64,000 nucleotides of DNA. Source: Leucobacter insecticola. Its GTDB lineage: Bacteria > Actinomycetota > Actinomycetes > Actinomycetales > Microbacteriaceae. Below the pieces are notes generated by a model that searched no databases, was not told the DNA's origin, and was given only the letters and a program-made list of their open reading frames with translations. Shown piece by piece: positions 1 to 64,000 of this stretch (position 1 is the first letter of the stretch; each line of letters opens with the position of its first letter). The translations under genes were made by a program, and so were the position numbers. The stretch lies in NCBI RefSeq assembly GCF_011382965.1, contig NZ_CP049934.1, positions 248,001-312,000 of the forward strand, in the 5' to 3' direction.

Positions 1-574
1 CGATCACGCAGCTCGGGGATCCCTCGATCCGTTCGATGAATGCGCCCGCCAGGCCGTCGATCGCGAAACCACCTGCGAGCTCGAGTGGTTCGCCGGTTGC
101 GACGTAAGATTCGAGCTCGGCATCGGTGAGATCCGCCGACAGCGTCACTTTCGCTGTATCAACTCCTCCGACAGCGCCACGTACCGCGCCGCCGGTGTGG
201 TCAATGAGCCAGTGCCCGGAGTGCAGCACTCCTGTTTGCCCGCGGTGCTGCTGGGCGCGGCTCAGAGCAACCTCGGGCAGGTGGGGCTTGCCCAGGATCT
301 CGCCGTCGAGCAGAAACATCGAATCGCCGCCAAGCACGAGCCCATCGATTTCACCCGTGCCCGCGACGCCATGCCTGCGCACCACATCTTCGGCTTTGAG
401 TCGCCCCAGATACTCGGTCAGCTCCGGCGCTGAAAGCGCGCGTCCCAGCTCGGCCTCACGCGCCGCGACAGCCGCATCCTCATCAACCTCGGGTGCAAAA
501 CAGATCGGCTCGATCCCCGCACCGCGCAACACGGAAAGCCTGGCGGGTGAGGTCGAGGCAAGATACAGACGCAT
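1..574 (-). CDS. maf: Maf-family nucleotide pyrophosphatase (3' end outside window)
   Basis: About 191 codons are visible from the ATG at 574 to the window edge, without a stop, so the C-terminus is missing. The N-terminus MRLYLASTSPARL carries the S-x-S-P-R-type signature of Maf/YhdE proteins, and residues about 82-96 (LVLGGDSMFLLDGEI) match the family core. Maf proteins hydrolyse canonical or modified nucleoside triphosphates in the cytosol and have been linked to septum arrest. In many actinobacteria maf lies between the acyl-CoA carboxylase beta/epsilon genes and accA3. Here accA3 is 6 kb away on the other strand, separated by an ABC operon, and carboxylase genes may lie off the left edge (inference). 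A TAGAAT box 6 nt before the ATG suggests a leaderless mRNA. Confidence 0.88.
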   Translation of the reverse strand, partial: MRLYLASTSPARLSVLRGAGIEPICFAPEVDEDAAVAAREAELGRALSAPELTEYLGRLKAEDVVRRHGVAGTGEIDGLVLGGDSMFLLDGEILGKPHLPEVALSRAQQHRGQTGVLHSGHWLIDHTGGAVRGAVGGVDTAKVTLSADLTDAELESYVATGEPLELAGGFAIDGLAGAFIERIEGSPSCVI

Positions 575-580
575 GCGCCG

Positions 581-586
581 ATTCTA
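581..586 (-). promoter_or_regulatory. -10 box of leaderless maf promoter
   Basis: TAGAAT on the minus strand with 6 nt to the maf ATG, so transcription should start at or next to the start codon. No Shine-Dalgarno is visible. Confidence 0.55.
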
Positions 587-633
587 TGCGAACAGCAGAC
601 TGATCCTCGAAGCCACATTCACTCACTGCAGCG

Positions 634-1392
634 TTAGTTTGCTCCCGTGATCCTGATATCCGCTCCGCTCGTGTAGCTCGACTCAGGCCCAAGGAGGTAT
701 AGCACCGCACCGGCGATTTCTTCCGGGTGGGCGGCGCGACCCATCGGGATCCTGCTCGCACGCTCCTCGGGAGCATTGGGGCGGCCGGCATCCGCGTGGA
801 TCTCGGTGTGCGTCGTTCCCGGCGACACCGTGTTCACCCGCACCCCGGCGGCCGCGAACTCGCGCGCGGTGCCGAGGCTCAGCATGTTGATCGCCGCTTT
901 GCTCATGGAGTAGGGAACGTAGGTATGTGGTGCTCCGCTGGTCGCAGCACCCGAGGAGACATTCACGATCGAGCCGCCGGATCCGCCAAGCTCCGTCGAC
1001 ATGTGCCTGATCGCGGCTCTCGTCAGCACAATGGGCGCGAGCACATTGAGTCGAAACACGAGCTCGGTCTCCTCGATGGGCGCATCAAGAAAACTGCCGA
1101 TGCGCCCCGTGATTCCCGCGTTATTCACCAGCCCAGTGATGCGACCGAAACGATCGACGGCATCCGGTACAACTCTCTCCGCCGCACCGAGATCCCCCAA
1201 GTCCATCTGCAAAAGCTCGACCCGAGATCCCTCGTCCCGGCACTCAGAGGCCACCCGCTGTGCCTCATCTTCGCGATTGCGGTACACCAGATACAAATCG
1301 TGCCCTGCCAGAGCTAGCCTCCGGGCAGTTGCGGCGCCGATCCCGCGCGTGCCTCCGGTGACGATGGTGACTGGTCGCAGTTCTATGGTCAT
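634..1392 (-). CDS. SDR-family oxidoreductase (FabG-like)
   Basis: 252 residues, the usual length for a classical short-chain dehydrogenase. TGGTRGIG at 12-19 is the NAD(P)-binding glycine motif, NNAG at 90-93 stabilises the fold, and Ser146/147 with Tyr161-x3-Lys165 form the catalytic set. It probably oxidises a hydroxyl or reduces a carbonyl, but the substrate cannot be read from the sequence. It is the last gene of the minus-strand ABC-importer/phosphatase cluster, 21 bp after the phosphatase stop, so it may act on the dephosphorylated product of the imported compound (inference). A CAGAAT element 6 nt upstream of the ATG could also give it its own leaderless transcript. Confidence 0.85.
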   Translation of the reverse strand: MTIELRPVTIVTGGTRGIGAATARRLALAGHDLYLVYRNREDEAQRVASECRDEGSRVELLQMDLGDLGAAERVVPDAVDRFGRITGLVNNAGITGRIGSFLDAPIEETELVFRLNVLAPIVLTRAAIRHMSTELGGSGGSIVNVSSGAATSGAPHTYVPYSMSKAAINMLSLGTAREFAAAGVRVNTVSPGTTHTEIHADAGRPNAPEERASRIPMGRAAHPEEIAGAVLYLLGPESSYTSGADIRITGAN

Positions 1393-1413
1393 GGGACCAT
1401 TCTGGCAGCTTGC

Positions 1414-2316
1414 TCACCCAAGCCCACCTTCGGCGAGTTGCTCGCGCAGCCGAAGGAGATACTCGGTGAACTGGTGCGGCTCGAGTGCAGACGGGAAATC
1501 CGCGGGAAGTTGCCCTCCGCGCACATTCGCGAGCAGAAAGGTCTGTCGCTCGTTATCGCTGCCTCCGCCGTGCCCTCCCTCATCAACGTGGCCGTGATCG
1601 GTGGTGACTGCAACAATCCAAATCTCATTGTGTGCAGCAACACGGGCATCGATGGCGTTCAGCAGGAGCGAAACCCGCGCATCAGTGAGTTCCACGGCCT
1701 CTGCGTACTCGCGCGTCTGAACCCCAAAATAGTGGCCAGCATCGTCCGTATGACAGAAGTAAACAAAACTCACGTCAGGCCCGCCATACTCGATTGCGAC
1801 GCGAGCCCGCTGAGCAATCTCGGGGTCAATGACACGGTACCCGTAGAGTTCTCCGTTGAGGCTGACGATATGGTGCTGTCCAAGAGCGAGCTGCTCGGGT
1901 CGGTGCGCAATGATCGGTCCGAGGCCAGCGGGGTCGGCAATATTGGGCCACCCGGCAGCGACGTACGTCGTGGTTCTCGGATCCCGTTGCCACGCCTTCG
2001 TCAGGAAGTCCGGGCATTGCGCGAGACGATTGCCGCGCATGGCGTTGTCGCGGATCCCGTGCTCGGCATGGGTGGATCCGGTCAGGATCGAGGCCCAGCC
2101 TGGCCCGGAAATTGTCGGTACCTCGACCTGGGATTCGAGAAAACCGCCTGTCTCCACGAGAGCATTAAGGGTGGGTGCAAGACCTGTTCCGAAGGCCCGG
2201 TCGATCCGCAGCCCATCGATGCCGATCAGGATCAGCTTCACAACCGGTGTTGCTGCGCCGTCGAGGCCATCAGAATCCCCGCTCAACCGGGACCGAGTAT
2301 TGGGAAGCTGGCTCAT
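1414..2316 (-). CDS. Alkaline phosphatase superfamily phosphodiesterase (cytosolic)
   Basis: 300 residues of the type I phosphodiesterase/nucleotide pyrophosphatase family (alkaline phosphatase superfamily). IDGLRID near residue 33 supplies the first metal ligand. PTISGPGW near residue 62 is the nucleophile loop, and TDHGHVDEGGHGG near 240 gives further metal ligands. Where nucleotide pyrophosphatases have Thr, the aligned residue here is Ser. No signal peptide or membrane segment is present, so it should act in the cytosol. Its ATG overlaps the stop of the upstream ABC ATPase (ATGA at 2313-2316), so the two are translationally coupled. This suggests that the imported solute is its substrate, a phosphate ester or phosphonate (inference). 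Confidence 0.85.
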   Translation of the reverse strand: MSQLPNTRSRLSGDSDGLDGAATPVVKLILIGIDGLRIDRAFGTGLAPTLNALVETGGFLESQVEVPTISGPGWASILTGSTHAEHGIRDNAMRGNRLAQCPDFLTKAWQRDPRTTTYVAAGWPNIADPAGLGPIIAHRPEQLALGQHHIVSLNGELYGYRVIDPEIAQRARVAIEYGGPDVSFVYFCHTDDAGHYFGVQTREYAEAVELTDARVSLLLNAIDARVAAHNEIWIVAVTTDHGHVDEGGHGGGSDNERQTFLLANVRGGQLPADFPSALEPHQFTEYLLRLREQLAEGGLG

Positions 2317-3446
2317 ACCAACACCTCCGTCTCAGAAGAGATGCCAGCTATCGTCCCCGCCAATGACGCAGCAGGTGCCTCATTTTTCGCCGCCGCGAAG
2401 CCGGAGTGAGGACGTGTGGTTCGCTCGAGCCCGACACCAACGTACTCGCCGATGCGGAACTCTCCCGCGCGACCGGTGGGAATGTCCACCCGCAACGGCA
2501 CGACCTGCTGAACCGTATCGAGGTATAGGCTCGTAAAGCCTCCGCGCAGTGTCACATCGACAATCTTTCCGCTCGCACCACCCGGGACGACCCGCAGATC
2601 CTCGGGCCGAATGAGGATCTTGCCCGCAGCGTCGATGGTCACCTCGCTTCGCGCAACCACGTTGCCAAACACGCGCACGCTCGTATCGGTGATGGTCTCA
2701 GGTGTGACGCGGTTCATCGTCCCGATGAAGTCCGCGACGAAGGAGGACTCCGGGCGCCGGTAGATCTCCTGCGGGGTGCCCAGTTGCACGATCCTCCCCG
2801 CGTGCATCACAGCGACGCGGTCAGACATCGCGAGCGCCTCTTCCTGATCGTGCGTCACCATGATGGTCGTGGTGCCGCGTTCTCGATGGATCCGCACGAT
2901 CTCGTCGCGCAGCCTGTCTCTCACAATCGCGTCGAGCGCCGAGAGAGGTTCGTCCAGCAGCAGGACCGCCGGCGCGACCACGAGGGCTCGGGCGAGCGCG
3001 ATCCGCTGCTGTTGACCACCCGAGAGCTGATGCGGATACTTCTGCGAGTGTTCGACAAGCCCCACAAGATCAAGGAGTTCCGCGACTCGTTCCTTTCGTT
3101 CCTGCCGAGGGATCCGCCGCACCTTGAGCCCAAACTCGACGTTCTGTTCCGCCGTCAAGTGCGGAAAGAGGGAGTACTGCTGGAAGACAATTCCGGCACC
3201 GCGTCGCCTGGCAGGAGTGTCAGTAACGTCAACGTCGTTGATGCTGACGCGACCGCTCGTGGGCTGTTCGAAGCCACCGATGATCTTCAGCGCCGTCGAC
3301 TTGCCGCATCCTGAGGGGCCCAGCAGCGTGATCAGTTCGCCGGGACGCACATGAAGCTCAACCCCGCAAAGCACTTGTTTCTCACCAAAATTCTTGGACA
3401 CTGCAGAAAGCGAGAGCCCACTCGGGGCATCATTCGAGCAAACCAT
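2313..3446 (-). CDS. ABC importer ATP-binding protein (CUT1/Fe/polyamine type)
   Basis: 377 residues. Walker A GPSGCGKST at about 43-51, Q-loop FQQYSLF, signature LSGGQQQR, Walker B LLLDEP and switch His in VTHDQEE are all intact, so it should hydrolyse ATP. The last 120 residues form a TOBE-like regulatory domain, as in the spermidine/putrescine, iron and 2-aminoethylphosphonate importers. AAAGGA lies 6 nt before the ATG. It is the fourth gene of a minus-strand operon, after the binding protein and two permeases, and its stop overlaps the phosphatase start. Substrate class is unresolved; the downstream phosphatase argues for a phosphorus-containing compound. Confidence 0.9.
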   Translation of the reverse strand: MVCSNDAPSGLSLSAVSKNFGEKQVLCGVELHVRPGELITLLGPSGCGKSTALKIIGGFEQPTSGRVSINDVDVTDTPARRRGAGIVFQQYSLFPHLTAEQNVEFGLKVRRIPRQERKERVAELLDLVGLVEHSQKYPHQLSGGQQQRIALARALVVAPAVLLLDEPLSALDAIVRDRLRDEIVRIHRERGTTTIMVTHDQEEALAMSDRVAVMHAGRIVQLGTPQEIYRRPESSFVADFIGTMNRVTPETITDTSVRVFGNVVARSEVTIDAAGKILIRPEDLRVVPGGASGKIVDVTLRGGFTSLYLDTVQQVVPLRVDIPTGRAGEFRIGEYVGVGLERTTRPHSGFAAAKNEAPAASLAGTIAGISSETEVLV

Positions 3447-3456
3447 GAGATTCCTT

Positions 3457-4239
3457 TCAAAGAACTAACGGGACAGTTCGTGAGCCGGCGGTTCTGTTGC
3501 GCGATGCAACGACCATCCCAGCCATAATCAGCCACGACCCAACAATGGTGATAAAGCTGAGCGCTGCGGCAAGTCGGACCTGCGATTGCCCGAGCTGGAT
3601 CAGCAGCGTCGGAAAGGTGTTGTGCAGCAGAAGCGAGGCCATCACGAGTTCACCCGAGGCCATCATCACGACCAGGAGCGATCCGGATATCATCGAGGCT
3701 CGCAAGTTCGGCAAGACGACGGTGAAGAACGTTCGCATGGGACTTGCCCCTAAGCTCGCGCCTGCCACGAAGAGCGTCGGCAGTTCGAGGGAGCGCAGAC
3801 CGCTATCGACTGTTCGGTAGAGAAACGGCAGGGTCATCAGCACATAAAACGGCACGAGGCTATAGAGACTGACGAAGAACCCCGGAAACAGCGGCCGCAG
3901 CACGAGATTGACACCGCCGACCAGCGCAATCGCCGGGATCACGTATGGCAGCAGCGACGCGGTCTCGGCCAACGGCAGCGATCGGGGCGAACGCAGGTGC
4001 ATCCAGACGAGTGACGGCACGACCAGAAGATACCCCACCACCACCGTGAGGAGCGTGAGGAACACAGTGTTCATAATTGGCTCGATTGCGCGTTTGGTGA
4101 GCAGCAACTCCAGCACCGGTTCGAGGGTGAAGCCGGTCGTCGCGGAACTGAACCCGAAGACCCCGACCGCGATCAGCGGGAGGACTGCGCAGATCAGAAA
4201 CCCCAGGAGCACGGAAACAGGCAGGACGCGTCGGATCAT
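3457..4239 (-). CDS. ABC importer permease (second subunit)
   Basis: About 260 residues with six predicted membrane helices. A BPD_transp_1 cytoplasmic loop (LFVAGASLGASPMRTFFTVVLPNL, the EAA-G motif that docks on the ATPase) lies in the C-terminal half. The ATG at 4239 is preferred over the in-frame GTG at 4248: GAGGTGG sits 5-6 nt before this ATG and the ATG overlaps the upstream stop as ATGA (4236-4239), whereas the GTG lies inside the Shine-Dalgarno itself. It pairs with the first permease to form the transmembrane channel. Confidence 0.88.
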   Translation of the reverse strand: MIRRVLPVSVLLGFLICAVLPLIAVGVFGFSSATTGFTLEPVLELLLTKRAIEPIMNTVFLTLLTVVVGYLLVVPSLVWMHLRSPRSLPLAETASLLPYVIPAIALVGGVNLVLRPLFPGFFVSLYSLVPFYVLMTLPFLYRTVDSGLRSLELPTLFVAGASLGASPMRTFFTVVLPNLRASMISGSLLVVMMASGELVMASLLLHNTFPTLLIQLGQSQVRLAAALSFITIVGSWLIMAGMVVASRNRTAGSRTVPLVL

Positions 4240-5201
4240 GCGGTCCACCTCGTTGCCCGCTTGAGCAGAACCCCACGCAGGCCCATGGCGAGAAGCATGA
4301 CCAAAACCATCACGCTGATGAGCGCCGACGCAAGCCCCTGATTCAGCAGCACATTGCCTGATAAGAAGTACCCAATTGAGATGGGCAAGAGGTTTGCTGC
4401 TCCACCAGCCATCGCATACGCGGCCGCGTATCCACTAAACGCATTCGCGAACAGCAGCAAGAAACCTCCCGCCAGCGAGGGCGCCAGGATCGGCATGACG
4501 ATCGAGAACAGCACGCGAACGCCCCCGGCACCGAGGCTCTGCCCGCTTTCCACCCATTCCTTACGGACCCCCTGAATCGCAGGGATCGCGAGAATCGCCA
4601 TGAGAGGCATTTGAAAGTAGAGGTACGCGACTGCGATTCCCCAGAACGAGCCCACCGGCAGTACCTCGTTGAGCGAGAAACCAAACAGTTGTTGCAGCCA
4701 CACCGTCAAGAGGCCCTGCGCACCGATGAGTGAGATGAAGGCGTACGCCAGTGGCGGCCCACCCATCTGGGAAGCGACGGCCGCGAGCGAGGTGACGGTT
4801 CTGTGGAGCCAGGCCGGGCGTTCCATTTGGGTGAGCGCCCAGCCCAGTATCAGGCCAAGGATGCCCCCAACACCGGCGGTGAAAAGCGACAGGTTCACGG
4901 AGTTTTGGACTGCGGCGAGGTACTGGGGTTTGCCAAGCTGGGCCACATTCTCGAACGTGAGCTGCCCGTCCGCTCCCACGAACGCTTTCACGAGCGTGAC
5001 GACGAGCGGAACAGCGAGGAACAGTGCAATGAAGGCGAAGTAGGGCAGCGATCCGAGGAGGTTCCGCAGATCACGGCGTCGGCTCTGCCGAACTGCAGCC
5101 GGCGCGATCTTGCCTGTCCCGTTCGCCTGGCTCGGCTGGCTCGGCGGCGCCGTGTACACGGGGAGCACCGCTGTCGGCGTGTTCAATTCCGCGATAGCCA
5201 T
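4236..5201 (-). CDS. ABC importer permease (first subunit)
   Basis: 321 residues with a charged cytoplasmic N-terminus (RRRDLRNLLG) followed by about six transmembrane helices. The EAA-type coupling loop WVESGQSLGAGGVRVLFSIVMPIL is near residue 220. It starts 9 bp after the binding-protein gene and overlaps the second permease by 4 bp, so the four transport genes form one tightly spaced operon. As in other Fe/polyamine-type importers, the two permeases are distinct and should heterodimerise in the membrane. Confidence 0.88.
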   Translation of the reverse strand: MAIAELNTPTAVLPVYTAPPSQPSQANGTGKIAPAAVRQSRRRDLRNLLGSLPYFAFIALFLAVPLVVTLVKAFVGADGQLTFENVAQLGKPQYLAAVQNSVNLSLFTAGVGGILGLILGWALTQMERPAWLHRTVTSLAAVASQMGGPPLAYAFISLIGAQGLLTVWLQQLFGFSLNEVLPVGSFWGIAVAYLYFQMPLMAILAIPAIQGVRKEWVESGQSLGAGGVRVLFSIVMPILAPSLAGGFLLLFANAFSGYAAAYAMAGGAANLLPISIGYFLSGNVLLNQGLASALISVMVLVMLLAMGLRGVLLKRATRWTA

Positions 5202-5210
5202 TCGGTGCCC

Positions 5211-6371
5211 TTAGAAACCCATCTTGCTTGCGACGCGGTCGCCCCACTCTTCGGTGATGAGTGTCGTCGCCGCCTCGTTATCGGCGGCGCTCGGGAAAAC
5301 GATCTGTTCGACGATTTCCGCGTCCGGCAACTTGTCAAGCACGTTCGCCGGGATCGCGTCGCGCTCAACAAGCGACTGATAACGAGCCGGGATCGCGCCC
5401 GATTTTGCGTAGGACACTGCTCCCTCGTCGCTGAGCAGCCACTCAATCCACAGCGCGCCTGCGTTCGGCTGCGGGCTGTCGATCGTCAGAGGCTGCGCGT
5501 AGTAGGTTCCGTAGACACCATCAGATGGCGTCGTTACTTGGAGGTCGACCCCGGACGCCTTCATCTCTTCGACGATCCCGGGGAAGTTGAAGTTCCAATC
5601 GAGCACCACCGCTGCTTCACCAGTCGCAAGCATTTGCGCGCCAGTGTCACCCGAGACCAAGTAGCCATCTGCGGCGAGATCCTCGAAGAACTCGATCCCC
5701 TTTTCGATATCGCCGATGCTGCCGCCGTTTGCGAGCCCCGCTGCGAACACTGCCGCAAGCTGCGATGCACCCTTTCGCGGGTCACCCATGGCGATTTGCC
5801 CCTTGTACTGGGGATCCTTGAGGTCAGCCCAGGTCTTCGGAACATCAACCTTGTTCGCGTCAACGCCGATGCTCATCACGCCGTAGTAGGCCGCGACCCA
5901 TTTGCCATCCGGGTCTTTCAGCGCTTTCGGCACCTCGTCGACGGTCGAGGGCACGTAGGTGGCGAGAAGGTTTTCGTCGATGGCCTGCTTCGTGAACGTC
6001 GCACCGATGTCGAGCACGTCGGGCTGTGTCGCCTGTCCCTGCAGCGTCCGCACGGCTTCGAGCTCCTCGGCGCTCGACCCTTCAGGGTTCGAGACCTCGA
6101 CCTCAATACCGTACTTGTTCGTAAACCCCTCAAACGATTCCCCGTAGTTTGCCCAGCTCTCGGGGTAAGCGATGAGGTGCACTTTGCCCTCTTCTTTGGC
6201 AAGCTTCGTGATTTCTTCGAGGGAATTGCCAAGTTCACTCGCACTGCCCCCGCCTGCTCCCGCGGTGTCGGAGCACGCGGAGGTGCCGAGAAGTGCCACT
6301 GCAAGAACCACGGCACCTGCGGCACGTAGTGTCACACCAACTGTTCGCTTTGTTCCAGTCATTCGACGCAA
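5211..6371 (-). CDS. ABC importer substrate-binding lipoprotein
   Basis: 386 residues. The N-terminus has basic residues, a hydrophobic stretch and LLGTSAC-SD, a lipoprotein-type cleavage site with an atypical -3 residue, followed by a Gly/Ala/Ser linker. The rest resembles class I/III extracellular solute-binding proteins of the iron, polyamine and phosphonate group. A TTG start is used: GGGAG lies about 6 nt before it, while the in-frame ATG at 6362 would leave too long a gap. It is the first gene of the importer operon, and its promoter must lie in the 6372-6747 region shared with divergent accA3. The ligand cannot be deduced. Confidence 0.85.
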   Translation of the reverse strand: MRRMTGTKRTVGVTLRAAGAVVLAVALLGTSACSDTAGAGGGSASELGNSLEEITKLAKEEGKVHLIAYPESWANYGESFEGFTNKYGIEVEVSNPEGSSAEELEAVRTLQGQATQPDVLDIGATFTKQAIDENLLATYVPSTVDEVPKALKDPDGKWVAAYYGVMSIGVDANKVDVPKTWADLKDPQYKGQIAMGDPRKGASQLAAVFAAGLANGGSIGDIEKGIEFFEDLAADGYLVSGDTGAQMLATGEAAVVLDWNFNFPGIVEEMKASGVDLQVTTPSDGVYGTYYAQPLTIDSPQPNAGALWIEWLLSDEGAVSYAKSGAIPARYQSLVERDAIPANVLDKLPDAEIVEQIVFPSAADNEAATTLITEEWGDRVASKMGF

Positions 6372-6560
6372 GAGTATCTCCCTGAAAGTTGCTATTTGGT
6401 CCTACGTTTCAAGAGTCTCCACGGCCCGGCTTGCCCAAAGGTGTCCCGAAAGTGGATCAGCAGTGAACACACCATGCCAACTCAGCGAAGCCCACAGCGA
6501 CACTGAGTGAAAGAATGCACAACCCATTGACTTTTGCAGGGTTCCCGCTCAGGGGCGGAA

Positions 6561-6618
6561 TTCGGGTGTCACGGATGTGTACCAAAACGCTGGCTATTAC
6601 ACATCTGTGACACCTGAG
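6561..6618. repeat. Dispersed 58-bp palindromic repeat, copy 1
   Basis: A 22-nt arm, 14-nt centre and 22-nt arm, starting TTCGGGTGTCACG and ending GTGACACCTGAG. The same architecture and nearly the same sequence occur at 47365-47422, including an AACGC core in the centre. The arms pair with only a few mismatches. It encodes nothing. A REP-like element or a regulator-binding dyad are the alternatives. Confidence 0.8.
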
Positions 6619-6734
6619 CTATAGCGGCAGTGAGATAAGTCAGCCCAGCGCGACCCAGAACCACGGGCGACATCCACACATGATTCTCTTGAATCTTTGT
6701 GCAATATATCCAAGGCTTGCCCCCCTCCCTCGAA

Positions 6735-6740
6735 TAGGCT
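6735..6740 (+). promoter_or_regulatory. -10 box of leaderless accA3 promoter
   Basis: TAGGCT followed by 7 nt and the ATG of accA3. No ribosome-binding site lies in between, which favours a leaderless transcript. Confidence 0.5.
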
Positions 6741-6747
6741 GGAACTC

Positions 6748-8514
6748 ATGTCGCGTATTCGTAAAGTGCTCGTCGCCAACCGCGGTGAGATCGCCGTCCG
6801 CATTATCCGTGCCGCCGCAGACAGCGGCATTGCCTCCGTCGCCGTGTACGCGGATCAGGATCGGGATGCCATGCACGCCCAGCTCGCTGACGAGGCCTAT
6901 GCCCTCGGCGGTAGCACCAGCGCCGAAACCTACCTGGTGATCGACAAGATCCTGGCCGTGGCAAGGCGTTCCGGCGCTGATGCCGTGCACCCGGGCTACG
7001 GCTTTCTCGCCGAGAACGCGGACTTCGCTCGCGCCGTTGTTGCGGCAGGACTCACCTGGATCGGGCCGAGCGCCGAGGCGATCGAACGACTCGGAGACAA
7101 AGTGTCGGCGCGCCACGTCGCCGAGAAGGTCAATGCACCACTCGCACCGGGCACCAGCGATCCCGTTAAGGACGCATCCGAGGTCATCGCCTTTGCTGAC
7201 GAGCACGGTCTGCCCGTCGCGATCAAGGCCGCGTTTGGCGGCGGCGGCCGCGGCCTCAAGGTCGCCTACGAGCGTGACGAGATCGCAGAACTCTTCGATT
7301 CGGCCACCCGTGAGGCGATCACCGCGTTCGGACGTGGCGAGTGCTTCGTCGAGAAATACCTAGAGAAGCCGCGCCACGTTGAGACCCAGTGCCTCGCTGA
7401 CCAGCATGGAAACGTTGTCGTCATCTCAACTCGCGACTGTTCACTGCAGCGCCGCCACCAGAAGCTCGTGGAGGAGGCGCCCGCGCCGTTCCTCACCGAT
7501 GAGCAGAACGCCGAACTGTACCGCGCTTCGAAGGCAATTCTCCGCGAGGTCGGTTACGTGGGTGCTGGTACCTGCGAGTTCCTCGTTGCGCTCGATGGCA
7601 CCGTTTCATTCCTCGAGGTGAACACCCGCCTGCAGGTCGAGCACCCAGTGTCCGAAGAGATCACCGGCATCGATCTGGTGCGCGAACAGTTCCGCATCGC
7701 CGAGGGCGGGGCTATCGACTACGCGGATCCGGTCGCCCACGGGCACTCATTCGAGTTCAGGCTCAACGGTGAGGATCCCGGCAACGGCTTTCTGCCTGCC
7801 CCCGGCCCCGTCACCCTGTTCAAGGCGGCGTCAGGCCCCGGCGTGCGCGTCGATACGGGCGTCACCTCGGGCGACGTCGTTTCCGGTTCTTTCGATTCGC
7901 TGCTCGGCAAGCTCATTGTCACCGGTGCCACCCGCGAGCAAGCGCTCGAGCGCGCCCGCCGCGCCCTCGACGAGTTTGAAGTGATCGGGCTTCCCACCGT
8001 GCTCCCGTTCCACCGCAAGATCGTGCGCGATCCCGCGTTCACCGCCACCGACGGCCGCTTTGGCGTCTACACGCTCTGGATCGAGAACGAGTTCGAGAAC
8101 AACATCGAGCCGTGGGTGGGTGAGGTTGAACAGCTCAGCGCCGATCCGAAGCGCCAGAATGTGGTGGTCGAGGTTGCCGGCCGTCGCGTCGAGGTCACCA
8201 TGCCCGCAACGCTGCTGCCCCTCGTCGACCAGGAGGTCACCCGCGGCCCCGCCCCGAAGCGGGCCAAGGGATCCGGGACCGCCTCCGCAACGGGCGACTC
8301 AGTCTCTGCCCCCATGCAGGCAACCGTAGTGAAGGTCGCGGTTGAAGACGGCCAGGCCGTCGCAGAGGGCGACCTCGTCGTGGTGCTTGAGGCAATGAAG
8401 ATGGAACAGTCGATCTACGCCCACCGCGACGGTGTGGTGAATGGCATCGACGCACCGGTCGGGCAGACGGTGCCCAACGGTCACCTGTTGCTGTCGATCG
8501 TTGACGCGGAGTAG
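6748..8514 (+). CDS. accA3: Acyl-CoA carboxylase alpha subunit (biotin carboxylase + BCCP)
   Basis: 588 residues from the ATG at 6748 ([19 protein letters not shown]). The N-terminal biotin carboxylase N-domain is followed by ATP-grasp (FGGGGRGLK near residue 170, [15 protein letters not shown] near 295) and a C-terminal biotinyl domain with EAMKMEQ, whose Lys is the biotin attachment site. It carboxylates biotin with ATP and bicarbonate for transfer to acetyl- or propionyl-CoA by separate beta subunits, feeding fatty-acid synthesis. The upstream in-frame ATG at 6697 is rejected because the family begins at the chosen start and a leaderless -10 box precedes it. No beta subunit is in the window. 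Confidence 0.93.
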
Positions 8515-8548
8515 CGTGCCCCGAGTTCCCGCAGCCGGGCTCCAATAA

Positions 8549-8642
8549 GACGAGCGTCCCCCAACCCGACGAGCGTCCCCCATTTCGACGGTTTCCACAA
8601 CGTGGGTTTGGGGAACACTCGTCGGTTTGGGGGACATTCGTC
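8549..8642. repeat. Composite palindromic repeat of 19-bp units
   Basis: The left arm (8549-8581) is a tandem of GACGAGCGTCCCCCAACCC and a near-copy. The right arm (8610-8642) is the inverted counterpart (GGGGAACACTCGTC then GGTTTGGGGGACATTCGTC). The arms match with a few substitutions around a 28-bp centre. It lies between the convergent accA3 and Eis-like genes and could form a long hairpin in both transcripts. No T-tract follows, so it is not a canonical terminator. Confidence 0.8.
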
Positions 8643-8666
8643 ATTTCGCGCCGTCCGAGCGAGCCG

Positions 8667-9950
8667 CTATAGAATCCAGTTCGCCCCGGCCGCAACCGGC
8701 CACGACCACGCGGTCGCAGCGCGCGCAAGGGCGGCGGGTCTGTGCACTTCGACCAAGCCCGCCTGCGCAAGGGCCGCGAGCGAGACCGTTCCCAGGTGCG
8801 CAGCGCCAAGCTCCCGCACATCGAGGGTGAAGTCAGGATCCACATCGCTCGGCGTTACCTCCGCGGCCCCTTCCGTATTGACGCGTACTCGCCACAGCCC
8901 GGCATTCTCTGGGATCAGCTCGTCACGCACACCGACCACCACGTCAAGTGGCGCCGCGTATCGTCGCTCGGCGAGGGCGCGCGGCACATCAATGAGTCGT
9001 AGCCAGTGCAGATCATGAGTGACGGGCTTCGCGGCGCGTGCGTCAACAAGCAACGACAGAATCGGGTCATCGATGGGGAGGAGCGAGGCATCCACTCGTG
9101 AGGTGAGATCCAAATCCAACAGAATCGACCACAGCAGGTGCGTAGCCGCCGGATCAAGCGCAACGATGTCGCGCAGGATCACAACACCCTCGGCGTTATC
9201 GCGATCCCACACGGGCTTTCGGCGGAAGCGTGCATAGCCGCGGGCCGCGCCGCTCGCATCGCGCACGATGAGCACGCGAAGCGCTTCGAGCCCGTGACGC
9301 CTGACGGGAGCGTCTTCGTCGCAAGACTCTCGAAGCTCTGGCGTCTCCCAGGTCACCCAGCCGGGCCGACCGATCCCCTCGGGCAGCCGTGCGACGTCCC
9401 GGTGCAGCCGCGCGATCTCGTCACCGTGCAGCGCCGGGTCCCAGATATGCATCTCCGGTGTCAGCGCTTCGCTCCCCGCAACAACTCGGAGCGCCGCCCC
9501 GCGTGGCACGGTGAGCGACATCTGCGGAGTTGCCGCACCGTAGCCGAAGCGGCCATAGATTCCCGCCTCAGCCGCGGCAAGGCCGGAGACCGCCTCACCG
9601 CGTTCCCGGCAATCATTGAAGTGGTGCATCATCATCGACCGCAGTAGGCCCCGGCGGCGATGCGCTGGGTGCACTGCAACCCAGGTGAGCCAGCCACAGG
9701 CGACCTCCGCGCCCGGCACGGGGAAGGCGCGGAGGGTGTGCGCCCCGTACATGCCAGAGAGTTCCGACGAGGCGCTTGAGTCACGAGCTTCAACACCCCA
9801 GAACCGCCCCCACGGGATCGCGTGTTGCAGTCGCAAGAGATCGTCAAACGGGATCTCCATGGGGAACGCCCACGCGTCGAGCCGCAGCGCGTCCTCCAGT
9901 CGGTTCTCGGGATCGAGCAGGGTCAGGCTGTAGTTCTCTGAGAAGCTCAC
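8667..9950 (-). CDS. Eis-like GNAT N-acetyltransferase
   Basis: About 427 residues from the GTG at 9950. The N-terminal GNAT domain contains VAVHPAHRRRGLLRSMM, the acetyl-CoA pyrophosphate-binding loop V-x-P-x-x-R-x-x-G-x-x. A second degenerate GNAT fold and a C-terminal SCP2-like domain follow, ending in a free carboxylate at NWIL. This is the three-part layout of the mycobacterial Eis family (about 400 residues), which acetylates amines on aminoglycosides, peptides or small molecules. The GTG is preferred to the more distal starts because GATACT lies 6 nt before it and family members begin here. It is transcribed alone, convergent with accA3. Confidence 0.85.
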   Translation of the reverse strand: MSFSENYSLTLLDPENRLEDALRLDAWAFPMEIPFDDLLRLQHAIPWGRFWGVEARDSSASSELSGMYGAHTLRAFPVPGAEVACGWLTWVAVHPAHRRRGLLRSMMMHHFNDCRERGEAVSGLAAAEAGIYGRFGYGAATPQMSLTVPRGAALRVVAGSEALTPEMHIWDPALHGDEIARLHRDVARLPEGIGRPGWVTWETPELRESCDEDAPVRRHGLEALRVLIVRDASGAARGYARFRRKPVWDRDNAEGVVILRDIVALDPAATHLLWSILLDLDLTSRVDASLLPIDDPILSLLVDARAAKPVTHDLHWLRLIDVPRALAERRYAAPLDVVVGVRDELIPENAGLWRVRVNTEGAAEVTPSDVDPDFTLDVRELGAAHLGTVSLAALAQAGLVEVHRPAALARAATAWSWPVAAGANWIL

Positions 9951-9956
9951 CGTTTC

Positions 9957-9962
9957 AGTATC
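9957..9962 (-). promoter_or_regulatory. Possible -10 box of the Eis-like gene
   Basis: GATACT, 6 nt before the GTG start. It departs from TAnnnT only at the first base, so this is weaker than the other leaderless promoters. Confidence 0.4.
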
Positions 9963-10140
9963 GCCGACCAAACGACCCTTGCGCCAGCGGAAGGATGGCG
10001 GAACGCCCGATACGGTCTTCGTCTCCGCACAAGACAATCTGCGGATTTGATGGGAATCCGGCGTAACGTTTGATCAAAATTAACAACAAGTGTAGCGTTG
10101 ATTCTCGTTCTTTTATTCAATTATTAGACAAGGATGTCAA

Positions 10141-11546
10141 ATGGCGTACACCGCCCGAGAGTCCACTCTCACACCGCCCCCCGCAACCACCAGCACTTCC
10201 GCGAAGGAACGTCGCAAGGTTGTCGCGGCGTCGATCATCGGCACCACGATCGAGTGGTACGACTTCTTCATCTACGCCTTCGCCGCGAACCTCGTGCTGG
10301 CAAAGCTGTTCTTCGTGCCAGCTGGTGAGGAAATGATGCAGATCCTGTCGCTCATCACGATTGGCCTGTCGTTCCTGTTCCGCCCACTCGGCGCGTTCCT
10401 TGCAGGACACTTCGGCGACAAGCTTGGCCGCCGACCCATGCTCGTCATCACGTTGCTCCTCATGGGCATCGCGACCGTCGGTATTGGATTACTTCCCACT
10501 TACGAGACGATCGGGATCACCGCCCCGTCCTGCTCATCTTGCTTCGCATTCTGCAGGGCGTCTCCGCGGGTGGCGAGTGGGGCGGCGCCGTGCTCATGAC
10601 CGTCGAGCACGCTCCCAAGGGCAAGCGCGGCTTCTTCGGCATCTTCCCCCAGCTGGGGGTGCCGCTCGGCATGCTACTCGCCTCGGGAGTCCTCGCGCTC
10701 ATGCGCGTGCTCGCGCCCGGCGAGGCGTTCGAAGAGTGGGGGTGGCGTGTCCCCTTCCTCATCTCCGTTGTGCTCATCATTGTCGGCTTCGTTATCCGTC
10801 GCACGGTAGACGAGTCTCCCGTGTTCAGTGAGATCAAGGAAAGCAAGCAGCTGGGATCCGCCCCCATCGTGCAGGTGTTTCGGCGCCACACACCACTCGT
10901 GGTCCTCTGCGCACTGCTCTTCGCTGGCAACAACGGCGTCGGCTACATGCTGACAGGAGGGTACGTACAGGGTCTCGCATCACGACCCAAGACGGAGGGA
11001 GGACTCGGTTACGATCCCGTGCAAGTTCAGCTCGCCGTCCTCACCGCGGCGCTCGTCTGGGGCATTTTTACCTTCCTCTCCGGGCCGCTCTCGGATCGCT
11101 TCGGCCGCAAGAAGCTGATGACCTTTGCGTGGCTGATCCAGGCCGTGGGTGTGGTGCCGCTCTTCCAGTTCGTCGAGCACGGCGGGGCCTTCCACGTGCT
11201 CCTCGGCACCAGCCTGCTCGCGATCGGCCTCGGCCTGACCTACGGCCCGGCAGCCGTATGGTTTGCGGAGAGCTTCCCAGCGTCACTGCGCTATTCGGGT
11301 ATCTCGATCAGCTACGCGCTCGGTGGGGTGATCGGCGGGGCATTCGCACCGACTATCGCGCAGGTCCTGCTACAGACCTACAGTACGACCTGGGCAATCA
11401 CCGTCTACCTGATGTTCATTACCCTCATTGGGCTTTTTGCGGCGACACTGCTGCGCGATCGCACCGACGTGCCCCTCAGCATCGAGTTCGAGAAAAGCGG
11501 GCAGTGGGCGAACTGGAAGTCCGAAAAGGATTTCGTCGGGAGCTAG
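10141..11546 (+). CDS. MFS metabolite:H+ symporter (MHS/ShiA-like), frameshifted
   Basis: Two overlapping frames, 10141-10599 and 10539-11546, together encode one MHS-family permease. The N-terminal part has GTTIEWYDFFIYAFAAN and FLAGHFGDKLGRRP, the MFS loop 2-3 signature. The second part resumes with LLRILQGVSAGGEWGGAVLM. One missing base in the CCCC run at 10523-10526 explains the break; adding it gives 468 residues, the normal length. MHS members import organic acids, shikimate, alpha-ketoglutarate or osmolytes with protons. AAGGA precedes the ATG, and the 190 bp upstream is AT-rich, consistent with a regulated promoter. The TAG stop is contributed by the adjoining MITE terminus. Confidence 0.85.
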
Positions 11547-11708
11547 TGTCCTGTGTCGCAAGTTACTTTGCAGATCCCGGTGCTCCGCTGGATGCGGCGC
11601 GAGGCGGAGGAGTGAGGCGATGCCGTTGCATCGTCGAATGACGACAACGACGCGATGCGCCGCCGGAGTGCCGGGAGATGTGAAGCGAATTTGCGACACA
11701 GGACACTA
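11544..11708. mobile_element. MITE-like element with 16-bp perfect terminal inverted repeats
   Basis: GTGTCCTGTGTCGCAA at 11546-11561 is repeated exactly inverted at 11691-11706, each flanked by TA (11544-11545 and 11707-11708), consistent with a TA target duplication. The interior is an imperfect palindrome (CCGGTGCTCC against GGAGTGCCGG, and a second arm around CGATGC/GCATCG). It is 165 bp long and has no transposase. The left end supplies the MFS stop TAG and the right end supplies the original stop TAG of the minus-strand GNAT gene. Confidence 0.8.
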
Positions 11709-12340
11709 AGCCTCGGCGGGGGTGCGGGCATCACGCCAGTAGGTCTGCACCTTCGCCCCCTCGGCATTTCTATATGCCCCCGAGGTAGATACCCCTGTTT
11801 CTCGTAGCGGGCATCGTTGGCCGGGTTTGAAGATTCGAGATACGTGTCGATGCCGAAGGCGTCGTAGCGCTCGATCGACAATCGCAGCAGCGCCATTCCT
11901 TCACCCTTGCCCCGTGCTTCCGGCGCAACGGCAAGGAGGGAGAGGTACGCGTGCGGCTTGGTAGGTCTTGCTTCTTCGAAACGGTCGCCTACATCGAACA
12001 GCATCTGCGCGGCATCCGCCGGCAGTAATCGTCGCACCAATTCCGCGTAGTCCTCGTGCGATTCGGGGGCGACTTCGTCTTCGCCCTCCGGAAACCAGAT
12101 CGCGACAGCCCTGATCGCACCGTCGTCTCCGACAGCGACCAGGGAATCGTCACACCTGAGACCCTGCGCCGCCATGAACGACCAGTACTCGGTCGCCTGC
12201 GAGAGGCGCTGCTTGGGATCCGGAAACGTCGGCCCCCACACCGGATCGTCGAAGAACGCCGCGGCGAGCAGCCCGGCAATCTCCGGAAGGTCGGTTTCGA
12301 CGGGCTGGCGCACTCCGCGGGGCAATACGAAACTGGTCAT
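11706..12340 (-). CDS. GNAT-family N-acetyltransferase, frameshifted near its end
   Basis: The ATG at 12340 (MTSFVLPRGVRQPVETDLPEI) opens a GNAT domain. LLAVAPEARGKGEGMALLRL is the acetyl-CoA loop and LESSNPANDARYEKQGY is the usual C-terminal strand. Just after HIEM the frame is lost at the GGGGG run (plus-strand 11756-11760). One added base gives the ending PRGAKVQTYWRDARTPAEA and a TAG at 11706-11708 (211 residues). As sequenced, translation instead runs through the MITE to 11543. A leaderless TATGAT box sits 6 nt before the ATG. The substrate is unknown. Confidence 0.8.
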
Positions 12341-12346
12341 TCTGTG

Positions 12347-12352
12347 ATCATA
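12347..12352 (-). promoter_or_regulatory. -10 box of leaderless GNAT promoter
   Basis: TATGAT, 6 nt before the ATG at 12340 on the minus strand. Confidence 0.6.
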
Positions 12353-12449
12353 CCCCGGCTGTTCGAGGCAAACAGGTGAGTATGCTCGCGCAAAACGCGT
12401 ACCTTCCGGCCAGGGGAATATCTCAGGATCGGGCAGGGTTGCACCGACT

Positions 12450-13445
12450 ATGGCCGCAACCCCGCTCTCGATCCTGGATCTCGCAACCGTCGAAGCGGGT
12501 GGGAGCATCGCCGACGCCTTCCGCCACTCGGTCGAGATCGCACAGCTTGCGGAGCGGAGCGGCTACTCGCGCGTCTGGTACGCGGAACACCACAACATGC
12601 CCTCGATCGCCTCAAGCGCGACAGCGGTGCTGATCGCGCACATCGCAACCAAGACCTCGACCATCGGCTTGGGGGCAGGCGGCGTGATGCTGCCCAACCA
12701 CTCCCCGCTCGTCATTGCCGAGCAGTTCGGGATGCTCGCCGAACTACATCCTGGCAGGATCGGGCTCGGGCTCGGCCGTGCTCCCGGCACCGATGGAGCA
12801 ACGTTCCGGGCGCTGCGGCGCACGCACCAGGCGGCGGAAGCATTTCCGAACGACGTCATCGAACTGCAACGATATCTCTCTGACGAGCTCCCTCGCACCG
12901 CCGTCAACGCGTATCCGGGGCGCGGCACACGGGTTCCCCTGACGATCCTCGGCTCGAGCCTCTTCGGCGCGAGCCTCGCCGCGCAGCTCGGGCTCCCCTA
13001 CTCTTTTGCCTCGCACTTCGCACCCCAAGCACTCAGCGCGGCCGTTGATTATTACCGCAGCAACTACGTGCCGAGCCAGGCACACCCAACTCCCTATGTG
13101 AGTGCCGGGATCAACGTGGTCGCGGCCGCCACCGATGCGGAGGCTGAAGCGCTGTTTAGGCGCACCGAACTCGACCGGATTCGCCGTTTCCTGTCACGCG
13201 GGCGGGAGCAGGATCTGACCGTTGAGGAGGCCTCCCAGCTGTTTGATACTCCCGCGGCCACGGAGATTCGGGGCATGCTGAAGCACACGGCGATCGGCGG
13301 GCCGGAGCGGGTGCGCTCGGAACTCGAAGCCTTCGCGAAGTTCGCAAATGTAGACGAACTCGTGACCGTGCACGCGGCTCCCACGCGAGCGGAGCAGCTT
13401 GAATCTGTGCGGATCGCGGCGCCCAGCGACGTGCCCCGCGCCTAG
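12450..13445 (+). CDS. LLM-class flavin-dependent oxidoreductase
   Basis: 331 residues of the luciferase-like monooxygenase family, single-domain TIM-barrel type. [26 protein letters not shown] and the [39 protein letters not shown] block are the family hallmarks for FMN and substrate binding. It probably oxidises a small organic substrate with reduced flavin, but the substrate cannot be assigned. A TATGCT box at 12381-12386 could drive it with a leader of about 55 nt. It converges with the LuxR-type regulator and has no clear operon partner. Confidence 0.88.
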
Positions 13446-13472
13446 CTCTCAGCGCGCCGCAACGGAAGTCTG

Positions 13473-16015
13473 TTAACTCCAGAGGCCAGTAGCGAGCAGA
13501 TAGGTACGAATGTCGCTGCGCTGTTGCGCACCAAGCTTCTTCATCAGTCGGTTGACGTGAGACTCAACTGTTCTGGTGCTGACAACGAGGGCTTCGGCGA
13601 TCCGCGGGTTCGAAAGCCCCGAGGCGATAAGCTCCGCAACTTCGAGCTCCCGTGCCGTCAGTTCGACCTGGTTTGTCGGAGCGGCCTGAGTTTTGCCCGA
13701 GGCGATCGCCTGTAGCTCCCGCAGCGCAGGACTATCAGTGACGTCGGCTCCTAGCGCGTCCAGGGCTCGCTGGGCAAGCTGCGGGGCGTTAATGCCGTCG
13801 CGCTTAAACTGGATCCGGGCCACACTGCGAGCCACACTTTCGACATCACGAGAGACCAGATGATCCACAAACTCTGTCCAGTGCATAAAGACGGGACTGT
13901 CGATCTGCTTCAGACGGGAGTGGACATCCGTCCACATCTCGGGGTCCGGATCAAGTTGCAGACCATCGAGGTAGAGGTACGCAGCGGCAACCTTAGCTCC
14001 GCGCTCCCAGAGTGCGTTGCCCGCGTCAACCAGTGTGCGCACCGCTTTCTTGCGGTCTCCGTCGAGAACGAGTCGTCGTCCGGTCACGACAGCGCGCTGC
14101 ATGGCAGGTAGATTTATTTCTGGGTACCCGAGTTCATCAAGCGCACCCAGGTGCTGCTTCATGAGAGTCCGTTGGCCGCGCTGGACCGCGAAGTAAGCGC
14201 TGAGGATCGAGGTTCCCACAAACGAAACGGGTGTCTCCGCGGAGGGCACGCCGAGGGAAGCTGCATCGACCAGCGCGTGCTCGGCATCCTCGAATCGGTG
14301 CGTGTAGAACGCCGACAGCGCCTTGAAGAAAGCGAACACACGAAGGCGTGGGGCGTCAAAGCTGCTTCTAGCGGCGGAAAAGTGCTGATCGATCAGTCGA
14401 TCGGCTTCGAGCCAGTCCCCCATCGTAAGTTTGGTGAATATTGCGGCCCCGACAAGCCTGGGCTCAGCTGAAAGCCCCAGATCGCAATTGGCCAAGAGTC
14501 CGTCCGCCGCAGCAACCCGACCGCTCACGAGCAGCCACTGGATCCGAGCAATCAGTACTTCTACTGGAACATCAGAAACCGCTGTGACAGCCGGGAACGG
14601 CTCCTCTTTGGGGATCTCGCCGAATGCCGTCTGTATAAGAACGGCCTGCGCCGTGAGTCGCGGAGCCTCTGAGGGAATTCGCGCCGCGGCCTGCTCAATC
14701 GCACGAAGGCCATCATCGAGCTTGCCCTTCTGATAGATGAGGTGGAGCCCCCAGGCGATACTCCACTCCGCGCGTTCTTCGTCAGTACCGTCTAGTTCGG
14801 CGCCGTGCAGGATCAGCGACTGGAGTTCCTCTTCCGAGCGCGAGGCGTCTGCCTCGAGGGCTGTGAGAAACTTCGCTGCGGTCGCCGGATTTGGGGATTG
14901 ACGCCAGCGCTCGCGAGCGCTGAGGGTGCGCAGGCGCGTACGTTCATGGGATAGGCGGACCATGATCACGTGATCCTCGGGCGCCGAATCCGAGATCTCT
15001 CCCCAAGATGCAGGCTCTTTCAGCGACCCGCCAATGCGTCTCAATACCTTGGCCCGCTGACCGGGGTGGACTCATGCCGGAAATACTCCGCGAGAAGCGG
15101 CGGCTGCAAAGCGAGGTGTCGTCGTTCAGACTGATCGAAGAGCGTGATGTATGACTTCTCTTCCAGCGCAAAGATCTGCCGCTCGGGCACCAAGCGAGAA
15201 GCCGTGTCAAGCTCCGCCGTGCCCAGGAGGGCGAGTGCCCGAAGCGCTCTGATATCTTTCCCGCTGAGCGGCTGCAGAATGATCCTTGCGAGGGCGCTGA
15301 GCGAGGTGCTCCAAAGCTCTCCCGTCGCCCGCAGGGTGCCGTGTTCGAGCAGAATATTTCCACCACGCTTACCCGCATCAACGATACTCAAAGCCGTGCC
15401 GATATTGCCCGCAGACTTCGCATAGACGCGGCTCAACGTTGAGGCCTCAATCTTCGCCTCAAGATGGTGCTCAAGCGTTGTTTCGAGCTCTGCGTAACTC
15501 ATCGCCGGGAGCGCGAGCGAGTAGACAAAGGTGAATCCGTTTGCGGGACGGAACCCGCGAAAAGGTTCAGCGCAGTGCACCGAGCGTGTGAAGAGCACCG
15601 GAACACCAAGCTTCGAACTCACCGCACTCAACGCACCCCAAGAGGCCTCATCCACCCAATCGGCGTCGTCAATGAGCATGACCGTGCGACCGGGCTTGAC
15701 CTGTTCTGACAGTCCACGCACCGCGGCCGCAACGGGCGCATGGCGGCTTTCCACAAGATCAGTAAGTCCTGTCATAGCGATCGCAGCGAAGGGCGAACGC
15801 TGATAAGCCTCGACGCCAGAAATCTCGATAACCTGCCACCCAAGCGTCATGAAATGCGCGCGGATACGCTGGAGCAAATGGGTTCGACCTGAACCATACG
15901 TTCCATGAATCTCGAGGCTGTGACCGCTCTGCAGCATATCAATCGCTGTCAAAAACACTTCACCACGTAGCATCGCGGACGATTCCCCCGTTCCCCTTTT
16001 GCCTTGCATGTACAT
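13473..16015 (-). CDS. Large LuxR-family regulator with N-terminal AAA ATPase (LAL-like), frameshifted
   Basis: Two frames, 15041-16015 (ATPase part) and 13473-15044 (TPR-like part plus HTH), belong to one regulator of about 847 residues. Adding one base to the CCCC run (plus-strand GGGG at 15063-15066) joins them as RHESTPGQRAKVLRRIGGS. The ATPase has a P-loop GTYGSGRT, in which the usual Lys is Arg, and Walker B VMLIDDAD. The C-terminus LTARELEVAELIASGLSNPRIAEALVVSTRTVESHVNRLMKKL is a GerE/LuxR HTH. Such proteins integrate a ligand or ATP signal to activate transcription. The start is uncertain: ATGs at 16015 and 16009 and one near 15972 are all in frame. Targets are unknown; tmm lies upstream on the same strand. 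Confidence 0.82.
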
Positions 16016-16349
16016 TTTGCCTAAAGTTCGACGCTCCCCACATCGACGTAGGCCACGACATCAATATTACCTCTATGTGGCTTCATCGAAACGCCCAAGA
16101 GGCCTCCAAGCTCGCAAGAGACTGGCCAAACTTTCCCCTGTATTGTTTCCACCGCGCAACTTGCGTGCACGGCACGGAACCATACAACTCAAGTTTCTCT
16201 CCAATGTGAGAGATTCTCGACCCCTCTTCCAAAAACCAGTATGAACCGGGCTCCTCTTCAGCAAAATGTCCCGGCAATCTACGTAGACATCCCACGCAAT
16301 CTCAGTACCCCTTTGTTCCCGGTCTACGCTGACTCAGCAGCCCTGAAGC
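16016..16349. other. Intergenic region, no gene seen
   Basis: 334 bp between tmm and the LuxR-type gene, both on the minus strand. It should hold the regulator promoter. A small dyad (CTCTC-N6-GAGAG near 16196-16211) is the only structure noted. Confidence 0.5.
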
Positions 16350-17707
16350 TCAAGCCCGCGCAGCGGCCAGGTAGCGTTCGAGACTGTCATCGAGTTCTTC
16401 AATCCACGGCGTGTGATGAGGTGCGGCCATCGTACCGGTAATCACCGAGCGGTAGCAGCGATCTCGGTAGCCCATGATGTCGTCCTTCTTGTCGAGTTTC
16501 CAGGCCAAGAAGATGTTGACCACCTCGTCAAGATCAAACTCCGGGTAATCGGTCTGCTGGATAAGGTCTCGCACGTATTCAGCTTGGAAGCGGATCTCGT
16601 CACTCGACCCCTGGAGCCGTTCAAATCGCGCATGCCAGGATGCCATTGATGCGTCACGCTCGGCGGCATCGGGGAGATCCGCACGGCCCATGATCAGGTC
16701 ACGCACGTACCAGGCCTGAGCATCGAACATGTTGAAGGTGAACCACTGGTCCTGCGCCCCCAGGTAGAAGAGTCCGGGATTCTGCTGCCACACGACCCCG
16801 CGGTAGAGACCCGCGGGGTATACGGTGTTCGGACCCGAGAGCGCGAGCTCGTGCGGCAAGAACGGGTACTTGTGCGCATAGCCTGTGCACAACACGATTG
16901 CATCAATGTGTCGCGAGGTCCCATCACCGAACGTGACGGTATTGCCTGCGATGCACTCAATGCCCTGACGCTCTTCAAAGCCAGCGGGCCAGTCGTATCC
17001 CATGGGCTCGCTGCGATAGCTCGCCGTCACCGATTTGGCGCCCATCTTGTATGCCTGGCTGCCGATGTCCTCCGCGGAATAGCTTGATCCGACAACGAGC
17101 ACGTCGAGATCCTTGAGGGACTCGGCGCCAAGGAAGTCGTGCGCGTGCGAAACCATACCCGGGAACGTCTCGATGCCGGGCAGTTCAGGGGTGTTCGGGA
17201 AGGAGAAGTGACCGCTCGCCACAACTACATGGCCAAAGACCTCGACGGTTGTATCCCCGCTCGGGAGGTGCTCACTGATGACGGTGAATTGCTTGTCTTC
17301 GTCGTTGAACTCAATGAGACGCACAACCGTCTCAAAACGCACGTACTTGCGCACATCGGAGTGTTGTAGCCTGCCAGCGATGTAGTCCCAGAGAACCGGA
17401 CGCGGTGGATACGAGGAGATCGGACGCCCGAAATGCTCGTCAAAGGTGTAGTCGGCGAACTCGAGCCCTTCCTTGGGCCCGTTCGACCACAGGTTACGGT
17501 ACATGCTCGAGTGCACGGGCTCACCGTGTTCGTCAAGCCCGGTGCGCCAGGTGTAGTTCCACTGGCCACCCCAGTCTTGCTGCTTCTCAAAGCACACGAG
17601 CTCGGGGATCTCGGCCCCTGCCGAGCCGCCGACTCGAATGCCCGAAGTTGTGCCATGCCGCTCGGCCCGGCCCCAATGATTGCTACCCTCTTCTTGCACG
17701 TCATCAC
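16350..17707 (-). CDS. tmm: Trimethylamine monooxygenase (flavin-containing), frameshifted
   Basis: The N-terminal frame (GTG 17707, CKKRVAIIGAGPSGMAQLRAF) and the long frame beginning in the same region join if one base is added to the CCCC run at 17615-17618. That gives 452 residues, the length of bacterial Tmm. GAGPSG binds FAD, GSSYSAEDIG binds NADPH, and FPGMVSHAHDF is the FMO fingerprint FxGxxxHxxxF. The blocks DWGGQWNYTWRTGLDE, SSMYRNLWSNGPKE and QDQWFTFNMFDAQAWY match bacterial trimethylamine monooxygenases closely. The expected reaction is TMA + NADPH + O2 to TMAO. AGAGG lies 7 nt before the GTG. No TMAO demethylase or TMA transporter is adjacent. Confidence 0.85.
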
Positions 17708-17994
17708 TCAGTTGCCTCTCTCCACGGCGTTGCGCGCGAATGTGCGCACTTCGACTCTCAGGACAGGCAGAACTACACAAGCAATTGAGTTCTCTGACCG
17801 TGCTTTGAGCGTTCGTGGCAGACGGGAAAACACCAAGTTTCAACCGGTCACTCGCTCGCAATTCCTCAACCGTATCAGGCGTGCGCAGACTGGTTCTGGG
17901 AGTTGGCGTCAGGGGCCCTAGCCACCGCAGCGCCCTGGGGCAGCCGATACCGTGCATTATGTGCCGCGCGATACGCCGGTGGCGGATTGAGGGT

Positions 17995-18000
17995 TATCCT
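17995..18000 (+). promoter_or_regulatory. -10 box of leaderless promoter
   Basis: TATCCT, 6 nt before the ATG at 18007. Confidence 0.6.
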
Positions 18001-18006
18001 CGAAAG

Positions 18007-18387
18007 ATGTCCTCGGATACCCCCACCACGCTCGGCACCGAACATGGGAAGCCCGGCAAGCGCAGCCCTGAGTTCTGGGGGCGGGCCGCGCTGACCTGCT
18101 TCCTGGCGGTACTGTTCATCGGGGGCGTCCTGGCTCAGAGCGGCATTCACGAACTCGAACCCTGGGCGGGCCTGTCTGGCCCGATCGGCTACTTCGGCTA
18201 CTTCGGCGGGATCGTGCTGGCGGTTGTGTCGCTCATCCGCCGCGAACCTCGCGGGCTTGCGATCGCCACACTCGTCTTGGCCGGCATACTCCTAGCCACG
18301 GTCGCTCTTATTTGGGCGGCTCTGTGGTGGATGATTACGAGCCAACCGCCGTGCGAGGGTGGTCCGTTCTGCTTCAACCCGGCGTAG
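18007..18387 (+). CDS. Small three-helix membrane protein, unknown function
   Basis: 126 residues: a hydrophilic N-terminus of about 25 residues, then three hydrophobic helices (around 28-47, 60-80 and 85-110), ending with a short cysteine-containing tail (PPCEGGPFCFNPA). I recognise no family. An open frame extends further upstream, but the ATG at 18007 is preferred because a TATCCT box lies exactly 6 nt before it. It is divergent from tmm with a 300-bp gap in which no other gene is visible. Confidence 0.7.
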   Translation: MSSDTPTTLGTEHGKPGKRSPEFWGRAALTCFLAVLFIGGVLAQSGIHELEPWAGLSGPIGYFGYFGGIVLAVVSLIRREPRGLAIATLVLAGILLATVALIWAALWWMITSQPPCEGGPFCFNPA

Positions 18388-18488
18388 GCGCTGCTGACCG
18401 GATGTGCCCGATAATCTTGCCTGGCGCGGGACTCATCGGCACGGTTCCCTCGCGCCTGATCCTTACGCTCCACGGAGCTACCCAACGC

Positions 18489-18513
18489 AAAAACCCCCGG
18501 CTGGGCGGGGGTT
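18489..18513 (-). terminator. Intrinsic terminator of the tRNA-Thr/tRNA-Met unit
   Basis: On the minus strand an AACCCCCG stem, a short loop and CGGGGGTT are followed by a T run, just downstream of tRNA-Met. Confidence 0.75.
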
Positions 18514-18528
18514 CTTGGTGACTCTCTG

Positions 18529-18602
18529 TAGCTGAGGCGGGGCTCGATCCCGCGACCTCACGATTATGAGTCGTGCGCTCTAACCAGCTGAGCTACTCAG
18601 CC
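18529..18602 (-). tRNA. tRNA-Met (CAT)
   Basis: 74 nt. The acceptor GGCTGAG pairs with CTCAGCT (one G-T pair), the D-arm is AGCTCAGCTGGTTAGAGC, and the anticodon loop CTCATAA on stem CACGA/TCGTG reads AUG. The T-arm has GATCGAGCC, slightly off the GTTCRAnYC consensus. CCA is not encoded. The sequence is of the elongator-Met type; an Ile2 (lysidine) identity is less likely. Confidence 0.9.
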
Positions 18603-18637
18603 AAACTGGCCCGCACAAGTGCGAGCCAGAGAGTCAG

Positions 18638-18709
<72 letters not shown>

Positions 18710-18840
18710 GTAGCCATCCTGCGATGACAACCGTTCGAGAATAGCACCTTTCGCTTCTCATTGCGAAATCTGGTTGGCTAGTAGTGAGGGCGCACCGATT
18801 GCGCGCCGCCCCCTCCACGCCGAAGAAAAAAGGAGTACCC

Positions 18841-19317
18841 GTGAGCCCCCGAATTGTGGCAATCGTTGGAGTAATTCTGGCGCTGTGGATGACGGCAAGC
18901 CACTGGTTGTTCGGAATCGGCGGCCCGCTCACCTGGTGGTACGTCCCCACCATCGGCGTGACCTTTGCCGCGGTGCACATCTGGCTGGCCCGCAGGATCG
19001 GGATCACCCACAAAAGGGAGCGTCGCACCGGCCGAAGCACCATCGTCACCCTGAGTCTCTCGTGGGCAAGCGCCATCGGCTTCGGCTTGACCGTGCCCAA
19101 CAGCGTGAACGGCGACCTCGTGTCGATCCTGAGCCTCGCCTCAGGCACCAGCTTCTCTGCCGAGATGTCCATCGCGCTGTGCAACCCGCTCGGCATCGTC
19201 GCCTTCACACTCGCCGGGGCGTCTCTCGTATTTGCGTATGCCGATGCTCGCGATCCCAAGCCCGAAGAAGATGAAGACTTTGACGAGACCCCTCTGGTGC
19301 CTCACCCGCTCGCTTAG
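18841..19317 (+). CDS. Membrane protein with acidic tail, unknown function
   Basis: 158 residues from the GTG at 18841, chosen because AAGGAG lies 4-5 nt before it; an upstream in-frame ATG has no ribosome-binding site. Four hydrophobic segments are visible (around 4-22, 28-46, 65-85 and 108-130), then a strongly acidic tail (PKPEEDEDFDETPLVP). No family is recognised. Its 3' end overlaps the reading frame of the disrupted PIN gene on the opposite strand. Confidence 0.72.
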   Translation: MSPRIVAIVGVILALWMTASHWLFGIGGPLTWWYVPTIGVTFAAVHIWLARRIGITHKRERRTGRSTIVTLSLSWASAIGFGLTVPNSVNGDLVSILSLASGTSFSAEMSIALCNPLGIVAFTLAGASLVFAYADARDPKPEEDEDFDETPLVPHPLA

Positions 19318-19996
19318 TTTCAGCCGCTCGCCCGTATCGTTCGCTCCCAACAGCTCGGACCGAACCCACATCCTTCACCGGGGACTGCGCCTTCGTCGCA
19401 ATGCGAGAGCACAAGACGCAGCGACTTCCACGGAACAAGAGCTTCGGCGCAATTCTCTTGCCGATAGGTAGTGGAACACTGAAGTGACCGCTGAACCGTT
19501 CAGCAAGCGCGGGAAGTTTGTCGACAACTTCGATCGCGTGTATTTGTTCTACAGAATTTGGCGTCCTGTCCCGGTTCTCAGATAAGAGCTGAAGTATCGA
19601 TGTGTACCCCCGAAACGGAAGCCTCGCGGCAAGGAACACATCGGGACGCACGACCGTAATTCCGTACTGCTCCAAATCATTTCGCCCAAAGTCTTTGATA
19701 TTCTCACTCACGATGATTCCGACATTCGCCTCGGCAGCGGTCAGCAAGTGGGGAGCGTCCTTCCCTTCCGTATCCGAGATGTGTCCGGCAGTGACGGTGG
19801 CTAGCGGATCCGGCCACCCATGCTTTATTCTGAGCTGACTGATCGGCGCGGCTGTTGAGTGCTGATGTCGTTCAGCTTCCTCCTCAGATAGTTCGCTCCA
19901 GACAACTGTGTAGTCAGCGAATTGCTACCCAATAACCAAGAGCCCTCGGACTATGGACGGGACAAGTACGTTGGCGTCGAGATAGACGCGACTCAT
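19205..19996 (-). pseudogene. PIN-domain (VapC-like) toxin gene with in-frame TAG
   Basis: From the ATG at 19996 the frame reads SRVYLDANVLVPSIVRGLL, a PIN-domain start with the first catalytic Asp. It stops at TAG (19925-19927, codon 24), then continues in the same frame through ADYTVVWSELSEEEAERHQ and GIIVSENIKDFG, which holds further PIN residues. Because the frame is unchanged on both sides, this is a point nonsense change and not an indel. The C-terminal segment (LFRGSRCVLC) resembles a small Cys-rich domain. The natural 3' end is uncertain; the frame runs to 19205, inside the convergent gene. It overlaps the stop of the upstream HTH gene (TAATG). Confidence 0.72.
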
Positions 19997-20307
19997 TAGA
20001 AATCTTCAGCGAACGAAGCCGCCAACTCGCGAACGTAAAGCGCTCGAAATCTCTCGACCTCGGACTTTGGTATGCGGTACCGATTCCCTCGACGCGACGC
20101 AGCAATCGCACCCTCGCCGATTCGCCGCATTACGGTGGATCGCGATATTTGCAGGTGTTCCGCAAACTCTTGCGGGGTGAGCGTCGGCGTTTCAGAACTC
20201 AATACGACCCTGCCGCCCCGATCAAGCGACTGCCGAATAAATTCGACAACCCTTGACTCCCAGCCAGAAGTGAGCTCAGAAACCTCGAGCGAAAGCGTGT
20301 CACTCAT
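19996..20307 (-). CDS. Excisionase-type HTH protein, probable antitoxin
   Basis: About 103 residues. LTPQEFAEHLQISRSTVMRRIGEGAIAASRRGNRYRIPKSEVERF is a MerR/excisionase-like winged HTH. Of two consecutive ATGs the second (20307) is preferred: GGAGG lies 4 nt before it but only 1 nt before the first. Its stop overlaps the ATG of the PIN gene, the usual order of an antitoxin-toxin operon. It would be expected to bind its own promoter and neutralise the PIN RNase (inference from family and layout). Confidence 0.78.
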   Translation of the reverse strand: MSDTLSLEVSELTSGWESRVVEFIRQSLDRGGRVVLSSETPTLTPQEFAEHLQISRSTVMRRIGEGAIAASRRGNRYRIPKSEVERFRALYVRELAASFAEDF

Positions 20308-20418
20308 CATACCTCCACAGCTGAGCAGTTTGGTTAGCTATATGCCCATTGTAGACACGTCAGCTCCGATGCACTAGAGAGAGCCGAACGCATCCCGCAG
20401 ACCTGCGAAGATATTGAG

Positions 20419-22794
<2,376 letters not shown>

Positions 22795-22835
22795 GGGTAG
22801 GAAACCCGTTACTCAGGTTCGCACCAGCCGCGAGC

Positions 22836-23501
22836 CTACCGCCGCTGACCCTTTGGCCGCGGGTCGGTCTCGCTGTTCGTGGACGCGACGAACACACGGG
22901 CAGGATGATCGGGAAGATCTTCCGGTACGTGCGGAAGCGAAGGGGGCCGATAGTTGGGTTGATGCTCGTCCCACATCGCCAGCCAGTCGTGAACAATAGC
23001 TTGGGTAGCTTCAGGTGTCGGCGTTGTTCTTACGCGCTCTTTGAGTGTTCTGACCGAGACCAGGTCCTTTTCGATCAGAGCAGCAACGAACGCCCGATCC
23101 TTGTCCCGGTTCGCGATCAGCTTTGCGCTGCACAGATCGTGCGCGTCAAGGCACCATCCGGTGAAGTACCCTGTGTTTTCGCTAGAAACCGGGACAAGGC
23201 GCTGTAGCTAATTCTCTGGAAGTGTCGCGGTGTGTCGGCCGACTCCCTGTGCATAGTAGCCGTGGAGCTGATGGAACGGCGAGAACTCACCGATACCGCC
23301 GTCAAGAAAGGTGGATTGTGATTCGTTTGCGTCATCAAAGATGGGGACAACGTCTGCTTCAACGGACATGGTGGATTCATCAGGCAGTTCGTATTCGTTG
23401 TACGTTCCCAGGATCGACTGAGAGCCGATGATAATGATTTGGTCTTGACCGAGGTGTTGGCAGGACGCCCGAATAATGTGTTCGAGATCAGCTAGCCGCA
23501 C
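22836..23501 (-). pseudogene. DUF6036-like nucleotidyltransferase with in-frame TAG
   Basis: From a GTG at 23501 (overlapping the upstream stop) the frame gives RLADLEHIIRASCQHLGQDQIIIIGSQSILG, then SVEADVVPIFDD, which are the GS and acidic motifs of a nucleotidyltransferase fold. The segment GEFSPFHQLHGYYAQGVGRHTATLPEN ends at TAG (23208-23210). The same frame resumes with LQRLVPVSSENTGYFTGWCLDAHDLCSAKLIANRDKDRAFVAALIE, the family's C-terminal region, to TAG at 22836. A single TGG to TAG change would explain the break. It is 221 codons in all. Such proteins often sit in toxin-antitoxin-like pairs; the partner is the gene at 23488-23820. Confidence 0.72.
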
Positions 23502-23820
23502 TGCGAACCTTCTCGAGGATCCGCAACCGTTCATCGTTAGGGAGAACACCCGCGAGAGGGGACACTTGACGGAGATCATCCCCACGCTCGCCCCCCATCA
23601 TGGCGACGCGAACCACAGCCTCCACACCCTCCGCGGCAGCTGTCTCCCACTGGTCGAGCCATCCATGAGCAAGCGTCGAACGCACCAGTCCACGCTGGAG
23701 CGCAAGATTTTCTCGGATGATGGATTGAGCTCGGGGCCAGTCCGAACGCAGGTAGGGCAGCGTTGCGCTGTGCAGATGCAAGCTCAACTCTGCCGCTCGA
23801 GTCAAGGCCTGTGGGCTCAT
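23488..23820 (-). CDS. Hypothetical partner of the nucleotidyltransferase gene
   Basis: 110 residues, mostly helical, without membrane segments (MSPQALTRAAELSLHLHSATLPYL...). I recognise no domain. Its 3' end overlaps the GTG of the DUF6036-like gene by 14 bp, which implies coupled expression, as in antitoxin-toxin operons; a role as antitoxin is inference. A TACACT box lies 7 nt before the ATG, so it is probably leaderless. Confidence 0.6.
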   Translation of the reverse strand: MSPQALTRAAELSLHLHSATLPYLRSDWPRAQSIIRENLALQRGLVRSTLAHGWLDQWETAAAEGVEAVVRVAMMGGERGDDLRQVSPLAGVLPNDERLRILEKVRSAAS

Positions 23821-23827
23821 GACTCCC

Positions 23828-23833
23828 AGTGTA
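23828..23833 (-). promoter_or_regulatory. -10 box of leaderless promoter
   Basis: TACACT, 7 nt before the ATG at 23820. Confidence 0.5.
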
Positions 23834-23926
23834 GCCGCCCAATTGGCGCAAACCCAGTGCGATCAAGGTCAAGTCCCACGGAGTGGCATAAAGCCCGGGC
23901 CCGGAAATCAGCCTCCCAAAACCAAG

Positions 23927-23965
23927 AAACCCCCGGTCTCAGATTCAGCATCTGACCGGGGTTTC
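23927..23965 (-). terminator. Intrinsic terminator after tRNA-Ser
   Basis: On the minus strand an AAACCCCGGTC stem, a 15-nt loop and GACCGGGGGTTT followed by CTT. It begins a few bases after the tRNA-Ser 3' end. Confidence 0.75.
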
Positions 23966-23971
23966 TTCACG

Positions 23972-24056
23972 CGGAGGGTAAGAGATTCGAACTCTTGAGA
24001 CGTTTCCGCCCACTTGTTTTCAAGACAAGCTCCTTCGGCCGCTCGGACAACCCTCC
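23972..24056 (-). tRNA. tRNA-Ser (TGA)
   Basis: 85 nt class II tRNA. The acceptor GGAGGGT pairs with ACCCTCC, anticodon stem CTTGT/ACAAG holds loop CTTGAAA with anticodon TGA, a long variable arm follows, and the T-loop is GTTCGAATC. CCA is not encoded. It lies 31 bp downstream of the HAD gene and in the same neighbourhood as serS. Confidence 0.94.
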
Positions 24057-24087
24057 GCGAAAGAGCATATCAAAGCATCCGACCGCG

Positions 24088-24960
24088 CTACACCAGCGAG
24101 AGTTCAGGAAAGCGTTGCCGCAGGGCCACAAGCAGGCCGTCTTCTTCGACCGATCCAGTGACACGCGCGGCCGCGGCCTGCACCTCAGGCACCGCCTGGC
24201 CCATCGCGACGGAATCGCCGTGACGCGCGGCCCAGCGCAACATATCGATATCGTTCCGCCCGTCACCCGCAGCAAACACGCGGGAGCGGTCAATATCCAG
24301 CTTCGACGCGACGACCTCGAGCGCGCTCGCCTTGGTGACACCATCCGGCGCGATATCGAGCCAGGAGGTCTGACCAATAGCGTAGGAAACATGGGTCAGG
24401 CCGAGCGACTCAACAACGCTCAAAAAGTCCTCAAGGTGGTGATCCGGCGAGACCACAACAACCCGCGATGCCTGCACACCAAGCAGTTCCTCAAACGGCA
24501 CCTTCTTCTGCTGCGAAGGCAGCGTACCGGTCGGGATCTCCTCCGTGTACAGAAATCCGCCGTCAGCCAGTTCAACGGCGAAGCGCGCACTCACCAGCTG
24601 GGTCCGGATCCTGAGCAGCGCGTCGCTCGGGTCGAAAGCCTCCACGTATTCACGCCGGTAGGCACGAGGCGCGAGCGCATCTCGCTTCAGCGTGACCGCT
24701 CCATTGCACGCGATGACCCACTCCGGCCGGATCCCGAGTCGCTCCACAACGGGAAGCGTTGCGTCGACCGACCGCCCCGTCGAGATCACGACCTCGTGAC
24801 CCATTTCGTGGAGTCCACGGATCGCGGCCTGCAACCCGGCTGAGATATATCCGGATTCGGGATCGCCGCCCGCCGTACCGAAAGCGCCGTGACTGAGCAC
24901 AGTGCCGTCCAGATCCAGCGCGATGATGTGTCGGTCCTGGGGAGCCACTCGTGCCAGCAT
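24088..24960 (-). CDS. Cof-type HAD-superfamily phosphatase
   Basis: 290 residues. IALDLDGTVLS near residue 15 is HAD motif I with the nucleophile Asp, VVISTGR is motif II, and VFAAGDGRNDIDML near 215 is motif IV. The large C2B cap between motifs is typical of the Cof subfamily, cytosolic phosphatases of sugar phosphates and flavin nucleotides. It starts 5 bp after serS on the same strand and so forms an operon with it. The substrate is not predictable. Confidence 0.87.
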   Translation of the reverse strand: MLARVAPQDRHIIALDLDGTVLSHGAFGTAGGDPESGYISAGLQAAIRGLHEMGHEVVISTGRSVDATLPVVERLGIRPEWVIACNGAVTLKRDALAPRAYRREYVEAFDPSDALLRIRTQLVSARFAVELADGGFLYTEEIPTGTLPSQQKKVPFEELLGVQASRVVVVSPDHHLEDFLSVVESLGLTHVSYAIGQTSWLDIAPDGVTKASALEVVASKLDIDRSRVFAAGDGRNDIDMLRWAARHGDSVAMGQAVPEVQAAAARVTGSVEEDGLLVALRQRFPELSLV

Positions 24961-24965
24961 GTACC

Positions 24966-26240
24966 TTACGCTTTCTGCCCGGTGGGCGTGAGGACTTCGA
25001 GCCCGCCGAGGTAGGGACGCAGTGCCTCCGGGACAACGACGCTGCCATCCGCCTGCTGATGCGTCTCGAGGATCGCGACCAGCCAGCGGGTGGTGGCGAG
25101 AGTGCCGTTGAGTGTCGCAACCGGGGCCGGCTTCCCACCCTCGGTGCGGTACCGGGTCGCGAGCCTGCGCGACTGATAGGTCGTGCAGTTGCTCGTCGAA
25201 GTGAGTTCACGGTAGGTGCCCTGCGTCGGCACCCAAGCTTCAATATCGAACTTTCGCGCGGCGCTGGATCCGAGATCCCCCGCGGCAACGTCGATGACAC
25301 GATAGTGCAGCCCGAGCGAGCGAAGCATCTCCTCCTGCCAGGAGACCAGGCGATCGTGCTCTGCCTCGGCGTCTGCCGGGTCGGTGTAGACGAACATCTC
25401 AAGCTTGTTGAACTGGTGCACGCGAAGGATGCCGCGCGTATCTTTACCGTGAGATCCAGCCTCGCTGCGGTAACAGGTCGACCACCCGGCGTAGCGAAGG
25501 GCGCCGCCGCTCAGATCAATGATCTCGTCGGCGTGGTACCCGGCCAGCGCAACCTCACTCGTGCCGGTGAGGAACAGATCCTGCTCAGGGAGGTGATACA
25601 CCTCCGAGGCGTGCTCCCCCAGGAACCCGGTGCCGTGCATGATCTCAGGCTTCACAAGGGTTGGCGTAATCAGAGGCGTAAAGCCGTGGGAGAGTGCACG
25701 ATCCAGCGCCATATTCATGAGCGCGATCTCAAGCCGGGCCCCCACACCGCGCAGGAAGTAGAACCGCGCACCAGAAACCTTGGCACCGCGCTCCATGTCG
25801 ATCGCCCCCAGCATCTCGCCGAGTTCAAGGTGATCACGCGGCTCAAAATCAAAGCTCGGCTTCTCGCCCACCTCGCGCAGGGTGACGAAGTTCTCCTCGC
25901 CGCCGCTCGGCACACCGTCGATCACGATGTTTTCGATGCGAGCGGCGATCTCCTCAAATTCGGCGTCCGCCTGCTTTGCGCTGGCCTCGGCCGCCTTGAC
26001 AGACGCCGCGAGCTCTTGCGCGTGGGCGATGAGCGCCGGCTTTTCTTCTTTTGCGGCGGTCTTCACACGCTTGCCAAACGCGTTCTGCTCTGCGCGCAAC
26101 GACTCGAACTCGGTCAGCGCGGCCCGGCGTGACGCGTCTGCCGCAAGCGCGTGGTCCACCAGCGCCTCGTCATTGCCTCTCACACGCTGCGAACGCTTAA
26201 CGGACTCGGGATCATTGCGGAGCGCTACTGGATCGATCAC
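24966..26240 (-). CDS. serS: Serine--tRNA ligase
   Basis: 424 residues, full length for bacterial SerRS. An N-terminal coiled-coil tRNA-binding arm (about 25-100, rich in Ala/Glu/Lys) precedes the class II catalytic core. [15 protein letters not shown] and FRSEAG-type motif 2 ([27 protein letters not shown]) are visible, and motif 3 sits near the C-terminus ([15 protein letters not shown]). The GTG start follows a TAAGCT box by 7 nt, so the mRNA is probably leaderless; there is no room for a T-box. It is divergent from the lipid kinase and near tRNA-Ser. Confidence 0.95.
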
Positions 26241-26247
26241 AGGAGCT

Positions 26248-26253
26248 AGCTTA
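26248..26253 (-). promoter_or_regulatory. -10 box of leaderless serS promoter
   Basis: TAAGCT, 7 nt before the GTG at 26240 on the minus strand. Confidence 0.55.
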
Positions 26254-26299
26254 CCCCGCGACCCTCTGAAAGCTGGGCCGGTTGGGGCCGGTTCGCCGC

Positions 26300-26305
26300 T
26301 ACCCT
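26300..26305 (+). promoter_or_regulatory. -10 box of leaderless lipid-kinase promoter
   Basis: TACCCT, 6 nt before the ATG at 26312. It lies back to back with the serS promoter. Confidence 0.6.
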
Positions 26306-26311
26306 GGTGAG

Positions 26312-27298
26312 ATGACGAGCACCCCGACGCGCCAGCAACCTAGCGCAGCCGTCGTGTACCACCCGCTCAAGACGGAGCTGCCGAAGCTACGCGCCGAAAT
26401 TGCCACTCAGGAACACGCTGCGGGCTGGGGTGCGACTCGCTGGTATGAGACCGCAGAAGAGGATGCCGGTCTCGGGGCGGCAAGACGCGCTCTCGCCGAC
26501 GGCGCAAGCGTGGTGATTGCGAGCGGTGGCGACGGCACTATTCGCGCGGTTGCCGAGGCGCTGCGAGGAACCGGGGTCCCGCTCGTCGTTGTTCCGCAGG
26601 GCACCGGCAATCTGCTCGCCCGGAACCTCGGTGTTCCGCTCGGCAGATTGAGCGAAGCGATCAAGGCGGCCTTCACCGGCGTAAACCGAGCGATCGATCT
26701 CGGTGTGCTCACCATCGTGAGGGAGGACGAATCGGAGGATCAGCACGTGTTTCTTGTGCTGGCGGGCATGGGCCTCGACGCTCGCACTATCTCGGCGACT
26801 CGAGCGACCCTGAAGAAACGTCTCGGCTGGCTCGCGTATGTCGACGCCGGGGTACGCACGATGCTGAATGACAAGCCGCTGCAGATCCACTTCTCGGTGG
26901 ACGGGGCCGAGATGAAATCCATCTCTGTGTTCACAGTGATGATCGGCAACTGCGGGCTGATGCCAGGTGGAGTGCTGCTCATTCCCGACGCAAAAATGGA
27001 CGACGGCTTACTTGACGTTGTTGCGTTGAAACCGCTCGGAGCATTTTCTTGGCTCAGGATCTGGAACAAGATCGGCTGGGAAAACGGCGTCTTACGGAAA
27101 TCAAAGGCTGGTCGGAAGATTATCGATCTGGTGAACGACACCCGCAATGTCACTTATGTGCAGGCCAAAAGTTACGCGGTCTCGGTGCCAACACCTGAGC
27201 CGATCCAGCTCGACGGCGACGACTTTGGTTTCGCGCTGGCCGCAAACGGACGGGTGGATCCGGGCGCGCTCATTGTGCGGGTACTGCCTGAGTGGTAG
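26312..27298 (+). CDS. Diacylglycerol kinase-family lipid kinase
   Basis: 328 residues from the ATG at 26312, selected by the -10 box 6 nt upstream; an upstream in-frame start is ignored. [16 protein letters not shown] and [14 protein letters not shown] are the two nucleotide-binding motifs of the DAGK catalytic domain, and [31 protein letters not shown] is the C-terminal signature. It phosphorylates diacylglycerol or a related lipid at the membrane surface. The adjacent serS/HAD and, across the adhesin locus, pheA and pgm look like its ancestral neighbours. Confidence 0.9.
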
Positions 27299-27333
27299 CT
27301 GCGCTGGCACCCGCTTCACGCCTCATTCCCGTT

Positions 27334-29301
27334 TCAGGGGGACAGCACGATCTTGTTTGCCGGGCCAAGCCGTTTGCCGTCTGCGGACTGGTATCGCACG
27401 CTCAAGACGGCGTGGTTGCTCTCCGGGTAGAGATCAAACGCCTCGCCGACAAAAAAGATTCTCATCTCATTCACGGCCTTTGACACCTCGATGGAATGGG
27501 AGATCCCGCTCTCGCCCTGGCTGAGAAGGATCGCGCGACCCGGGATCGCTGTAACGCTCAGGTCAAATACACCCTCGGTGGTCACCGTTGCCGTGCCCTC
27601 TGGCGCGAATAGCTCAAATGTTTCCTCAACCGTAGGCGATGTCCTCAACAGGAACCGGTCGCTGGCCCATACCGTGAGAGTGTTTGCGCCGACGACGGCA
27701 CCGGCATCGAGCTGCGCCTTCCAACTGCCGTCAAGCCCGACCGGCGTGCTCATCACGGTGTCATTGAGTCGCGCAATGACCGAAGACCCGGGGGTGCCTG
27801 TTCCGCTAATGGTCGGCGGGAGCGTGCCGTCCGCCGTGTCAATCGAGGTGATGGCAGGGATGAGTTCTGGCTGGGTTAACCGGAAGTCAAATTCAGTACT
27901 GCTCACCGAAGAGCGACGTCCGCTCTCGTCAACCTGGTAGGCGCGCAGCGTGTGCGATCCGAGCCTCGCAACATTTACCTCTGCACGCCAGTGTCCATTG
28001 GGCTCCGCCACGACACTTACGACACGGTTCTCAGGCGTTGCAGCAGAAAGGAACAGCGTTACTGTTGCATCAGCGAGCGCTGTACCCTCGACTGCGGCAA
28101 TCGTTGACCTCTCACCGCTGTTGCTGACGGACGTGAACTTGGGAGCCGGCGGCAGTAACACCGACTCGTCGAGCGTCATTCCCGAACCACCTGCGGCTGA
28201 GCCATTCTCGTCCGATGCAGAGCGGCCATCCTCCGTTCCTAAATCCCCCTGATCCGTGGGCGTTGTTCTATCCCCGGCGGTGTCTGGGTTAGGGGTTGCA
28301 GAACGCGGAGATACGGGGATCTCTGTCTCGGCTACGGGCGTCTGCTGGAAGTTCCCCACCGCAACAACGCCGGCCGTCAATAGGGACGCCGCAAGCACCC
28401 CGGTAACCACCTTGGTCGTTACTGACCCCCAGACGCTCACCACCGCCGGCTTCAAGATAATCTGCTCAGCGACGGCCGCATTCACAGCCTCGGGAGTCAA
28501 CGCTTTGAAGGCGAGCGGCGCTACGCTTCCGCCGGCGAGGAGGCTCGGGATCAAAGCCGACTTGAGCTGACTTGCGAGCGCACTCGCGTCTTGTGAGGCG
28601 CGCGAGCACGTCGAGCACGTTGCCAGATGGGCCTTTACTTGTTTCGCGTCTTGCGGGCGCAGCCCGCCTCGGGCGAAGGCGGGCAATCGCTCGATGGTCC
28701 TCTTACAGTCGAGGGAGCCGCCCGTCGCCCCGAGGTTCTCGGTGATCCAGGCCCGTTTGAGACCCTCTCGCGCTCGAAACACCAGTGCCGACAACGCGTT
28801 CGGGTTCAGGTGCATCTCCTCGCTCAGCTCAGCGTTGCGGGCCCCAAAGACTTCCGACTGCCACAACACGTGCTGCCAACGCTCCGGCAATGATTCAAAG
28901 GCCCGCCGCAGCATCACTTTTTCCAGACTTGCGTCGGAGAAATCCTCAACCCAATCGTGTGGCGATGGCGCATCTTCATAACCATCGATACTTACTTCGG
29001 TGGGAGCAAGCGCTCGTTTAGTGACGATATTCCTCACCGTGCTCACAAGATAGGCACGAAAGTTTGTTGTTGGACCTCCCCCGTTTCGCATCTGCCGAAA
29101 CACTTGCGCGAAAGCTTCAGCCGCGATGTCTTCATGGTCCATCTGCGTGGTAAACATACGCGCGGCGTTGAGCGCCGCCTGACGATACCGCAGCCACAAC
29201 TCCCCAAACGCAGCATCGTCGCCACCACGCACGCGTGCGAGAAGCTCGATTTCTTCTTGCCGTGCCTGATCTTTAGGCGCTCCCATACTAAGAGTGCTCA
29301 T
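27334..29301 (-). CDS. Membrane-tethered ECF sigma factor with zinc-finger anti-sigma module and Ig-like ectodomain
   Basis: 655 residues in four parts. Residues 20-95 are sigma region 2 (MDHEDIAAEAFAQVFRQM) and 130-185 are region 4 (ESLPERWQHVLWQSEVFG then an HTH). Residues 199-232 form a zinc-binding anti-sigma motif with C199, H225, C229 and C232 (HLATCSTC). A single membrane helix follows at about 295-316. After a Ser/Thr/Pro-rich linker the extracellular part has at least two Ig-like modules (for example PTISGTGTPGSSVIARLND...GSWKAQLDA). The start at 29301 has GGAG 8 nt upstream. A sigma factor tethered to the membrane with its own anti-sigma should need proteolytic release or a conformational signal. 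Divergent orientation beside the giant adhesin suggests that gene is its target (inference). Confidence 0.85.
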   Translation of the reverse strand: MSTLSMGAPKDQARQEEIELLARVRGGDDAAFGELWLRYRQAALNAARMFTTQMDHEDIAAEAFAQVFRQMRNGGGPTTNFRAYLVSTVRNIVTKRALAPTEVSIDGYEDAPSPHDWVEDFSDASLEKVMLRRAFESLPERWQHVLWQSEVFGARNAELSEEMHLNPNALSALVFRAREGLKRAWITENLGATGGSLDCKRTIERLPAFARGGLRPQDAKQVKAHLATCSTCSRASQDASALASQLKSALIPSLLAGGSVAPLAFKALTPEAVNAAVAEQIILKPAVVSVWGSVTTKVVTGVLAASLLTAGVVAVGNFQQTPVAETEIPVSPRSATPNPDTAGDRTTPTDQGDLGTEDGRSASDENGSAAGGSGMTLDESVLLPPAPKFTSVSNSGERSTIAAVEGTALADATVTLFLSAATPENRVVSVVAEPNGHWRAEVNVARLGSHTLRAYQVDESGRRSSVSSTEFDFRLTQPELIPAITSIDTADGTLPPTISGTGTPGSSVIARLNDTVMSTPVGLDGSWKAQLDAGAVVGANTLTVWASDRFLLRTSPTVEETFELFAPEGTATVTTEGVFDLSVTAIPGRAILLSQGESGISHSIEVSKAVNEMRIFFVGEAFDLYPESNHAVLSVRYQSADGKRLGPANKIVLSP

Positions 29302-29789
29302 CAGACAGACTCCGATCCCCACGGTTGCTATTCACAGATCGACCCAGCATGGATCCTGCTACAAGCCCCAGAAACATATGCGTATTTACGAATAGTCCCA
29401 CAGTCGTCCCCCAACGAATTCTGCCGCACATTGCAGCCAAGAGTCGGTATACCGCTATGACAAACTCCCAGAAAGCGCTGGTAAAGTTATGTGATGCGGT
29501 GCGTTAACTGGCCGTGCGCCTTTGCGATAAAACGCAAAGTTCGAGTTCATCCTTAACGACATCTTATCAAGATGCAAACTTGGTTGACCTTATCGCGTGA
29601 GAAGTATTTTTGCGGCGTGTCGCAAAATTCTTATTTTCCTACGTAAGATTCAGCTTCAAATTGACTCTGAATATCCGAGGCGACAAATGTCTGCCTTAGC
29701 AACTCATAGCACTTTCTTGCTGCGCGCTGCCTCCTGGCCGTGCGCATGCGCAGCAAGAAAGTGTGAAGAACGAAGGGGGCAACGTTTCA
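29302..29789. other. Divergent control region of sigma-Ig gene and adhesin
   Basis: 488 bp, more AT-rich than its surroundings. It holds no convincing gene. It contains TTTGCG-N6-CGCAAA (about 29522-29539) and the long hairpin at 29710-29763. A TTGACC with a TATTTT 15 bp on (29584-29610) is a weak promoter candidate for the adhesin; I could not recognise an ECF-type promoter. Confidence 0.5.
29710..29763 (+). promoter_or_regulatory. Leader hairpin just upstream of the adhesin start
   Basis: A perfect 16-bp inverted repeat, CACTTTCTTGCTGCGC at 29710-29725 and its complement at 29748-29763, with a 22-nt loop. It ends about 10 nt before the purine-rich GAAGGGGG ribosome-binding site. In the mRNA it would form a very stable stem just 5' of the start region. 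No U-run follows, so it is not a standard terminator; control of translation or mRNA stability is an inference. Confidence 0.65.
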
Positions 29790-32700
29790 GTGTCACTCAT
29801 AAAGATCGCGCGAACATCGCGCATAACTGGCAGTCCGAGGGGGAGCAGTCAAAACTTGCTACGCCCCCTCGCCATGCTTGCGACCGCAGTAGTCGCGTTC
29901 ACTGGCCTCTCGCAGGCATCAGCTCCAAATGCGGAGGCAGTGACCTCTGTGAAGCAGAACTTCATCACCATCGATGCCCCCAATCCAGTGAGGCTAGTCT
30001 CGCTCTACAGCCACTACGAAATGAATTCGCAGTTCGCGAAGGGCGTCGCCTGGGCCGCAAATGGCGGAAACCGTGAATTTAAGACGACCGTCGTAGACCT
30101 CGATACTGGCCTCTCCGTGCCAGTTCCCGGGGCGGGCCTGGACGCGACAAGCAGCATCGGTCAGAGCTACGGTGGTACCGGCACTGGCAAGGACCCATAC
30201 TTTGTTCAGAGCTCCCGCCCCTTTACAGGCGCGTACTCAAACCTAACTCTCACCGCCAAACAAACAGTGGTGCTCGGCCAGCCGTACTTCCGCACGGACC
30301 TGACGATCACCAACAACGGCCTCACCCCCAAGAACATGCAGTGGGGCTCCTATGGCCAGTGCCAATCCCCTGGTGGAAGCATTTGGTCCACGATCGAACC
30401 CGGCCGCCTCGTGAAGTGCTACGGCACGGGCTTTGAGACCTCGTTTATTCCACTCGATAACGAGGTGTCCTTCGTCGCGGGCAATTATCTCCCTATCCGC
30501 AATCTGGTAACCAAACCCATCGTCGGCACAGACAACGCAAATGCCTGTTGGGTAACCGACACAACCAAGGGCACCTGTGGCACAGGATCCGGCGGCCAGT
30601 CAATGGGTGTCTTCTGGGGTCAAGAAATTCCGGCTAGTAGTTCCGTAACACACTCCTTCCTGACCGCGATGGTTGACACCATTGAGTTTGCCCACTTGGT
30701 GCCGGAAGCAACCGTTTCCCCTGCCCAGGTAGGTGTCGGTGGACAAACCACCTACACGTTGAAAATGACAAATCAGGGACCTGACAACGCCTCGAACAAC
30801 GTCATGACCTACAAGCTGCCGGCGGGCATGACCGTAGTCGGGACGCCCTCCGGAGATGGCACCTACAATGCGGCTACCGGCACGTGGACCGTTCCCGCTA
30901 TTGCGGCTGGCACGACGGCGACGATCAACATTGCCGCCAGCGCGGCCGCTGCCGGAAGCTACTCGACCACGATCACGAACCTGGTCACCGGGTCGATTGA
31001 CCGGAATCCCTGCACGGATGATGACTCGTGCGGCGGCGCTACCACCGTGACGGTCGCCGATCAAGGTGTCGGCAGCACGTCGAGCATCGCGGCGAACCCT
31101 GCCACCGTCGAGTTGAAAGACGCGACCACCTCAACCATCACCGTGACCGCGAAGAAGGCAGACGGCACACCCGCTGGGGTTGGCGGCGCTACCGTTACGA
31201 TGAACACGAACCTCGGTACGCTCTCGGGTGTTACTGACAACCTTGACGGAACGTATACGGCAACACTGACCTCAACCACGGCCGGACTCGCGACCGTGAA
31301 TTTCACGTTGAACGGCGCAGCTGGTGCTGCGCCAGCGACAGTGCAGTTTAACGCTGGTCCTCCTGTCTTCACGTCTGATGCTGCCGGTTATTCCGTGTCG
31401 ACTGGTACTGTGCCGGTGCGTTCAGAGCACACCGTTACCGTGTCACTTCTTGACGTATACAACAACCCCATTGTGGGAGCGGAAGATCGCCTCGAGGCGT
31501 TCATGCCTGATCGCGGTCAGGGCACCATCTCGGGCTTTAGCCCCGTGAACGCGACTCTGAACCCGGGTGTTTATGCGGCGAAGGTCACCTCAACGGTGTC
31601 TGGCACGAAGACCGTCACGGTCAAGCTTGACGGCTCGATCGATGTTCCTCTCGTCGTAGATGGAAACACCTACGCCGAGTTCGGTCCTGGCGCAACTGAT
31701 CTAACGAACACGAACTCGAAGTTCAGTGTTTCCACGGGCACTAAGAAAGTGGGTTCGGGCACGCACACCGTGACCGTCCAGCTCGCGGACGCAGACGGCA
31801 ACCCCATCCGCAATGCTCAGCTGACCCCCACGTCAGACAAGAGTCTGGGTGACGGCGGATTTGGTTCCTTTGTCGAAGATACCGACGATCCAGGCACCTA
31901 CACTGCGACAATCTCTTCGACCATTGCCGGCGACATGACGATCTCCGTCGCGCTCAATGGCGTGGGACCGGTGAATGCGCGCGGTGGAAACACCGTGGCC
32001 AAGTTTGAGGCCGCTGAGGTTGACCTCACCGATCTCGGTACGGGATTCTCGGTGACCACCGGACCCCAGTCAACGGACGACGGCTCGCACACTGCCACGA
32101 TCCTGCTGAACGACGAGTACGGCAACCCCGTCACGCTGACCGCCGATGAGCTGGCAACACTGATCGCGGTTGCGATGCCCTCTGCGGGTGTCACCGTGAG
32201 CGAAGTTGAAGCCGATGCAGCAACTGCGGGCAAGTACACTGCGACGATCACCTCAACCAAGACCGGCGACAAGCAGGTTTCGGTGACGCTGGGTGGTCAG
32301 ACGGTTGTGGCTCGCGGCAACGACATCGCGGCGTTCACGCACGGTGGGCCTGCAGTCACGAATGGTGCGACGAGCTTTGAGGTTTCCACCGGTGATGCTG
32401 TCGCCGGAAGCGAGACACACACGCTGTCGATTTCCGTCGCTGACGCGGGTGGAAACGGCGTTCTCGGTCTCACCGCTGGTGCATTCTTGCCGACGGCGGA
32501 TCCTGCCCCCGGAGTATCGTTCTCCGACTTTGAGGATCTCGGGAACGGTAAGTACCAGTTCACAATCGCTTCGACTCAGGCGGGCGTAAAGACGGTTTCT
32601 GTCACGATTGGTGGCGGCAGCGTCGAGGTTGCCGAAAACAAGTCGGCAACCGCAAGCTTCGTCGCCGACGAGGCAGCGGTTTCAAACCCGAACGCGGTGA

Positions 32701-35700
32701 ACTTCAGCGTGTCTACGGGCCCGAAGCTCGCCGACGGGGTTGAAACGCACACCATCACCGTGAGACTGCAGGACGCAAACGGCAACGCCGTTCGCGACGC
32801 CGCGGCAGATCTCAGTGCTGCAACCGTGATCCAAGACGCCATCGGCGACGGCGAGATCGGCGAATTCACCGAGCTGACTCCGGGCATCTACACCGCAACG
32901 ATCAGTTCGACGGTCGCAGACACGTTCGAGTTGAAGGTGCTGTACGGCACAGAGCTCGTATCGCTGAAACCGGTTGACGGGAACGCGTCCGCACAGTTTG
33001 TCGCTGGCGCGCCAACGAAGGGCACCTCCGCGATCGTGGTGAGCCCCGTGCGGGTACAGGCCAACGGCGTTTCGTCCGCGACTGCCACCGTGACGTTGAA
33101 GGACGCCAAGGGCAACACGATCACCAACGTTCCCGTTGGCACCACCGTGACCGGAAAGACCAACCTCGGAGTTGCTGGTTCTGTCACGCAGAACCCGGAT
33201 GGCACGTTCACCTTCCAGGTGTCCTCGGACGAGGAAGGAACCGCGACAGTCGGGTTCAAGCTCAACAATGTTGATGCGGACGCAACCGACGAGGTCGAGT
33301 TTGTGACGGTATCGTCACCGACGGTCGACTACGCGAACGCGTCAACAGTGGTCGGCTCCGGGATCCCCGGGGAGACGATTGAGGTCCGTGACAACTCGGG
33401 CACCCTCATCGGCTCTGGCACGGTCGGCACCAACGGCAAGTTCAATGTGACGTTGACGACCCCGGCAGCCGACGGGGATACGCTGAAGGTCACCTCGGTG
33501 GACGGCAACGGCTTCATTTCGGAGCCGACGTTGGTGAAGGTCGACGCGATTGCTCCTGACGCACCCGTGGTTGACCCGTCGAACGGTTCCAAGGTCACCG
33601 GCGAAGCCGAGCCCGGCTCAACCGTCGTCGTGAAAGACGGCAACGGAACCGAGCTCTGCCGCGCAACCGCGGATCCGGAGGATGGCACCTTCGAGTGTGT
33701 CCCGAACCCCACCCCGGGCAACGGCGACACGATCAAGGTCACCGCGACCGACCCGTCAGGCAATACCTCGGACGAGACCACGGTCACGATCGATACGATC
33801 GCTCCTGACGCACCCGTGGTTGACCCGTCGAACGGTTCCAAGGTCACCGGCGAAGCCGAGCCCGGCTCGACGGTCGTCGTCAAGGACAAGGATGACAACG
33901 TCCTGTGCAAGACGACCGCAGATCCCACCGATGGCACCTTCGAGTGTGTCCCGAACCCGAAGCCCGGTCAGGACGACGAGCTGAAGATCACGGCAACCGA
34001 CCCCTCAGGAAACACCTCTGAGGAGACCACCGTCACGATCAACCAGAAAGCGCCCAACGCGCCCCAGGTTGACCCGTCCAACGGATCCAAGGTCACCGGT
34101 TCCGCCCAGCCCGGCTCAACCGTCATTGTGAAAGACAACGACGGAACCGAGCTGTGCCGCGCAACCGCGGACGCCGAAGACGGCACCTTCGAGTGTGTCC
34201 CGAACCCCGCCCCGGGCAACGGCGACACCATCAAGGTCACCGCAACCGACAAGGAATCGAACGAATCAGATCCGACCACGGTCACGATCGATACGATCGC
34301 TCCCGAAGCACCCGTGGTCGACCCGTCGAACGGTTCCAAGGTCACCGGCGAAGCCGAGCCCGGCTCAACCGTCGTCGTGAAAGACGGCAACGGAACCGAG
34401 CTCTGCCGCGCAACCGCGGATCCGGAGGATGGCACCTTCGAGTGTGTCCCGAACCCCACCCCGGGCAACGGCGACACGATCAAGGTCACCGCGACCGACC
34501 CGTCAGGCAACACTTCGGACGAGACCACGGTCACGATCGATACGATCGCTCCTGACGCACCCGTGGTTGACCCGTCGAACGGTTCCAAGGTCACCGGCGA
34601 AGCCGAGCCCGGCTCGACGGTCGTCGTCAAGGACAAGGATGACAACGTCCTGTGCAAGACGACCGCAGATCCCACCGATGGCACCTTCGAGTGTGTCCCG
34701 AACCCGAAGCCCGGTCAGGACGACGAGCTGAAGATCACGGCAACCGACCCCTCAGGAAACACCTCTGAGGAGACCACCGTCACGATCAACCAGAAAGCGC
34801 CCAACGCGCCCCAGGTTGACCCGTCCAACGGATCCAAGGTCACCGGTTCCGCCCAGCCCGGCTCAACCGTCATTGTGAAAGACAACGACGGAACCGAGCT
34901 GTGCCGCGCAACCGCGGACGCCGAAGACGGCACCTTCGAGTGTGTCCCGAACCCCGCCCCGGGCAACGGCGACACCATCAAGGTCACCGCAACCGACAAG
35001 GAATCGAACGAATCAGATCCGACCACGGTCACGATCGATACGATCGCTCCCGAAGCACCCGTGGTCGACCCGTCGAACGGTTCCAAGGTCACCGGCGAAG
35101 CCGAGCCCGATTCGAAGGTCACAGTCAAAGACAAGGATGACAACGTCCTGTGTGAAGCTGTTGCCGGACCTGACGGCAAGTTCGAATGTGTCCCGAACCC
35201 GAAGCCCGGTCAGGACGACGAGCTGAAGATCACGGCAACCGACCCCTCAGGAAACACCTCTGAGGAGACCACCGTCACGATCAACCAGAAAGCGCCCAAC
35301 GCGCCCCAGGTTGACCCGTCCAACGGATCCAAGGTCACCGGTTCCGCCCAGCCCGGCTCAACCGTCATTGTGAAAGACAACGACGGAACCGAGCTGTGCC
35401 GCGCAACCGCGGACGCCGAAGACGGCACCTTCGAGTGTGTCCCGAACCCCGCCCCGGGCAACGGCGACACCATCAAGGTCACCGCAACCGACAAGGAATC
35501 GAACGAATCAGATCCGACCACGGTCACGATCGATACGATCGCTCCTGACGCACCCGTGGTTGACCCGTCGAACGGTTCCAAGGTCACCGGCGAAGCCGAG
35601 CCCGGCTCGACGGTCGTCGTCAAGGACAAGGATGACAACGTCCTGTGCAAGACGACCGCAGATCCCACCGATGGCACCTTCGAGTGTGTCCCGAACCCGA

Positions 35701-37181
35701 AGCCCGGTCAGGACGACGAGCTGAAGATCACGGCAACCGACCCCTCAGGAAACACCTCTGAGGAGACCACCGTCACGATCAACCAGAAAGCGCCCAACGC
35801 GCCCCAGGTTGACCCGTCCAACGGATCCAAGGTCACCGGTTCCGCCCAGCCCGGCTCAACCGTCATTGTGAAAGACAACGACGGAACCGAGCTGTGCCGC
35901 GCAACCGCGGACGCCGAAGACGGCACCTTCGAGTGTGTCCCGAACCCCGCCCCGGGCAACGGCGACACCATCAAGGTCACCGCAACCGACAAGGAATCGA
36001 ACGAATCAGATCCGACCACGGTCACGATCGATACGATCGCTCCCGAAGCACCCGTGGTCGACCCGTCGAACGGTTCCAAGGTCACCGGCGAAGCCGAGCC
36101 CGATTCGAAGGTCACAGTCAAAGACAAGGATGACAACGTCCTGTGTGAAGCTGTTGCCGGACCTGACGGCAAGTTCGAATGTGTCCCGAACCCGAAGCCC
36201 GGTCAGGACGACGAGCTGAAGATCACGGCAACCGACCCCTCAGGAAACACCTCTGAGGAGACCACCGTCACGATCGATCAGACACTTCCCGATACACCGG
36301 TCATTGACCTGTCGAACGGCAAGACCGTCACCGGTGGCACTATCGCAGAAGGAAACACCCTGGTGTTTGTTGACGCGAACGGTAAGACCGTCCCCGGCAC
36401 GATCGTGATCGATGAAAACGGTCGTTTCACCTTCACACCGACGACCCCTCTCACCGAGGAGGACAAGGTGGAGGCCGTTGTGACAACGCCGGCCGGCAAC
36501 TTCGCAAAGGCACCTGTGAAGGTGAAGACCCATGCACCTGATGCGCCGAAGATCGACACGGTCGACGGCAACAAGGTGACGGGTTGCGCGGAAGCAGGTT
36601 CAACCGTGGTGGTCCGTGATGGCGATGGCAAGATCATCGGCAGCGCGGTTGTTGGAGACGACTGCCGCTACACCATCGAGTTCGAAACGCCGCAGAAGCC
36701 GGGATCCTCGATCACGGTAGACGCAACCGACGGCGCAGGAAACGTCTCAGACAAGGCTGAACGAACCATTGGCGAGCTTGCCATCGTGCTCGAATCTGCC
36801 CAGCTCGAAGCAGGCTCGAAGCAGGTTGCTTACGGCTACGGCTTCCTGCCGGGCGAGAAGGTGAGCGGGGTGCTCCGCTCGACTCCCGTGTCGCTCGGGG
36901 ATCAGATCGCTGACGCAGACGGCAACGTCGTGTTCAGCTTCGCGATTCCCGCCGACATGGAAATCGGTATGCACTCTGTCACCCTGACCGGGGCGACCAG
37001 CGGATCGGTGAAGGCCGAGTTTGAGGTCATCGCCGTCGCTGCAGAGACGGTTCCGGCACCGGGCCTCGCGGTAACCGGCGCAGACCTTGTCCTGCCCATC
37101 TCTGTTGGAATCCTCCTGCTTGGCGCTGGCATCATTCTTGGTGCCGCACGTCGACGCAAGCACGCAGAGGAGGTCGCCTAG
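29790..37181 (+). CDS. Giant LAxTG-anchored repeat adhesin
   Basis: About 2463 residues from a GTG at 29790, preferred over GTG 29763, which lies in the hairpin arm and lacks a ribosome-binding site. Signal peptide: basic N-terminus, LLRPLAMLATAVVAFTGLSQASA. An N-terminal unique domain (about 50-300) is followed by a DUF11-type module (about 300-405) and seven invasin-like Ig modules (about 424-1170), most sharing an FSVSTG strand. One divergent Big-type module precedes eleven near-identical 82-83-residue Ig modules (1255-2165). Each of these begins APxAPxVDPSNGSKVTG and carries two Cys. Two more divergent modules and a terminal domain precede LAVTG (2426-2430), a membrane helix and RRRKH, a class E sortase signal. 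It should be covalently attached to the cell wall and mediate adhesion. Divergent from the sigma-Ig protein. Confidence 0.88.
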   Translation: MSLIKIARTSRITGSPRGSSQNLLRPLAMLATAVVAFTGLSQASAPNAEAVTSVKQNFITIDAPNPVRLVSLYSHYEMNSQFAKGVAWAANGGNREFKTTVVDLDTGLSVPVPGAGLDATSSIGQSYGGTGTGKDPYFVQSSRPFTGAYSNLTLTAKQTVVLGQPYFRTDLTITNNGLTPKNMQWGSYGQCQSPGGSIWSTIEPGRLVKCYGTGFETSFIPLDNEVSFVAGNYLPIRNLVTKPIVGTDNANACWVTDTTKGTCGTGSGGQSMGVFWGQEIPASSSVTHSFLTAMVDTIEFAHLVPEATVSPAQVGVGGQTTYTLKMTNQGPDNASNNVMTYKLPAGMTVVGTPSGDGTYNAATGTWTVPAIAAGTTATINIAASAAAAGSYSTTITNLVTGSIDRNPCTDDDSCGGATTVTVADQGVGSTSSIAANPATVELKDATTSTITVTAKKADGTPAGVGGATVTMNTNLGTLSGVTDNLDGTYTATLTSTTAGLATVNFTLNGAAGAAPATVQFNAGPPVFTSDAAGYSVSTGTVPVRSEHTVTVSLLDVYNNPIVGAEDRLEAFMPDRGQGTISGFSPVNATLNPGVYAAKVTSTVSGTKTVTVKLDGSIDVPLVVDGNTYAEFGPGATDLTNTNSKFSVSTGTKKVGSGTHTVTVQLADADGNPIRNAQLTPTSDKSLGDGGFGSFVEDTDDPGTYTATISSTIAGDMTISVALNGVGPVNARGGNTVAKFEAAEVDLTDLGTGFSVTTGPQSTDDGSHTATILLNDEYGNPVTLTADELATLIAVAMPSAGVTVSEVEADAATAGKYTATITSTKTGDKQVSVTLGGQTVVARGNDIAAFTHGGPAVTNGATSFEVSTGDAVAGSETHTLSISVADAGGNGVLGLTAGAFLPTADPAPGVSFSDFEDLGNGKYQFTIASTQAGVKTVSVTIGGGSVEVAENKSATASFVADEAAVSNPNAVNFSVSTGPKLADGVETHTITVRLQDANGNAVRDAAADLSAATVIQDAIGDGEIGEFTELTPGIYTATISSTVADTFELKVLYGTELVSLKPVDGNASAQFVAGAPTKGTSAIVVSPVRVQANGVSSATATVTLKDAKGNTITNVPVGTTVTGKTNLGVAGSVTQNPDGTFTFQVSSDEEGTATVGFKLNNVDADATDEVEFVTVSSPTVDYANASTVVGSGIPGETIEVRDNSGTLIGSGTVGTNGKFNVTLTTPAADGDTLKVTSVDGNGFISEPTLVKVDAIAPDAPVVDPSNGSKVTGEAEPGSTVVVKDGNGTELCRATADPEDGTFECVPNPTPGNGDTIKVTATDPSGNTSDETTVTIDTIAPDAPVVDPSNGSKVTGEAEPGSTVVVKDKDDNVLCKTTADPTDGTFECVPNPKPGQDDELKITATDPSGNTSEETTVTINQKAPNAPQVDPSNGSKVTGSAQPGSTVIVKDNDGTELCRATADAEDGTFECVPNPAPGNGDTIKVTATDKESNESDPTTVTIDTIAPEAPVVDPSNGSKVTGEAEPGSTVVVKDGNGTELCRATADPEDGTFECVPNPTPGNGDTIKVTATDPSGNTSDETTVTIDTIAPDAPVVDPSNGSKVTGEAEPGSTVVVKDKDDNVLCKTTADPTDGTFECVPNPKPGQDDELKITATDPSGNTSEETTVTINQKAPNAPQVDPSNGSKVTGSAQPGSTVIVKDNDGTELCRATADAEDGTFECVPNPAPGNGDTIKVTATDKESNESDPTTVTIDTIAPEAPVVDPSNGSKVTGEAEPDSKVTVKDKDDNVLCEAVAGPDGKFECVPNPKPGQDDELKITATDPSGNTSEETTVTINQKAPNAPQVDPSNGSKVTGSAQPGSTVIVKDNDGTELCRATADAEDGTFECVPNPAPGNGDTIKVTATDKESNESDPTTVTIDTIAPDAPVVDPSNGSKVTGEAEPGSTVVVKDKDDNVLCKTTADPTDGTFECVPNPKPGQDDELKITATDPSGNTSEETTVTINQKAPNAPQVDPSNGSKVTGSAQPGSTVIVKDNDGTELCRATADAEDGTFECVPNPAPGNGDTIKVTATDKESNESDPTTVTIDTIAPEAPVVDPSNGSKVTGEAEPDSKVTVKDKDDNVLCEAVAGPDGKFECVPNPKPGQDDELKITATDPSGNTSEETTVTIDQTLPDTPVIDLSNGKTVTGGTIAEGNTLVFVDANGKTVPGTIVIDENGRFTFTPTTPLTEEDKVEAVVTTPAGNFAKAPVKVKTHAPDAPKIDTVDGNKVTGCAEAGSTVVVRDGDGKIIGSAVVGDDCRYTIEFETPQKPGSSITVDATDGAGNVSDKAERTIGELAIVLESAQLEAGSKQVAYGYGFLPGEKVSGVLRSTPVSLGDQIADADGNVVFSFAIPADMEIGMHSVTLTGATSGSVKAEFEVIAVAAETVPAPGLAVTGADLVLPISVGILLLGAGIILGAARRRKHAEEVA
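33552..36284 (+). repeat. Array of eleven 246-249-bp tandem repeats inside the adhesin
   Basis: Nine units of 249 bp and two of 246 bp. Four unit types occur in the order A B C A B C D C B C D: A has DGNGTELCRATADPEDG, B has DKDDNVLCKTT, C starts QKAPNAPQ, and D has DSKVTVK and EAVAG. Copies of one type are almost identical in nucleotide sequence, so the array grew recently by unequal recombination of multi-unit blocks. Copy number could be wrong in a short-read assembly. Confidence 0.92.
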
Positions 37182-37185
37182 CAGT

Positions 37186-37245
37186 CGGCTAGCGCGTGTC
37201 TGAGCCAGGTCCCTCGCCTATACGGCTCAGACACGCGGCTAGCCG
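37186..37245 (+). terminator. Long hairpin downstream of the adhesin
   Basis: CGGCTAGC-GCGTGTCTGAGCC and GGCTCAGACACGC-GGCTAGCCG pair almost perfectly (about 21 bp) around a 17-nt loop, starting 5 bp after the adhesin stop. It lacks a T-run; possibly it stabilises the mRNA end. Confidence 0.6.
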
Positions 37246-37273
37246 ATCGCCGGCACTACGCCGGAAACACACC

Positions 37274-37316
37274 GATCGGGGTGTCATTCAACCACTGAAT
37301 GACACCCCGATCTTTT
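37274..37316 (+). terminator. Rho-independent terminator of the adhesin mRNA
   Basis: A perfect 17-bp stem (GATCGGGGTGTCATTCA and complement), loop ACCAC, then TTTT. It lies between the convergent adhesin and pheA genes. Confidence 0.85.
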
Positions 37317-37338
37317 GCACTCGCCCGCGGGTTGAGCG

Positions 37339-38297
37339 TTAGGCGTGGGAGTCGGGAACGCCCGCGATGACTCCGCGCAGCCAGTCGCGTGCGTCTCTGA
37401 ACGTGTCGTCGTCGTGCACGGCCTTGGTAGTCGCCGCGACCCGATCTGCGCGCGGGTAGGAGCCGAGAAATACCACCCCTGGACTGAACCGCTTTACGCC
37501 GAGCAAGGCGTCGGCCACGCGTTCCTCGGTGATATGTCCCTCAGCGTCGATCACGAAGCGGTAGCGACCCAGGCGGTCCCCGATAGGGCGCGAAGCCAGC
37601 AGCGTCAGGTTGACGCCGCGGGTTGCGAATTGCTCAAGCAGTTCAAGCAGTGCACCAGGGCGATCTTCTGGAAGCTCAACAACAAGAGAGGTCTTGTCGG
37701 CGCCCGTCGGCTCCCCCACCGGCACCTTGCGGCTCACGAGCACAAAGCGGGTGACCGCGTCAGGGTTGTCCGCGATCCCCTCGGCCAGCACCTCAAGGTC
37801 GTAGTGGGCTTCGATACCGGGAGGAGCAATCGCTGCGTCGATCCCCTTCTCCGCGTCGAAGAGATCGGCGGCGGCCTGCACGTTTGAGGTTGCAGGCAGG
37901 TGACGATGCCGGGGAACCTGATCGTCGAGCCAGGCCCGGCACTGACCGTAGGCGACCGGGTGTCCCGAAACCACAGCGATGTCTTCAAGCCTGGTTCCTG
38001 GCCGCGCGACAAGTACAAAACTCACCGGAACCAAATATTCGCCGACGATCTGCAGGCCCGGGATCGTGGCGAGCGCGTCTTGAGCGACCGTGACCCCCCG
38101 TCGATCGAATTCTCAATGGCGATCATCGCAGCATCACTAAACCCAGAGATCACATCGCTCAATGCCTCGCCAAGGTTTGCGACCGGGTTCCATTCCTGTC
38201 CCACGGCCTCCGGGACCTGCTTCAGCGCAGCCTCGGTAAACGTGCCCGCCGGCCCAAGGTACGAGTAGCGGCGGGTCGTGGTGCGCGATTCAGGCAT
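37339..38297 (-). CDS. pheA: Prephenate dehydratase, frameshifted
   Basis: Frames 38022-38297 (RRYSYLGPAGTFTEAALKQV and ALSDVISGFSDAAMIAIENSIDGG) and 37339-38034 (PVSFVLVARPG, then an ACT domain) form one enzyme. A single base added to the CCCCCC run at 38094-38099 restores IDGGVTVAQDALATIPGLQIVGEYLVPVSF and 319 residues, a normal length. The N-terminal periplasmic-binding-like catalytic domain decarboxylates and dehydrates prephenate to phenylpyruvate. The ACT domain (SLVVELPEDRPGALLELLEQFATRGVNLTLLASRP) mediates feedback by phenylalanine. A leaderless TAGCCT box lies 6 nt before the ATG. Confidence 0.9.
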
Positions 38298-38303
38298 GGA
38301 TTA

Positions 38304-38309
38304 AGGCTA
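38304..38309 (-). promoter_or_regulatory. -10 box of leaderless pheA promoter
   Basis: TAGCCT, 6 nt before the ATG at 38297, downstream of pgm. Confidence 0.5.
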
Positions 38310-38318
38310 CCGCTTCGC

Positions 38319-39970
38319 TCAACTCACAGACGAGGCGAGCACACGCTGCACCAGTTTCTCGGCCGCGGCCTGCACCTCGGCGAGATGGGCCGCGCCCTTG
38401 AACGACTCGGCATAGATCTTCATGACGTCTTCGGTTCCCGACGGTCTCGCCGCGAACCACGCGTGTTCGGTTTGCACTTTGAGACCGCCGACGGGGGCGT
38501 CGTTTCCCGATGCCCGGGTGAAAATCGCGATCACCGGATCTCCTGCGAGCTCCGTATCGGTCACATCTTCCGGACGCAGCGCCCCGAGCCTTGCCTTCTG
38601 CTCAGGGGTGGCTGCCGCATCGATCCGCGCATAGTGCGGCTCACCGTGCTCCGCGGCGAGCTCTCGGTAACGTTCCGAGGGAGACTTCCCGGTGACGGCC
38701 TGGATCTCGGCAGCGAGCAGTGCGAGCAGGATCCCGTCTTTATCGGTGCTCCACGCAGAACCGTCAAAGCGCTGAAAAGAGGCGCCCGCGCTCTCTTCCC
38801 CGCCAAACACGACGCTGCCGTCCGACAGCCCAGGCACGAACCATTTGAAACCGACAGGCACCTCAAGCAGCTCACGCCCGTGCGCCGACACCACACGGTC
38901 GATGATCGCCGAAGACACGAGCGTCTTTCCGATGCTCGCGTGGAGTGGCCAATCAGGCCGGTGAGAGAGCAGGTAATCGATCGCTACTGCGAGGTAGTGG
39001 TTCGGATTCATGAGGCCGTCCGCGGTCACGATGCCGTGACGATCAGCGTCAGCGTCGTTCCCAGTGATGAGCCCATAGCTGTCGCGATAAGAATCGAGCG
39101 TGCCCATTACATGCGCAGACGACGGATCCATGCGGATCTTGCCGTCCCAATCGAGGTGCATGAACCCCCACTGCGGGTCGACGCCCGCGCCAAGCACGGT
39201 GAGGTCGAGGTCATAGCGATCCCGAATCGCCGCCCAGTATGCGACGCTCGCCCCGCCCAGCGGATGCGCCGCAAAGCGGACTCCGGCGTCGCGGATCGCC
39301 CGCATATTGATGACGCTTTCGAGCCCTTCGACGTAGCCGCCCAGGAAGTCATACCGGCCTTCTTCTCCGGGACTCACCCCCACGGGGACCGCGAGCACAT
39401 CCGCGCCGCTTTCGAGGATCGCATTCGCGCGCGCGGCGATCCAGTTCGTCGCATCAGAATCGGCAGGACCACCGTGCGGGGGTTGTACTTGAAACCACCG
39501 TCGCTTGGCGGATTATGGCTCGGGGTCACAATGATGCCGTCAGCGCGATGCGGATCGTCCGAGGACCGATTCCGGTTATGGCTGAGGATCGCGTGGCTCA
39601 GGGCTGGTGTGGGGACGAAGGCCTCGTCTCCGGTGCCGGCGGGCGCGAGCACATTCACGCCATGGGCCCGCAGAACCTCACGGGCAGTGCGCTCTGCCGG
39701 AGCCGAAAGTGCGTGCGTGTCGGAACCGATGAACAGCGGACCCGCGATCCCCTGCGTTGCACGATACTCAGCGATCGCAATGCTGATCGCCGCAATGTGC
39801 GCCTCATTGAACGAGGCGTTCAGGGCACTCCCCCTGTGCCCGGAGGTGCCAAAGACAACCCGCTGCGCGGGGACCGCGGGATCCGGAACTACGTCTGTGT
39901 AGGCCGCAAGCAGCGCGTCGATATCAATGAGGTCCGCCTCGCGGGCGGGCTGAGCGGCTCTTTGGTGCAT
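38319..39970 (-). CDS. pgm: Alpha-D-glucose phosphate-specific phosphoglucomutase, frameshifted
   Basis: The upstream frame (39374-39970) has [21 protein letters not shown] and [20 protein letters not shown], the latter with the phosphoserine loop TPSHNP. The downstream frame (38319-39398) continues with [11 protein letters not shown], the metal loop [12 protein letters not shown], and the sugar- and phosphate-binding parts. One base added to the GGGGG run at 39478-39482 gives [37 protein letters not shown] and 550 residues, the length of bacterial Pgm. It interconverts glucose 1- and 6-phosphate for glycogen and cell-wall precursors. A CAGACT element lies 6 nt before the ATG. Confidence 0.9.
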
Positions 39971-40038
39971 ACATCCAGTCTGCCAGGGACCACTGACAAG
40001 TGTGAGCCGTCCGCAACCTTCCGTTCATTCTGCGGGGA

Positions 40039-40044
40039 TACGCT
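40039..40044 (+). promoter_or_regulatory. -10 box of leaderless HAD promoter
   Basis: TACGCT, 6 nt before the ATG at 40051. Confidence 0.6.
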
Positions 40045-40050
40045 GGGAGC

Positions 40051-40839
40051 ATGGAAACGAAGGAAGCGAAGGAACGCCGCGCTGAAATCGAGTGCTGGCT
40101 CACCGACATGGATGGCGTGCTCGTCCACGAGAATCGGGCGATCCCGGGTGCCGCTGAACTACTCCAACACTGGCGCGAACAGGAGACGCCCTATCTCGTA
40201 CTCACGAACAACTCGATCTTCACGGCCCGGGATCTGAGTGCGCGTCTCGGAGCTTCGGGTATCGAGGTGCCAGAGGATCGGATCTGGACGAGCGCGCTCG
40301 CCACCGCGGCTTTCCTGAAACAGCAGAAACCGGGTGGCAGCGCCTTCGTGCTGGGCGAGGCTGGGATCCTGACGGCGCTGCACGATGCCGGCTATGTGAT
40401 GACCGAGACGGATCCGGACTTCGTGGTGGTCGGAGAAACCCGGCACTACTCCTTCGATGCCATCACGAAGGCGATCCGGCTCATTATTGGCGGCGCGAGA
40501 TTCATCTCCACCAACCCCGACGCTACCGGCCCGAGCCCGGAGGGGCCGCTTCCCGCCACCGGATCAATTAACGCACTCATTACGAACGCCACCGGCAAGA
40601 AACCCTACGTGGTGGGAAAACCCAACCCCATGATGTTCCGCTCGGCGCTCAACAAGATTGGCGCGCACTCGCACAACACCGGAATGATCGGCGACCGTAT
40701 GGATACTGACATCATCGCCGGCATGGAGGCGGGGCTGCACACCGTGCTCGTCATGACCGGCATCGCGGATCAGACTGAGATCGAGCGCTTCCCGTTCAGG
40801 CCAGACGAGGTGCTGGGATCCGTCGCGGAGTTGCTGTAG
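40051..40839 (+). CDS. HAD-IIA family (NagD-like) phosphatase
   Basis: 262 residues. CWLTDMDGVLVHENRAIPGA is motif I with the nucleophile and acid Asp, LVLTNNS is motif II, YVVGKPNPMMF carries the motif III Lys, and MIGDRMDTDIIAGMEAGL is motif IV. The C2A cap between motifs II and III places it with NagD/p-nitrophenylphosphatase enzymes, cytosolic phosphatases of nucleotides or sugar phosphates. It is monocistronic and leaderless, divergent from pgm and convergent with the M20 gene. Confidence 0.9.
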   Translation: METKEAKERRAEIECWLTDMDGVLVHENRAIPGAAELLQHWREQETPYLVLTNNSIFTARDLSARLGASGIEVPEDRIWTSALATAAFLKQQKPGGSAFVLGEAGILTALHDAGYVMTETDPDFVVVGETRHYSFDAITKAIRLIIGGARFISTNPDATGPSPEGPLPATGSINALITNATGKKPYVVGKPNPMMFRSALNKIGAHSHNTGMIGDRMDTDIIAGMEAGLHTVLVMTGIADQTEIERFPFRPDEVLGSVAELL

Positions 40840-40845
40840 CGAAGT

Positions 40846-40881
40846 GGGGATGCGCCGACGGAGCACACTCGGCGCATCCCC
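40846..40881. terminator. Bidirectional hairpin between convergent genes
   Basis: A perfect 13-bp stem GGGGATGCGCCGA/TCGGCGCATCCCC with a 10-nt loop, placed between the HAD stop and the M20 stop. Neither side has a T-run. Confidence 0.6.
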
Positions 40882-40885
40882 GACA

Positions 40886-42097
40886 TCACCCAGCCTTCAG
40901 ATAGTGGCCTAGCGTTGACACCGCCGCGCGCACACCGGTCGTAAGCGTGGGCTCAATATCCGGGAGAAAATGCGGAGAATGATTGGTCGGCGCTGGCATT
41001 CGAGACTCATCGAAACCTCCGATAAACCAGTACACCCCAGGAACGCCGATGGAATCCCCCAGGCGGCCGAAATCTTCCGATCCCATGAGCGGAAGAATCT
41101 CTACGACGGCATCCTGGCCGAGTTCCTGCTTCAGGACCACAGTTACGACTTCCGTCTGAACTGGGTCGTTATGGAGCCTGGGTAAGCTGTGCAACTCCTC
41201 AATTCGAGGTGGCTCCGCGCCCGAAGCCACCGCCTCCGCCTCGACAATGCGCGCGACGGCCTCGATCACCTCGACACGGGTATCCTCGGTCATCGTACGA
41301 ATATTCAGCGTGAACTCCGCGCGATCTGGAATGATGTTGTCTTTGAGTCCGGCGTGGAAAGTACCGCAGGTGACAACTGCAGGTGTTTGGGGGTCAAGCT
41401 CCCGCGAAACGATCGTCTGGAGTCGAGTCACCATGTGCGCCGCCTGTACGATGGGGTCAACCGCATTTTGCGGCTGCGAGCCGTGACTCTGCTTCCCCAT
41501 CACTGTGATCTTCAAGGAGTCGGAAGCCGCCATCGCGGATCCAGAAACGAGCCCCGCGCTTCCTGCTGGCATCAATGGCCCTACATGCTGCCCGAGCATC
41601 ACGTCCGGGTGAGGAGCTGCGTCCCAGAGCCCATCTTCTACCATCGCGATGGCACCCTGTCCGGTCTCTTCCCCGGGCTGAAACACCCAAACGATTGTGC
41701 CACTCCACTGGTCAGTCTGGGATGCGAGCAATCCCACTGCCGCCAGGGCAACCGAGACGTGTACATCGTGCCCGCAGCCGTGCATGACGGGCACTCGGGT
41801 GCCGTCTGGGAGCAGGCCCGTCTCTTCTGAGGCGTACTCTGCACCCGTATCCTCCTGTATCGGAAGCCCATCCGTATCGGCCCGAAATCCCACTACCGGC
41901 GTTTCTCCATTGCGCTGAATTCCGACGACGCCAGTGCCGCCACAGCGAAAGTGTTCGATTCCAAGTTCTGTAAGCCGCGCCTCAATAAATCCGGCCGTCC
42001 GATGTTCCTGCATGGAGAGCTCGGGGTGCCGGTGGAGATGACGATAGGTGGTGTGAAGCATTTCCTGTTCCGTTTCGGAAAGACGGGTGTTGAGCAT
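40886..42097 (-). CDS. M20-family amidohydrolase
   Basis: 403 residues from the ATG at 42097, which overlaps the upstream stop (TAATG) and has AAAGGA 6 nt before it. HGCGHDVHVSVALAAVGLL and FQPGEETGQGAIAMVEDGL supply the dinuclear metal ligands and the catalytic Glu, and MGSEDFGRLGDSIGVPGVYWFIGG is the C-terminal metal motif. The family includes hippurate, IAA-amino acid and N-acyl-amino-acid hydrolases. There is no signal peptide, so it is cytosolic. Coupling with two transporter genes suggests that it cleaves an imported or to-be-exported N-acyl compound (inference). Confidence 0.88.
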   Translation of the reverse strand: MLNTRLSETEQEMLHTTYRHLHRHPELSMQEHRTAGFIEARLTELGIEHFRCGGTGVVGIQRNGETPVVGFRADTDGLPIQEDTGAEYASEETGLLPDGTRVPVMHGCGHDVHVSVALAAVGLLASQTDQWSGTIVWVFQPGEETGQGAIAMVEDGLWDAAPHPDVMLGQHVGPLMPAGSAGLVSGSAMAASDSLKITVMGKQSHGSQPQNAVDPIVQAAHMVTRLQTIVSRELDPQTPAVVTCGTFHAGLKDNIIPDRAEFTLNIRTMTEDTRVEVIEAVARIVEAEAVASGAEPPRIEELHSLPRLHNDPVQTEVVTVVLKQELGQDAVVEILPLMGSEDFGRLGDSIGVPGVYWFIGGFDESRMPAPTNHSPHFLPDIEPTLTTGVRAAVSTLGHYLKAG

Positions 42098-42885
42098 TAT
42101 GATCCTTTCTCTTCGGCATGATCTGGCCGGTCTGGGCGATCCACCACTTCGGTTTCGGGTCCCGGGTCGCTCGCGGCGGTCTGCACCACTTTTCGGCCAC
42201 GGACCGCCCACGAGATGACAATCGTGGAGAGAACCGCGAGCGCCGTCGCGTAGAAGGCGAGCTGCGGGAACAACGGGATCACTCCGAACTGAATGATCAG
42301 CGCAATCGATACTGCGACGACGGTCGTACGGGGTTGTTTCATCGAAACAATGGCCTGCACCACTACCGCTCCGATCAATGACGGCAAAACATAAAGCCGT
42401 GCAACCTCAATGAGACCGACGGGGAGCAGCCCCACCAGCCACGTACCGAGCACTCCTACGAATATCAAGAGGCTTGCGAGGTGCACCATCGCTGCCCCAC
42501 TGATCGCCATGACTGCGGATATATCCCCGCGGCGACTTCCCGGTTTGGCACCAATGCTTGACTGCGCGACGATGACTGCGGGAAGGAGCTTGTTTGAGAC
42601 ATTGCCGATCATGTTTGCCTGGTACATCGCCGCGGGTCCCAAGATCGGAAAGTATGTCAGTGGTTCAACGACCCATAACGTCCCAAACGTCGCCGCGACC
42701 GCAGCAAACGCGACGCCCACCATTACGGGCGTAATATCGAGACCCGCAAAAAAGAGGAGCGAAATCGGCCCGAGCAAAGAAAGCACGAGGCCCGCAGACA
42801 GCGTCCAAGCACCGTACGTGCTCGTGCGCTTCTCGAACAATGACATTGAAACGTCGGCCTGAGCCGCCGCTGTTGTATGTTCCAC
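42097..42885 (-). CDS. Membrane transport protein paired with the DUF5058 protein
   Basis: 262 residues from the GTG at 42885; AGAGGAG lies 7 nt before it, while the longer frame starts inside the preceding gene. About seven hydrophobic helices are visible, with conserved-looking loops LTYFPILGPAAMYQANMIGNVSNKLLPAVIVAQ and SRRGDISAVMAISGAAMVH, then a hydrophilic tail. I recognise no named family with certainty. It is sandwiched between the DUF5058 gene and the M20 gene with 20-bp and 1-bp junctions, so it probably forms a two-component transporter with DUF5058. Confidence 0.72.
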   Translation of the reverse strand: MEHTTAAAQADVSMSLFEKRTSTYGAWTLSAGLVLSLLGPISLLFFAGLDITPVMVGVAFAAVAATFGTLWVVEPLTYFPILGPAAMYQANMIGNVSNKLLPAVIVAQSSIGAKPGSRRGDISAVMAISGAAMVHLASLLIFVGVLGTWLVGLLPVGLIEVARLYVLPSLIGAVVVQAIVSMKQPRTTVVAVSIALIIQFGVIPLFPQLAFYATALAVLSTIVISWAVRGRKVVQTAASDPGPETEVVDRPDRPDHAEEKGS

Positions 42886-42905
42886 AACTACGCTCCTCTT
42901 CTTGA

Positions 42906-43652
42906 TCACGAACCGGTGTGAATGAAATATACGGATGTGAGGGTGACCAGAATCGCGATACCCAACGACCACTCCCTGAGCCACCGAAGATCAAATCTCT
43001 TGGCAATGAAGAGACAGATACCCATCACTCCCGCCGAGATCACCACGGCGACCACATGTACGGCTGACTTCGGAAGCTCAGCGATGGTGAGCATCGAGAA
43101 CGCCCCTAGTAGCGCAGCAGTCGGAAGCAGCGCCATGATTGCGGGGTTTCTCGTAGCGAGCGTCTTCTTGCCACGTTTCAGGATCGGAATCAGGATCAAC
43201 GCACTGAGCATCCACATCGCGCCTGAGAGGCTCATCGCAGTGAACGCCACAGCAAAGACCTGTTGGGTGTACCCGGATCCGCCCAGTTCCGCTCCCATCG
43301 TCGTGGACGCGATGCCTGCCGAGGCCGTCTCTGCGCCGGCCGAGCCGACAAGACCGATGCGCAGCAAAACGGCCGGCGTTCCAAACAGCGCAAGCAGCGA
43401 AATGGCGACGATCACTACCGCAAGTGACGGGCCAATCGAAGCCACCGCACCGGCCCGAAACGAGCTTCTCACTTCACTCATCGGCATCTCAATACCCGGT
43501 GCTGCCCCGCGTGCCGCACGTACGTACAAGACGGTTTGAAGGATGATGACGGCGAAGACTCCCAGCGCACAGGCCCACAAGAGTGGCGTGTTCGCAATCT
43601 CCCAAATGTCAGACGATTTGGGATCAGTGAGCGTGAGCGGCGAGAGAATCAA
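42906..43652 (-). CDS. DUF5058-family membrane transporter subunit
   Basis: 248 residues from a TTG at 43652, chosen because AAAGGAG lies 6 nt before it; a longer frame upstream has no family resemblance. The protein begins IWEIANTPLLWACALGVFAVIILQ and continues SSFRAGAVASIGPSLAVVIVAISLLALFGTPAVLLRIGLVGSAGAE, which fits DUF5058. Six to seven membrane helices. DUF5058 proteins are poorly characterised and often occur beside peptidase or amidohydrolase genes. It is the first gene of a three-gene operon, divergent from an Lrp-type regulator. Confidence 0.8.
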   Translation of the reverse strand: MILSPLTLTDPKSSDIWEIANTPLLWACALGVFAVIILQTVLYVRAARGAAPGIEMPMSEVRSSFRAGAVASIGPSLAVVIVAISLLALFGTPAVLLRIGLVGSAGAETASAGIASTTMGAELGGSGYTQQVFAVAFTAMSLSGAMWMLSALILIPILKRGKKTLATRNPAIMALLPTAALLGAFSMLTIAELPKSAVHVVAVVISAGVMGICLFIAKRFDLRWLREWSLGIAILVTLTSVYFIHTGS

Positions 43653-43973
43653 TTCCTGCTCCTTTGCAGTGACCCATCGTTGTGAATTGTGTTCACTGCG
43701 ATCTTCAAGCAAGATTTCGACGCAGACAAGGGTCGTGGCGATTTCGCCAAATACACGGCGAAACCGCCCAAAATGAGCGGCTTGTGCCCAGGACCCTTCC
43801 GTTTTCGCAAACGCCGTCCGATGATGTTCCTTGCGTGTTCCCGTCGCAGAAGGGAGCATGCGTAGGCGGAGCAGGGTGTGTGCGCCGCCTCTTCTTTTTC
43901 GGAGAATGTCAGTGGGCCACACTAGACTCAAGCGCACCGTACATTCATCTCCGTGCCGGGGAAGGGAAATCCA
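43653..43973. promoter_or_regulatory. Divergent control region of the DUF5058 operon and Lrp-type regulator
   Basis: 321 bp without a convincing gene. TTTCGCC (43742-43748) and GGCGAAA (43757-43763) form an 8-bp-spaced dyad that could be the operator. TAGACT at 43923-43928 is a plausible -10 for the regulator, giving a leader of about 40 nt with GAAGGGA before the GTG. Confidence 0.5.
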
Positions 43974-44927
43974 GTGTCGGCAACGGAACTGAACACGCTC
44001 CAACGTCGTATCATTGGAGCACTCCAAGTTGATGGTCGCGCAAGTTGGAGGAGGATCGCGGAGGTCTTGGGCGAGCCCGAGAGAACTGTCACCAGGCACG
44101 GCAGCGGACTGCTGAAATCCGGCCACGTCATTGTGACCGCAGTGCCCACGCCCGCACAACAACTGCTCGTGGCATGTGAGAGCGGCTTAGGCACAAGCCG
44201 ACTTGTGGGGGAGGCTCTCGCACGTCGCGGCGATGCCGCCTTCGTCTACGCAACCTCGGGAACCAGCTCGGTTCTCGCCGAGGTCAGTCACTCCAACGAC
44301 CTCGATGACTTGCTCACGGTCCAACTGCCCGCAACCCCCGGGCTCAACCGATTCACGGCTTACTCCGTATTGAAGCCGTTCAAGCGGCTTCGAGACTGGC
44401 GTTGTGGAGCACTCACGCCCGCAGAAGAGCTTGCCCTCACGAACCCCGCGGAAGCGCATCGCAACGACGCTGTTCATAGCGAGTATCCCAGCCCGGCTGA
44501 TGGCCCTCTTATTGAAGCGTTGCGAAAAGACGGCCGGATCGGAACCGAAGAACTCGCACGGCGCACCCGAATGAGCACAACATCGGTGATTCGCAGAATC
44601 CGGTGGCTCCTGAAATCCGGACAGCTCTCAATCTGCACCCTTGTAGAACCGGCGCTGCTCGGTTTCGCCGAGGAAGCCGTACTGTGGGTGAAAGCGCCAC
44701 CCGAACACCTCGAGGAGCTCGGACACCATCTGCAGCGCCGCCCAGAGGTCCGTCATGCGTCTGCGATCACCGGTGAATATCAGCTGTTCGTGAACATCGC
44801 GGCCACTTCGCAAGCCCATCTCTACGCGCTTTTGTCACACTCGATGTGGTCGCAGAAAACCCTGCACATCCATACCGACACGGTCGTTACCGCTCGCAAA
44901 CGCGGAGGGAGACTCATGCCACGGTGA
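43974..44927 (+). CDS. Lrp/AsnC-type transcriptional regulator, duplicated-domain form
   Basis: 317 residues from the GTG at 43974 (GAAGGGA 6 nt upstream); an earlier in-frame GTG at 43953 lacks a site. Two HTH segments are visible: LQRRIIGALQVDGRASWRRIAEVLGEPERTVTRH and LIEALRKDGRIGTEELARRTRMSTTSVIRRIRWLLKSG. Each is followed by an AsnC ligand-binding-like half, the long Lrp form found in actinobacteria. Position and divergent orientation make it the likely regulator of the DUF5058/M20 operon, with the transported compound or its amino-acid product as effector (inference). Confidence 0.82.
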   Translation: MSATELNTLQRRIIGALQVDGRASWRRIAEVLGEPERTVTRHGSGLLKSGHVIVTAVPTPAQQLLVACESGLGTSRLVGEALARRGDAAFVYATSGTSSVLAEVSHSNDLDDLLTVQLPATPGLNRFTAYSVLKPFKRLRDWRCGALTPAEELALTNPAEAHRNDAVHSEYPSPADGPLIEALRKDGRIGTEELARRTRMSTTSVIRRIRWLLKSGQLSICTLVEPALLGFAEEAVLWVKAPPEHLEELGHHLQRRPEVRHASAITGEYQLFVNIAATSQAHLYALLSHSMWSQKTLHIHTDTVVTARKRGGRLMPR

Positions 44928-44950
44928 GCCGAGCGGCACATGCCCGTGAA

Positions 44951-45727
44951 CTAGCCGCGGCGACTCTTCAGCGCTCGCCACAACATCTGCGTCAGCACAA
45001 AAGCGAGGTAGAGCGAGAACAACACATTGCTCACGAACGGGTCGATCAGGGCCGCAAGCACCGAGCTAAAAGGAACACACACGCTCGCGCTGATGCCGAT
45101 GATCGCGGCTGACCGCAGATCGACATTACTGCGACGGATGTTGCCGAGCGTGCCCGAAATCGACCCGGGAATCATCATGACCAGCGAGCTGCCCTTCGCG
45201 GCCAGATCATTCGCACCAAAAAAGAACATCAACACCGGCACGACCACGATCCCGCCGCCCACGCCGATCAGCCCAGAGATAACACCGGTAACCAGTCCGG
45301 TCAGCACCAGCAATACCGCGACCAGAGGACTCATCGCGATCTCATCGCCACGCTGCGGCACCACGACCCACAGACTCACGATCACCACCAGCAGAAACCC
45401 CATGAACCCCCACTGCAGAGCCGCCTTCGAGACGCGCGCCAGCAGATAGCTGCCCAGCTGCGCCCCCACCACGATCCCGACCGCGAGACAGGCTGCAGCA
45501 ACCCAGTCAACGTGTCCCTGCACCGCATAGCTGATCGCGCCGACAGTAGCAGTCGGCAGAATCGCCGCCACCGAAGTTCCCGCGGCAAGCTTCTGCTGCA
45601 TCCCGAGCCACAGCACCAGCCCAGGCACAATAATCGTTCCGCCGCCCACTCCGAACAGTCCGGATAGTACGCCCGCGGCAACACCGAGGAGGAGCAGGGG
45701 CAGGAAGCGGGGGCGTTGGGTTTTCAT
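44951..45727 (-). CDS. TSUP-family permease (TauE/SafE)
   Basis: 258 residues with about eight hydrophobic helices in two similar halves. GVAAGVLSGLFGVGGGTIIVPGLVLWLG in the first and GLVTGVISGLIGVGGGIVVVPVLMFFFG in the second are the duplicated TSUP signature. Family members move sulfite, sulfoacetate or related anions across the membrane. Its direct neighbour is the gamma-glutamyltransferase, on the same strand 53 bp upstream; whether both serve sulfur or glutathione-like metabolism is open. Confidence 0.88.
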   Translation of the reverse strand: MKTQRPRFLPLLLLGVAAGVLSGLFGVGGGTIIVPGLVLWLGMQQKLAAGTSVAAILPTATVGAISYAVQGHVDWVAAACLAVGIVVGAQLGSYLLARVSKAALQWGFMGFLLVVIVSLWVVVPQRGDEIAMSPLVAVLLVLTGLVTGVISGLIGVGGGIVVVPVLMFFFGANDLAAKGSSLVMMIPGSISGTLGNIRRSNVDLRSAAIIGISASVCVPFSSVLAALIDPFVSNVLFSLYLAFVLTQMLWRALKSRRG

Positions 45728-45780
45728 AGTGTGTGAAGCGATTCTCTGGTAGGGGCAAGGCTCGGGGACGTGCTGGCGAA

Positions 45781-47318
45781 TTACGTTTTGTCTACAACGA
45801 CGGCCGACCCGTCCGAGCGGGGGTCGCTCGACGCCGAATAGCCGGAACTGGTGGCGCGAATCAGGTTGGAGTGGCCCAGATCCTCAGTGTATGGCGGCAC
45901 AACCTCAACCACGAAACCCGCCGCCTCGAGCGACTCTTTCACATTCCGCGGCACATCAGACTCTGCGGTCACGGTAACAGCCCCGTCCCCAACCGCCTCA
46001 TTCACGATCCAACGCGGTGCATGCGTGGCCTCGTGCGGACTCTCACCGGCCAGCGATCGCAACAACAACTGAGCGTGAATCTGCGGCTGCGCGGATCCGC
46101 CCATCGTGGCAGGCACCCAGGCGACCTCATCGCCCTCCAGAATCAGCACAGGCATCAGCGTATGGCGCGGCCGCTTACCCGGCGCGAAGGCGTTCGGTGA
46201 TTCGGGATCGAGCGAGAACGATGTGCCGCGATTCTGAAAGATGATGCCCGTTCGTGGTTCAAGGATGCGCGATCCGAATCCCCAGTACACCGAGTTGATG
46301 AGCGACACTGCCCATCCGTCCGCGCTGATCGCGCTGAGGCCGACGGTGTCGCCGCTCGCTTTCGGGTCACCGTGGATCCAACGGTCGGGAGCCTCCATAT
46401 GCACGAGCTCCTCGCCCGAAAGGCCGCCGAATGCGGGATCCGCGAGCTCCGCAGCGCGCACGGAATTTGCCGCGTGAAATGCTGCCGCAAGCTTCCCGGC
46501 TCCTGCCCCAGAGGATCCTCGATGCCCCCGGCCACGGCATTGAGCGCGCGCAACAGCATGAACCCGGAAGTGTTGGGAGGGCCCGTGAGCACGCGCAACC
46601 CCCCAAAAGACCCCTCGAGAGGATCCGCCCAGACCACGCGATACGCTGCCGTGTCTACGGCGGTGATTCGGGATCCGCGCTCCGCCAAACCGGCGATCCA
46701 GTCGTGTGCAAGCTGTCCCTCGTAGAACTCATCAGCACCACCGACCGCGAGACTCCGCAGCGACGCGGCGAGCGCGGGTTGACGAAGCTGCTCCCCTTCT
46801 CCGATCGGGGACCCGCCGGGGTAAAACACCTCACGGGCTCCGGGATCCTGCTCGAGAGAGGCACGATCCTCGACAAGCGCGACGGCAACCGAACGAGAGT
46901 TAGGGAACCCATCAGCGGCGAGTCGGGTCGCGGTTTCGAGGTGCGCCGACCACGAACGGGTCGCACCGTACTCATGGAGAGCTTCCCAACCGCGAACGCC
47001 GCCGGGCACCGTCACCGTGTCGATGCCGCGCAACGGAAGCTTGTCGCCGTATTGGTCTCGCAGCGCGGCGAGCGACTGGCCTGAGGGCGCAGTCCCCGTG
47101 GCGTTGAGAAACCGGATCTGCCCGTCGGGACTGCGCACGAGCGCGACGAGATCCCCGCCGAGTGCGACGTTGTTCGGATACACCACGCAGAGCGTCGCCG
47201 CTGCCGCGAGCGCCGCGTCGATCGCGTTGCCGCCAGCCTCTAGCGCGGCCGCTCCAGCCTCGGTTGCGAGGTGGTGCGAGGTGGAGATGGCGCCGCGGGG
47301 TTGTGGATCGGAGCTCAT
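45781..47318 (-). CDS. Gamma-glutamyltransferase-family protein, frameshifted
   Basis: The upstream frame (to about 46500) has ISTSHHLATEAGAAALEAGGNAIDAALAAAATLCVVYPNNVALGGDLVALV, the N-terminal GGT signature. The downstream frame (45781-46461 and before) continues FHAANSVRAAELADPAFGG and SGDTVGLSAISADGWAVSLINS, where Thr is the autoprocessing nucleophile. Adding one base to the CCCC run at 46506-46509 joins them as DPLGAGAGKLAAAFHAANSVR, giving 512 residues. No signal peptide is seen, unlike the periplasmic Ggt of enterobacteria, so a cytosolic GGT-like acylase is equally possible. Confidence 0.85.
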
Positions 47319-47364
47319 GACTTCATTGTCCTCGCTTTCGGTGCGTTAATTCCCCAGCATCGAC

Positions 47365-47422
47365 TTCGGGTGTCACGAATATGTACTTCAACGCCGTTTG
47401 GTACACATTCGTGACACCCGAA
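47365..47422. repeat. Dispersed 58-bp palindromic repeat, copy 2
   Basis: 22-nt arms with a single mismatch around a 14-nt centre; same size and nearly the same sequence as 6561-6618. It lies between the pyrE stop and the GGT start, both on the minus strand. Confidence 0.85.
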
Positions 47423-47439
47423 CCCTGGGGCGGGTTTCC

Positions 47440-47994
47440 CTACTGCGGTTCGAGCCCGAGGTCTTCGAGACCAATCGCGAAGCGGTACTCGTAGCCTTCG
47501 CCCTCAATGCGCGCCTTCGCGGGGGCCTGGCGATCCACCACCACAGCCACGCCCGCGATCTCAGCACCAACCTTCTTCAGCGCCTCGATCGCCTTGAGGG
47601 GCGATCCGCCGGTGGTCGACGTGTCTTCCACGACGATCACGCGCTTCCCGTTCAGATCCGGGCCCTCAACCTGGCGTCCGCGACCGTGATCCTTCGGCTC
47701 CTTGCGCACCACAAACGCGTCATACGTCTTGCCTCGCGCAATGCCCTGGTGCAGGATCGCGGACGCGATCGGATCCGCGCCCATCGTCAGCCCGCCCACG
47801 GCGACCACGCCGTCAATGTCTTCGATGAGGTCGAGCATCACCTGACCGATCAGCGGTGCCGCACGGTGATCGAGGCTGAGCTTACGCATGTCGACGTAGT
47901 AGCTCGCCTTCTTGCCACTTGTGAGCGTGAAGTCGCCGTGGAAGACGGCATCCGACTTGATAAGTTCGATGAGCTGTTCGCGCGCGCTGGTCAT
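47440..47994 (-). CDS. pyrE: Orotate phosphoribosyltransferase
   Basis: 184 residues. DFTLTSGKKASYYVDMRKLSLD is the orotate/flexible-loop region and KRVIVVEDTSTTGGSPLKAIEAL is the PRPP-binding motif. It forms OMP from orotate and PRPP in pyrimidine synthesis. A TAGAAT box lies 7 nt before the ATG and GGAGG only 1 nt before, so a leaderless transcript is likely. It is divergent from the small gene at 48070 and has no other pyrimidine gene nearby. Confidence 0.95.
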   Translation of the reverse strand: MTSAREQLIELIKSDAVFHGDFTLTSGKKASYYVDMRKLSLDHRAAPLIGQVMLDLIEDIDGVVAVGGLTMGADPIASAILHQGIARGKTYDAFVVRKEPKDHGRGRQVEGPDLNGKRVIVVEDTSTTGGSPLKAIEALKKVGAEIAGVAVVVDRQAPAKARIEGEGYEYRFAIGLEDLGLEPQ

Positions 47995-48001
47995 GCCTCC
48001 G

Positions 48002-48007
48002 ATTCTA
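48002..48007 (-). promoter_or_regulatory. -10 box of leaderless pyrE promoter
   Basis: TAGAAT, 7 nt before the ATG at 47994. Confidence 0.55.
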
Positions 48008-48057
48008 CTGCGGATGCGATTCGGGATCGGGCAACGCCTTCAACTCGGGAACCCGCG

Positions 48058-48063
48058 TACCCT
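48058..48063 (+). promoter_or_regulatory. -10 box of leaderless promoter
   Basis: TACCCT, 6 nt before the ATG at 48070. A GGAGGA also occupies the gap, but would be too close to act as a ribosome-binding site. Confidence 0.5.
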
Positions 48064-48069
48064 GGAGGA

Positions 48070-48426
48070 ATGCCCTCACGCTTTGACGCCGCGCTTCGCC
48101 TCGACATCACGCTCGAAATGGCCCGCAAGCACGGCATTCCCGCGCAGATCAGCCAGGCGGATCTCGATGAGCTCGACAGAAACCCGCCGCCGTGGCTGAC
48201 GCAGTCCCGCGCGAACCGCACCGGCAAGCGGGCGGTGTGGACGACGCTCACGTGTGCGCTCTGCGACTACACCGAACATGAGCGTCCCAAAAAATGGTGG
48301 CCCGAATTCACGTCGCTCATCTGTGATGCGCATGAAATTCTTGATTTCCCGGCGCCCGCTGCTGGCACAGAGCGATCGTTCACCTACGGCGTCGGATCCA
48401 GGTTCACCGGTTTGACGGACTCGTAA
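48070..48426 (+). CDS. Small conserved-type hypothetical protein
   Basis: 118 residues from the ATG at 48070 (MPSRFDAALRLDITLEMARKHGIPAQISQADLDELDRNPPPWL). It has a cysteine pair in TCALCDY and another Cys in LICDAH, which might bind metal, and no membrane segment. No family is recognised. A frame open further upstream overlaps pyrE and is discarded. It shares a 75-bp divergent promoter region with pyrE. Confidence 0.7.
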   Translation: MPSRFDAALRLDITLEMARKHGIPAQISQADLDELDRNPPPWLTQSRANRTGKRAVWTTLTCALCDYTEHERPKKWWPEFTSLICDAHEILDFPAPAAGTERSFTYGVGSRFTGLTDS

Positions 48427-48536
48427 CCAGCGACGGTCATATCTGAAGAGAAACCATAGTCTCTGCGCGCGGAAGATAGCGTACGCCGATGACTTCGCAC
48501 CAAATGAATGGCTTGTCGTGAACACAGCCCAAGGTC

Positions 48537-49847
48537 TCAGCCAATAGCCGGCGCATGCAATGCGAGCAGATCCTCGTAGCTCTCGCGGCGCACCACCAGG
48601 CGCGCTTCGCCGTCAGCAACGAATACGATCGCGGGCTTCAGCGCACCGTTGTAGTTGTTAGCGAGCGTGTAAGAATAGGCTCCGGTGGTGGCAATGGCAA
48701 CGAGGTCACCCGGCCGGGCCGCAGGCATCGGCGCACCGTCGACAAGCAGATCGCCAGATTCGCACTGCCGCCCCACAAGCTGAACGGTCTCTTCCCACGG
48801 CTCAGCCAGGCGGTTCGCGAGCACTGCCTCAAAGCGCTGGTCGGTAAGCGCGACGTCGAGCATGTCTGCCATCCCCCCGTCAACAGCAACAAACACGTCT
48901 CCGGTGTGTTTCACCGACACCACCCGGTACAGGGTGATTCCCGCACGCGCAACGACCGAGCGGCCCGGCTCAATCATCAGCTTCGCATCGGCCGGCAGGT
49001 GCTCCTTCGCCGCAGCAACGATGGCGTCGAGATACGCCTCGACGGTCGGGGCATCGTCGTCGTAGGTGTATTTGACGCCGAGGCCGCCGCCCACATCGTA
49101 GGTCTTGAAGCGTCCGGCGGTTGCAAGCTTCTCGACGGCCTCCGCGAACTGCGAGGTGCCAAGGATCTGGGATCCGATGTGAAGATGTACGCCCTCGAAA
49201 TCCATGAGGGGGTGAGCCTGCATACGGTCGATAGCACGCAGGGCCTGATCCATCGGCAAGCCAAACTTTGACCGATCCCCGCCGGTCGCCTGGGAGGCGT
49301 GCGTCACCGCGTCAACGCCCGGGATGACCCGGAGCAGCAGGCGCTGCGGCCGGGTCAAAAGCTGTTCAAGCCGATCAAGTTCGTCCTCGTTGTCGACAAT
49401 AATGACGCCGATGCCCACTTCGAGTGCGTGCGCGAGCTCTGCATCGGTCTTCGCGTTGCCGTGGAAATGTAAGAGTCTCGGATCCACGCCGGCCGCGAGC
49501 GCCATACGGAGTTCGCCACCGCCCGCGACATCAATCGCGAGGCCCTCCTGCTGCGCGACACGATACATCTCAACGATAGGCAAGGACTTCGAGGCGTACA
49601 GCACCTCGGAGTTTGGCCAGCGCTCTTTGAGCCCCTCCGCGAAGCTGCGCGCCTGGCGACGCAAACCCGTTTCGTCAATCACATGCAACGGGGTGCCATA
49701 TTTCTCGGCGAGCTCAGCAACGGAAACTCCGCCAACCGTCAATACTCCCGCCTCATCACAACCGGACTGCTCGGGCAGAATGCTCCAGAGTTCTCCGAGC
49801 CTTGTACCCTCGGGCGAGGGCTGATGAGCCGGGGCGTTGATCGACAT
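48537..49847 (-). CDS. lysA: Diaminopimelate decarboxylase
   Basis: 436 residues. EVLYASKSLP carries the PLP lysine, HLHIGSQI and YDVGGGLGVKY bind the cofactor phosphate, IEPGRSVV follows, and QLVGRQCESGDLL has the active-site Cys-Glu-Ser-Gly-Asp. It converts meso-diaminopimelate to lysine. GGAG lies 6 nt before the ATG. It is not in the argS-lysA-hom order common in actinobacteria; instead it faces a PucR-type regulator 83 bp away. Confidence 0.94.
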   Translation of the reverse strand: MSINAPAHQPSPEGTRLGELWSILPEQSGCDEAGVLTVGGVSVAELAEKYGTPLHVIDETGLRRQARSFAEGLKERWPNSEVLYASKSLPIVEMYRVAQQEGLAIDVAGGGELRMALAAGVDPRLLHFHGNAKTDAELAHALEVGIGVIIVDNEDELDRLEQLLTRPQRLLLRVIPGVDAVTHASQATGGDRSKFGLPMDQALRAIDRMQAHPLMDFEGVHLHIGSQILGTSQFAEAVEKLATAGRFKTYDVGGGLGVKYTYDDDAPTVEAYLDAIVAAAKEHLPADAKLMIEPGRSVVARAGITLYRVVSVKHTGDVFVAVDGGMADMLDVALTDQRFEAVLANRLAEPWEETVQLVGRQCESGDLLVDGAPMPAARPGDLVAIATTGAYSYTLANNYNGALKPAIVFVADGEARLVVRRESYEDLLALHAPAIG

Positions 49848-49918
49848 TCTTTACTCCGTTCGGGTCGTGGACTCACAACCCTATGCCCCTGCAGTTCGAG
49901 ATACTTGTAGATAGCAGA

Positions 49919-49924
49919 TAGATT
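49919..49924 (+). promoter_or_regulatory. -10 box of leaderless pucR-type promoter
   Basis: TAGATT, 6 nt before the ATG at 49931. Confidence 0.5.
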
Positions 49925-49930
49925 TTGATT

Positions 49931-51582
49931 ATGAGTTCACCGATTTCTCCAAATGAACAGAGGGAGACCATCACACTGGGTGAACTTCTCTTGGCTCTCG
50001 GGCCAGACACCGCCACCCTCTTGGGGTCTGGAGACACGACCCGCGCCATTGGGGGCACCGACTTTTTCGAAGCGCTTGAAGATCTGCGTGGGGATCCCGA
50101 GACGCTATTACTCGTGCCCTCCACCACTGAAATGCCATTCGCCCGCCTGTCTAGTTTGGCGGAGCGTGCCGCGCAGCTGGGATATTCGGGCCTTGCGGTG
50201 AAGTGCCGCGAGAGCGATACCGCAAGCTATACCGCGATCTCCGAATCGAGTGGACTGGCTATCATCCAGGTGAGTGAGCGGTTAAGCTGGCGACTCTTCG
50301 ATGCCTACGTGGCCCACTTACTTGGGGAACAACACCACAGCGAAGACACTCACCTCAACCGCGGCATTGAGCCACTTTTCGCGCTGGCGAACGAACTCGC
50401 CGAGTACTTTGGCGGGTCCGTTGCGATCGAGGATCTAGGCCGCAGGATCATTGCCTACTCTTCGGTTCCCGGACAACTCATCGATGCCCTTCGTACCCAG
50501 GGGATTCTGACAAGGCGGGTACCCGACTCACCCTTCAACGACGACCAATATCGCACGGTACTTCGTTCCGAAGAACCCCTCAAATACCCGCGCCTCGATG
50601 GCGAAGTACCCCGGATCGCCTGCGCAATTCGGGCCGGCGCACTCCCCCTTGGCACGATCTGGGCCATCGACGCTTCAGGCGAAGCTCCACTCACCGAGGA
50701 ACAGTCCCGTCGCATTAGGGCCGCCGCCACTGTTGCAGCTTCTCACATGCTCGACGACATTCGGGTGCGCAGGGCAACCCAGATCCCCCGCGAGAACCGG
50801 CTGCGCACCCTGCTAGAAGGGCGCGAGGTGATCGGCTCGGAGCTTGCCGAGCTCGGGATCTCAGAAGAGCGGGGTGCAGCGCTTCTCGCGTTCGCTCACG
50901 GCCGCCATGATCCCGCCGTCGCACCAGAACAACTCTGCTCTGCCGTGCAGCGACACCTGGCAATTCATCGCCCCGAAGCGATTGCGGTCGTCAGAAACAG
51001 TCGGGTCTACGCACTCGTCGCTGACGACCCCACCCGGCCTGCTGCTGGTCTTGCCTCCCCGCTCCTTCCGATCCTGGATCGCCTCATTGGGCCGGGGTAA
51101 GCGTCGCGGTCCCCGGGGTGGCTCGCCGCTCCGGTGAAGTCGCACCCCTTCGTCACCTCGCCGACCGGCTCTTCGACACCGCCGTCAGGCATCCTCACGA
51201 TATTCGCTTCAGGGCACTGACCCCAGACTCGATGCGGCCGCTGCTCGTGTTCGAAAGCGCCGCGGAAGTGTTCGCCAGCAGCCCCGAGCTGCGCTCCCCG
51301 GAGGCCGAACTACTCAAAGCGAAAGACCCTCTGGTGGCAGAGACCCTGCTTGCCTGGTGTGGAGCCTTCGGCAATATCGCGCGCACCGCACGAACCCTCT
51401 GCATTCACGAAAACACAGTGAGATACCGGCTTCGCCGCGCTGAGGAGAAGTACGGGATCCTGTTGGATGACCCGGATACGCTGCTCACTACCTGGCTTCA
51501 GTTGCGGGCAGCTACTGCCCGCAAGCTTTCGTCGGGTTCAGGATCGGCACCCGTTTACCCAGATCGGAGCACCCCGGCATGA
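49931..51582 (+). CDS. PucR-family transcriptional regulator, frameshifted
   Basis: The first frame (to 51100) has an N-terminal PucR-type sensor (EALEDLRGDPETLLLVPSTTEMPFARLSSLAERAAQLG) and a GAF-like middle. The second frame (51118-51582) ends with TLLAWCGAFGNIARTARTLCIHENTVRYRLRRAEEKYGILLDDPDTLLTTWLQLRA, the C-terminal PucR HTH. One added base at the GGG run 51089-51091 gives LIGAGVSVAVPGVARRSGEV and 550 residues. PucR proteins often control purine, amine or amino-acid catabolism. It overlaps the sirtuin start (ATGA) and faces lysA; the target is uncertain. Confidence 0.85.
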
Positions 51583-52400
51583 CCGACTCAGACCCCATCG
51601 CCGCACTCGTCGAGCTCTTCGCTGATGCACCTGTCGCGGTGCTGACCGGGGCGGGTCTGAGTACCGACTCCGGCATCCCCGATTACCGCGGCAAAGGCAC
51701 CGTGCCCCGCACCCCCATGAGCATCCGCGATTTCATGGACGATTCCGGTTATCGGCAGCGTTTCTGGGCGGGCGCCCGCGTGGGATCGGCGCACATCTCC
51801 GGAATCAAACCCAACGCCGGACACGCAGCGCTCGCGCGCCTCGAAGCTGCGGGCCGCATTGACGGCGTGATGACCCAAAACGTCGACGGTCTGCACCGAC
51901 GCGCCGGATCCCGCACCGTTGTCGAACTGCACGGCAACGGAAGCGTGATCCGCTGCACCGACTGTGGCAACCGCTGGACCAGGAACGAAGTGCTCGGTTG
52001 GTTCGACACGCTAAATCCCGGAGTCGTTGAACGCAGTTCGGAGGCCGAGATCGCGCCCGACGGTGATGCACGGGTCGGTGACGTTTCCGACGTGATCGTT
52101 CCACCGTGCCCGGTGTGCGGCGGGATCCTGCGCCCCGATGTCGTCTACTTCGGCGAGACCGTGCCGCCCGGGGTGTTTGCTGCGGCTGAGTCGCTGCTCA
52201 ACGGAGCCGGGGCACTGCTGCTTGCGGGTACCTCGCTCGCCGTGAACACCGGTGTGCGCCTGATGCATCGCGCTGAACGTCGCGGGATCCCGGTCGCCGT
52301 CATCAACCGCGGGCCGACCGCGGCAGACGCGCGAGCGGCGGTGCGGATCGAGGGCGGCACGAGCGAAATACTCACGGCTCTGGTGACGGAACTGGGGTAG
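51579..52400 (+). CDS. Sir2-family NAD-dependent protein deacylase
   Basis: 273 residues. LTGAGLSTDSGIPDYRG and TQNVDGLHRRAG are the NAD-binding motifs, His in VELHGNG is the catalytic base, and CTDCGNRW with CPVCGGILRPDVVYFGE supplies the zinc Cys4. Cytosolic. Sirtuins remove acyl groups from Lys of metabolic enzymes such as acyl-CoA synthetases. Its start overlaps the end of the PucR-type gene, so the pair is co-transcribed. Between the two Cys pairs there is an insertion of about 40 residues. Confidence 0.92.
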   Translation: MTDSDPIAALVELFADAPVAVLTGAGLSTDSGIPDYRGKGTVPRTPMSIRDFMDDSGYRQRFWAGARVGSAHISGIKPNAGHAALARLEAAGRIDGVMTQNVDGLHRRAGSRTVVELHGNGSVIRCTDCGNRWTRNEVLGWFDTLNPGVVERSSEAEIAPDGDARVGDVSDVIVPPCPVCGGILRPDVVYFGETVPPGVFAAAESLLNGAGALLLAGTSLAVNTGVRLMHRAERRGIPVAVINRGPTAADARAAVRIEGGTSEILTALVTELG

Positions 52401-52491
52401 TGCGGGTCTCTCCCATGAGGTAATACACGTCACCACATTTTCTATGCCCTGCCAGGAAGATCACCCGATGATCCTCCCGCCGCCAGTTCGT

Positions 52492-52543
52492 TGTGTGCGC
52501 AAATCGTTCTTATTCCGCCCGATAGGAACAAGCTGCGCACACA
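52492..52543. repeat. Palindromic intergenic element
   Basis: TGTGTGCGCA (52492-52501) and TGCGCACACA (52534-52543) are perfect inverted arms, with inner GTTCTTATTCC against GGAACAAG. It lies 92 bp after the sirtuin gene. The short direct repeat GCGTCAGCACCCGTCA follows at about 52551-52588. Confidence 0.65.
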
Positions 52544-52590
52544 CCAAGGAGCGTCAGCACCCGTCAAGCTGCGCGTCAGCACCCGTCATC

Positions 52591-52618
52591 ATCCTGCGAT
52601 CTGAAGGAGTCGCAGGAT
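52591..52618. terminator. Hairpin between convergent sirtuin and fprA genes
   Basis: ATCCTGCGA and TCGCAGGAT form a perfect 9-bp stem with a 10-nt loop, 38 bp past the fprA stop. There is no strong T-run. Confidence 0.5.
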
Positions 52619-52655
52619 CCTCGTGGCTCCCGAGCTGGCGTTCGCAGGTCCCGCG

Positions 52656-54044
52656 CTACTCCCCGCGAGAGATGCGGGTCATGTCCTCGCGCGGCACCAC
52701 CTTAATACGGGTGCGGCCCTCGGCCTCTCCCAGGCTCAGTTCGTGCTCGTCGAGCCGGTGCCAACCCTCGATGGTAGTGTAGGGCACGTTGCGCTCGCGC
52801 AGAAGCGCGGGGATCGCGTCAGCCTCGGTCGAAACCGGTTGCCACCACGAGTCGCGGTCCTCAAGCAGGCACTCGAGGGTCTCCATCGCGTCAGACTTGG
52901 TGTGGCCGATGAGCCCAATGGGGCCGCGCTTGATCCACCCCGTCACGTAGACGCCCGGGATCTGGCGCCCCTCAAGATCCTGCACTCGGCCCTGCGCATT
53001 CGGGATCACGCCCGCCGTTTCGTCAAAGGGAATCTCGTCGAGGGGAGATCCGAAGTATCCGATCGCGCGGTACAGCGCCTGCATCGGGATCACCTCGAAC
53101 TCGCCGGTGTCGATTACACCGCCGTTGCCGTCGGGGGCGGTGCGCTCGATCTTGAGCCCCGCGACACGACCATCCTCAACAACAACCTCAACCGGCTTCG
53201 ACCAGAAGTGCATGTGCAGGCGTCGCGACGCGTGCGTGCCGTTCTCCTCACGCTCCCGCTGCTCCTGGCGCCACTTGTCCATGACGCGGGTCATCACGAG
53301 CACCTGCTTGTTCTTCAGCAGCGTCTCATCGGCGTAGGCATCGTCGACGTCAAAATCGCGTTCATCGACCACCATGTCAACGTCGCGCACTTCACCCAGT
53401 TCGCGAAGTTCGAGGGGCGTGAACTTGACGTACTTCGGGCCGCGGCGACCGAAGAGGTGGAGGTCCTGAATCGGATTCTGCTTCAGGCCTTGGTAAACAT
53501 TGTCTGGGATCTCGGTCGGCAGCAGATCGTCCGCATGCTTGATGAGCATGCGAGAGATATCGAGCGCTACGTTGCCGTTACCGATAACGCCGACCTCGGC
53601 TGCTTCAAGAGGCCAGGTGCGGGGGACGTCCGGATGACCATCGAACCAGCTCACAAAGTCTGCGGCCCCGTAGGATCCTTCCGCCTCAATTCCCGGGATT
53701 TTGAGCGCCGCGTCACGGATCGCCCCGGTTGCGAAGATGACCGCGCTGTAGTGGTCCTTGAGATCCTGCAGCGTGATGTCTTGGCCGTAGCGGACGTTGC
53801 CGAAATAGCGGATCGTGCCGGCTTCGGAATCTGCGCGATCGAGCACGTCACGCAGAGCAGTAATGATGCCCTTGATGCGCGGATGGTCGGGCGAAACACC
53901 GTAACGAACAAGGCCGTAGGGCGCCGGCAGTTGCTCGAAGAGGTCAATCTCAACGTCGAAGTCCCGTTCGGCCTTCAGGAGCAGATCAGCAGCGTAAATT
54001 CCTGCCGGCCCTGCTCCGACGATTGCCACTCGCTTCTTGGTCAT
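52656..54044 (-). CDS. fprA: FprA-like ferredoxin--NADP+ reductase
   Basis: 462 residues from the ATG at 54044 (MTKKRVAIVGAGPAGIYAADLLL). GAGPAG binds FAD; PAPYGLVRYGVSPDHPRIKGI is diagnostic of the adrenodoxin-reductase type; VGVIGNGNVALDISRML binds NADP; and GVYVTGWIKRGPIGLIGHTKSDA is the C-terminal FAD/NADP block. It moves electrons between NADPH and ferredoxins for P450s or other enzymes. AAAGGA lies about 10 nt before the start. It is downstream of the polyprenyl synthase and menG on the same strand, though separated by 122 bp from them. Confidence 0.9.
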   Translation of the reverse strand: MTKKRVAIVGAGPAGIYAADLLLKAERDFDVEIDLFEQLPAPYGLVRYGVSPDHPRIKGIITALRDVLDRADSEAGTIRYFGNVRYGQDITLQDLKDHYSAVIFATGAIRDAALKIPGIEAEGSYGAADFVSWFDGHPDVPRTWPLEAAEVGVIGNGNVALDISRMLIKHADDLLPTEIPDNVYQGLKQNPIQDLHLFGRRGPKYVKFTPLELRELGEVRDVDMVVDERDFDVDDAYADETLLKNKQVLVMTRVMDKWRQEQREREENGTHASRRLHMHFWSKPVEVVVEDGRVAGLKIERTAPDGNGGVIDTGEFEVIPMQALYRAIGYFGSPLDEIPFDETAGVIPNAQGRVQDLEGRQIPGVYVTGWIKRGPIGLIGHTKSDAMETLECLLEDRDSWWQPVSTEADAIPALLRERNVPYTTIEGWHRLDEHELSLGEAEGRTRIKVVPREDMTRISRGE

Positions 54045-54166
54045 TCGCTGTGCTTCCTTTCGCATCCCGTCCGGGAACTTCGACTAATACTTTTCAGGGG
54101 CGGTCTTGGCCGAGCCCAAAACGGGTTCGGGACGAGCCAAAATGCCAAGAAGTTGGTCTTTTAGAC

Positions 54167-55225
54167 TCACCCCTCGCGATTGACGATCGACTCTGCCATG
54201 CGCTCCAGGGCCCGCTTCACCGATGATTTCGGGAGAATGTCAAGCTGCGCGACCGCTTCCTCGGCCCATCGGCGAGCAGTCATCTCTGTTTCACGTGTAA
54301 CATCGTGCAGCTGCAGAGCCTTGACTTCCGCGTCAAGCACTGCGGGCTCGGCTCCGTTTTCGATTGCAAGCACGCCCGCATCGATGCGTTCAAGTAGTTC
54401 GGCATCAGCGACGTTCCCGGCCGCAGCACGCTCGCGCAACAGCAACATTGGCAGCGTCGCGACACCGGCCCGCAGATCCGTGCCCGCAAGCTTGCCCGTC
54501 TGTTGCGACTTGGGCGAAAGATCAATCACGTCATCAATCAGCTGGAACGCGACTCCGATCCGCTCGCCGTATTCCATAACCGGATCGGCATATTCAGTCG
54601 GCGCCCCACCAAACATCACGCCCATGCGGGCGGCACACGCGATCAGCGCACCTGTTTTGTCTGCGAGCACCTGTAGGTAGTGCGGGATCGGCGCTTCGCC
54701 TTCCTGGGGCCCCACTGTCTCGTGCAGTTGACCGAGGCACAACCGCTCGAAGGTCTGGGCCTGCAGCAGAATCGCTTCCTCGCCCATGCCGGAGACGAGC
54801 GTGGAGGCTCGGGCAAACAGCAGATCCCCGGCGAGGATCGCGATCGAATTTGACCACACGGTCTGCGCAGCGGGGACCCCGCGGCGCAGGGTCGCATCGT
54901 CCATGACATCGTCGTGGTAGAGAGACGCGAGGTGGGTGATCTCGACAGACTGGGCGGCACGGCGCACCAACTCGTTTGGCCCTTCGCCGAGCTCACTGGC
55001 GAGCAGCGTCAGCGTGGGGCGGATACGTTTGCCACCCGCCTCAAGCAGGTAACGTGCGGGAACATCGGCGACGGGAGAGGCGAAAGTGAGGTTTTCGAGC
55101 AGGCCTGCCTCTACGAGGTCGAGTTCAGCCTGCAGCGCCTTGGCGTGGCGGCGATCCTGCACCCCTCGGAAGAGGTTCATCGGGAGCGCCTGCGTGGAGG
55201 TGTCCTCAGCGGCGTGTCGGTTCAC
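54167..55225 (-). CDS. Polyprenyl diphosphate synthase
   Basis: 352 residues. The first Asp-rich motif is in SLYHDDVMDDATLRRG and the second in QLIDDVIDLSPKSQ; GGKRIRPTLTLL precedes them. It extends isoprenoid chains with IPP and, beside menG, most likely makes the menaquinone side chain. The GTG start overlaps the menG stop (GTGA), so the two are translationally coupled. Confidence 0.92.
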   Translation of the reverse strand: MNRHAAEDTSTQALPMNLFRGVQDRRHAKALQAELDLVEAGLLENLTFASPVADVPARYLLEAGGKRIRPTLTLLASELGEGPNELVRRAAQSVEITHLASLYHDDVMDDATLRRGVPAAQTVWSNSIAILAGDLLFARASTLVSGMGEEAILLQAQTFERLCLGQLHETVGPQEGEAPIPHYLQVLADKTGALIACAARMGVMFGGAPTEYADPVMEYGERIGVAFQLIDDVIDLSPKSQQTGKLAGTDLRAGVATLPMLLLRERAAAGNVADAELLERIDAGVLAIENGAEPAVLDAEVKALQLHDVTRETEMTARRWAEEAVAQLDILPKSSVKRALERMAESIVNREG

Positions 55226-56097
55226 TTCTGCTCTCCATCGCTCGAACTCGCGTCGGCCTTCTTGGGAGCGCGTTTGGTTTGAGGTTGTGGAGCCGTCTTT
55301 TTGGCGGCTGGTTTCTTGGCCGCCGGTTTCTTGGCCGCCGGTTTCTTGGCCGCCTGCTTCTTGTCGGCCAGCGGGGGCTTAGGATCCTCACGAGGCACAA
55401 AGCCGCGGTGCAGGGCGACAACCCCAAAGGTCAGATTCCGGTAGGCAACACGCTCAAACCCAGCCTCTCGCAGCCACGCGGAAAGTTCCTCCTGAGCAGG
55501 CCAGGCCTCAATCGATTCGTTCAGGTATCGATACGCCTCAGCCGCACTCTTATTGATTGCTCCCGCGATCCGAGGCAATACGTGGCGTGAGTAGAAGCTG
55601 TAGGGCGCCCGAACCGCTGACGAGGACGGCGTTGAGAACTCGGCAATCACCACACGCCCGCCCGGTTTCACGACCCGGCGCATCTCGGCGAGCGCTTTCT
55701 TTGGGTCGTTGACGTTGCGGAGGCCATAAGAAATGGTGGCGGCGTCGAAGCTGTCGTCTTCAAACGGCAGAGCCGTCGCGTCGGCCCACACGAATTCGAT
55801 GAGTGGGTTGTCTGCGTGCCGCCTGCGCCCCTCAGCGAGCATGCCCTCCGAAAAGTCGGCCGCAACAATCTCAGCTCCGTGTGCGGCAAGAGCGGCGGAG
55901 GAGGTTCCGGTGCCGGCGGCAAGATCGAGGATCCGCATGCCTTTCCGCGGAGCTATGGCCTTCGTCGTGGCAATGCGCCAGAGGCGGTCATTCCCGACTG
56001 TCAGCACATCGTTGATGAGGTCATAGCGAGGCGAAACCTCATCAAACATCGCCGAAACTTCTGAGGCGCGCTTGGTTTCCGTGTCGGGTCGAGTCAC
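55222..56097 (-). CDS. menG: Demethylmenaquinone methyltransferase with histone-H1-like tail
   Basis: 291 residues. The UbiE/MenG domain occupies about the first 235: RILDLAAGTGTSSAALAAHG binds SAM, and FDAATISYGLRNVNDPKKALAEMRRVVKPGG is the UbiE signature. The last 45 residues are an Ala/Lys/Pro tail with repeated KKPAA units, encoded by three 15-bp tandem repeats (about 55309-55353) and absent from most MenG proteins. It C-methylates demethylmenaquinone using SAM. A TAGCAT box lies 6 nt before the GTG, so it is probably leaderless. Confidence 0.92.
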   Translation of the reverse strand: MTRPDTETKRASEVSAMFDEVSPRYDLINDVLTVGNDRLWRIATTKAIAPRKGMRILDLAAGTGTSSAALAAHGAEIVAADFSEGMLAEGRRRHADNPLIEFVWADATALPFEDDSFDAATISYGLRNVNDPKKALAEMRRVVKPGGRVVIAEFSTPSSSAVRAPYSFYSRHVLPRIAGAINKSAAEAYRYLNESIEAWPAQEELSAWLREAGFERVAYRNLTFGVVALHRGFVPREDPKPPLADKKQAAKKPAAKKPAAKKPAAKKTAPQPQTKRAPKKADASSSDGEQK

Positions 56098-56103
56098 CCC
56101 TAT

Positions 56104-56109
56104 ATGCTA
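56104..56109 (-). promoter_or_regulatory. -10 box of leaderless menG promoter
   Basis: TAGCAT, 6 nt before the GTG at 56097. Confidence 0.5.
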
Positions 56110-56250
56110 GCCCGTCCGGGTCCAAAAGCGCTTCGTGAGCCGCGATACCGCCCGCAGCAGAATCGTACGTGGCCCGTGAAGCGCAGCGCGGGGAATCGGG
56201 CTCGCCGGATCCGTCTCTGCGCATAAGGCCGGGCGGATCACCCCCGCGGA

Positions 56251-56687
56251 TCACCCCCGCGCGAGTTGGCGGCCGCGCGCCGAATCGGGCACAGGCGCAC
56301 CATCACAGTCAAGCCCAGCATCGATCAGTTGCTCATAGTGATCGATCTTGCGCTCAAGCGCGAGCGCGGCCTGGTCGAGCCTGGCGCGTCGTTCGTCAAG
56401 CAGTGCTTGCGTCTGCTGCATGAGGGTGATCCGCCGCCCGTGACTCGCGGCTCCCTCTTCGAGAAGCGCCACAAACTCCTTCATCATCGCTGTGGGCATG
56501 CCTGAATCGCGCAGCGAGGTCAGCAGCATCACGATGCCTTGCTCTCGCGAATTGTAGAGGCGCCGCCCCGTGGCAGTTCGTCCGACCCTCGGCAAGACTC
56601 CCTCGCGTTCGTACCATCGCAAGGTGTCAACGCTCAGCCCGGTTAGGCCGGAGAGTTCCGCGATTCCCACGCCCGTTTCGTGTCCAT
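56251..56687 (-). CDS. MerR-family transcriptional regulator, probably frameshifted at codon 7
   Basis: The MerR HTH GIAELSGLTGLSVDTLRWYEREGVLPRVGRTATGRRLY is followed by a coiled-coil (ALLDERRARLDQAALALERKIDHYEQLIDAGLDC), as in drug- and quinone-responsive MerR proteins. As sequenced, the HTH frame would start at GTG 56670. An ATG at 56687, 7 nt after a TATGCT box, fits a leaderless start. One added base in the GGG run (plus-strand CCC at 56666-56668) would give DTKRAWGIAELSG and 145 residues. It has a single Cys near the C-terminus. It is divergent from, and probably controls, the quinone oxidoreductase. Confidence 0.8.
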
Positions 56688-56694
56688 CTGCCCG

Positions 56695-56700
56695 AGCATA
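56695..56700 (-). promoter_or_regulatory. -10 box of leaderless merR promoter
   Basis: TATGCT, 7 nt before the ATG at 56687. Confidence 0.45.
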
Positions 56701-56719
56701 GTTGCCGCACGCTGCGAAG

Positions 56720-56750
56720 TTGCGCTGGAGCGCACTCCAGCTTCTACAGT
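56720..56750 (+). promoter_or_regulatory. MerR-type promoter with 19-bp spacer and dyad operator
   Basis: TTGCGC (56720-56725) and TACAGT (56745-56750) are separated by 19 bp, the over-long spacing that MerR activators correct by distorting the DNA. CTGGAG-CGCA-CTCCAG (56725-56740) is a perfect dyad within the spacer. Transcription would start about 26 nt before the quinone oxidoreductase ATG. Confidence 0.65.
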
Positions 56751-56782
56751 CGGAGTTCCACTCGCAGCATTCAAGGAGATAC

Positions 56783-57748
56783 ATGTTCGCACACACCGTT
56801 ACACACGGTTCAGGATCCGGCACCCTTCGCAAGGTTGAGCTTGCAACACCCAGACCGGGTCCTGGGCAGCTCAGCATCGACGTCGACTTCGCGGGCCTCG
56901 GGTTGATTGACGCCTTCTGGACCTCCGGGGTCATGCCCTCCGGCCCGGAATTCGTGCCGGGGTTGGAGGCTTCGGGCACCGTTCGCGAACTCGGCGAAGG
57001 GGTGACGGAATTCGCGGTTGGGGATCCCGTGGCAGCAATTCTGTTGGGAGCCGGTGGCTTCGCGGAGGTTGTCTGCGTTCCCGCGGCCCACGTCGCGGCG
57101 GTGCCAGAAGGACTCGGCATGGAAATGGCGGCGGTCGTTGCGATCAATACCGTTACCGCGCATCTTGCCCTCACGAGGTCGGCCAGGTTCAGCCCGTCAG
57201 ATAGCATGCTGGTGCAGGCTGGAGTTGGCGGGCTCGGTTCACAGTTCGCGCGGGTCGCGCTCGCGCTCGGGATCACCGAACTCGACGCGGTTGTCGGCAC
57301 GGAGGCGAAGCGGGCGCTGGCTCAGGATCTTGGCTACCGCAGGATCTATCTGCGCGACGAGATTGATAACATTCCGGCAGGAGCATACGATCTTGTCGTT
57401 GATCCTGTTGGGGGCGTCGCTACCGAGATTGGGTTTCGAGCTCTGCGCAGCGGCGGTCGTCTCGTGCGCGTCGGCAATGCCTCGCAAGCGCCCGATGTGC
57501 CGCTCAGTTCGCTCGCGCACTGGCTGGAAAACAAGACGACAACCGGCTTCAACGTTGGCGCCTGGCTCTCTGCGTACCCTGAGCAGTGCGCGCCGTCGCT
57601 GCAGTGGTCACTCGCGGCTGCCGCGCGGGGCGATGTGCGGGTGGACCTCACTCGCGTCGGCACTCCCGAAGAGTTGCCGGAGATGCTCGCCTCCCTCGAA
57701 CGCGGCGAAACCACCGGCAAACTCGCGGTGCGCATGGTTCGGGACTGA
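56783..57748 (+). CDS. NADPH:quinone oxidoreductase-like zinc-independent MDR protein
   Basis: 321 residues from the ATG at 56783, with AAGGAG 4 nt before it. GroES-like N-terminus (PRPGPGQLSIDVDFAGLGLIDAFWTSG, PEFVPGLEASGTVREL) then a Rossmann domain with MLVQAGVGGLGSQFARVALALG binding NADPH. Structural-zinc Cys residues are absent, as in QOR/zeta-crystallin. It reduces quinones or enones and may detoxify electrophiles. The divergent MerR gene and the 19-bp-spacer promoter indicate inducible expression. Confidence 0.88.
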   Translation: MFAHTVTHGSGSGTLRKVELATPRPGPGQLSIDVDFAGLGLIDAFWTSGVMPSGPEFVPGLEASGTVRELGEGVTEFAVGDPVAAILLGAGGFAEVVCVPAAHVAAVPEGLGMEMAAVVAINTVTAHLALTRSARFSPSDSMLVQAGVGGLGSQFARVALALGITELDAVVGTEAKRALAQDLGYRRIYLRDEIDNIPAGAYDLVVDPVGGVATEIGFRALRSGGRLVRVGNASQAPDVPLSSLAHWLENKTTTGFNVGAWLSAYPEQCAPSLQWSLAAAARGDVRVDLTRVGTPEELPEMLASLERGETTGKLAVRMVRD

Positions 57749-57882
57749 GGAAGCCTCCTCTGAAAGCAAGGAAGCTCCGGCTGGATAGCCGGCGGCCGAC
57801 ATCCAGCGGTACAGATCGCCGCGCGAGTTTATGGGACGGATGACCGGTGGGGATAACCGGCGGTTTGGGGGCCGTGATGTGA

Positions 57883-57992
57883 GCGGGGCGGGCGGAAAGC
57901 CCGTGCTGGCGTATTTGCGGAAGAGAGATGTGCGAACATGCACATCTCGAAAACGCAATCAAACGCTGGCACGGGCTTTCCGCGCGCCCCGC
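57883..57992. repeat. 110-bp near-perfect palindrome
   Basis: The left arm from 57883 (GCGGGGCGGGCGGAAAGCCC...) and the right arm ending 57992 pair over 30 nt with three mismatches. The centre GAGATGTGC-GAACAT-GCACATCTC is also a perfect dyad. It lies between the convergent quinone oxidoreductase and resB genes. At 110 bp it is far longer than a terminator and contains no gene; a MITE or REP-type element is likely. Confidence 0.8.
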
Positions 57993-58003
57993 GGAGGAAC
58001 GAA

Positions 58004-59659
58004 CTACAGCCGTTCGCGGTGACGATCCCGCAGCTCAGCAACCGCACGCTCGAGCGCGGGATCATCGCCGCGGGCAAGTGCCGCGTACTGCAGCACAACA
58101 CCCTCTTCATCAGGCAATGCCTTCACCCACATGCGGCGGCGCGGCACAAACAGCGACCACATCAGCCCGCCCAAGGACAGCAACGCAAACACCAGCACCC
58201 ACTCCTGTGCCGGATTGCGCATCACGTCGAAGGACGCATAGCGCGGTGCGGCATCGAAGCTGATCGTTCCCATACCGTTCGGCAGGTCCACAGTACTTCC
58301 CGGCGTCAACTCCAGGGACGGCGTATCAACCGCGCGCCCGGTGAGCTGCTCCATCTTGCTCGTATCGAGAGCATAAACGGACTGCGGCACACCATCGTCG
58401 AGACCCAAATCACCGACAAACACGTCGAGCGTCAGCACCGGATTCTCAAGGTCCGGATAGATGGAGGTGAAGGCCCCAGAGTCAAGATCCGCCTTGGTCG
58501 GGTAGAAGAAGCCGCGCAGGCCAAGCTGCGTCAACTCGCCATCGCTGCTCTTCAAGCCGTACGGCACCTTCACCACGCCCAGAGAGGTCATGTTGGTGTC
58601 CTGCGGAATGAAGGGCATCGACTCGCCATACACGATCTCGCCGTCTGCATTGCGGATCGTCAACGTCGGAGCGTAGCCGTTGGCGATGAGATAGATCGGG
58701 GAGCCATGCACGCGGAGCGGGTGATTCACGCGGATCTTCTGCGACGACTCGGTGCCGTCGGTCTCAATCATCGTCATGTTTGCGACGTATTCCCTGACCT
58801 GGCCGATCGCTGAGACATTCCCATCGTCCGGCGTCACATAGGTGACGTCGAGGGAGTCCAGCCGCAAGCCAAAGGGCTCGAGACTGTCCGTATCAAACGA
58901 GCGGCCCTTGTTGACCGTGTCGTAATCGATGAGCTGATTCACCATCGTCTCGCCCTCAACCAGCACCTTTTGGCCGCTGAATGTCGCCACACCGCCGAGC
59001 GCAACGCTCACGAGCACGCCGACGAGCGCGGTGTGAAACAGCAGGTTACCGGTTTCGCGCAGGTAGCCGCGCTCGGCCGAGACGGAGACTTCGGAGAGGC
59101 CACGACGCACGGCGCGTTGAACCTCAACCCTGTAGCGCTGCTTCTTCAGGATCGACGCCGCCTCGGCGATCGCCCGCTCCGCGAATGCGTCGCGCTCCTC
59201 CGCGGTCGCCTCAGGGTTTGACACCCGGATTTCCGAGAAGCCGGCCATCCGCTGCAAGCGCGCGGGCGTCTTTGGCGGCTTTCCGCGCCAGGCCCGCCAG
59301 TGATGGGTGATCCGGGGCAGCACACACCCGATCAGCGAAATGAACAGCAGCAAGTAGATCGCCGAGAACCACACCGAACCGTAGACGTCGAAGGCCTGGA
59401 TCGGGAAAGCATCAAGAATTGGGAAGAGTTGTGGGTGATCCCGCTCGTATTGCAGCACACCGTTGGGATCCGCTCCGCGCTGCGGCACCAGCGATCCGGG
59501 GATCGCCGCGACCGCGAGTAGCAGCAGCAGGATCAGGGCAACCCGCATACTCGTGAGCTGCCGCCAGAACCAGCGCAGCCAACCGCGAAAACCGAGCTCA
59601 GGGCTGTCGATCCGACCGCCCCCGCCCGAGCCGTCATCAAAGTCAGAGGGGCGTGACAT
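58004..59659 (-). CDS. resB: ResB/Ccs1-like cytochrome c biogenesis protein
   Basis: About 551 residues (ATG at 59659; a TTG at 59668 is the alternative). Four membrane helices: LTSMRVALILLLLLAVAAIPGSLVP, AIYLLLFISLIGCVLP, LLFHTALVGVLVSVALG, and one near the C-terminus (VLVFALLSLGGLMWSLFV). A large extracytoplasmic domain lies between helices 3 and 4. NLLFHTALVGV is typical of ResB/Ccs1, half of the system II haem handling and ligation complex. It overlaps ccdA. The usual partner gene ccsA/ccsB does not follow. Confidence 0.9.
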   Translation of the reverse strand: MSRPSDFDDGSGGGGRIDSPELGFRGWLRWFWRQLTSMRVALILLLLLAVAAIPGSLVPQRGADPNGVLQYERDHPQLFPILDAFPIQAFDVYGSVWFSAIYLLLFISLIGCVLPRITHHWRAWRGKPPKTPARLQRMAGFSEIRVSNPEATAEERDAFAERAIAEAASILKKQRYRVEVQRAVRRGLSEVSVSAERGYLRETGNLLFHTALVGVLVSVALGGVATFSGQKVLVEGETMVNQLIDYDTVNKGRSFDTDSLEPFGLRLDSLDVTYVTPDDGNVSAIGQVREYVANMTMIETDGTESSQKIRVNHPLRVHGSPIYLIANGYAPTLTIRNADGEIVYGESMPFIPQDTNMTSLGVVKVPYGLKSSDGELTQLGLRGFFYPTKADLDSGAFTSIYPDLENPVLTLDVFVGDLGLDDGVPQSVYALDTSKMEQLTGRAVDTPSLELTPGSTVDLPNGMGTISFDAAPRYASFDVMRNPAQEWVLVFALLSLGGLMWSLFVPRRRMWVKALPDEEGVVLQYAALARGDDPALERAVAELRDRHRERL

Positions 59660-60386
59660 AGCCGTCAATCACCGCCTGCAATCCGAGCATCATTTGGCTC
59701 CATACCCCGGTCACCATGAGAAGACCGATCAGGATCAGCAACCCGCCGCCGATCAGGTTCACAACACGAATATGCCGCTTAAAGAATGTCATGGTATTCG
59801 TCATCCATCCGAATCCGAACGCGGCGAGCAGAAACGGGATCCCGAGGCCCAGACAGTACCACAGGGCGAGCACGATCGCGCGCGGCACCGACCCCTGCTG
59901 CAGGCTCAACGACATGATGGTCGCGAGGGTTGGGCCGAGACACGGGGTCCAGCCGATGGCAAACACGATGCCGAGCAGGGGGGCGCCGAGCAGTCCCACA
60001 CGCGGCTTTGCGCTCAGCTTTTTGGTGAACTGCATCTTGCCAAAGAGCCCGATAAACACAAGACCCATCAGCATGACGACCCCACCCAGTACGCGGGTGA
60101 TCACGTTCTCCCAGTCCATGAGCCAGATTCCGACGGTGCCTGCAGCGGCCATCACGGTGACGAGCACCGCGGTGAATCCCGCGACAAACAGCAATGAACC
60201 AAAGATCAGGCGTCGCCTGGCGGGTTTCTCCCCGGGAGCCGACTCGGCGCTTGCACCGACATACGCCAGATACCCGGGCACGAGCGGCAACACACACGGC
60301 GACAGGAACGACACCAGTCCTGCGGCGAGCGCAATCAGTGAGGCAACGAGCAACTGCCCGTCAGCAACGATCTCCTGCAGATTCAC
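59643..60386 (-). CDS. ccdA: CcdA-type thiol-disulfide transport protein
   Basis: 247 residues, six membrane helices. FLSPCVLPLVPGYLAYV and GWTPCLGPTLATIMSL each contain the essential Pro-Cys redox residue. It carries reducing power across the membrane to the thioredoxin-like TlpA protein encoded just upstream, for reduction of apocytochrome c. GTG start at 60386, 6 bp after tlpA, and overlap with resB confirm one operon. Confidence 0.93.
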   Translation of the reverse strand: MNLQEIVADGQLLVASLIALAAGLVSFLSPCVLPLVPGYLAYVGASAESAPGEKPARRRLIFGSLLFVAGFTAVLVTVMAAAGTVGIWLMDWENVITRVLGGVVMLMGLVFIGLFGKMQFTKKLSAKPRVGLLGAPLLGIVFAIGWTPCLGPTLATIMSLSLQQGSVPRAIVLALWYCLGLGIPFLLAAFGFGWMTNTMTFFKRHIRVVNLIGGGLLILIGLLMVTGVWSQMMLGLQAVIDGYVTPL

Positions 60387-60392
60387 TGGCTG

Positions 60393-61028
60393 CTACGAAC
60401 CGCTCTGCGCTGATCCCGCTCCGCTTTCCGCAAGCGTCTCCTCAATCAGGGTGCGCAGCTGCGAAACATCAGCGAGTTGCCCGAGCACACGGTGGGCGAC
60501 CCGGCCCTCCGTGTCGAGCACCAGGGTCGTCGGTACGGCATTGAGCGGCACCTGCCCGGCAAATGCGCGCTGCACGGCCCTGCCTCCGGCGTTGTCAATA
60601 ATCGAGGGATACTCGATACCAAACTGTTCGGCAAACTGCTGGGCCTGAGCAACTTGATCACGGGTGTTGACCCCCAAGAATTTGACGCCCTCGGGCGCAA
60701 ACTTTTGGTAGGCCTCCTCGAGGTCGGGAGCCTCCGCACGGCAGGGCGCACACCCGGCGTACCAGAAGTTCACAACCGTCACGCTTCCGAGGGTGTCGGC
60801 GGAACCGTAAACGGAGCCGAGATCCGTTTCTCCCGAAAATTCAACCGCGCTTGTGCGCTCCGATGCGGGAATACTGATCGTGGATCCGTCGCCCGCGATG
60901 TAGCCCTTCTCGCTCGACTCTTCCCACTGTTTCGCAAGGTCAGCACTGCCGTCGCCACCGCCGCAGCCCGTTAACGTAAACGCAGCAATCACGCTTGCGG
61001 CGAGGGCCGCACGAGCCCGCCGCCTCAT
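60393..61028 (-). CDS. TlpA/ResA-like thioredoxin lipoprotein
   Basis: 211 residues. A basic N-terminus and FTLTGC lipobox anchor it outside the membrane; the Gly-rich linker is followed by a thioredoxin fold with WYAGCAPCRAEAP, a CxxC active site, and cis-Pro in AVPTTLVL. It reduces the CxxCH disulfide of apocytochrome c with electrons from CcdA. Its ATG overlaps the stop of the histidine phosphatase (ATGA). Confidence 0.92.
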   Translation of the reverse strand: MRRRARAALAASVIAAFTLTGCGGGDGSADLAKQWEESSEKGYIAGDGSTISIPASERTSAVEFSGETDLGSVYGSADTLGSVTVVNFWYAGCAPCRAEAPDLEEAYQKFAPEGVKFLGVNTRDQVAQAQQFAEQFGIEYPSIIDNAGGRAVQRAFAGQVPLNAVPTTLVLDTEGRVAHRVLGQLADVSQLRTLIEETLAESGAGSAQSGS

Positions 61029-61668
61029 ACCGCGCCCACATCAAGTGAGTCGCCAAGAAGTGACTGCGCGGGAGTGCGATAGTCGACTTCGAACCACCGT
61101 TCCCCTCGCCGCTCAAAGCTGGTGATGCTGGAGAGTTCGCAGCGGCGGCTCGCCGGGTTATGGAAGAGCGGCTTGCCTGCAACGTCGAGGTGTGCCATCC
61201 AGATTGGTGATTGGTGGGAGACCATCACGATGTCGCCGCCACGAGTGGCGTCCCAGGCGTCGTCCATTGCGCTGCGGACTCGCGCGGCGACCTGGCGGTA
61301 GGGTTCGCCCCAGCTGGGCCGAAACGGGTTCCAAAACCGGTGCCAGTAGCGGGGTTTTTTGAACGCGGCATCTGGACCGGAGTTCACCATTCCCTCGAAC
61401 GCGTTCATGGGTTCGATGATGCGCTCTTCTGTGACGATCTCGAGTCCCATCGCGCTCGCGATGGGACGGGCCGACTGCTGGGCCCGCTCAAGGGGGAGGC
61501 CATCAGTTTCGCGACCACCCGGTCGCTCCCGGCGAGCTCAAGAGCAGCGGACTCAGCCATGCGGTGCCCAAGCTCAGACAGGCGGAATCCTGGAATGCGC
61601 CCGTACAGCACACGATCAGGGTTATGCACTTCGCCGTGGCGCACCAAATGCAGCAGTTTGTCGGTCAC
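61025..61668 (-). CDS. Histidine phosphatase-family protein, frameshifted
   Basis: Frame 61405-61668 has LLHLVRHGEVHNPDRVLYGRIPGFRLSELGHRMAE, with catalytic His in RHG. Frame 61025-61450 continues IEPMNAFEGM, SWGEPYRQVAARV and VSHQSPIWMAHL, with the second catalytic His. Adding one base to the GGGGG run at 61492-61496 gives ASPLERAQQSARPIASAMGLEIV and 214 residues. The family includes cofactor-dependent and -independent phosphoglycerate mutase-like phosphatases. In actinobacteria such a gene often heads the tlpA-ccdA-resB operon, as here. The GTG start overlaps the preceding stop. Confidence 0.87.
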
Positions 61669-62109
61669 GCGACCATTCTACGATCGGTGCCGGCGCAGAC
61701 ACTGAGAGTTCGATGCTTCACCGCCTTCTGTGCGTTGGATGCCCCAGAAGCAGGTGACGGTTTCGAGCCAGGCTGTCCTAAACCCCCGGTACCCTGCCCG
61801 ACGTCCGGCTTCGCGCCGGTCTCCGGCTGGACAATCGGCGGGAGAGTAAGTTCCCAGTAGGTCACGGAGCCGGGAGCGAGTGCGTATCCCTCTTTGATTT
61901 CGTAAGCGAAAACACTGACCATCTTCTCTGGATCCTGCGGATTGGGCACAGCAATATAGGTAGTGCCTTCAACTTCCGGGAGAATGACGGTTGCTCGTTC
62001 ACCCGGCGCGGGCTGTAAGAGCTTCGGCGGGAGTCACCGTGATCACGCTCGCGGTGAGCAACGTTGCAGTGCCGAGCACGGCGAAGCGTGTAAATGATGC
62101 GTGAGCCAT
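61665..62109 (-). pseudogene. Secreted protein, truncated paralogue of the LAxTG protein, frame disrupted
   Basis: AGGAGG lies 8 nt before the ATG at 62109. The first frame encodes a signal-like MAHASFTRFAVLGTATLLTASVITVTP and stops after about 35 codons. A different frame then encodes PAPGERATVILPEVEGTTYIAVPNPQDPEKMVSVFAYEIKEGYALAPGSVTYWELTLPPIVQP. That is strongly similar to the last module of the neighbouring LAxTG protein (62288-63496). The frame change falls near the GGG at 62029-62031. The C-terminus has no anchor or membrane helix and runs into the phosphatase start. It looks like a decayed or shortened tandem duplicate. Confidence 0.7.
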
Positions 62110-62216
62110 AATGTGTTCCTCCTCAGCGGAAAACGTGCTGAGTTCACGGCTGTGATCTTGACCGGCACCCGGGTGCCAGGCCGATGCGGATGCCAGGTTG
62201 GCGCAGGATCAGCATG

Positions 62217-62260
62217 CTGGCGCGGGAGCGTTGCAAATGGTTGCCTCGCTCCCGCGCCAG
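62217..62260 (-). terminator. Hairpin downstream of the LAxTG protein gene
   Basis: A perfect 14-bp stem CTGGCGCGGGAGCG/CGCTCCCGCGCCAG with a 16-nt loop, 28 bp after the stop. The T-run is on the gene-proximal side, so termination is not certain. Confidence 0.5.
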
Positions 62261-62287
62261 AAAAGGTCACGCTTAAGTTGTGTTCGG

Positions 62288-63496
62288 CTACGCGCGCCGA
62301 GTGCGCCCGCGCAGCAGCACAATGCCCGCGCCGAGAACCAGCGCGGCGCGACCGCTGGTCGTGAGCATTGCAGCCTTCTGGTCGCCGGTCAACGCAAGGG
62401 TGTCAACCGAAGAAGCGCCATTCGCGCGCCCGCCAGGCTTCGCTGGCGAGGTTGCCGAGTTCTGCGACGAGCCCGCTTGAGAGGAATCGGTGCCGTTTCC
62501 TGCATTGGGATCACTCCCCGGTCCGGGATTCACGATAGCGGGGATCTTGAACTCCCAGTAGGTATCCGAGCCCGGAGCGAGCACGTAACCCTTCTCAACG
62601 CTGTCAACAAAGACGCTGACCATGTTCTCCGGGTCATCCGGGTGGGGAACAACGATGTACTTGATTCCTGGCATATCGGGAAGAATCACCGTTGCGCGTT
62701 CTCCCGGCGCAGGATCGGAGAGCTTAGGCGCAATCGGCGTCACCTGAATCGGGGGCTGGACAATCTCGGGAATCTCAAGGATCCACTCGGTGTCACCCTC
62801 AAGTTCATACCCGGGCTGTGGCGTAGCGGTCACCACGAAGGTATCGCCGACCCGCTCCACGGTGTAGTCGACTCCTTCAACATCGGGAAGAATGACGGTC
62901 GCTTCTTGCCCGTCCTCGGGAGTGCTCAACGTCGGCGCCGGCGGGTTCACGGTGATAACGAGACCCAAAATGTCGACGTAAATGTCGATGATGTCCGGGG
63001 TACTGCCGTGAACGACATGGAGGGCACCGCCGAGGTGGGGGCCAGTCACGAGAACGTACACGTACCAATTCCCGTCCGGTTCCACTATCGTTTCACCCAG
63101 CATGTTGCCATCCATGTCGATAAGCGTTACGAGTTCACCAGGGTCACCCATGCCCACAATTTCGAGTGTCTCGCCCATGTACGGGTCGTAGTAGTAGCCA
63201 CTTTCGACGGAAAAGGCTGCGCGCACGGCGCGTTGTTCAGGCGCCTCTGCAGCGTTTCCCGTGGGGGCGCTGAGCGGATGGTTCGCAGATACTGCTGCGG
63301 GTGCGTCCGCAACCCCGAACTGATCCTCTTCGGTGGGAAAGACCTCTTCCAGGGGCAAACTCTCCGAAGCGTTCAGGGAATCATCACCGATCGGGCCGTC
63401 AGCAAAGGCCGGCGAGCCGCCGACGCTGACACAGGCGGTCACAAGTAACGATGCGACACCGAGTGCCGCAAAACGTTGACACGAAGTGTTGGTCAT
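62288..63496 (-). CDS. LAxTG-anchored secreted surface protein
   Basis: 402 residues with a strong GAAGGAGG 6 nt before the ATG. Signal peptide MTNTSCQRFAALGVASLLVTACVSVGGSPAFA. After an acidic linker and an Ig-like segment (ESGYYYDPYMGETLEIVGMGDPGELVTLID), two related 70-residue modules begin APTLSTPEDGQEATVILPDVEG and APKLSDPAPGERATVILPDMPG. A Ser/Gly/Pro linker, LALTG, a membrane helix and RGRTRRA end the protein, a class E sortase anchor like that of the giant adhesin. The function of the modules is unknown. About 236 bp upstream, more AT-rich than its surroundings, separates it from aspS and should hold its promoter. Confidence 0.85.
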   Translation of the reverse strand: MTNTSCQRFAALGVASLLVTACVSVGGSPAFADGPIGDDSLNASESLPLEEVFPTEEDQFGVADAPAAVSANHPLSAPTGNAAEAPEQRAVRAAFSVESGYYYDPYMGETLEIVGMGDPGELVTLIDMDGNMLGETIVEPDGNWYVYVLVTGPHLGGALHVVHGSTPDIIDIYVDILGLVITVNPPAPTLSTPEDGQEATVILPDVEGVDYTVERVGDTFVVTATPQPGYELEGDTEWILEIPEIVQPPIQVTPIAPKLSDPAPGERATVILPDMPGIKYIVVPHPDDPENMVSVFVDSVEKGYVLAPGSDTYWEFKIPAIVNPGPGSDPNAGNGTDSSQAGSSQNSATSPAKPGGRANGASSVDTLALTGDQKAAMLTTSGRAALVLGAGIVLLRGRTRRA

Positions 63497-63720
63497 ACTC
63501 GTCCTCCTTCAATATATTGATTTCTTATGTGGCTTTCCTATGTAAATTAAAGGTATATCGGCAGAGACAAGGCCTACACCTCATCAGCGATAGTTGGGTA
63601 CCGAAACCAGCAAATCCCAGAGGTACACACTGAAATTTGCGTAGTGAATACAAGCGTCCTGTGCAGCATCTACGCATAAACACCGACGTCAAGTCGGCCC
63701 ACCATATCCGCAGCGACGGC

Positions 63721-63726
63721 TAGACT
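63721..63726 (+). promoter_or_regulatory. -10 box of leaderless aspS promoter
   Basis: TAGACT, 6 nt before the GTG at 63733. Confidence 0.6.
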
Positions 63727-63732
63727 GTCCGA

Positions 63733-64000
63733 GTGACTGAACGCGTGTTAATCAAGGACCTGGCCGCCCACGACGACGGCATCGTACGAGTATCCGGATG
63801 GGTGGAGAAGGTACGTGACCAGCGTCACGTGCAATTTGTCGTGTTGCGCGACGAGACCGGAGCCGTGCAGCTGGTGAACGGCGGCGTGCTGCGCGAACCC
63901 GACCCCGAAAACCCGAGGTCAGACATTCTCGTGCCGCGCACCACCACAATCTCCGAGCTCACCCAGGGCACGTTTGTGACGGTGACGGGCGAGTTGCAGC
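63733..64000 (+). CDS. aspS: Aspartate--tRNA ligase, archaeal-type N-terminus (cut by window)
   Basis: 89 codons are visible from the GTG. ERVLIKDLAAHDDGIVRVSGWVEKVRDQRHVQFVVLRDETGAVQLVN is an OB-fold anticodon-binding domain of the archaeal/eukaryotic AspRS kind. The bacterial AspRS form typically has GWVxRRRDHGG here. Such enzymes are often non-discriminating, charging tRNA-Asp and tRNA-Asn; confirming that needs the catalytic domain beyond the window. AsnRS is a less likely alternative. Confidence 0.8.
   Translation, partial: MTERVLIKDLAAHDDGIVRVSGWVEKVRDQRHVQFVVLRDETGAVQLVNGGVLREPDPENPRSDILVPRTTTISELTQGTFVTVTGELQ

Follow-up and report, generated by a model that had tools for sequence, protein, structure and literature searches.

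A membrane-tethered ECF sigma factor encoded beside a giant Ig-repeat adhesin in Leucobacter insecticola

Organization of the locus

The window analyzed herein is a stretch of 64,000 nucleotides from Leucobacter insecticola (contig NZ_CP049934.1, positions 248,001 to 312,000), within which a gene for a membrane-tethered ECF sigma factor lies divergent from a giant Ig-repeat adhesin gene. Their features, in window positions, are as follows.

27334..29322, minus strand: membrane-tethered ECF sigma factor gene (662 aa from GTG; 655 aa from the ATG at 29301)
29020..29190, minus strand: Sigma-70 region 2, residues 45-101 (Pfam PF04542)
28765..28914, minus strand: Sigma-70 region 4, residues 137-186 (Pfam PF08281)
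28606..28707, minus strand: zinc anti-sigma motif C206-H232-C236-C239 (zf-HC2)
28348..28410, minus strand: membrane helix, residues 305-325, the only strong hydrophobic helix (hydropathy scan)
28153..28347, minus strand: Thr/Gly/Ser/Asp/Pro-rich linker, residues 326-390, with 6 Pro in 65 residues (sequence)
27904..28152, minus strand: Ig-like module 1 (Big_6), residues 391-473 (Pfam)
27598..27861, minus strand: Ig-like module 2, residues 488-575 (profile from an eight-protein alignment)
27340..27615, minus strand: conserved C-terminal ectodomain module D3, residues 570-661, without a Pfam name (eight-protein alignment and profile)
29521..29538, no strand: dyad TTTGCG-N6-CGCAAA, copy 1, candidate operator (sequence)
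29609..29626, no strand: dyad TTTGCG-N6-CGCAAA, copy 2, candidate operator (sequence)
29710..29763, plus strand: perfect 16-bp inverted repeat, a strong predicted hairpin in or just before the adhesin leader (sequence and folding)
29763..37181, plus strand: giant Ig-repeat LAVTG adhesin, 2472 aa (ORF and Pfam)
33547..36319, plus strand: array of 249-bp units coding Big_6 modules, 11.2 copies (repeat analysis)
37065..37079, plus strand: LAVTG sorting motif, residues 2435-2439, followed by a hydrophobic helix and RRRK (sequence and anchor-tail alignment)

The adhesin may start at a GTG near 29790, which a purine-rich stretch precedes. Pfam assigned 14 Big_6 stretches, seven Invasin_D3 stretches and one DUF11 stretch to it, together with Big_1. 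Having an LxxTG motif, a helix and a basic tail at the C-terminus, the protein was classed as a sortase-anchored adhesin; Pfam PF00746 gave no match in it, and three sortase matches were found in the genome.

Domain structure of the tethered sigma factor

In the protein scan, the sigma regions scored just below their Pfam cut-offs (22.1 bits against 24 for region 2, PF04542, and 24.4 bits against 25.7 for region 4_2, PF08281), while region 2 exceeded its cut-off in the whole-genome search (26.6 bits) and the cut-off of the NCBIfam sigma70-ECF model was passed (53.6 bits against 42.9). The region 3 family was absent from the Pfam matches, and the presence of regions 2 and 4 without region 3 identified the protein as an ECF factor. 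The zinc motif was recognized by zf-HC2 at 33.7 bits in the protein scan (cut-off 22.2) and at 38.7 bits in the genome search. Its four ligands were invariant in all eight aligned proteins, as were 27 positions of the sigma part; in the 655-residue count from the ATG they correspond to C199, H225, C229 and C232. The sigma regions and the zinc motif precede the single helix, and the linker and Ig-like modules follow it. A zinc motif C-terminal to the sigma regions and then one or two membrane helices is the layout of the fused zinc-anti-sigma ECF proteins, so that the protein is ECF48/52/53-like by layout. Both the ORF coordinates and the zinc residues given in the original prediction were correct, and its domain order, running from ECF sigma through zinc motif and helix to Ig ectodomain, was borne out by NCBIfam, zf-HC2, hydropathy and Big_6.

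The fused layout itself is not new, since it is a published actinobacterial kind: the available portion of PMC8999054 describes it for ECF48, ECF52 and ECF53, and that of PMC5826349 reports on a studied ECF52 member, SCO4117 of Streptomyces coelicolor. The actinobacterial precedent to which the original prediction had appealed is thus a real one.

Module 1 of the ectodomain matched Big_6 at 30.4 bits (cut-off 27.6). Big_13 reached 27.3 bits (cut-off 27) when the ectodomain was scanned alone and 25.3 bits in the whole-protein scan, and NCBIfam Ca_tandemer fell just below its cut-off of 50 at module 2 (48.9 bits). The placement of modules 1, 2 and D3 relies on profiles from an alignment in which the window protein is itself one of the eight rows. 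At E 0.01, Pfam found only Big_6 and Big_13 in this ectodomain, and the carbohydrate-binding domain that is an ECF52 trait was absent. A further ECF52 trait is a long extension rich in proline, for which the linker of the window protein, with its 6 Pro in 65 residues, gives an ambiguous match. Ig-like modules thus occur in both the sigma protein and the adhesin, as had been proposed, with Big_6 in each, though the two are distant kin only: the best BLASTP match to the Ig modules of the adhesin had 24% identity (32 bits, E 1e-4), and phmmer at 1e-4 returned no match between them. A close kinship of the ectodomain with its own adhesin was rejected on these grounds.

Surface-gene neighbors across the family

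Sigma homologues (E <= 1e-10) were detected in 95 of 249 genomes of the family, and a profile from the eight-protein alignment (E <= 1e-30) matched in 101 of 297 genomes of the order, the own genome being included in both counts. Apart from the window, the order-wide matches listed mostly span the first 300-400 of 658 profile positions. Up to four candidates were scored per genome and per-genome numbers are therefore lower bounds; five of the 95 genomes reached four. The scan of genome contigs with this profile gave 79 named loci, where an earlier scan had found no relative. We took 136 of the 138 match rows, dropping the row of the window itself and that of a short second fragment in genome G009, and extracted stretches of up to 20 kb around the loci, trimmed at overlaps and contig ends. 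With the window added, this made 137 sources, of which 134 held a sigma ORF and the other three were flank pieces. The sigma ORFs that reached 300 aa, 129 with the window included, formed the scored set, in stretches where gene calling was crude.

Surface genes were assigned automatically, either by LxxTG, helix and basic tail or as phmmer kin of the window adhesin. By this rule a surface gene was the immediate neighbor of 17 of the 129 sigma genes, as against 60 of 1854 other genes of the same stretches (Fisher p 4e-6, a value that is too good because related loci are not independent, from a control made conservative by counting genes that flank these surface genes on their other side). The linkage is thus not random, and the remaining 112 of the 129 homologues had no adjacent surface gene by the rule. 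On the sigma tree, whose bootstrap is unsettled and in which several long branches meet, the adjacency label required 10 changes, where shuffled labels needed 16.2 on average and no shuffle of 500 gave so low a number. The linkage is seen in more than one part of the tree, and with Ig adhesins, other LxxTG proteins and pilins alike.

The original prediction had regarded the combination of an Ig ectodomain with an adhesin as the unusual part. Our survey does not bear this out: Ig-like modules, sought with profiles from the eight proteins and the adhesin repeats, were present in 83 of 125 ectodomains, namely in 8 of 17 with an adjacent surface gene and 75 of 108 without one (two-sided p 0.10). 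As they are so frequent without such a neighbor, what is special here is not the Ig ectodomain, which was also rejected as a predictor of a surface-gene neighbor. Pfam at E 0.01 found Big_13 in 32 and Big_6 in 32 of 124 ectodomains.

Surface or pilus-type genes beside or near the sigma genes of L101, L047, L142, L163, L164 and L173 were noticed by eye; the rule missed them and they are uncounted. At L101 (8935-15876) the related sigma gene stands between an LPLTG protein and fiber-operon-like genes, which we take from a look at the sequence to resemble a TasA/SipW operon. The fused sigma genes of L047 and L142 appeared to lie near small clusters of pilin-like LPxTG genes and sortase-like ORFs. 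Locus L046 (5570-10961), from genome G096 of the same genus, has transposase-like ORFs after its related sigma gene; an ectodomain-like piece (8128-8823) lies beyond these ORFs, and next comes a convergent gene for a 753-aa protein whose tail, LATTG, is anchor-like.

The full-ectodomain subgroup

A subgroup of eight proteins was defined by full-length coverage of the query including the ectodomain, without use of the neighbors; it consists of the window protein, three proteins in G003, one in G024 and three in G019 (Klugiella xanthotipulae). The D3 profile, built from these eight, scored 86-104 bits in the subgroup versus at most 18 bits in 13 other ectodomains. An Ig adhesin adjoins seven of the eight, whereas 10 of the 121 other homologues have a surface neighbor (Fisher p 1.4e-6). 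The adhesin is divergent in the window and in L040, L041 and L042, upstream on the same strand in both L044 genes and downstream on the same strand in L039; L043 has no Ig adhesin neighbor. Accordingly, the tie between sigma gene and adhesin gene that had been predicted is non-random, as the subgroup and four loci of the own genome attest, but the expectation that the adhesin is always divergent was not upheld (four divergent, three same-strand, one none). Homologues without an adhesin neighbor, which had been named in advance as evidence against the pairing, are the rule in the scored set at large (112 of 129) but not in this subgroup. The sigma tree groups the window protein with L046 and L101 (98/80), away from the other seven full-ectodomain proteins, and because of this grouping the ectodomain-defined subgroup lacks support as one sigma clade.

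Fused sigma factors elsewhere in the genome

Four fused sigma factors were found in the own genome, and an LxxTG gene adjoins each of them: the window pair is divergent, and at the other three loci (L050, L051 and L052) the LxxTG gene lies upstream on the same strand. A genome search with region 2 hit nine places, comprising the four fused sigma factors and frames of 441, 309, 201, 201 and 179 aa. Of these five frames, those of 441 aa, which is a primary-type sigma, and of 309 aa were inspected and showed no extension of the fused type. The genome search with zf-HC2 found the window protein, the L051 protein and a separate 91-aa frame, but not L050 or L052.

Since PF00746 misses all four partner genes (0 of 4), anchor genes were counted with our own anchor-tail profile. 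With 31 anchor-like matches and an assumed 2650 genes (about 2460 by scaling from the window), the chance that all three paralogues beyond the window adjoin an anchor gene was about 1e-5, or 9e-5 with 60 anchors assumed; the profile favors the partner genes because it was built partly from them. Overlapping ORFs in other frames precede the partner genes of L050 and L052, and broken genes or assembly indels are therefore possible there. The C-terminal ends of these two LxxTG genes are nearly identical, suggesting a recent duplication. The intergenic DNA of L050 and L052 contains what to the eye are hairpin-like stretches, and so does that of L162 and L165 in genome G017. The only M50 site-2-protease matches in the own genome (G000:C1:2760285-2761566) fall in three different open frames, and may represent either a broken gene or assembly indels.

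Upstream sequences and the intergenic region

The generic ECF consensus AAC-N15-18-CGTW was found upstream of the surface gene in none of 20 pairs (19 different genes), and it was not enriched upstream of the sigma genes (16 of 129, versus 110 of 570 control genes). This promoter test is a weak one, because the DNA before the starts of the L039, L050, L051 and L052 surface genes looks coding. When the upstream regions of sigma and surface gene were compared with each other (n = 19), only L040 and L042 exceeded all 150 controls, the L042 match being a single palindromic stretch read from either side. The element common to both L040 upstreams, GCGTCACGAAAC, is suggestive only. The window pair was equalled or bettered by 4% of controls.

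The two dyads of the window lie 88 bp apart and are two of only three exact copies in the 2.92-Mb genome, for a motif defined post hoc, after it had been noticed. A genome-wide dyad regulon was rejected, as the remaining exact copy falls within an ORF and copies with at most one mismatch numbered 15 against 13 for the control. The hairpin was unusually stable in both folding runs (z -3.44 with one of 200 shuffles as stable, and z -2.95 with none of 200). Its exact 16-mer occurs genome-wide only in these two arms, with four more sites at two mismatches, a count that rejects a dispersed element. Neither is it a conserved feature of such adhesins, being absent from eight other leaders (z -0.92 to 1.23).

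Comparison with known systems

Among the described proteins, SCO4117 is alike in being a single actinobacterial protein that runs from ECF sigma and zinc finger through a membrane region and a linker to an extracellular domain; for it, as for the window sigma, release by proteolysis has been proposed. In contrast, the available part of PMC5826349 presents SCO4117 as a pleiotropic regulator whose C-terminal end consists of a proline-rich stretch plus a carbohydrate-binding module, whereas the window sigma ends in Ig-like modules and its locus suggests a dedicated neighbor. In the accessible sections of PMC8999054, ECF48 and ECF53 are likewise extended at the C-terminus, by as many as 400 residues, with zinc-finger and membrane parts, and proteolytic release is expected for them with no experiment cited there; the window protein is likened to them by layout alone. 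The same sections describe IutY of Pseudomonas putida (ECF243), a sigma fused to a membrane anti-sigma part that is activated by proteolysis and by truncation; IutY serves iron-starvation cell-surface signaling in another phylum, and Ig modules are not mentioned for it in those sections (PMC8999054). Searches of the open-licence literature returned no paper on an ECF sigma with an adhesin in Microbacteriaceae, on one with LPXTG, or on sigma, pilin and sortase in Leucobacter, which is weak evidence; PMC13082335, found in a search on ECF sigma factors with pilus, sortase and anti-sigma, gave no description of such a pairing in its available portion.

The SigI/RsgI system of Clostridium thermocellum, in the account at hand, resembles the window locus in that several membrane anti-sigma paralogues act as sensors, RseP cleavage is reported and the target is extracellular machinery, the cellulosome; it differs in that RsgI is a separate anti-sigma factor and substrates are what is sensed. 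SigI is not known to be an ECF factor. To our knowledge, little is known about how actinobacteria decide on the timing with which they build giant surface adhesins and sortase pili.

Proposed mechanism and alternatives

On balance, we slightly favor the view that the window protein is a tethered ECF sigma factor dedicated to the neighboring surface protein and freed by proteolysis. At rest, regions 2 and 4 of the sigma part would be kept at the membrane in an inactive form by the helix together with the zinc anti-sigma segment. Proteolysis would be set off by a signal reaching the Ig1-Ig2-D3 ectodomain in the wall, such as the presence or assembly of the adhesin, tension or a shared ligand, and the freed cytosolic part would then transcribe the adjacent adhesin gene from its target promoter, and perhaps its own gene too. 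This reading draws on the linkage in seven of the eight subgroup members, the four loci of the own genome, the clustering on the tree, the kinship with pilins in Leucobacter described below, the three sortase matches, the domain order, the activation of IutY by truncation and the proteolysis expected for ECF48/52/53 (as far as the available text of PMC8999054 goes). Counting against it are the 112 of 129 homologues without a surface neighbor, the varied orientation, the absence of the consensus promoter in all 20 pairs, the M50 matches in three frames, an ectodomain not specially close to its own adhesin and a tree that splits the subgroup.

Several of these same points would fit a general envelope-stress sensor, whose Ig ectodomain monitors the wall and whose regulon lies elsewhere, the adhesin having become a neighbor by shared gain or hitch-hiking: 75 of the 83 fused sigmas with an Ig-like ectodomain lack a surface-gene neighbor, no ECF promoter was found at the surface genes of the 20 pairs, and orientation is not conserved. 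The recurrence of the linkage across parts of the tree and kinds of surface protein, and at four loci of one genome, argues against mere hitch-hiking, and we consider such a sensor clearly less probable, though a serious contender. The adhesin might instead be under the chief control of a different regulator that works through the dyads and the leader hairpin, with the sigma gene merely sharing the intergenic region. The closely spaced exact dyads, so rare in the genome, and the hairpin that no shuffle equalled in the second run point in this direction; the post hoc definition of the motif, the copy inside an ORF, the near-control number of mismatched copies and the eight leaders without such a hairpin make a chief role of this kind decidedly unlikely. 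Control through the dyads and a dedicated sigma factor are compatible, and both could hold. It is very improbable that the sigma domain has lost its RNA-polymerase function and that the protein is mainly a membrane-tethered Ig surface protein: the sub-threshold Pfam scores of the protein scan and a long end branch in the tree (1.79) would agree with such a loss, but region 2 passed its cut-off in the genome search, the ECF superfamily cut-off was passed as well, and the 27 sigma-part positions are invariant in all eight proteins.

The recurrent pairing of tethered sigma and surface genes, with several pairs in one genome, would give directly testable sensor-target pairs and offer a candidate route by which a cell senses the state of its own surface appendages. 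The relatives suggest that some tethered sigma factors are paired with the surface protein they probably control.

Pilin-like ectodomains in Leucobacter relatives

At L163 (9222-11039, genome G121) and L164 (9222-10979, genome G051), a sigma factor with a pilin-like ectodomain is encoded beside a pilin gene. The ectodomains match the neighboring 514-aa pilins at E 4e-54 (L163) and 3e-54 (L164), and that of L163 contains SpaA (25.9 bits, cut-off 23.1), its neighbor having pilin D1, SpaA and anchor domains. SpaA and the NF033902 pilin model were each found in 2 of 124 ectodomains. To the eye, without a domain call, the ectodomains of L156, L170 and L172 resemble DUF11-type modules, as do the neighbors of L156 and L172. 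The pilin-like and DUF11-like ectodomains suggest that the outside part can mirror the neighboring structure. We think it rather unlikely that these proteins form a switch family in which each ectodomain is of the same general build as a neighboring sortase-anchored structure whose state releases the sigma factor, with Ig modules next to Ig adhesins and, next to pilins, a pilin domain bearing a sortase-signal-like tail; in such a family, incorporation into the surface structure, contact with it or tension on it would free the sigma factor, leading to more structure. The sigma C-termini of L163 and L164 consist of LSMTG, a hydrophobic helix and basic residues, and a Leucobacter sigma factor with this apparent sortase signal could be covalently joined to the structure under its control. 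Seventeen proteins were matched, 15 of them close (P0121-P0135), of which six are named, all Leucobacter; an LxxTG-like motif, a hydrophobic stretch and basic residues stood at the end of all eight inspected among these 15 close relatives.
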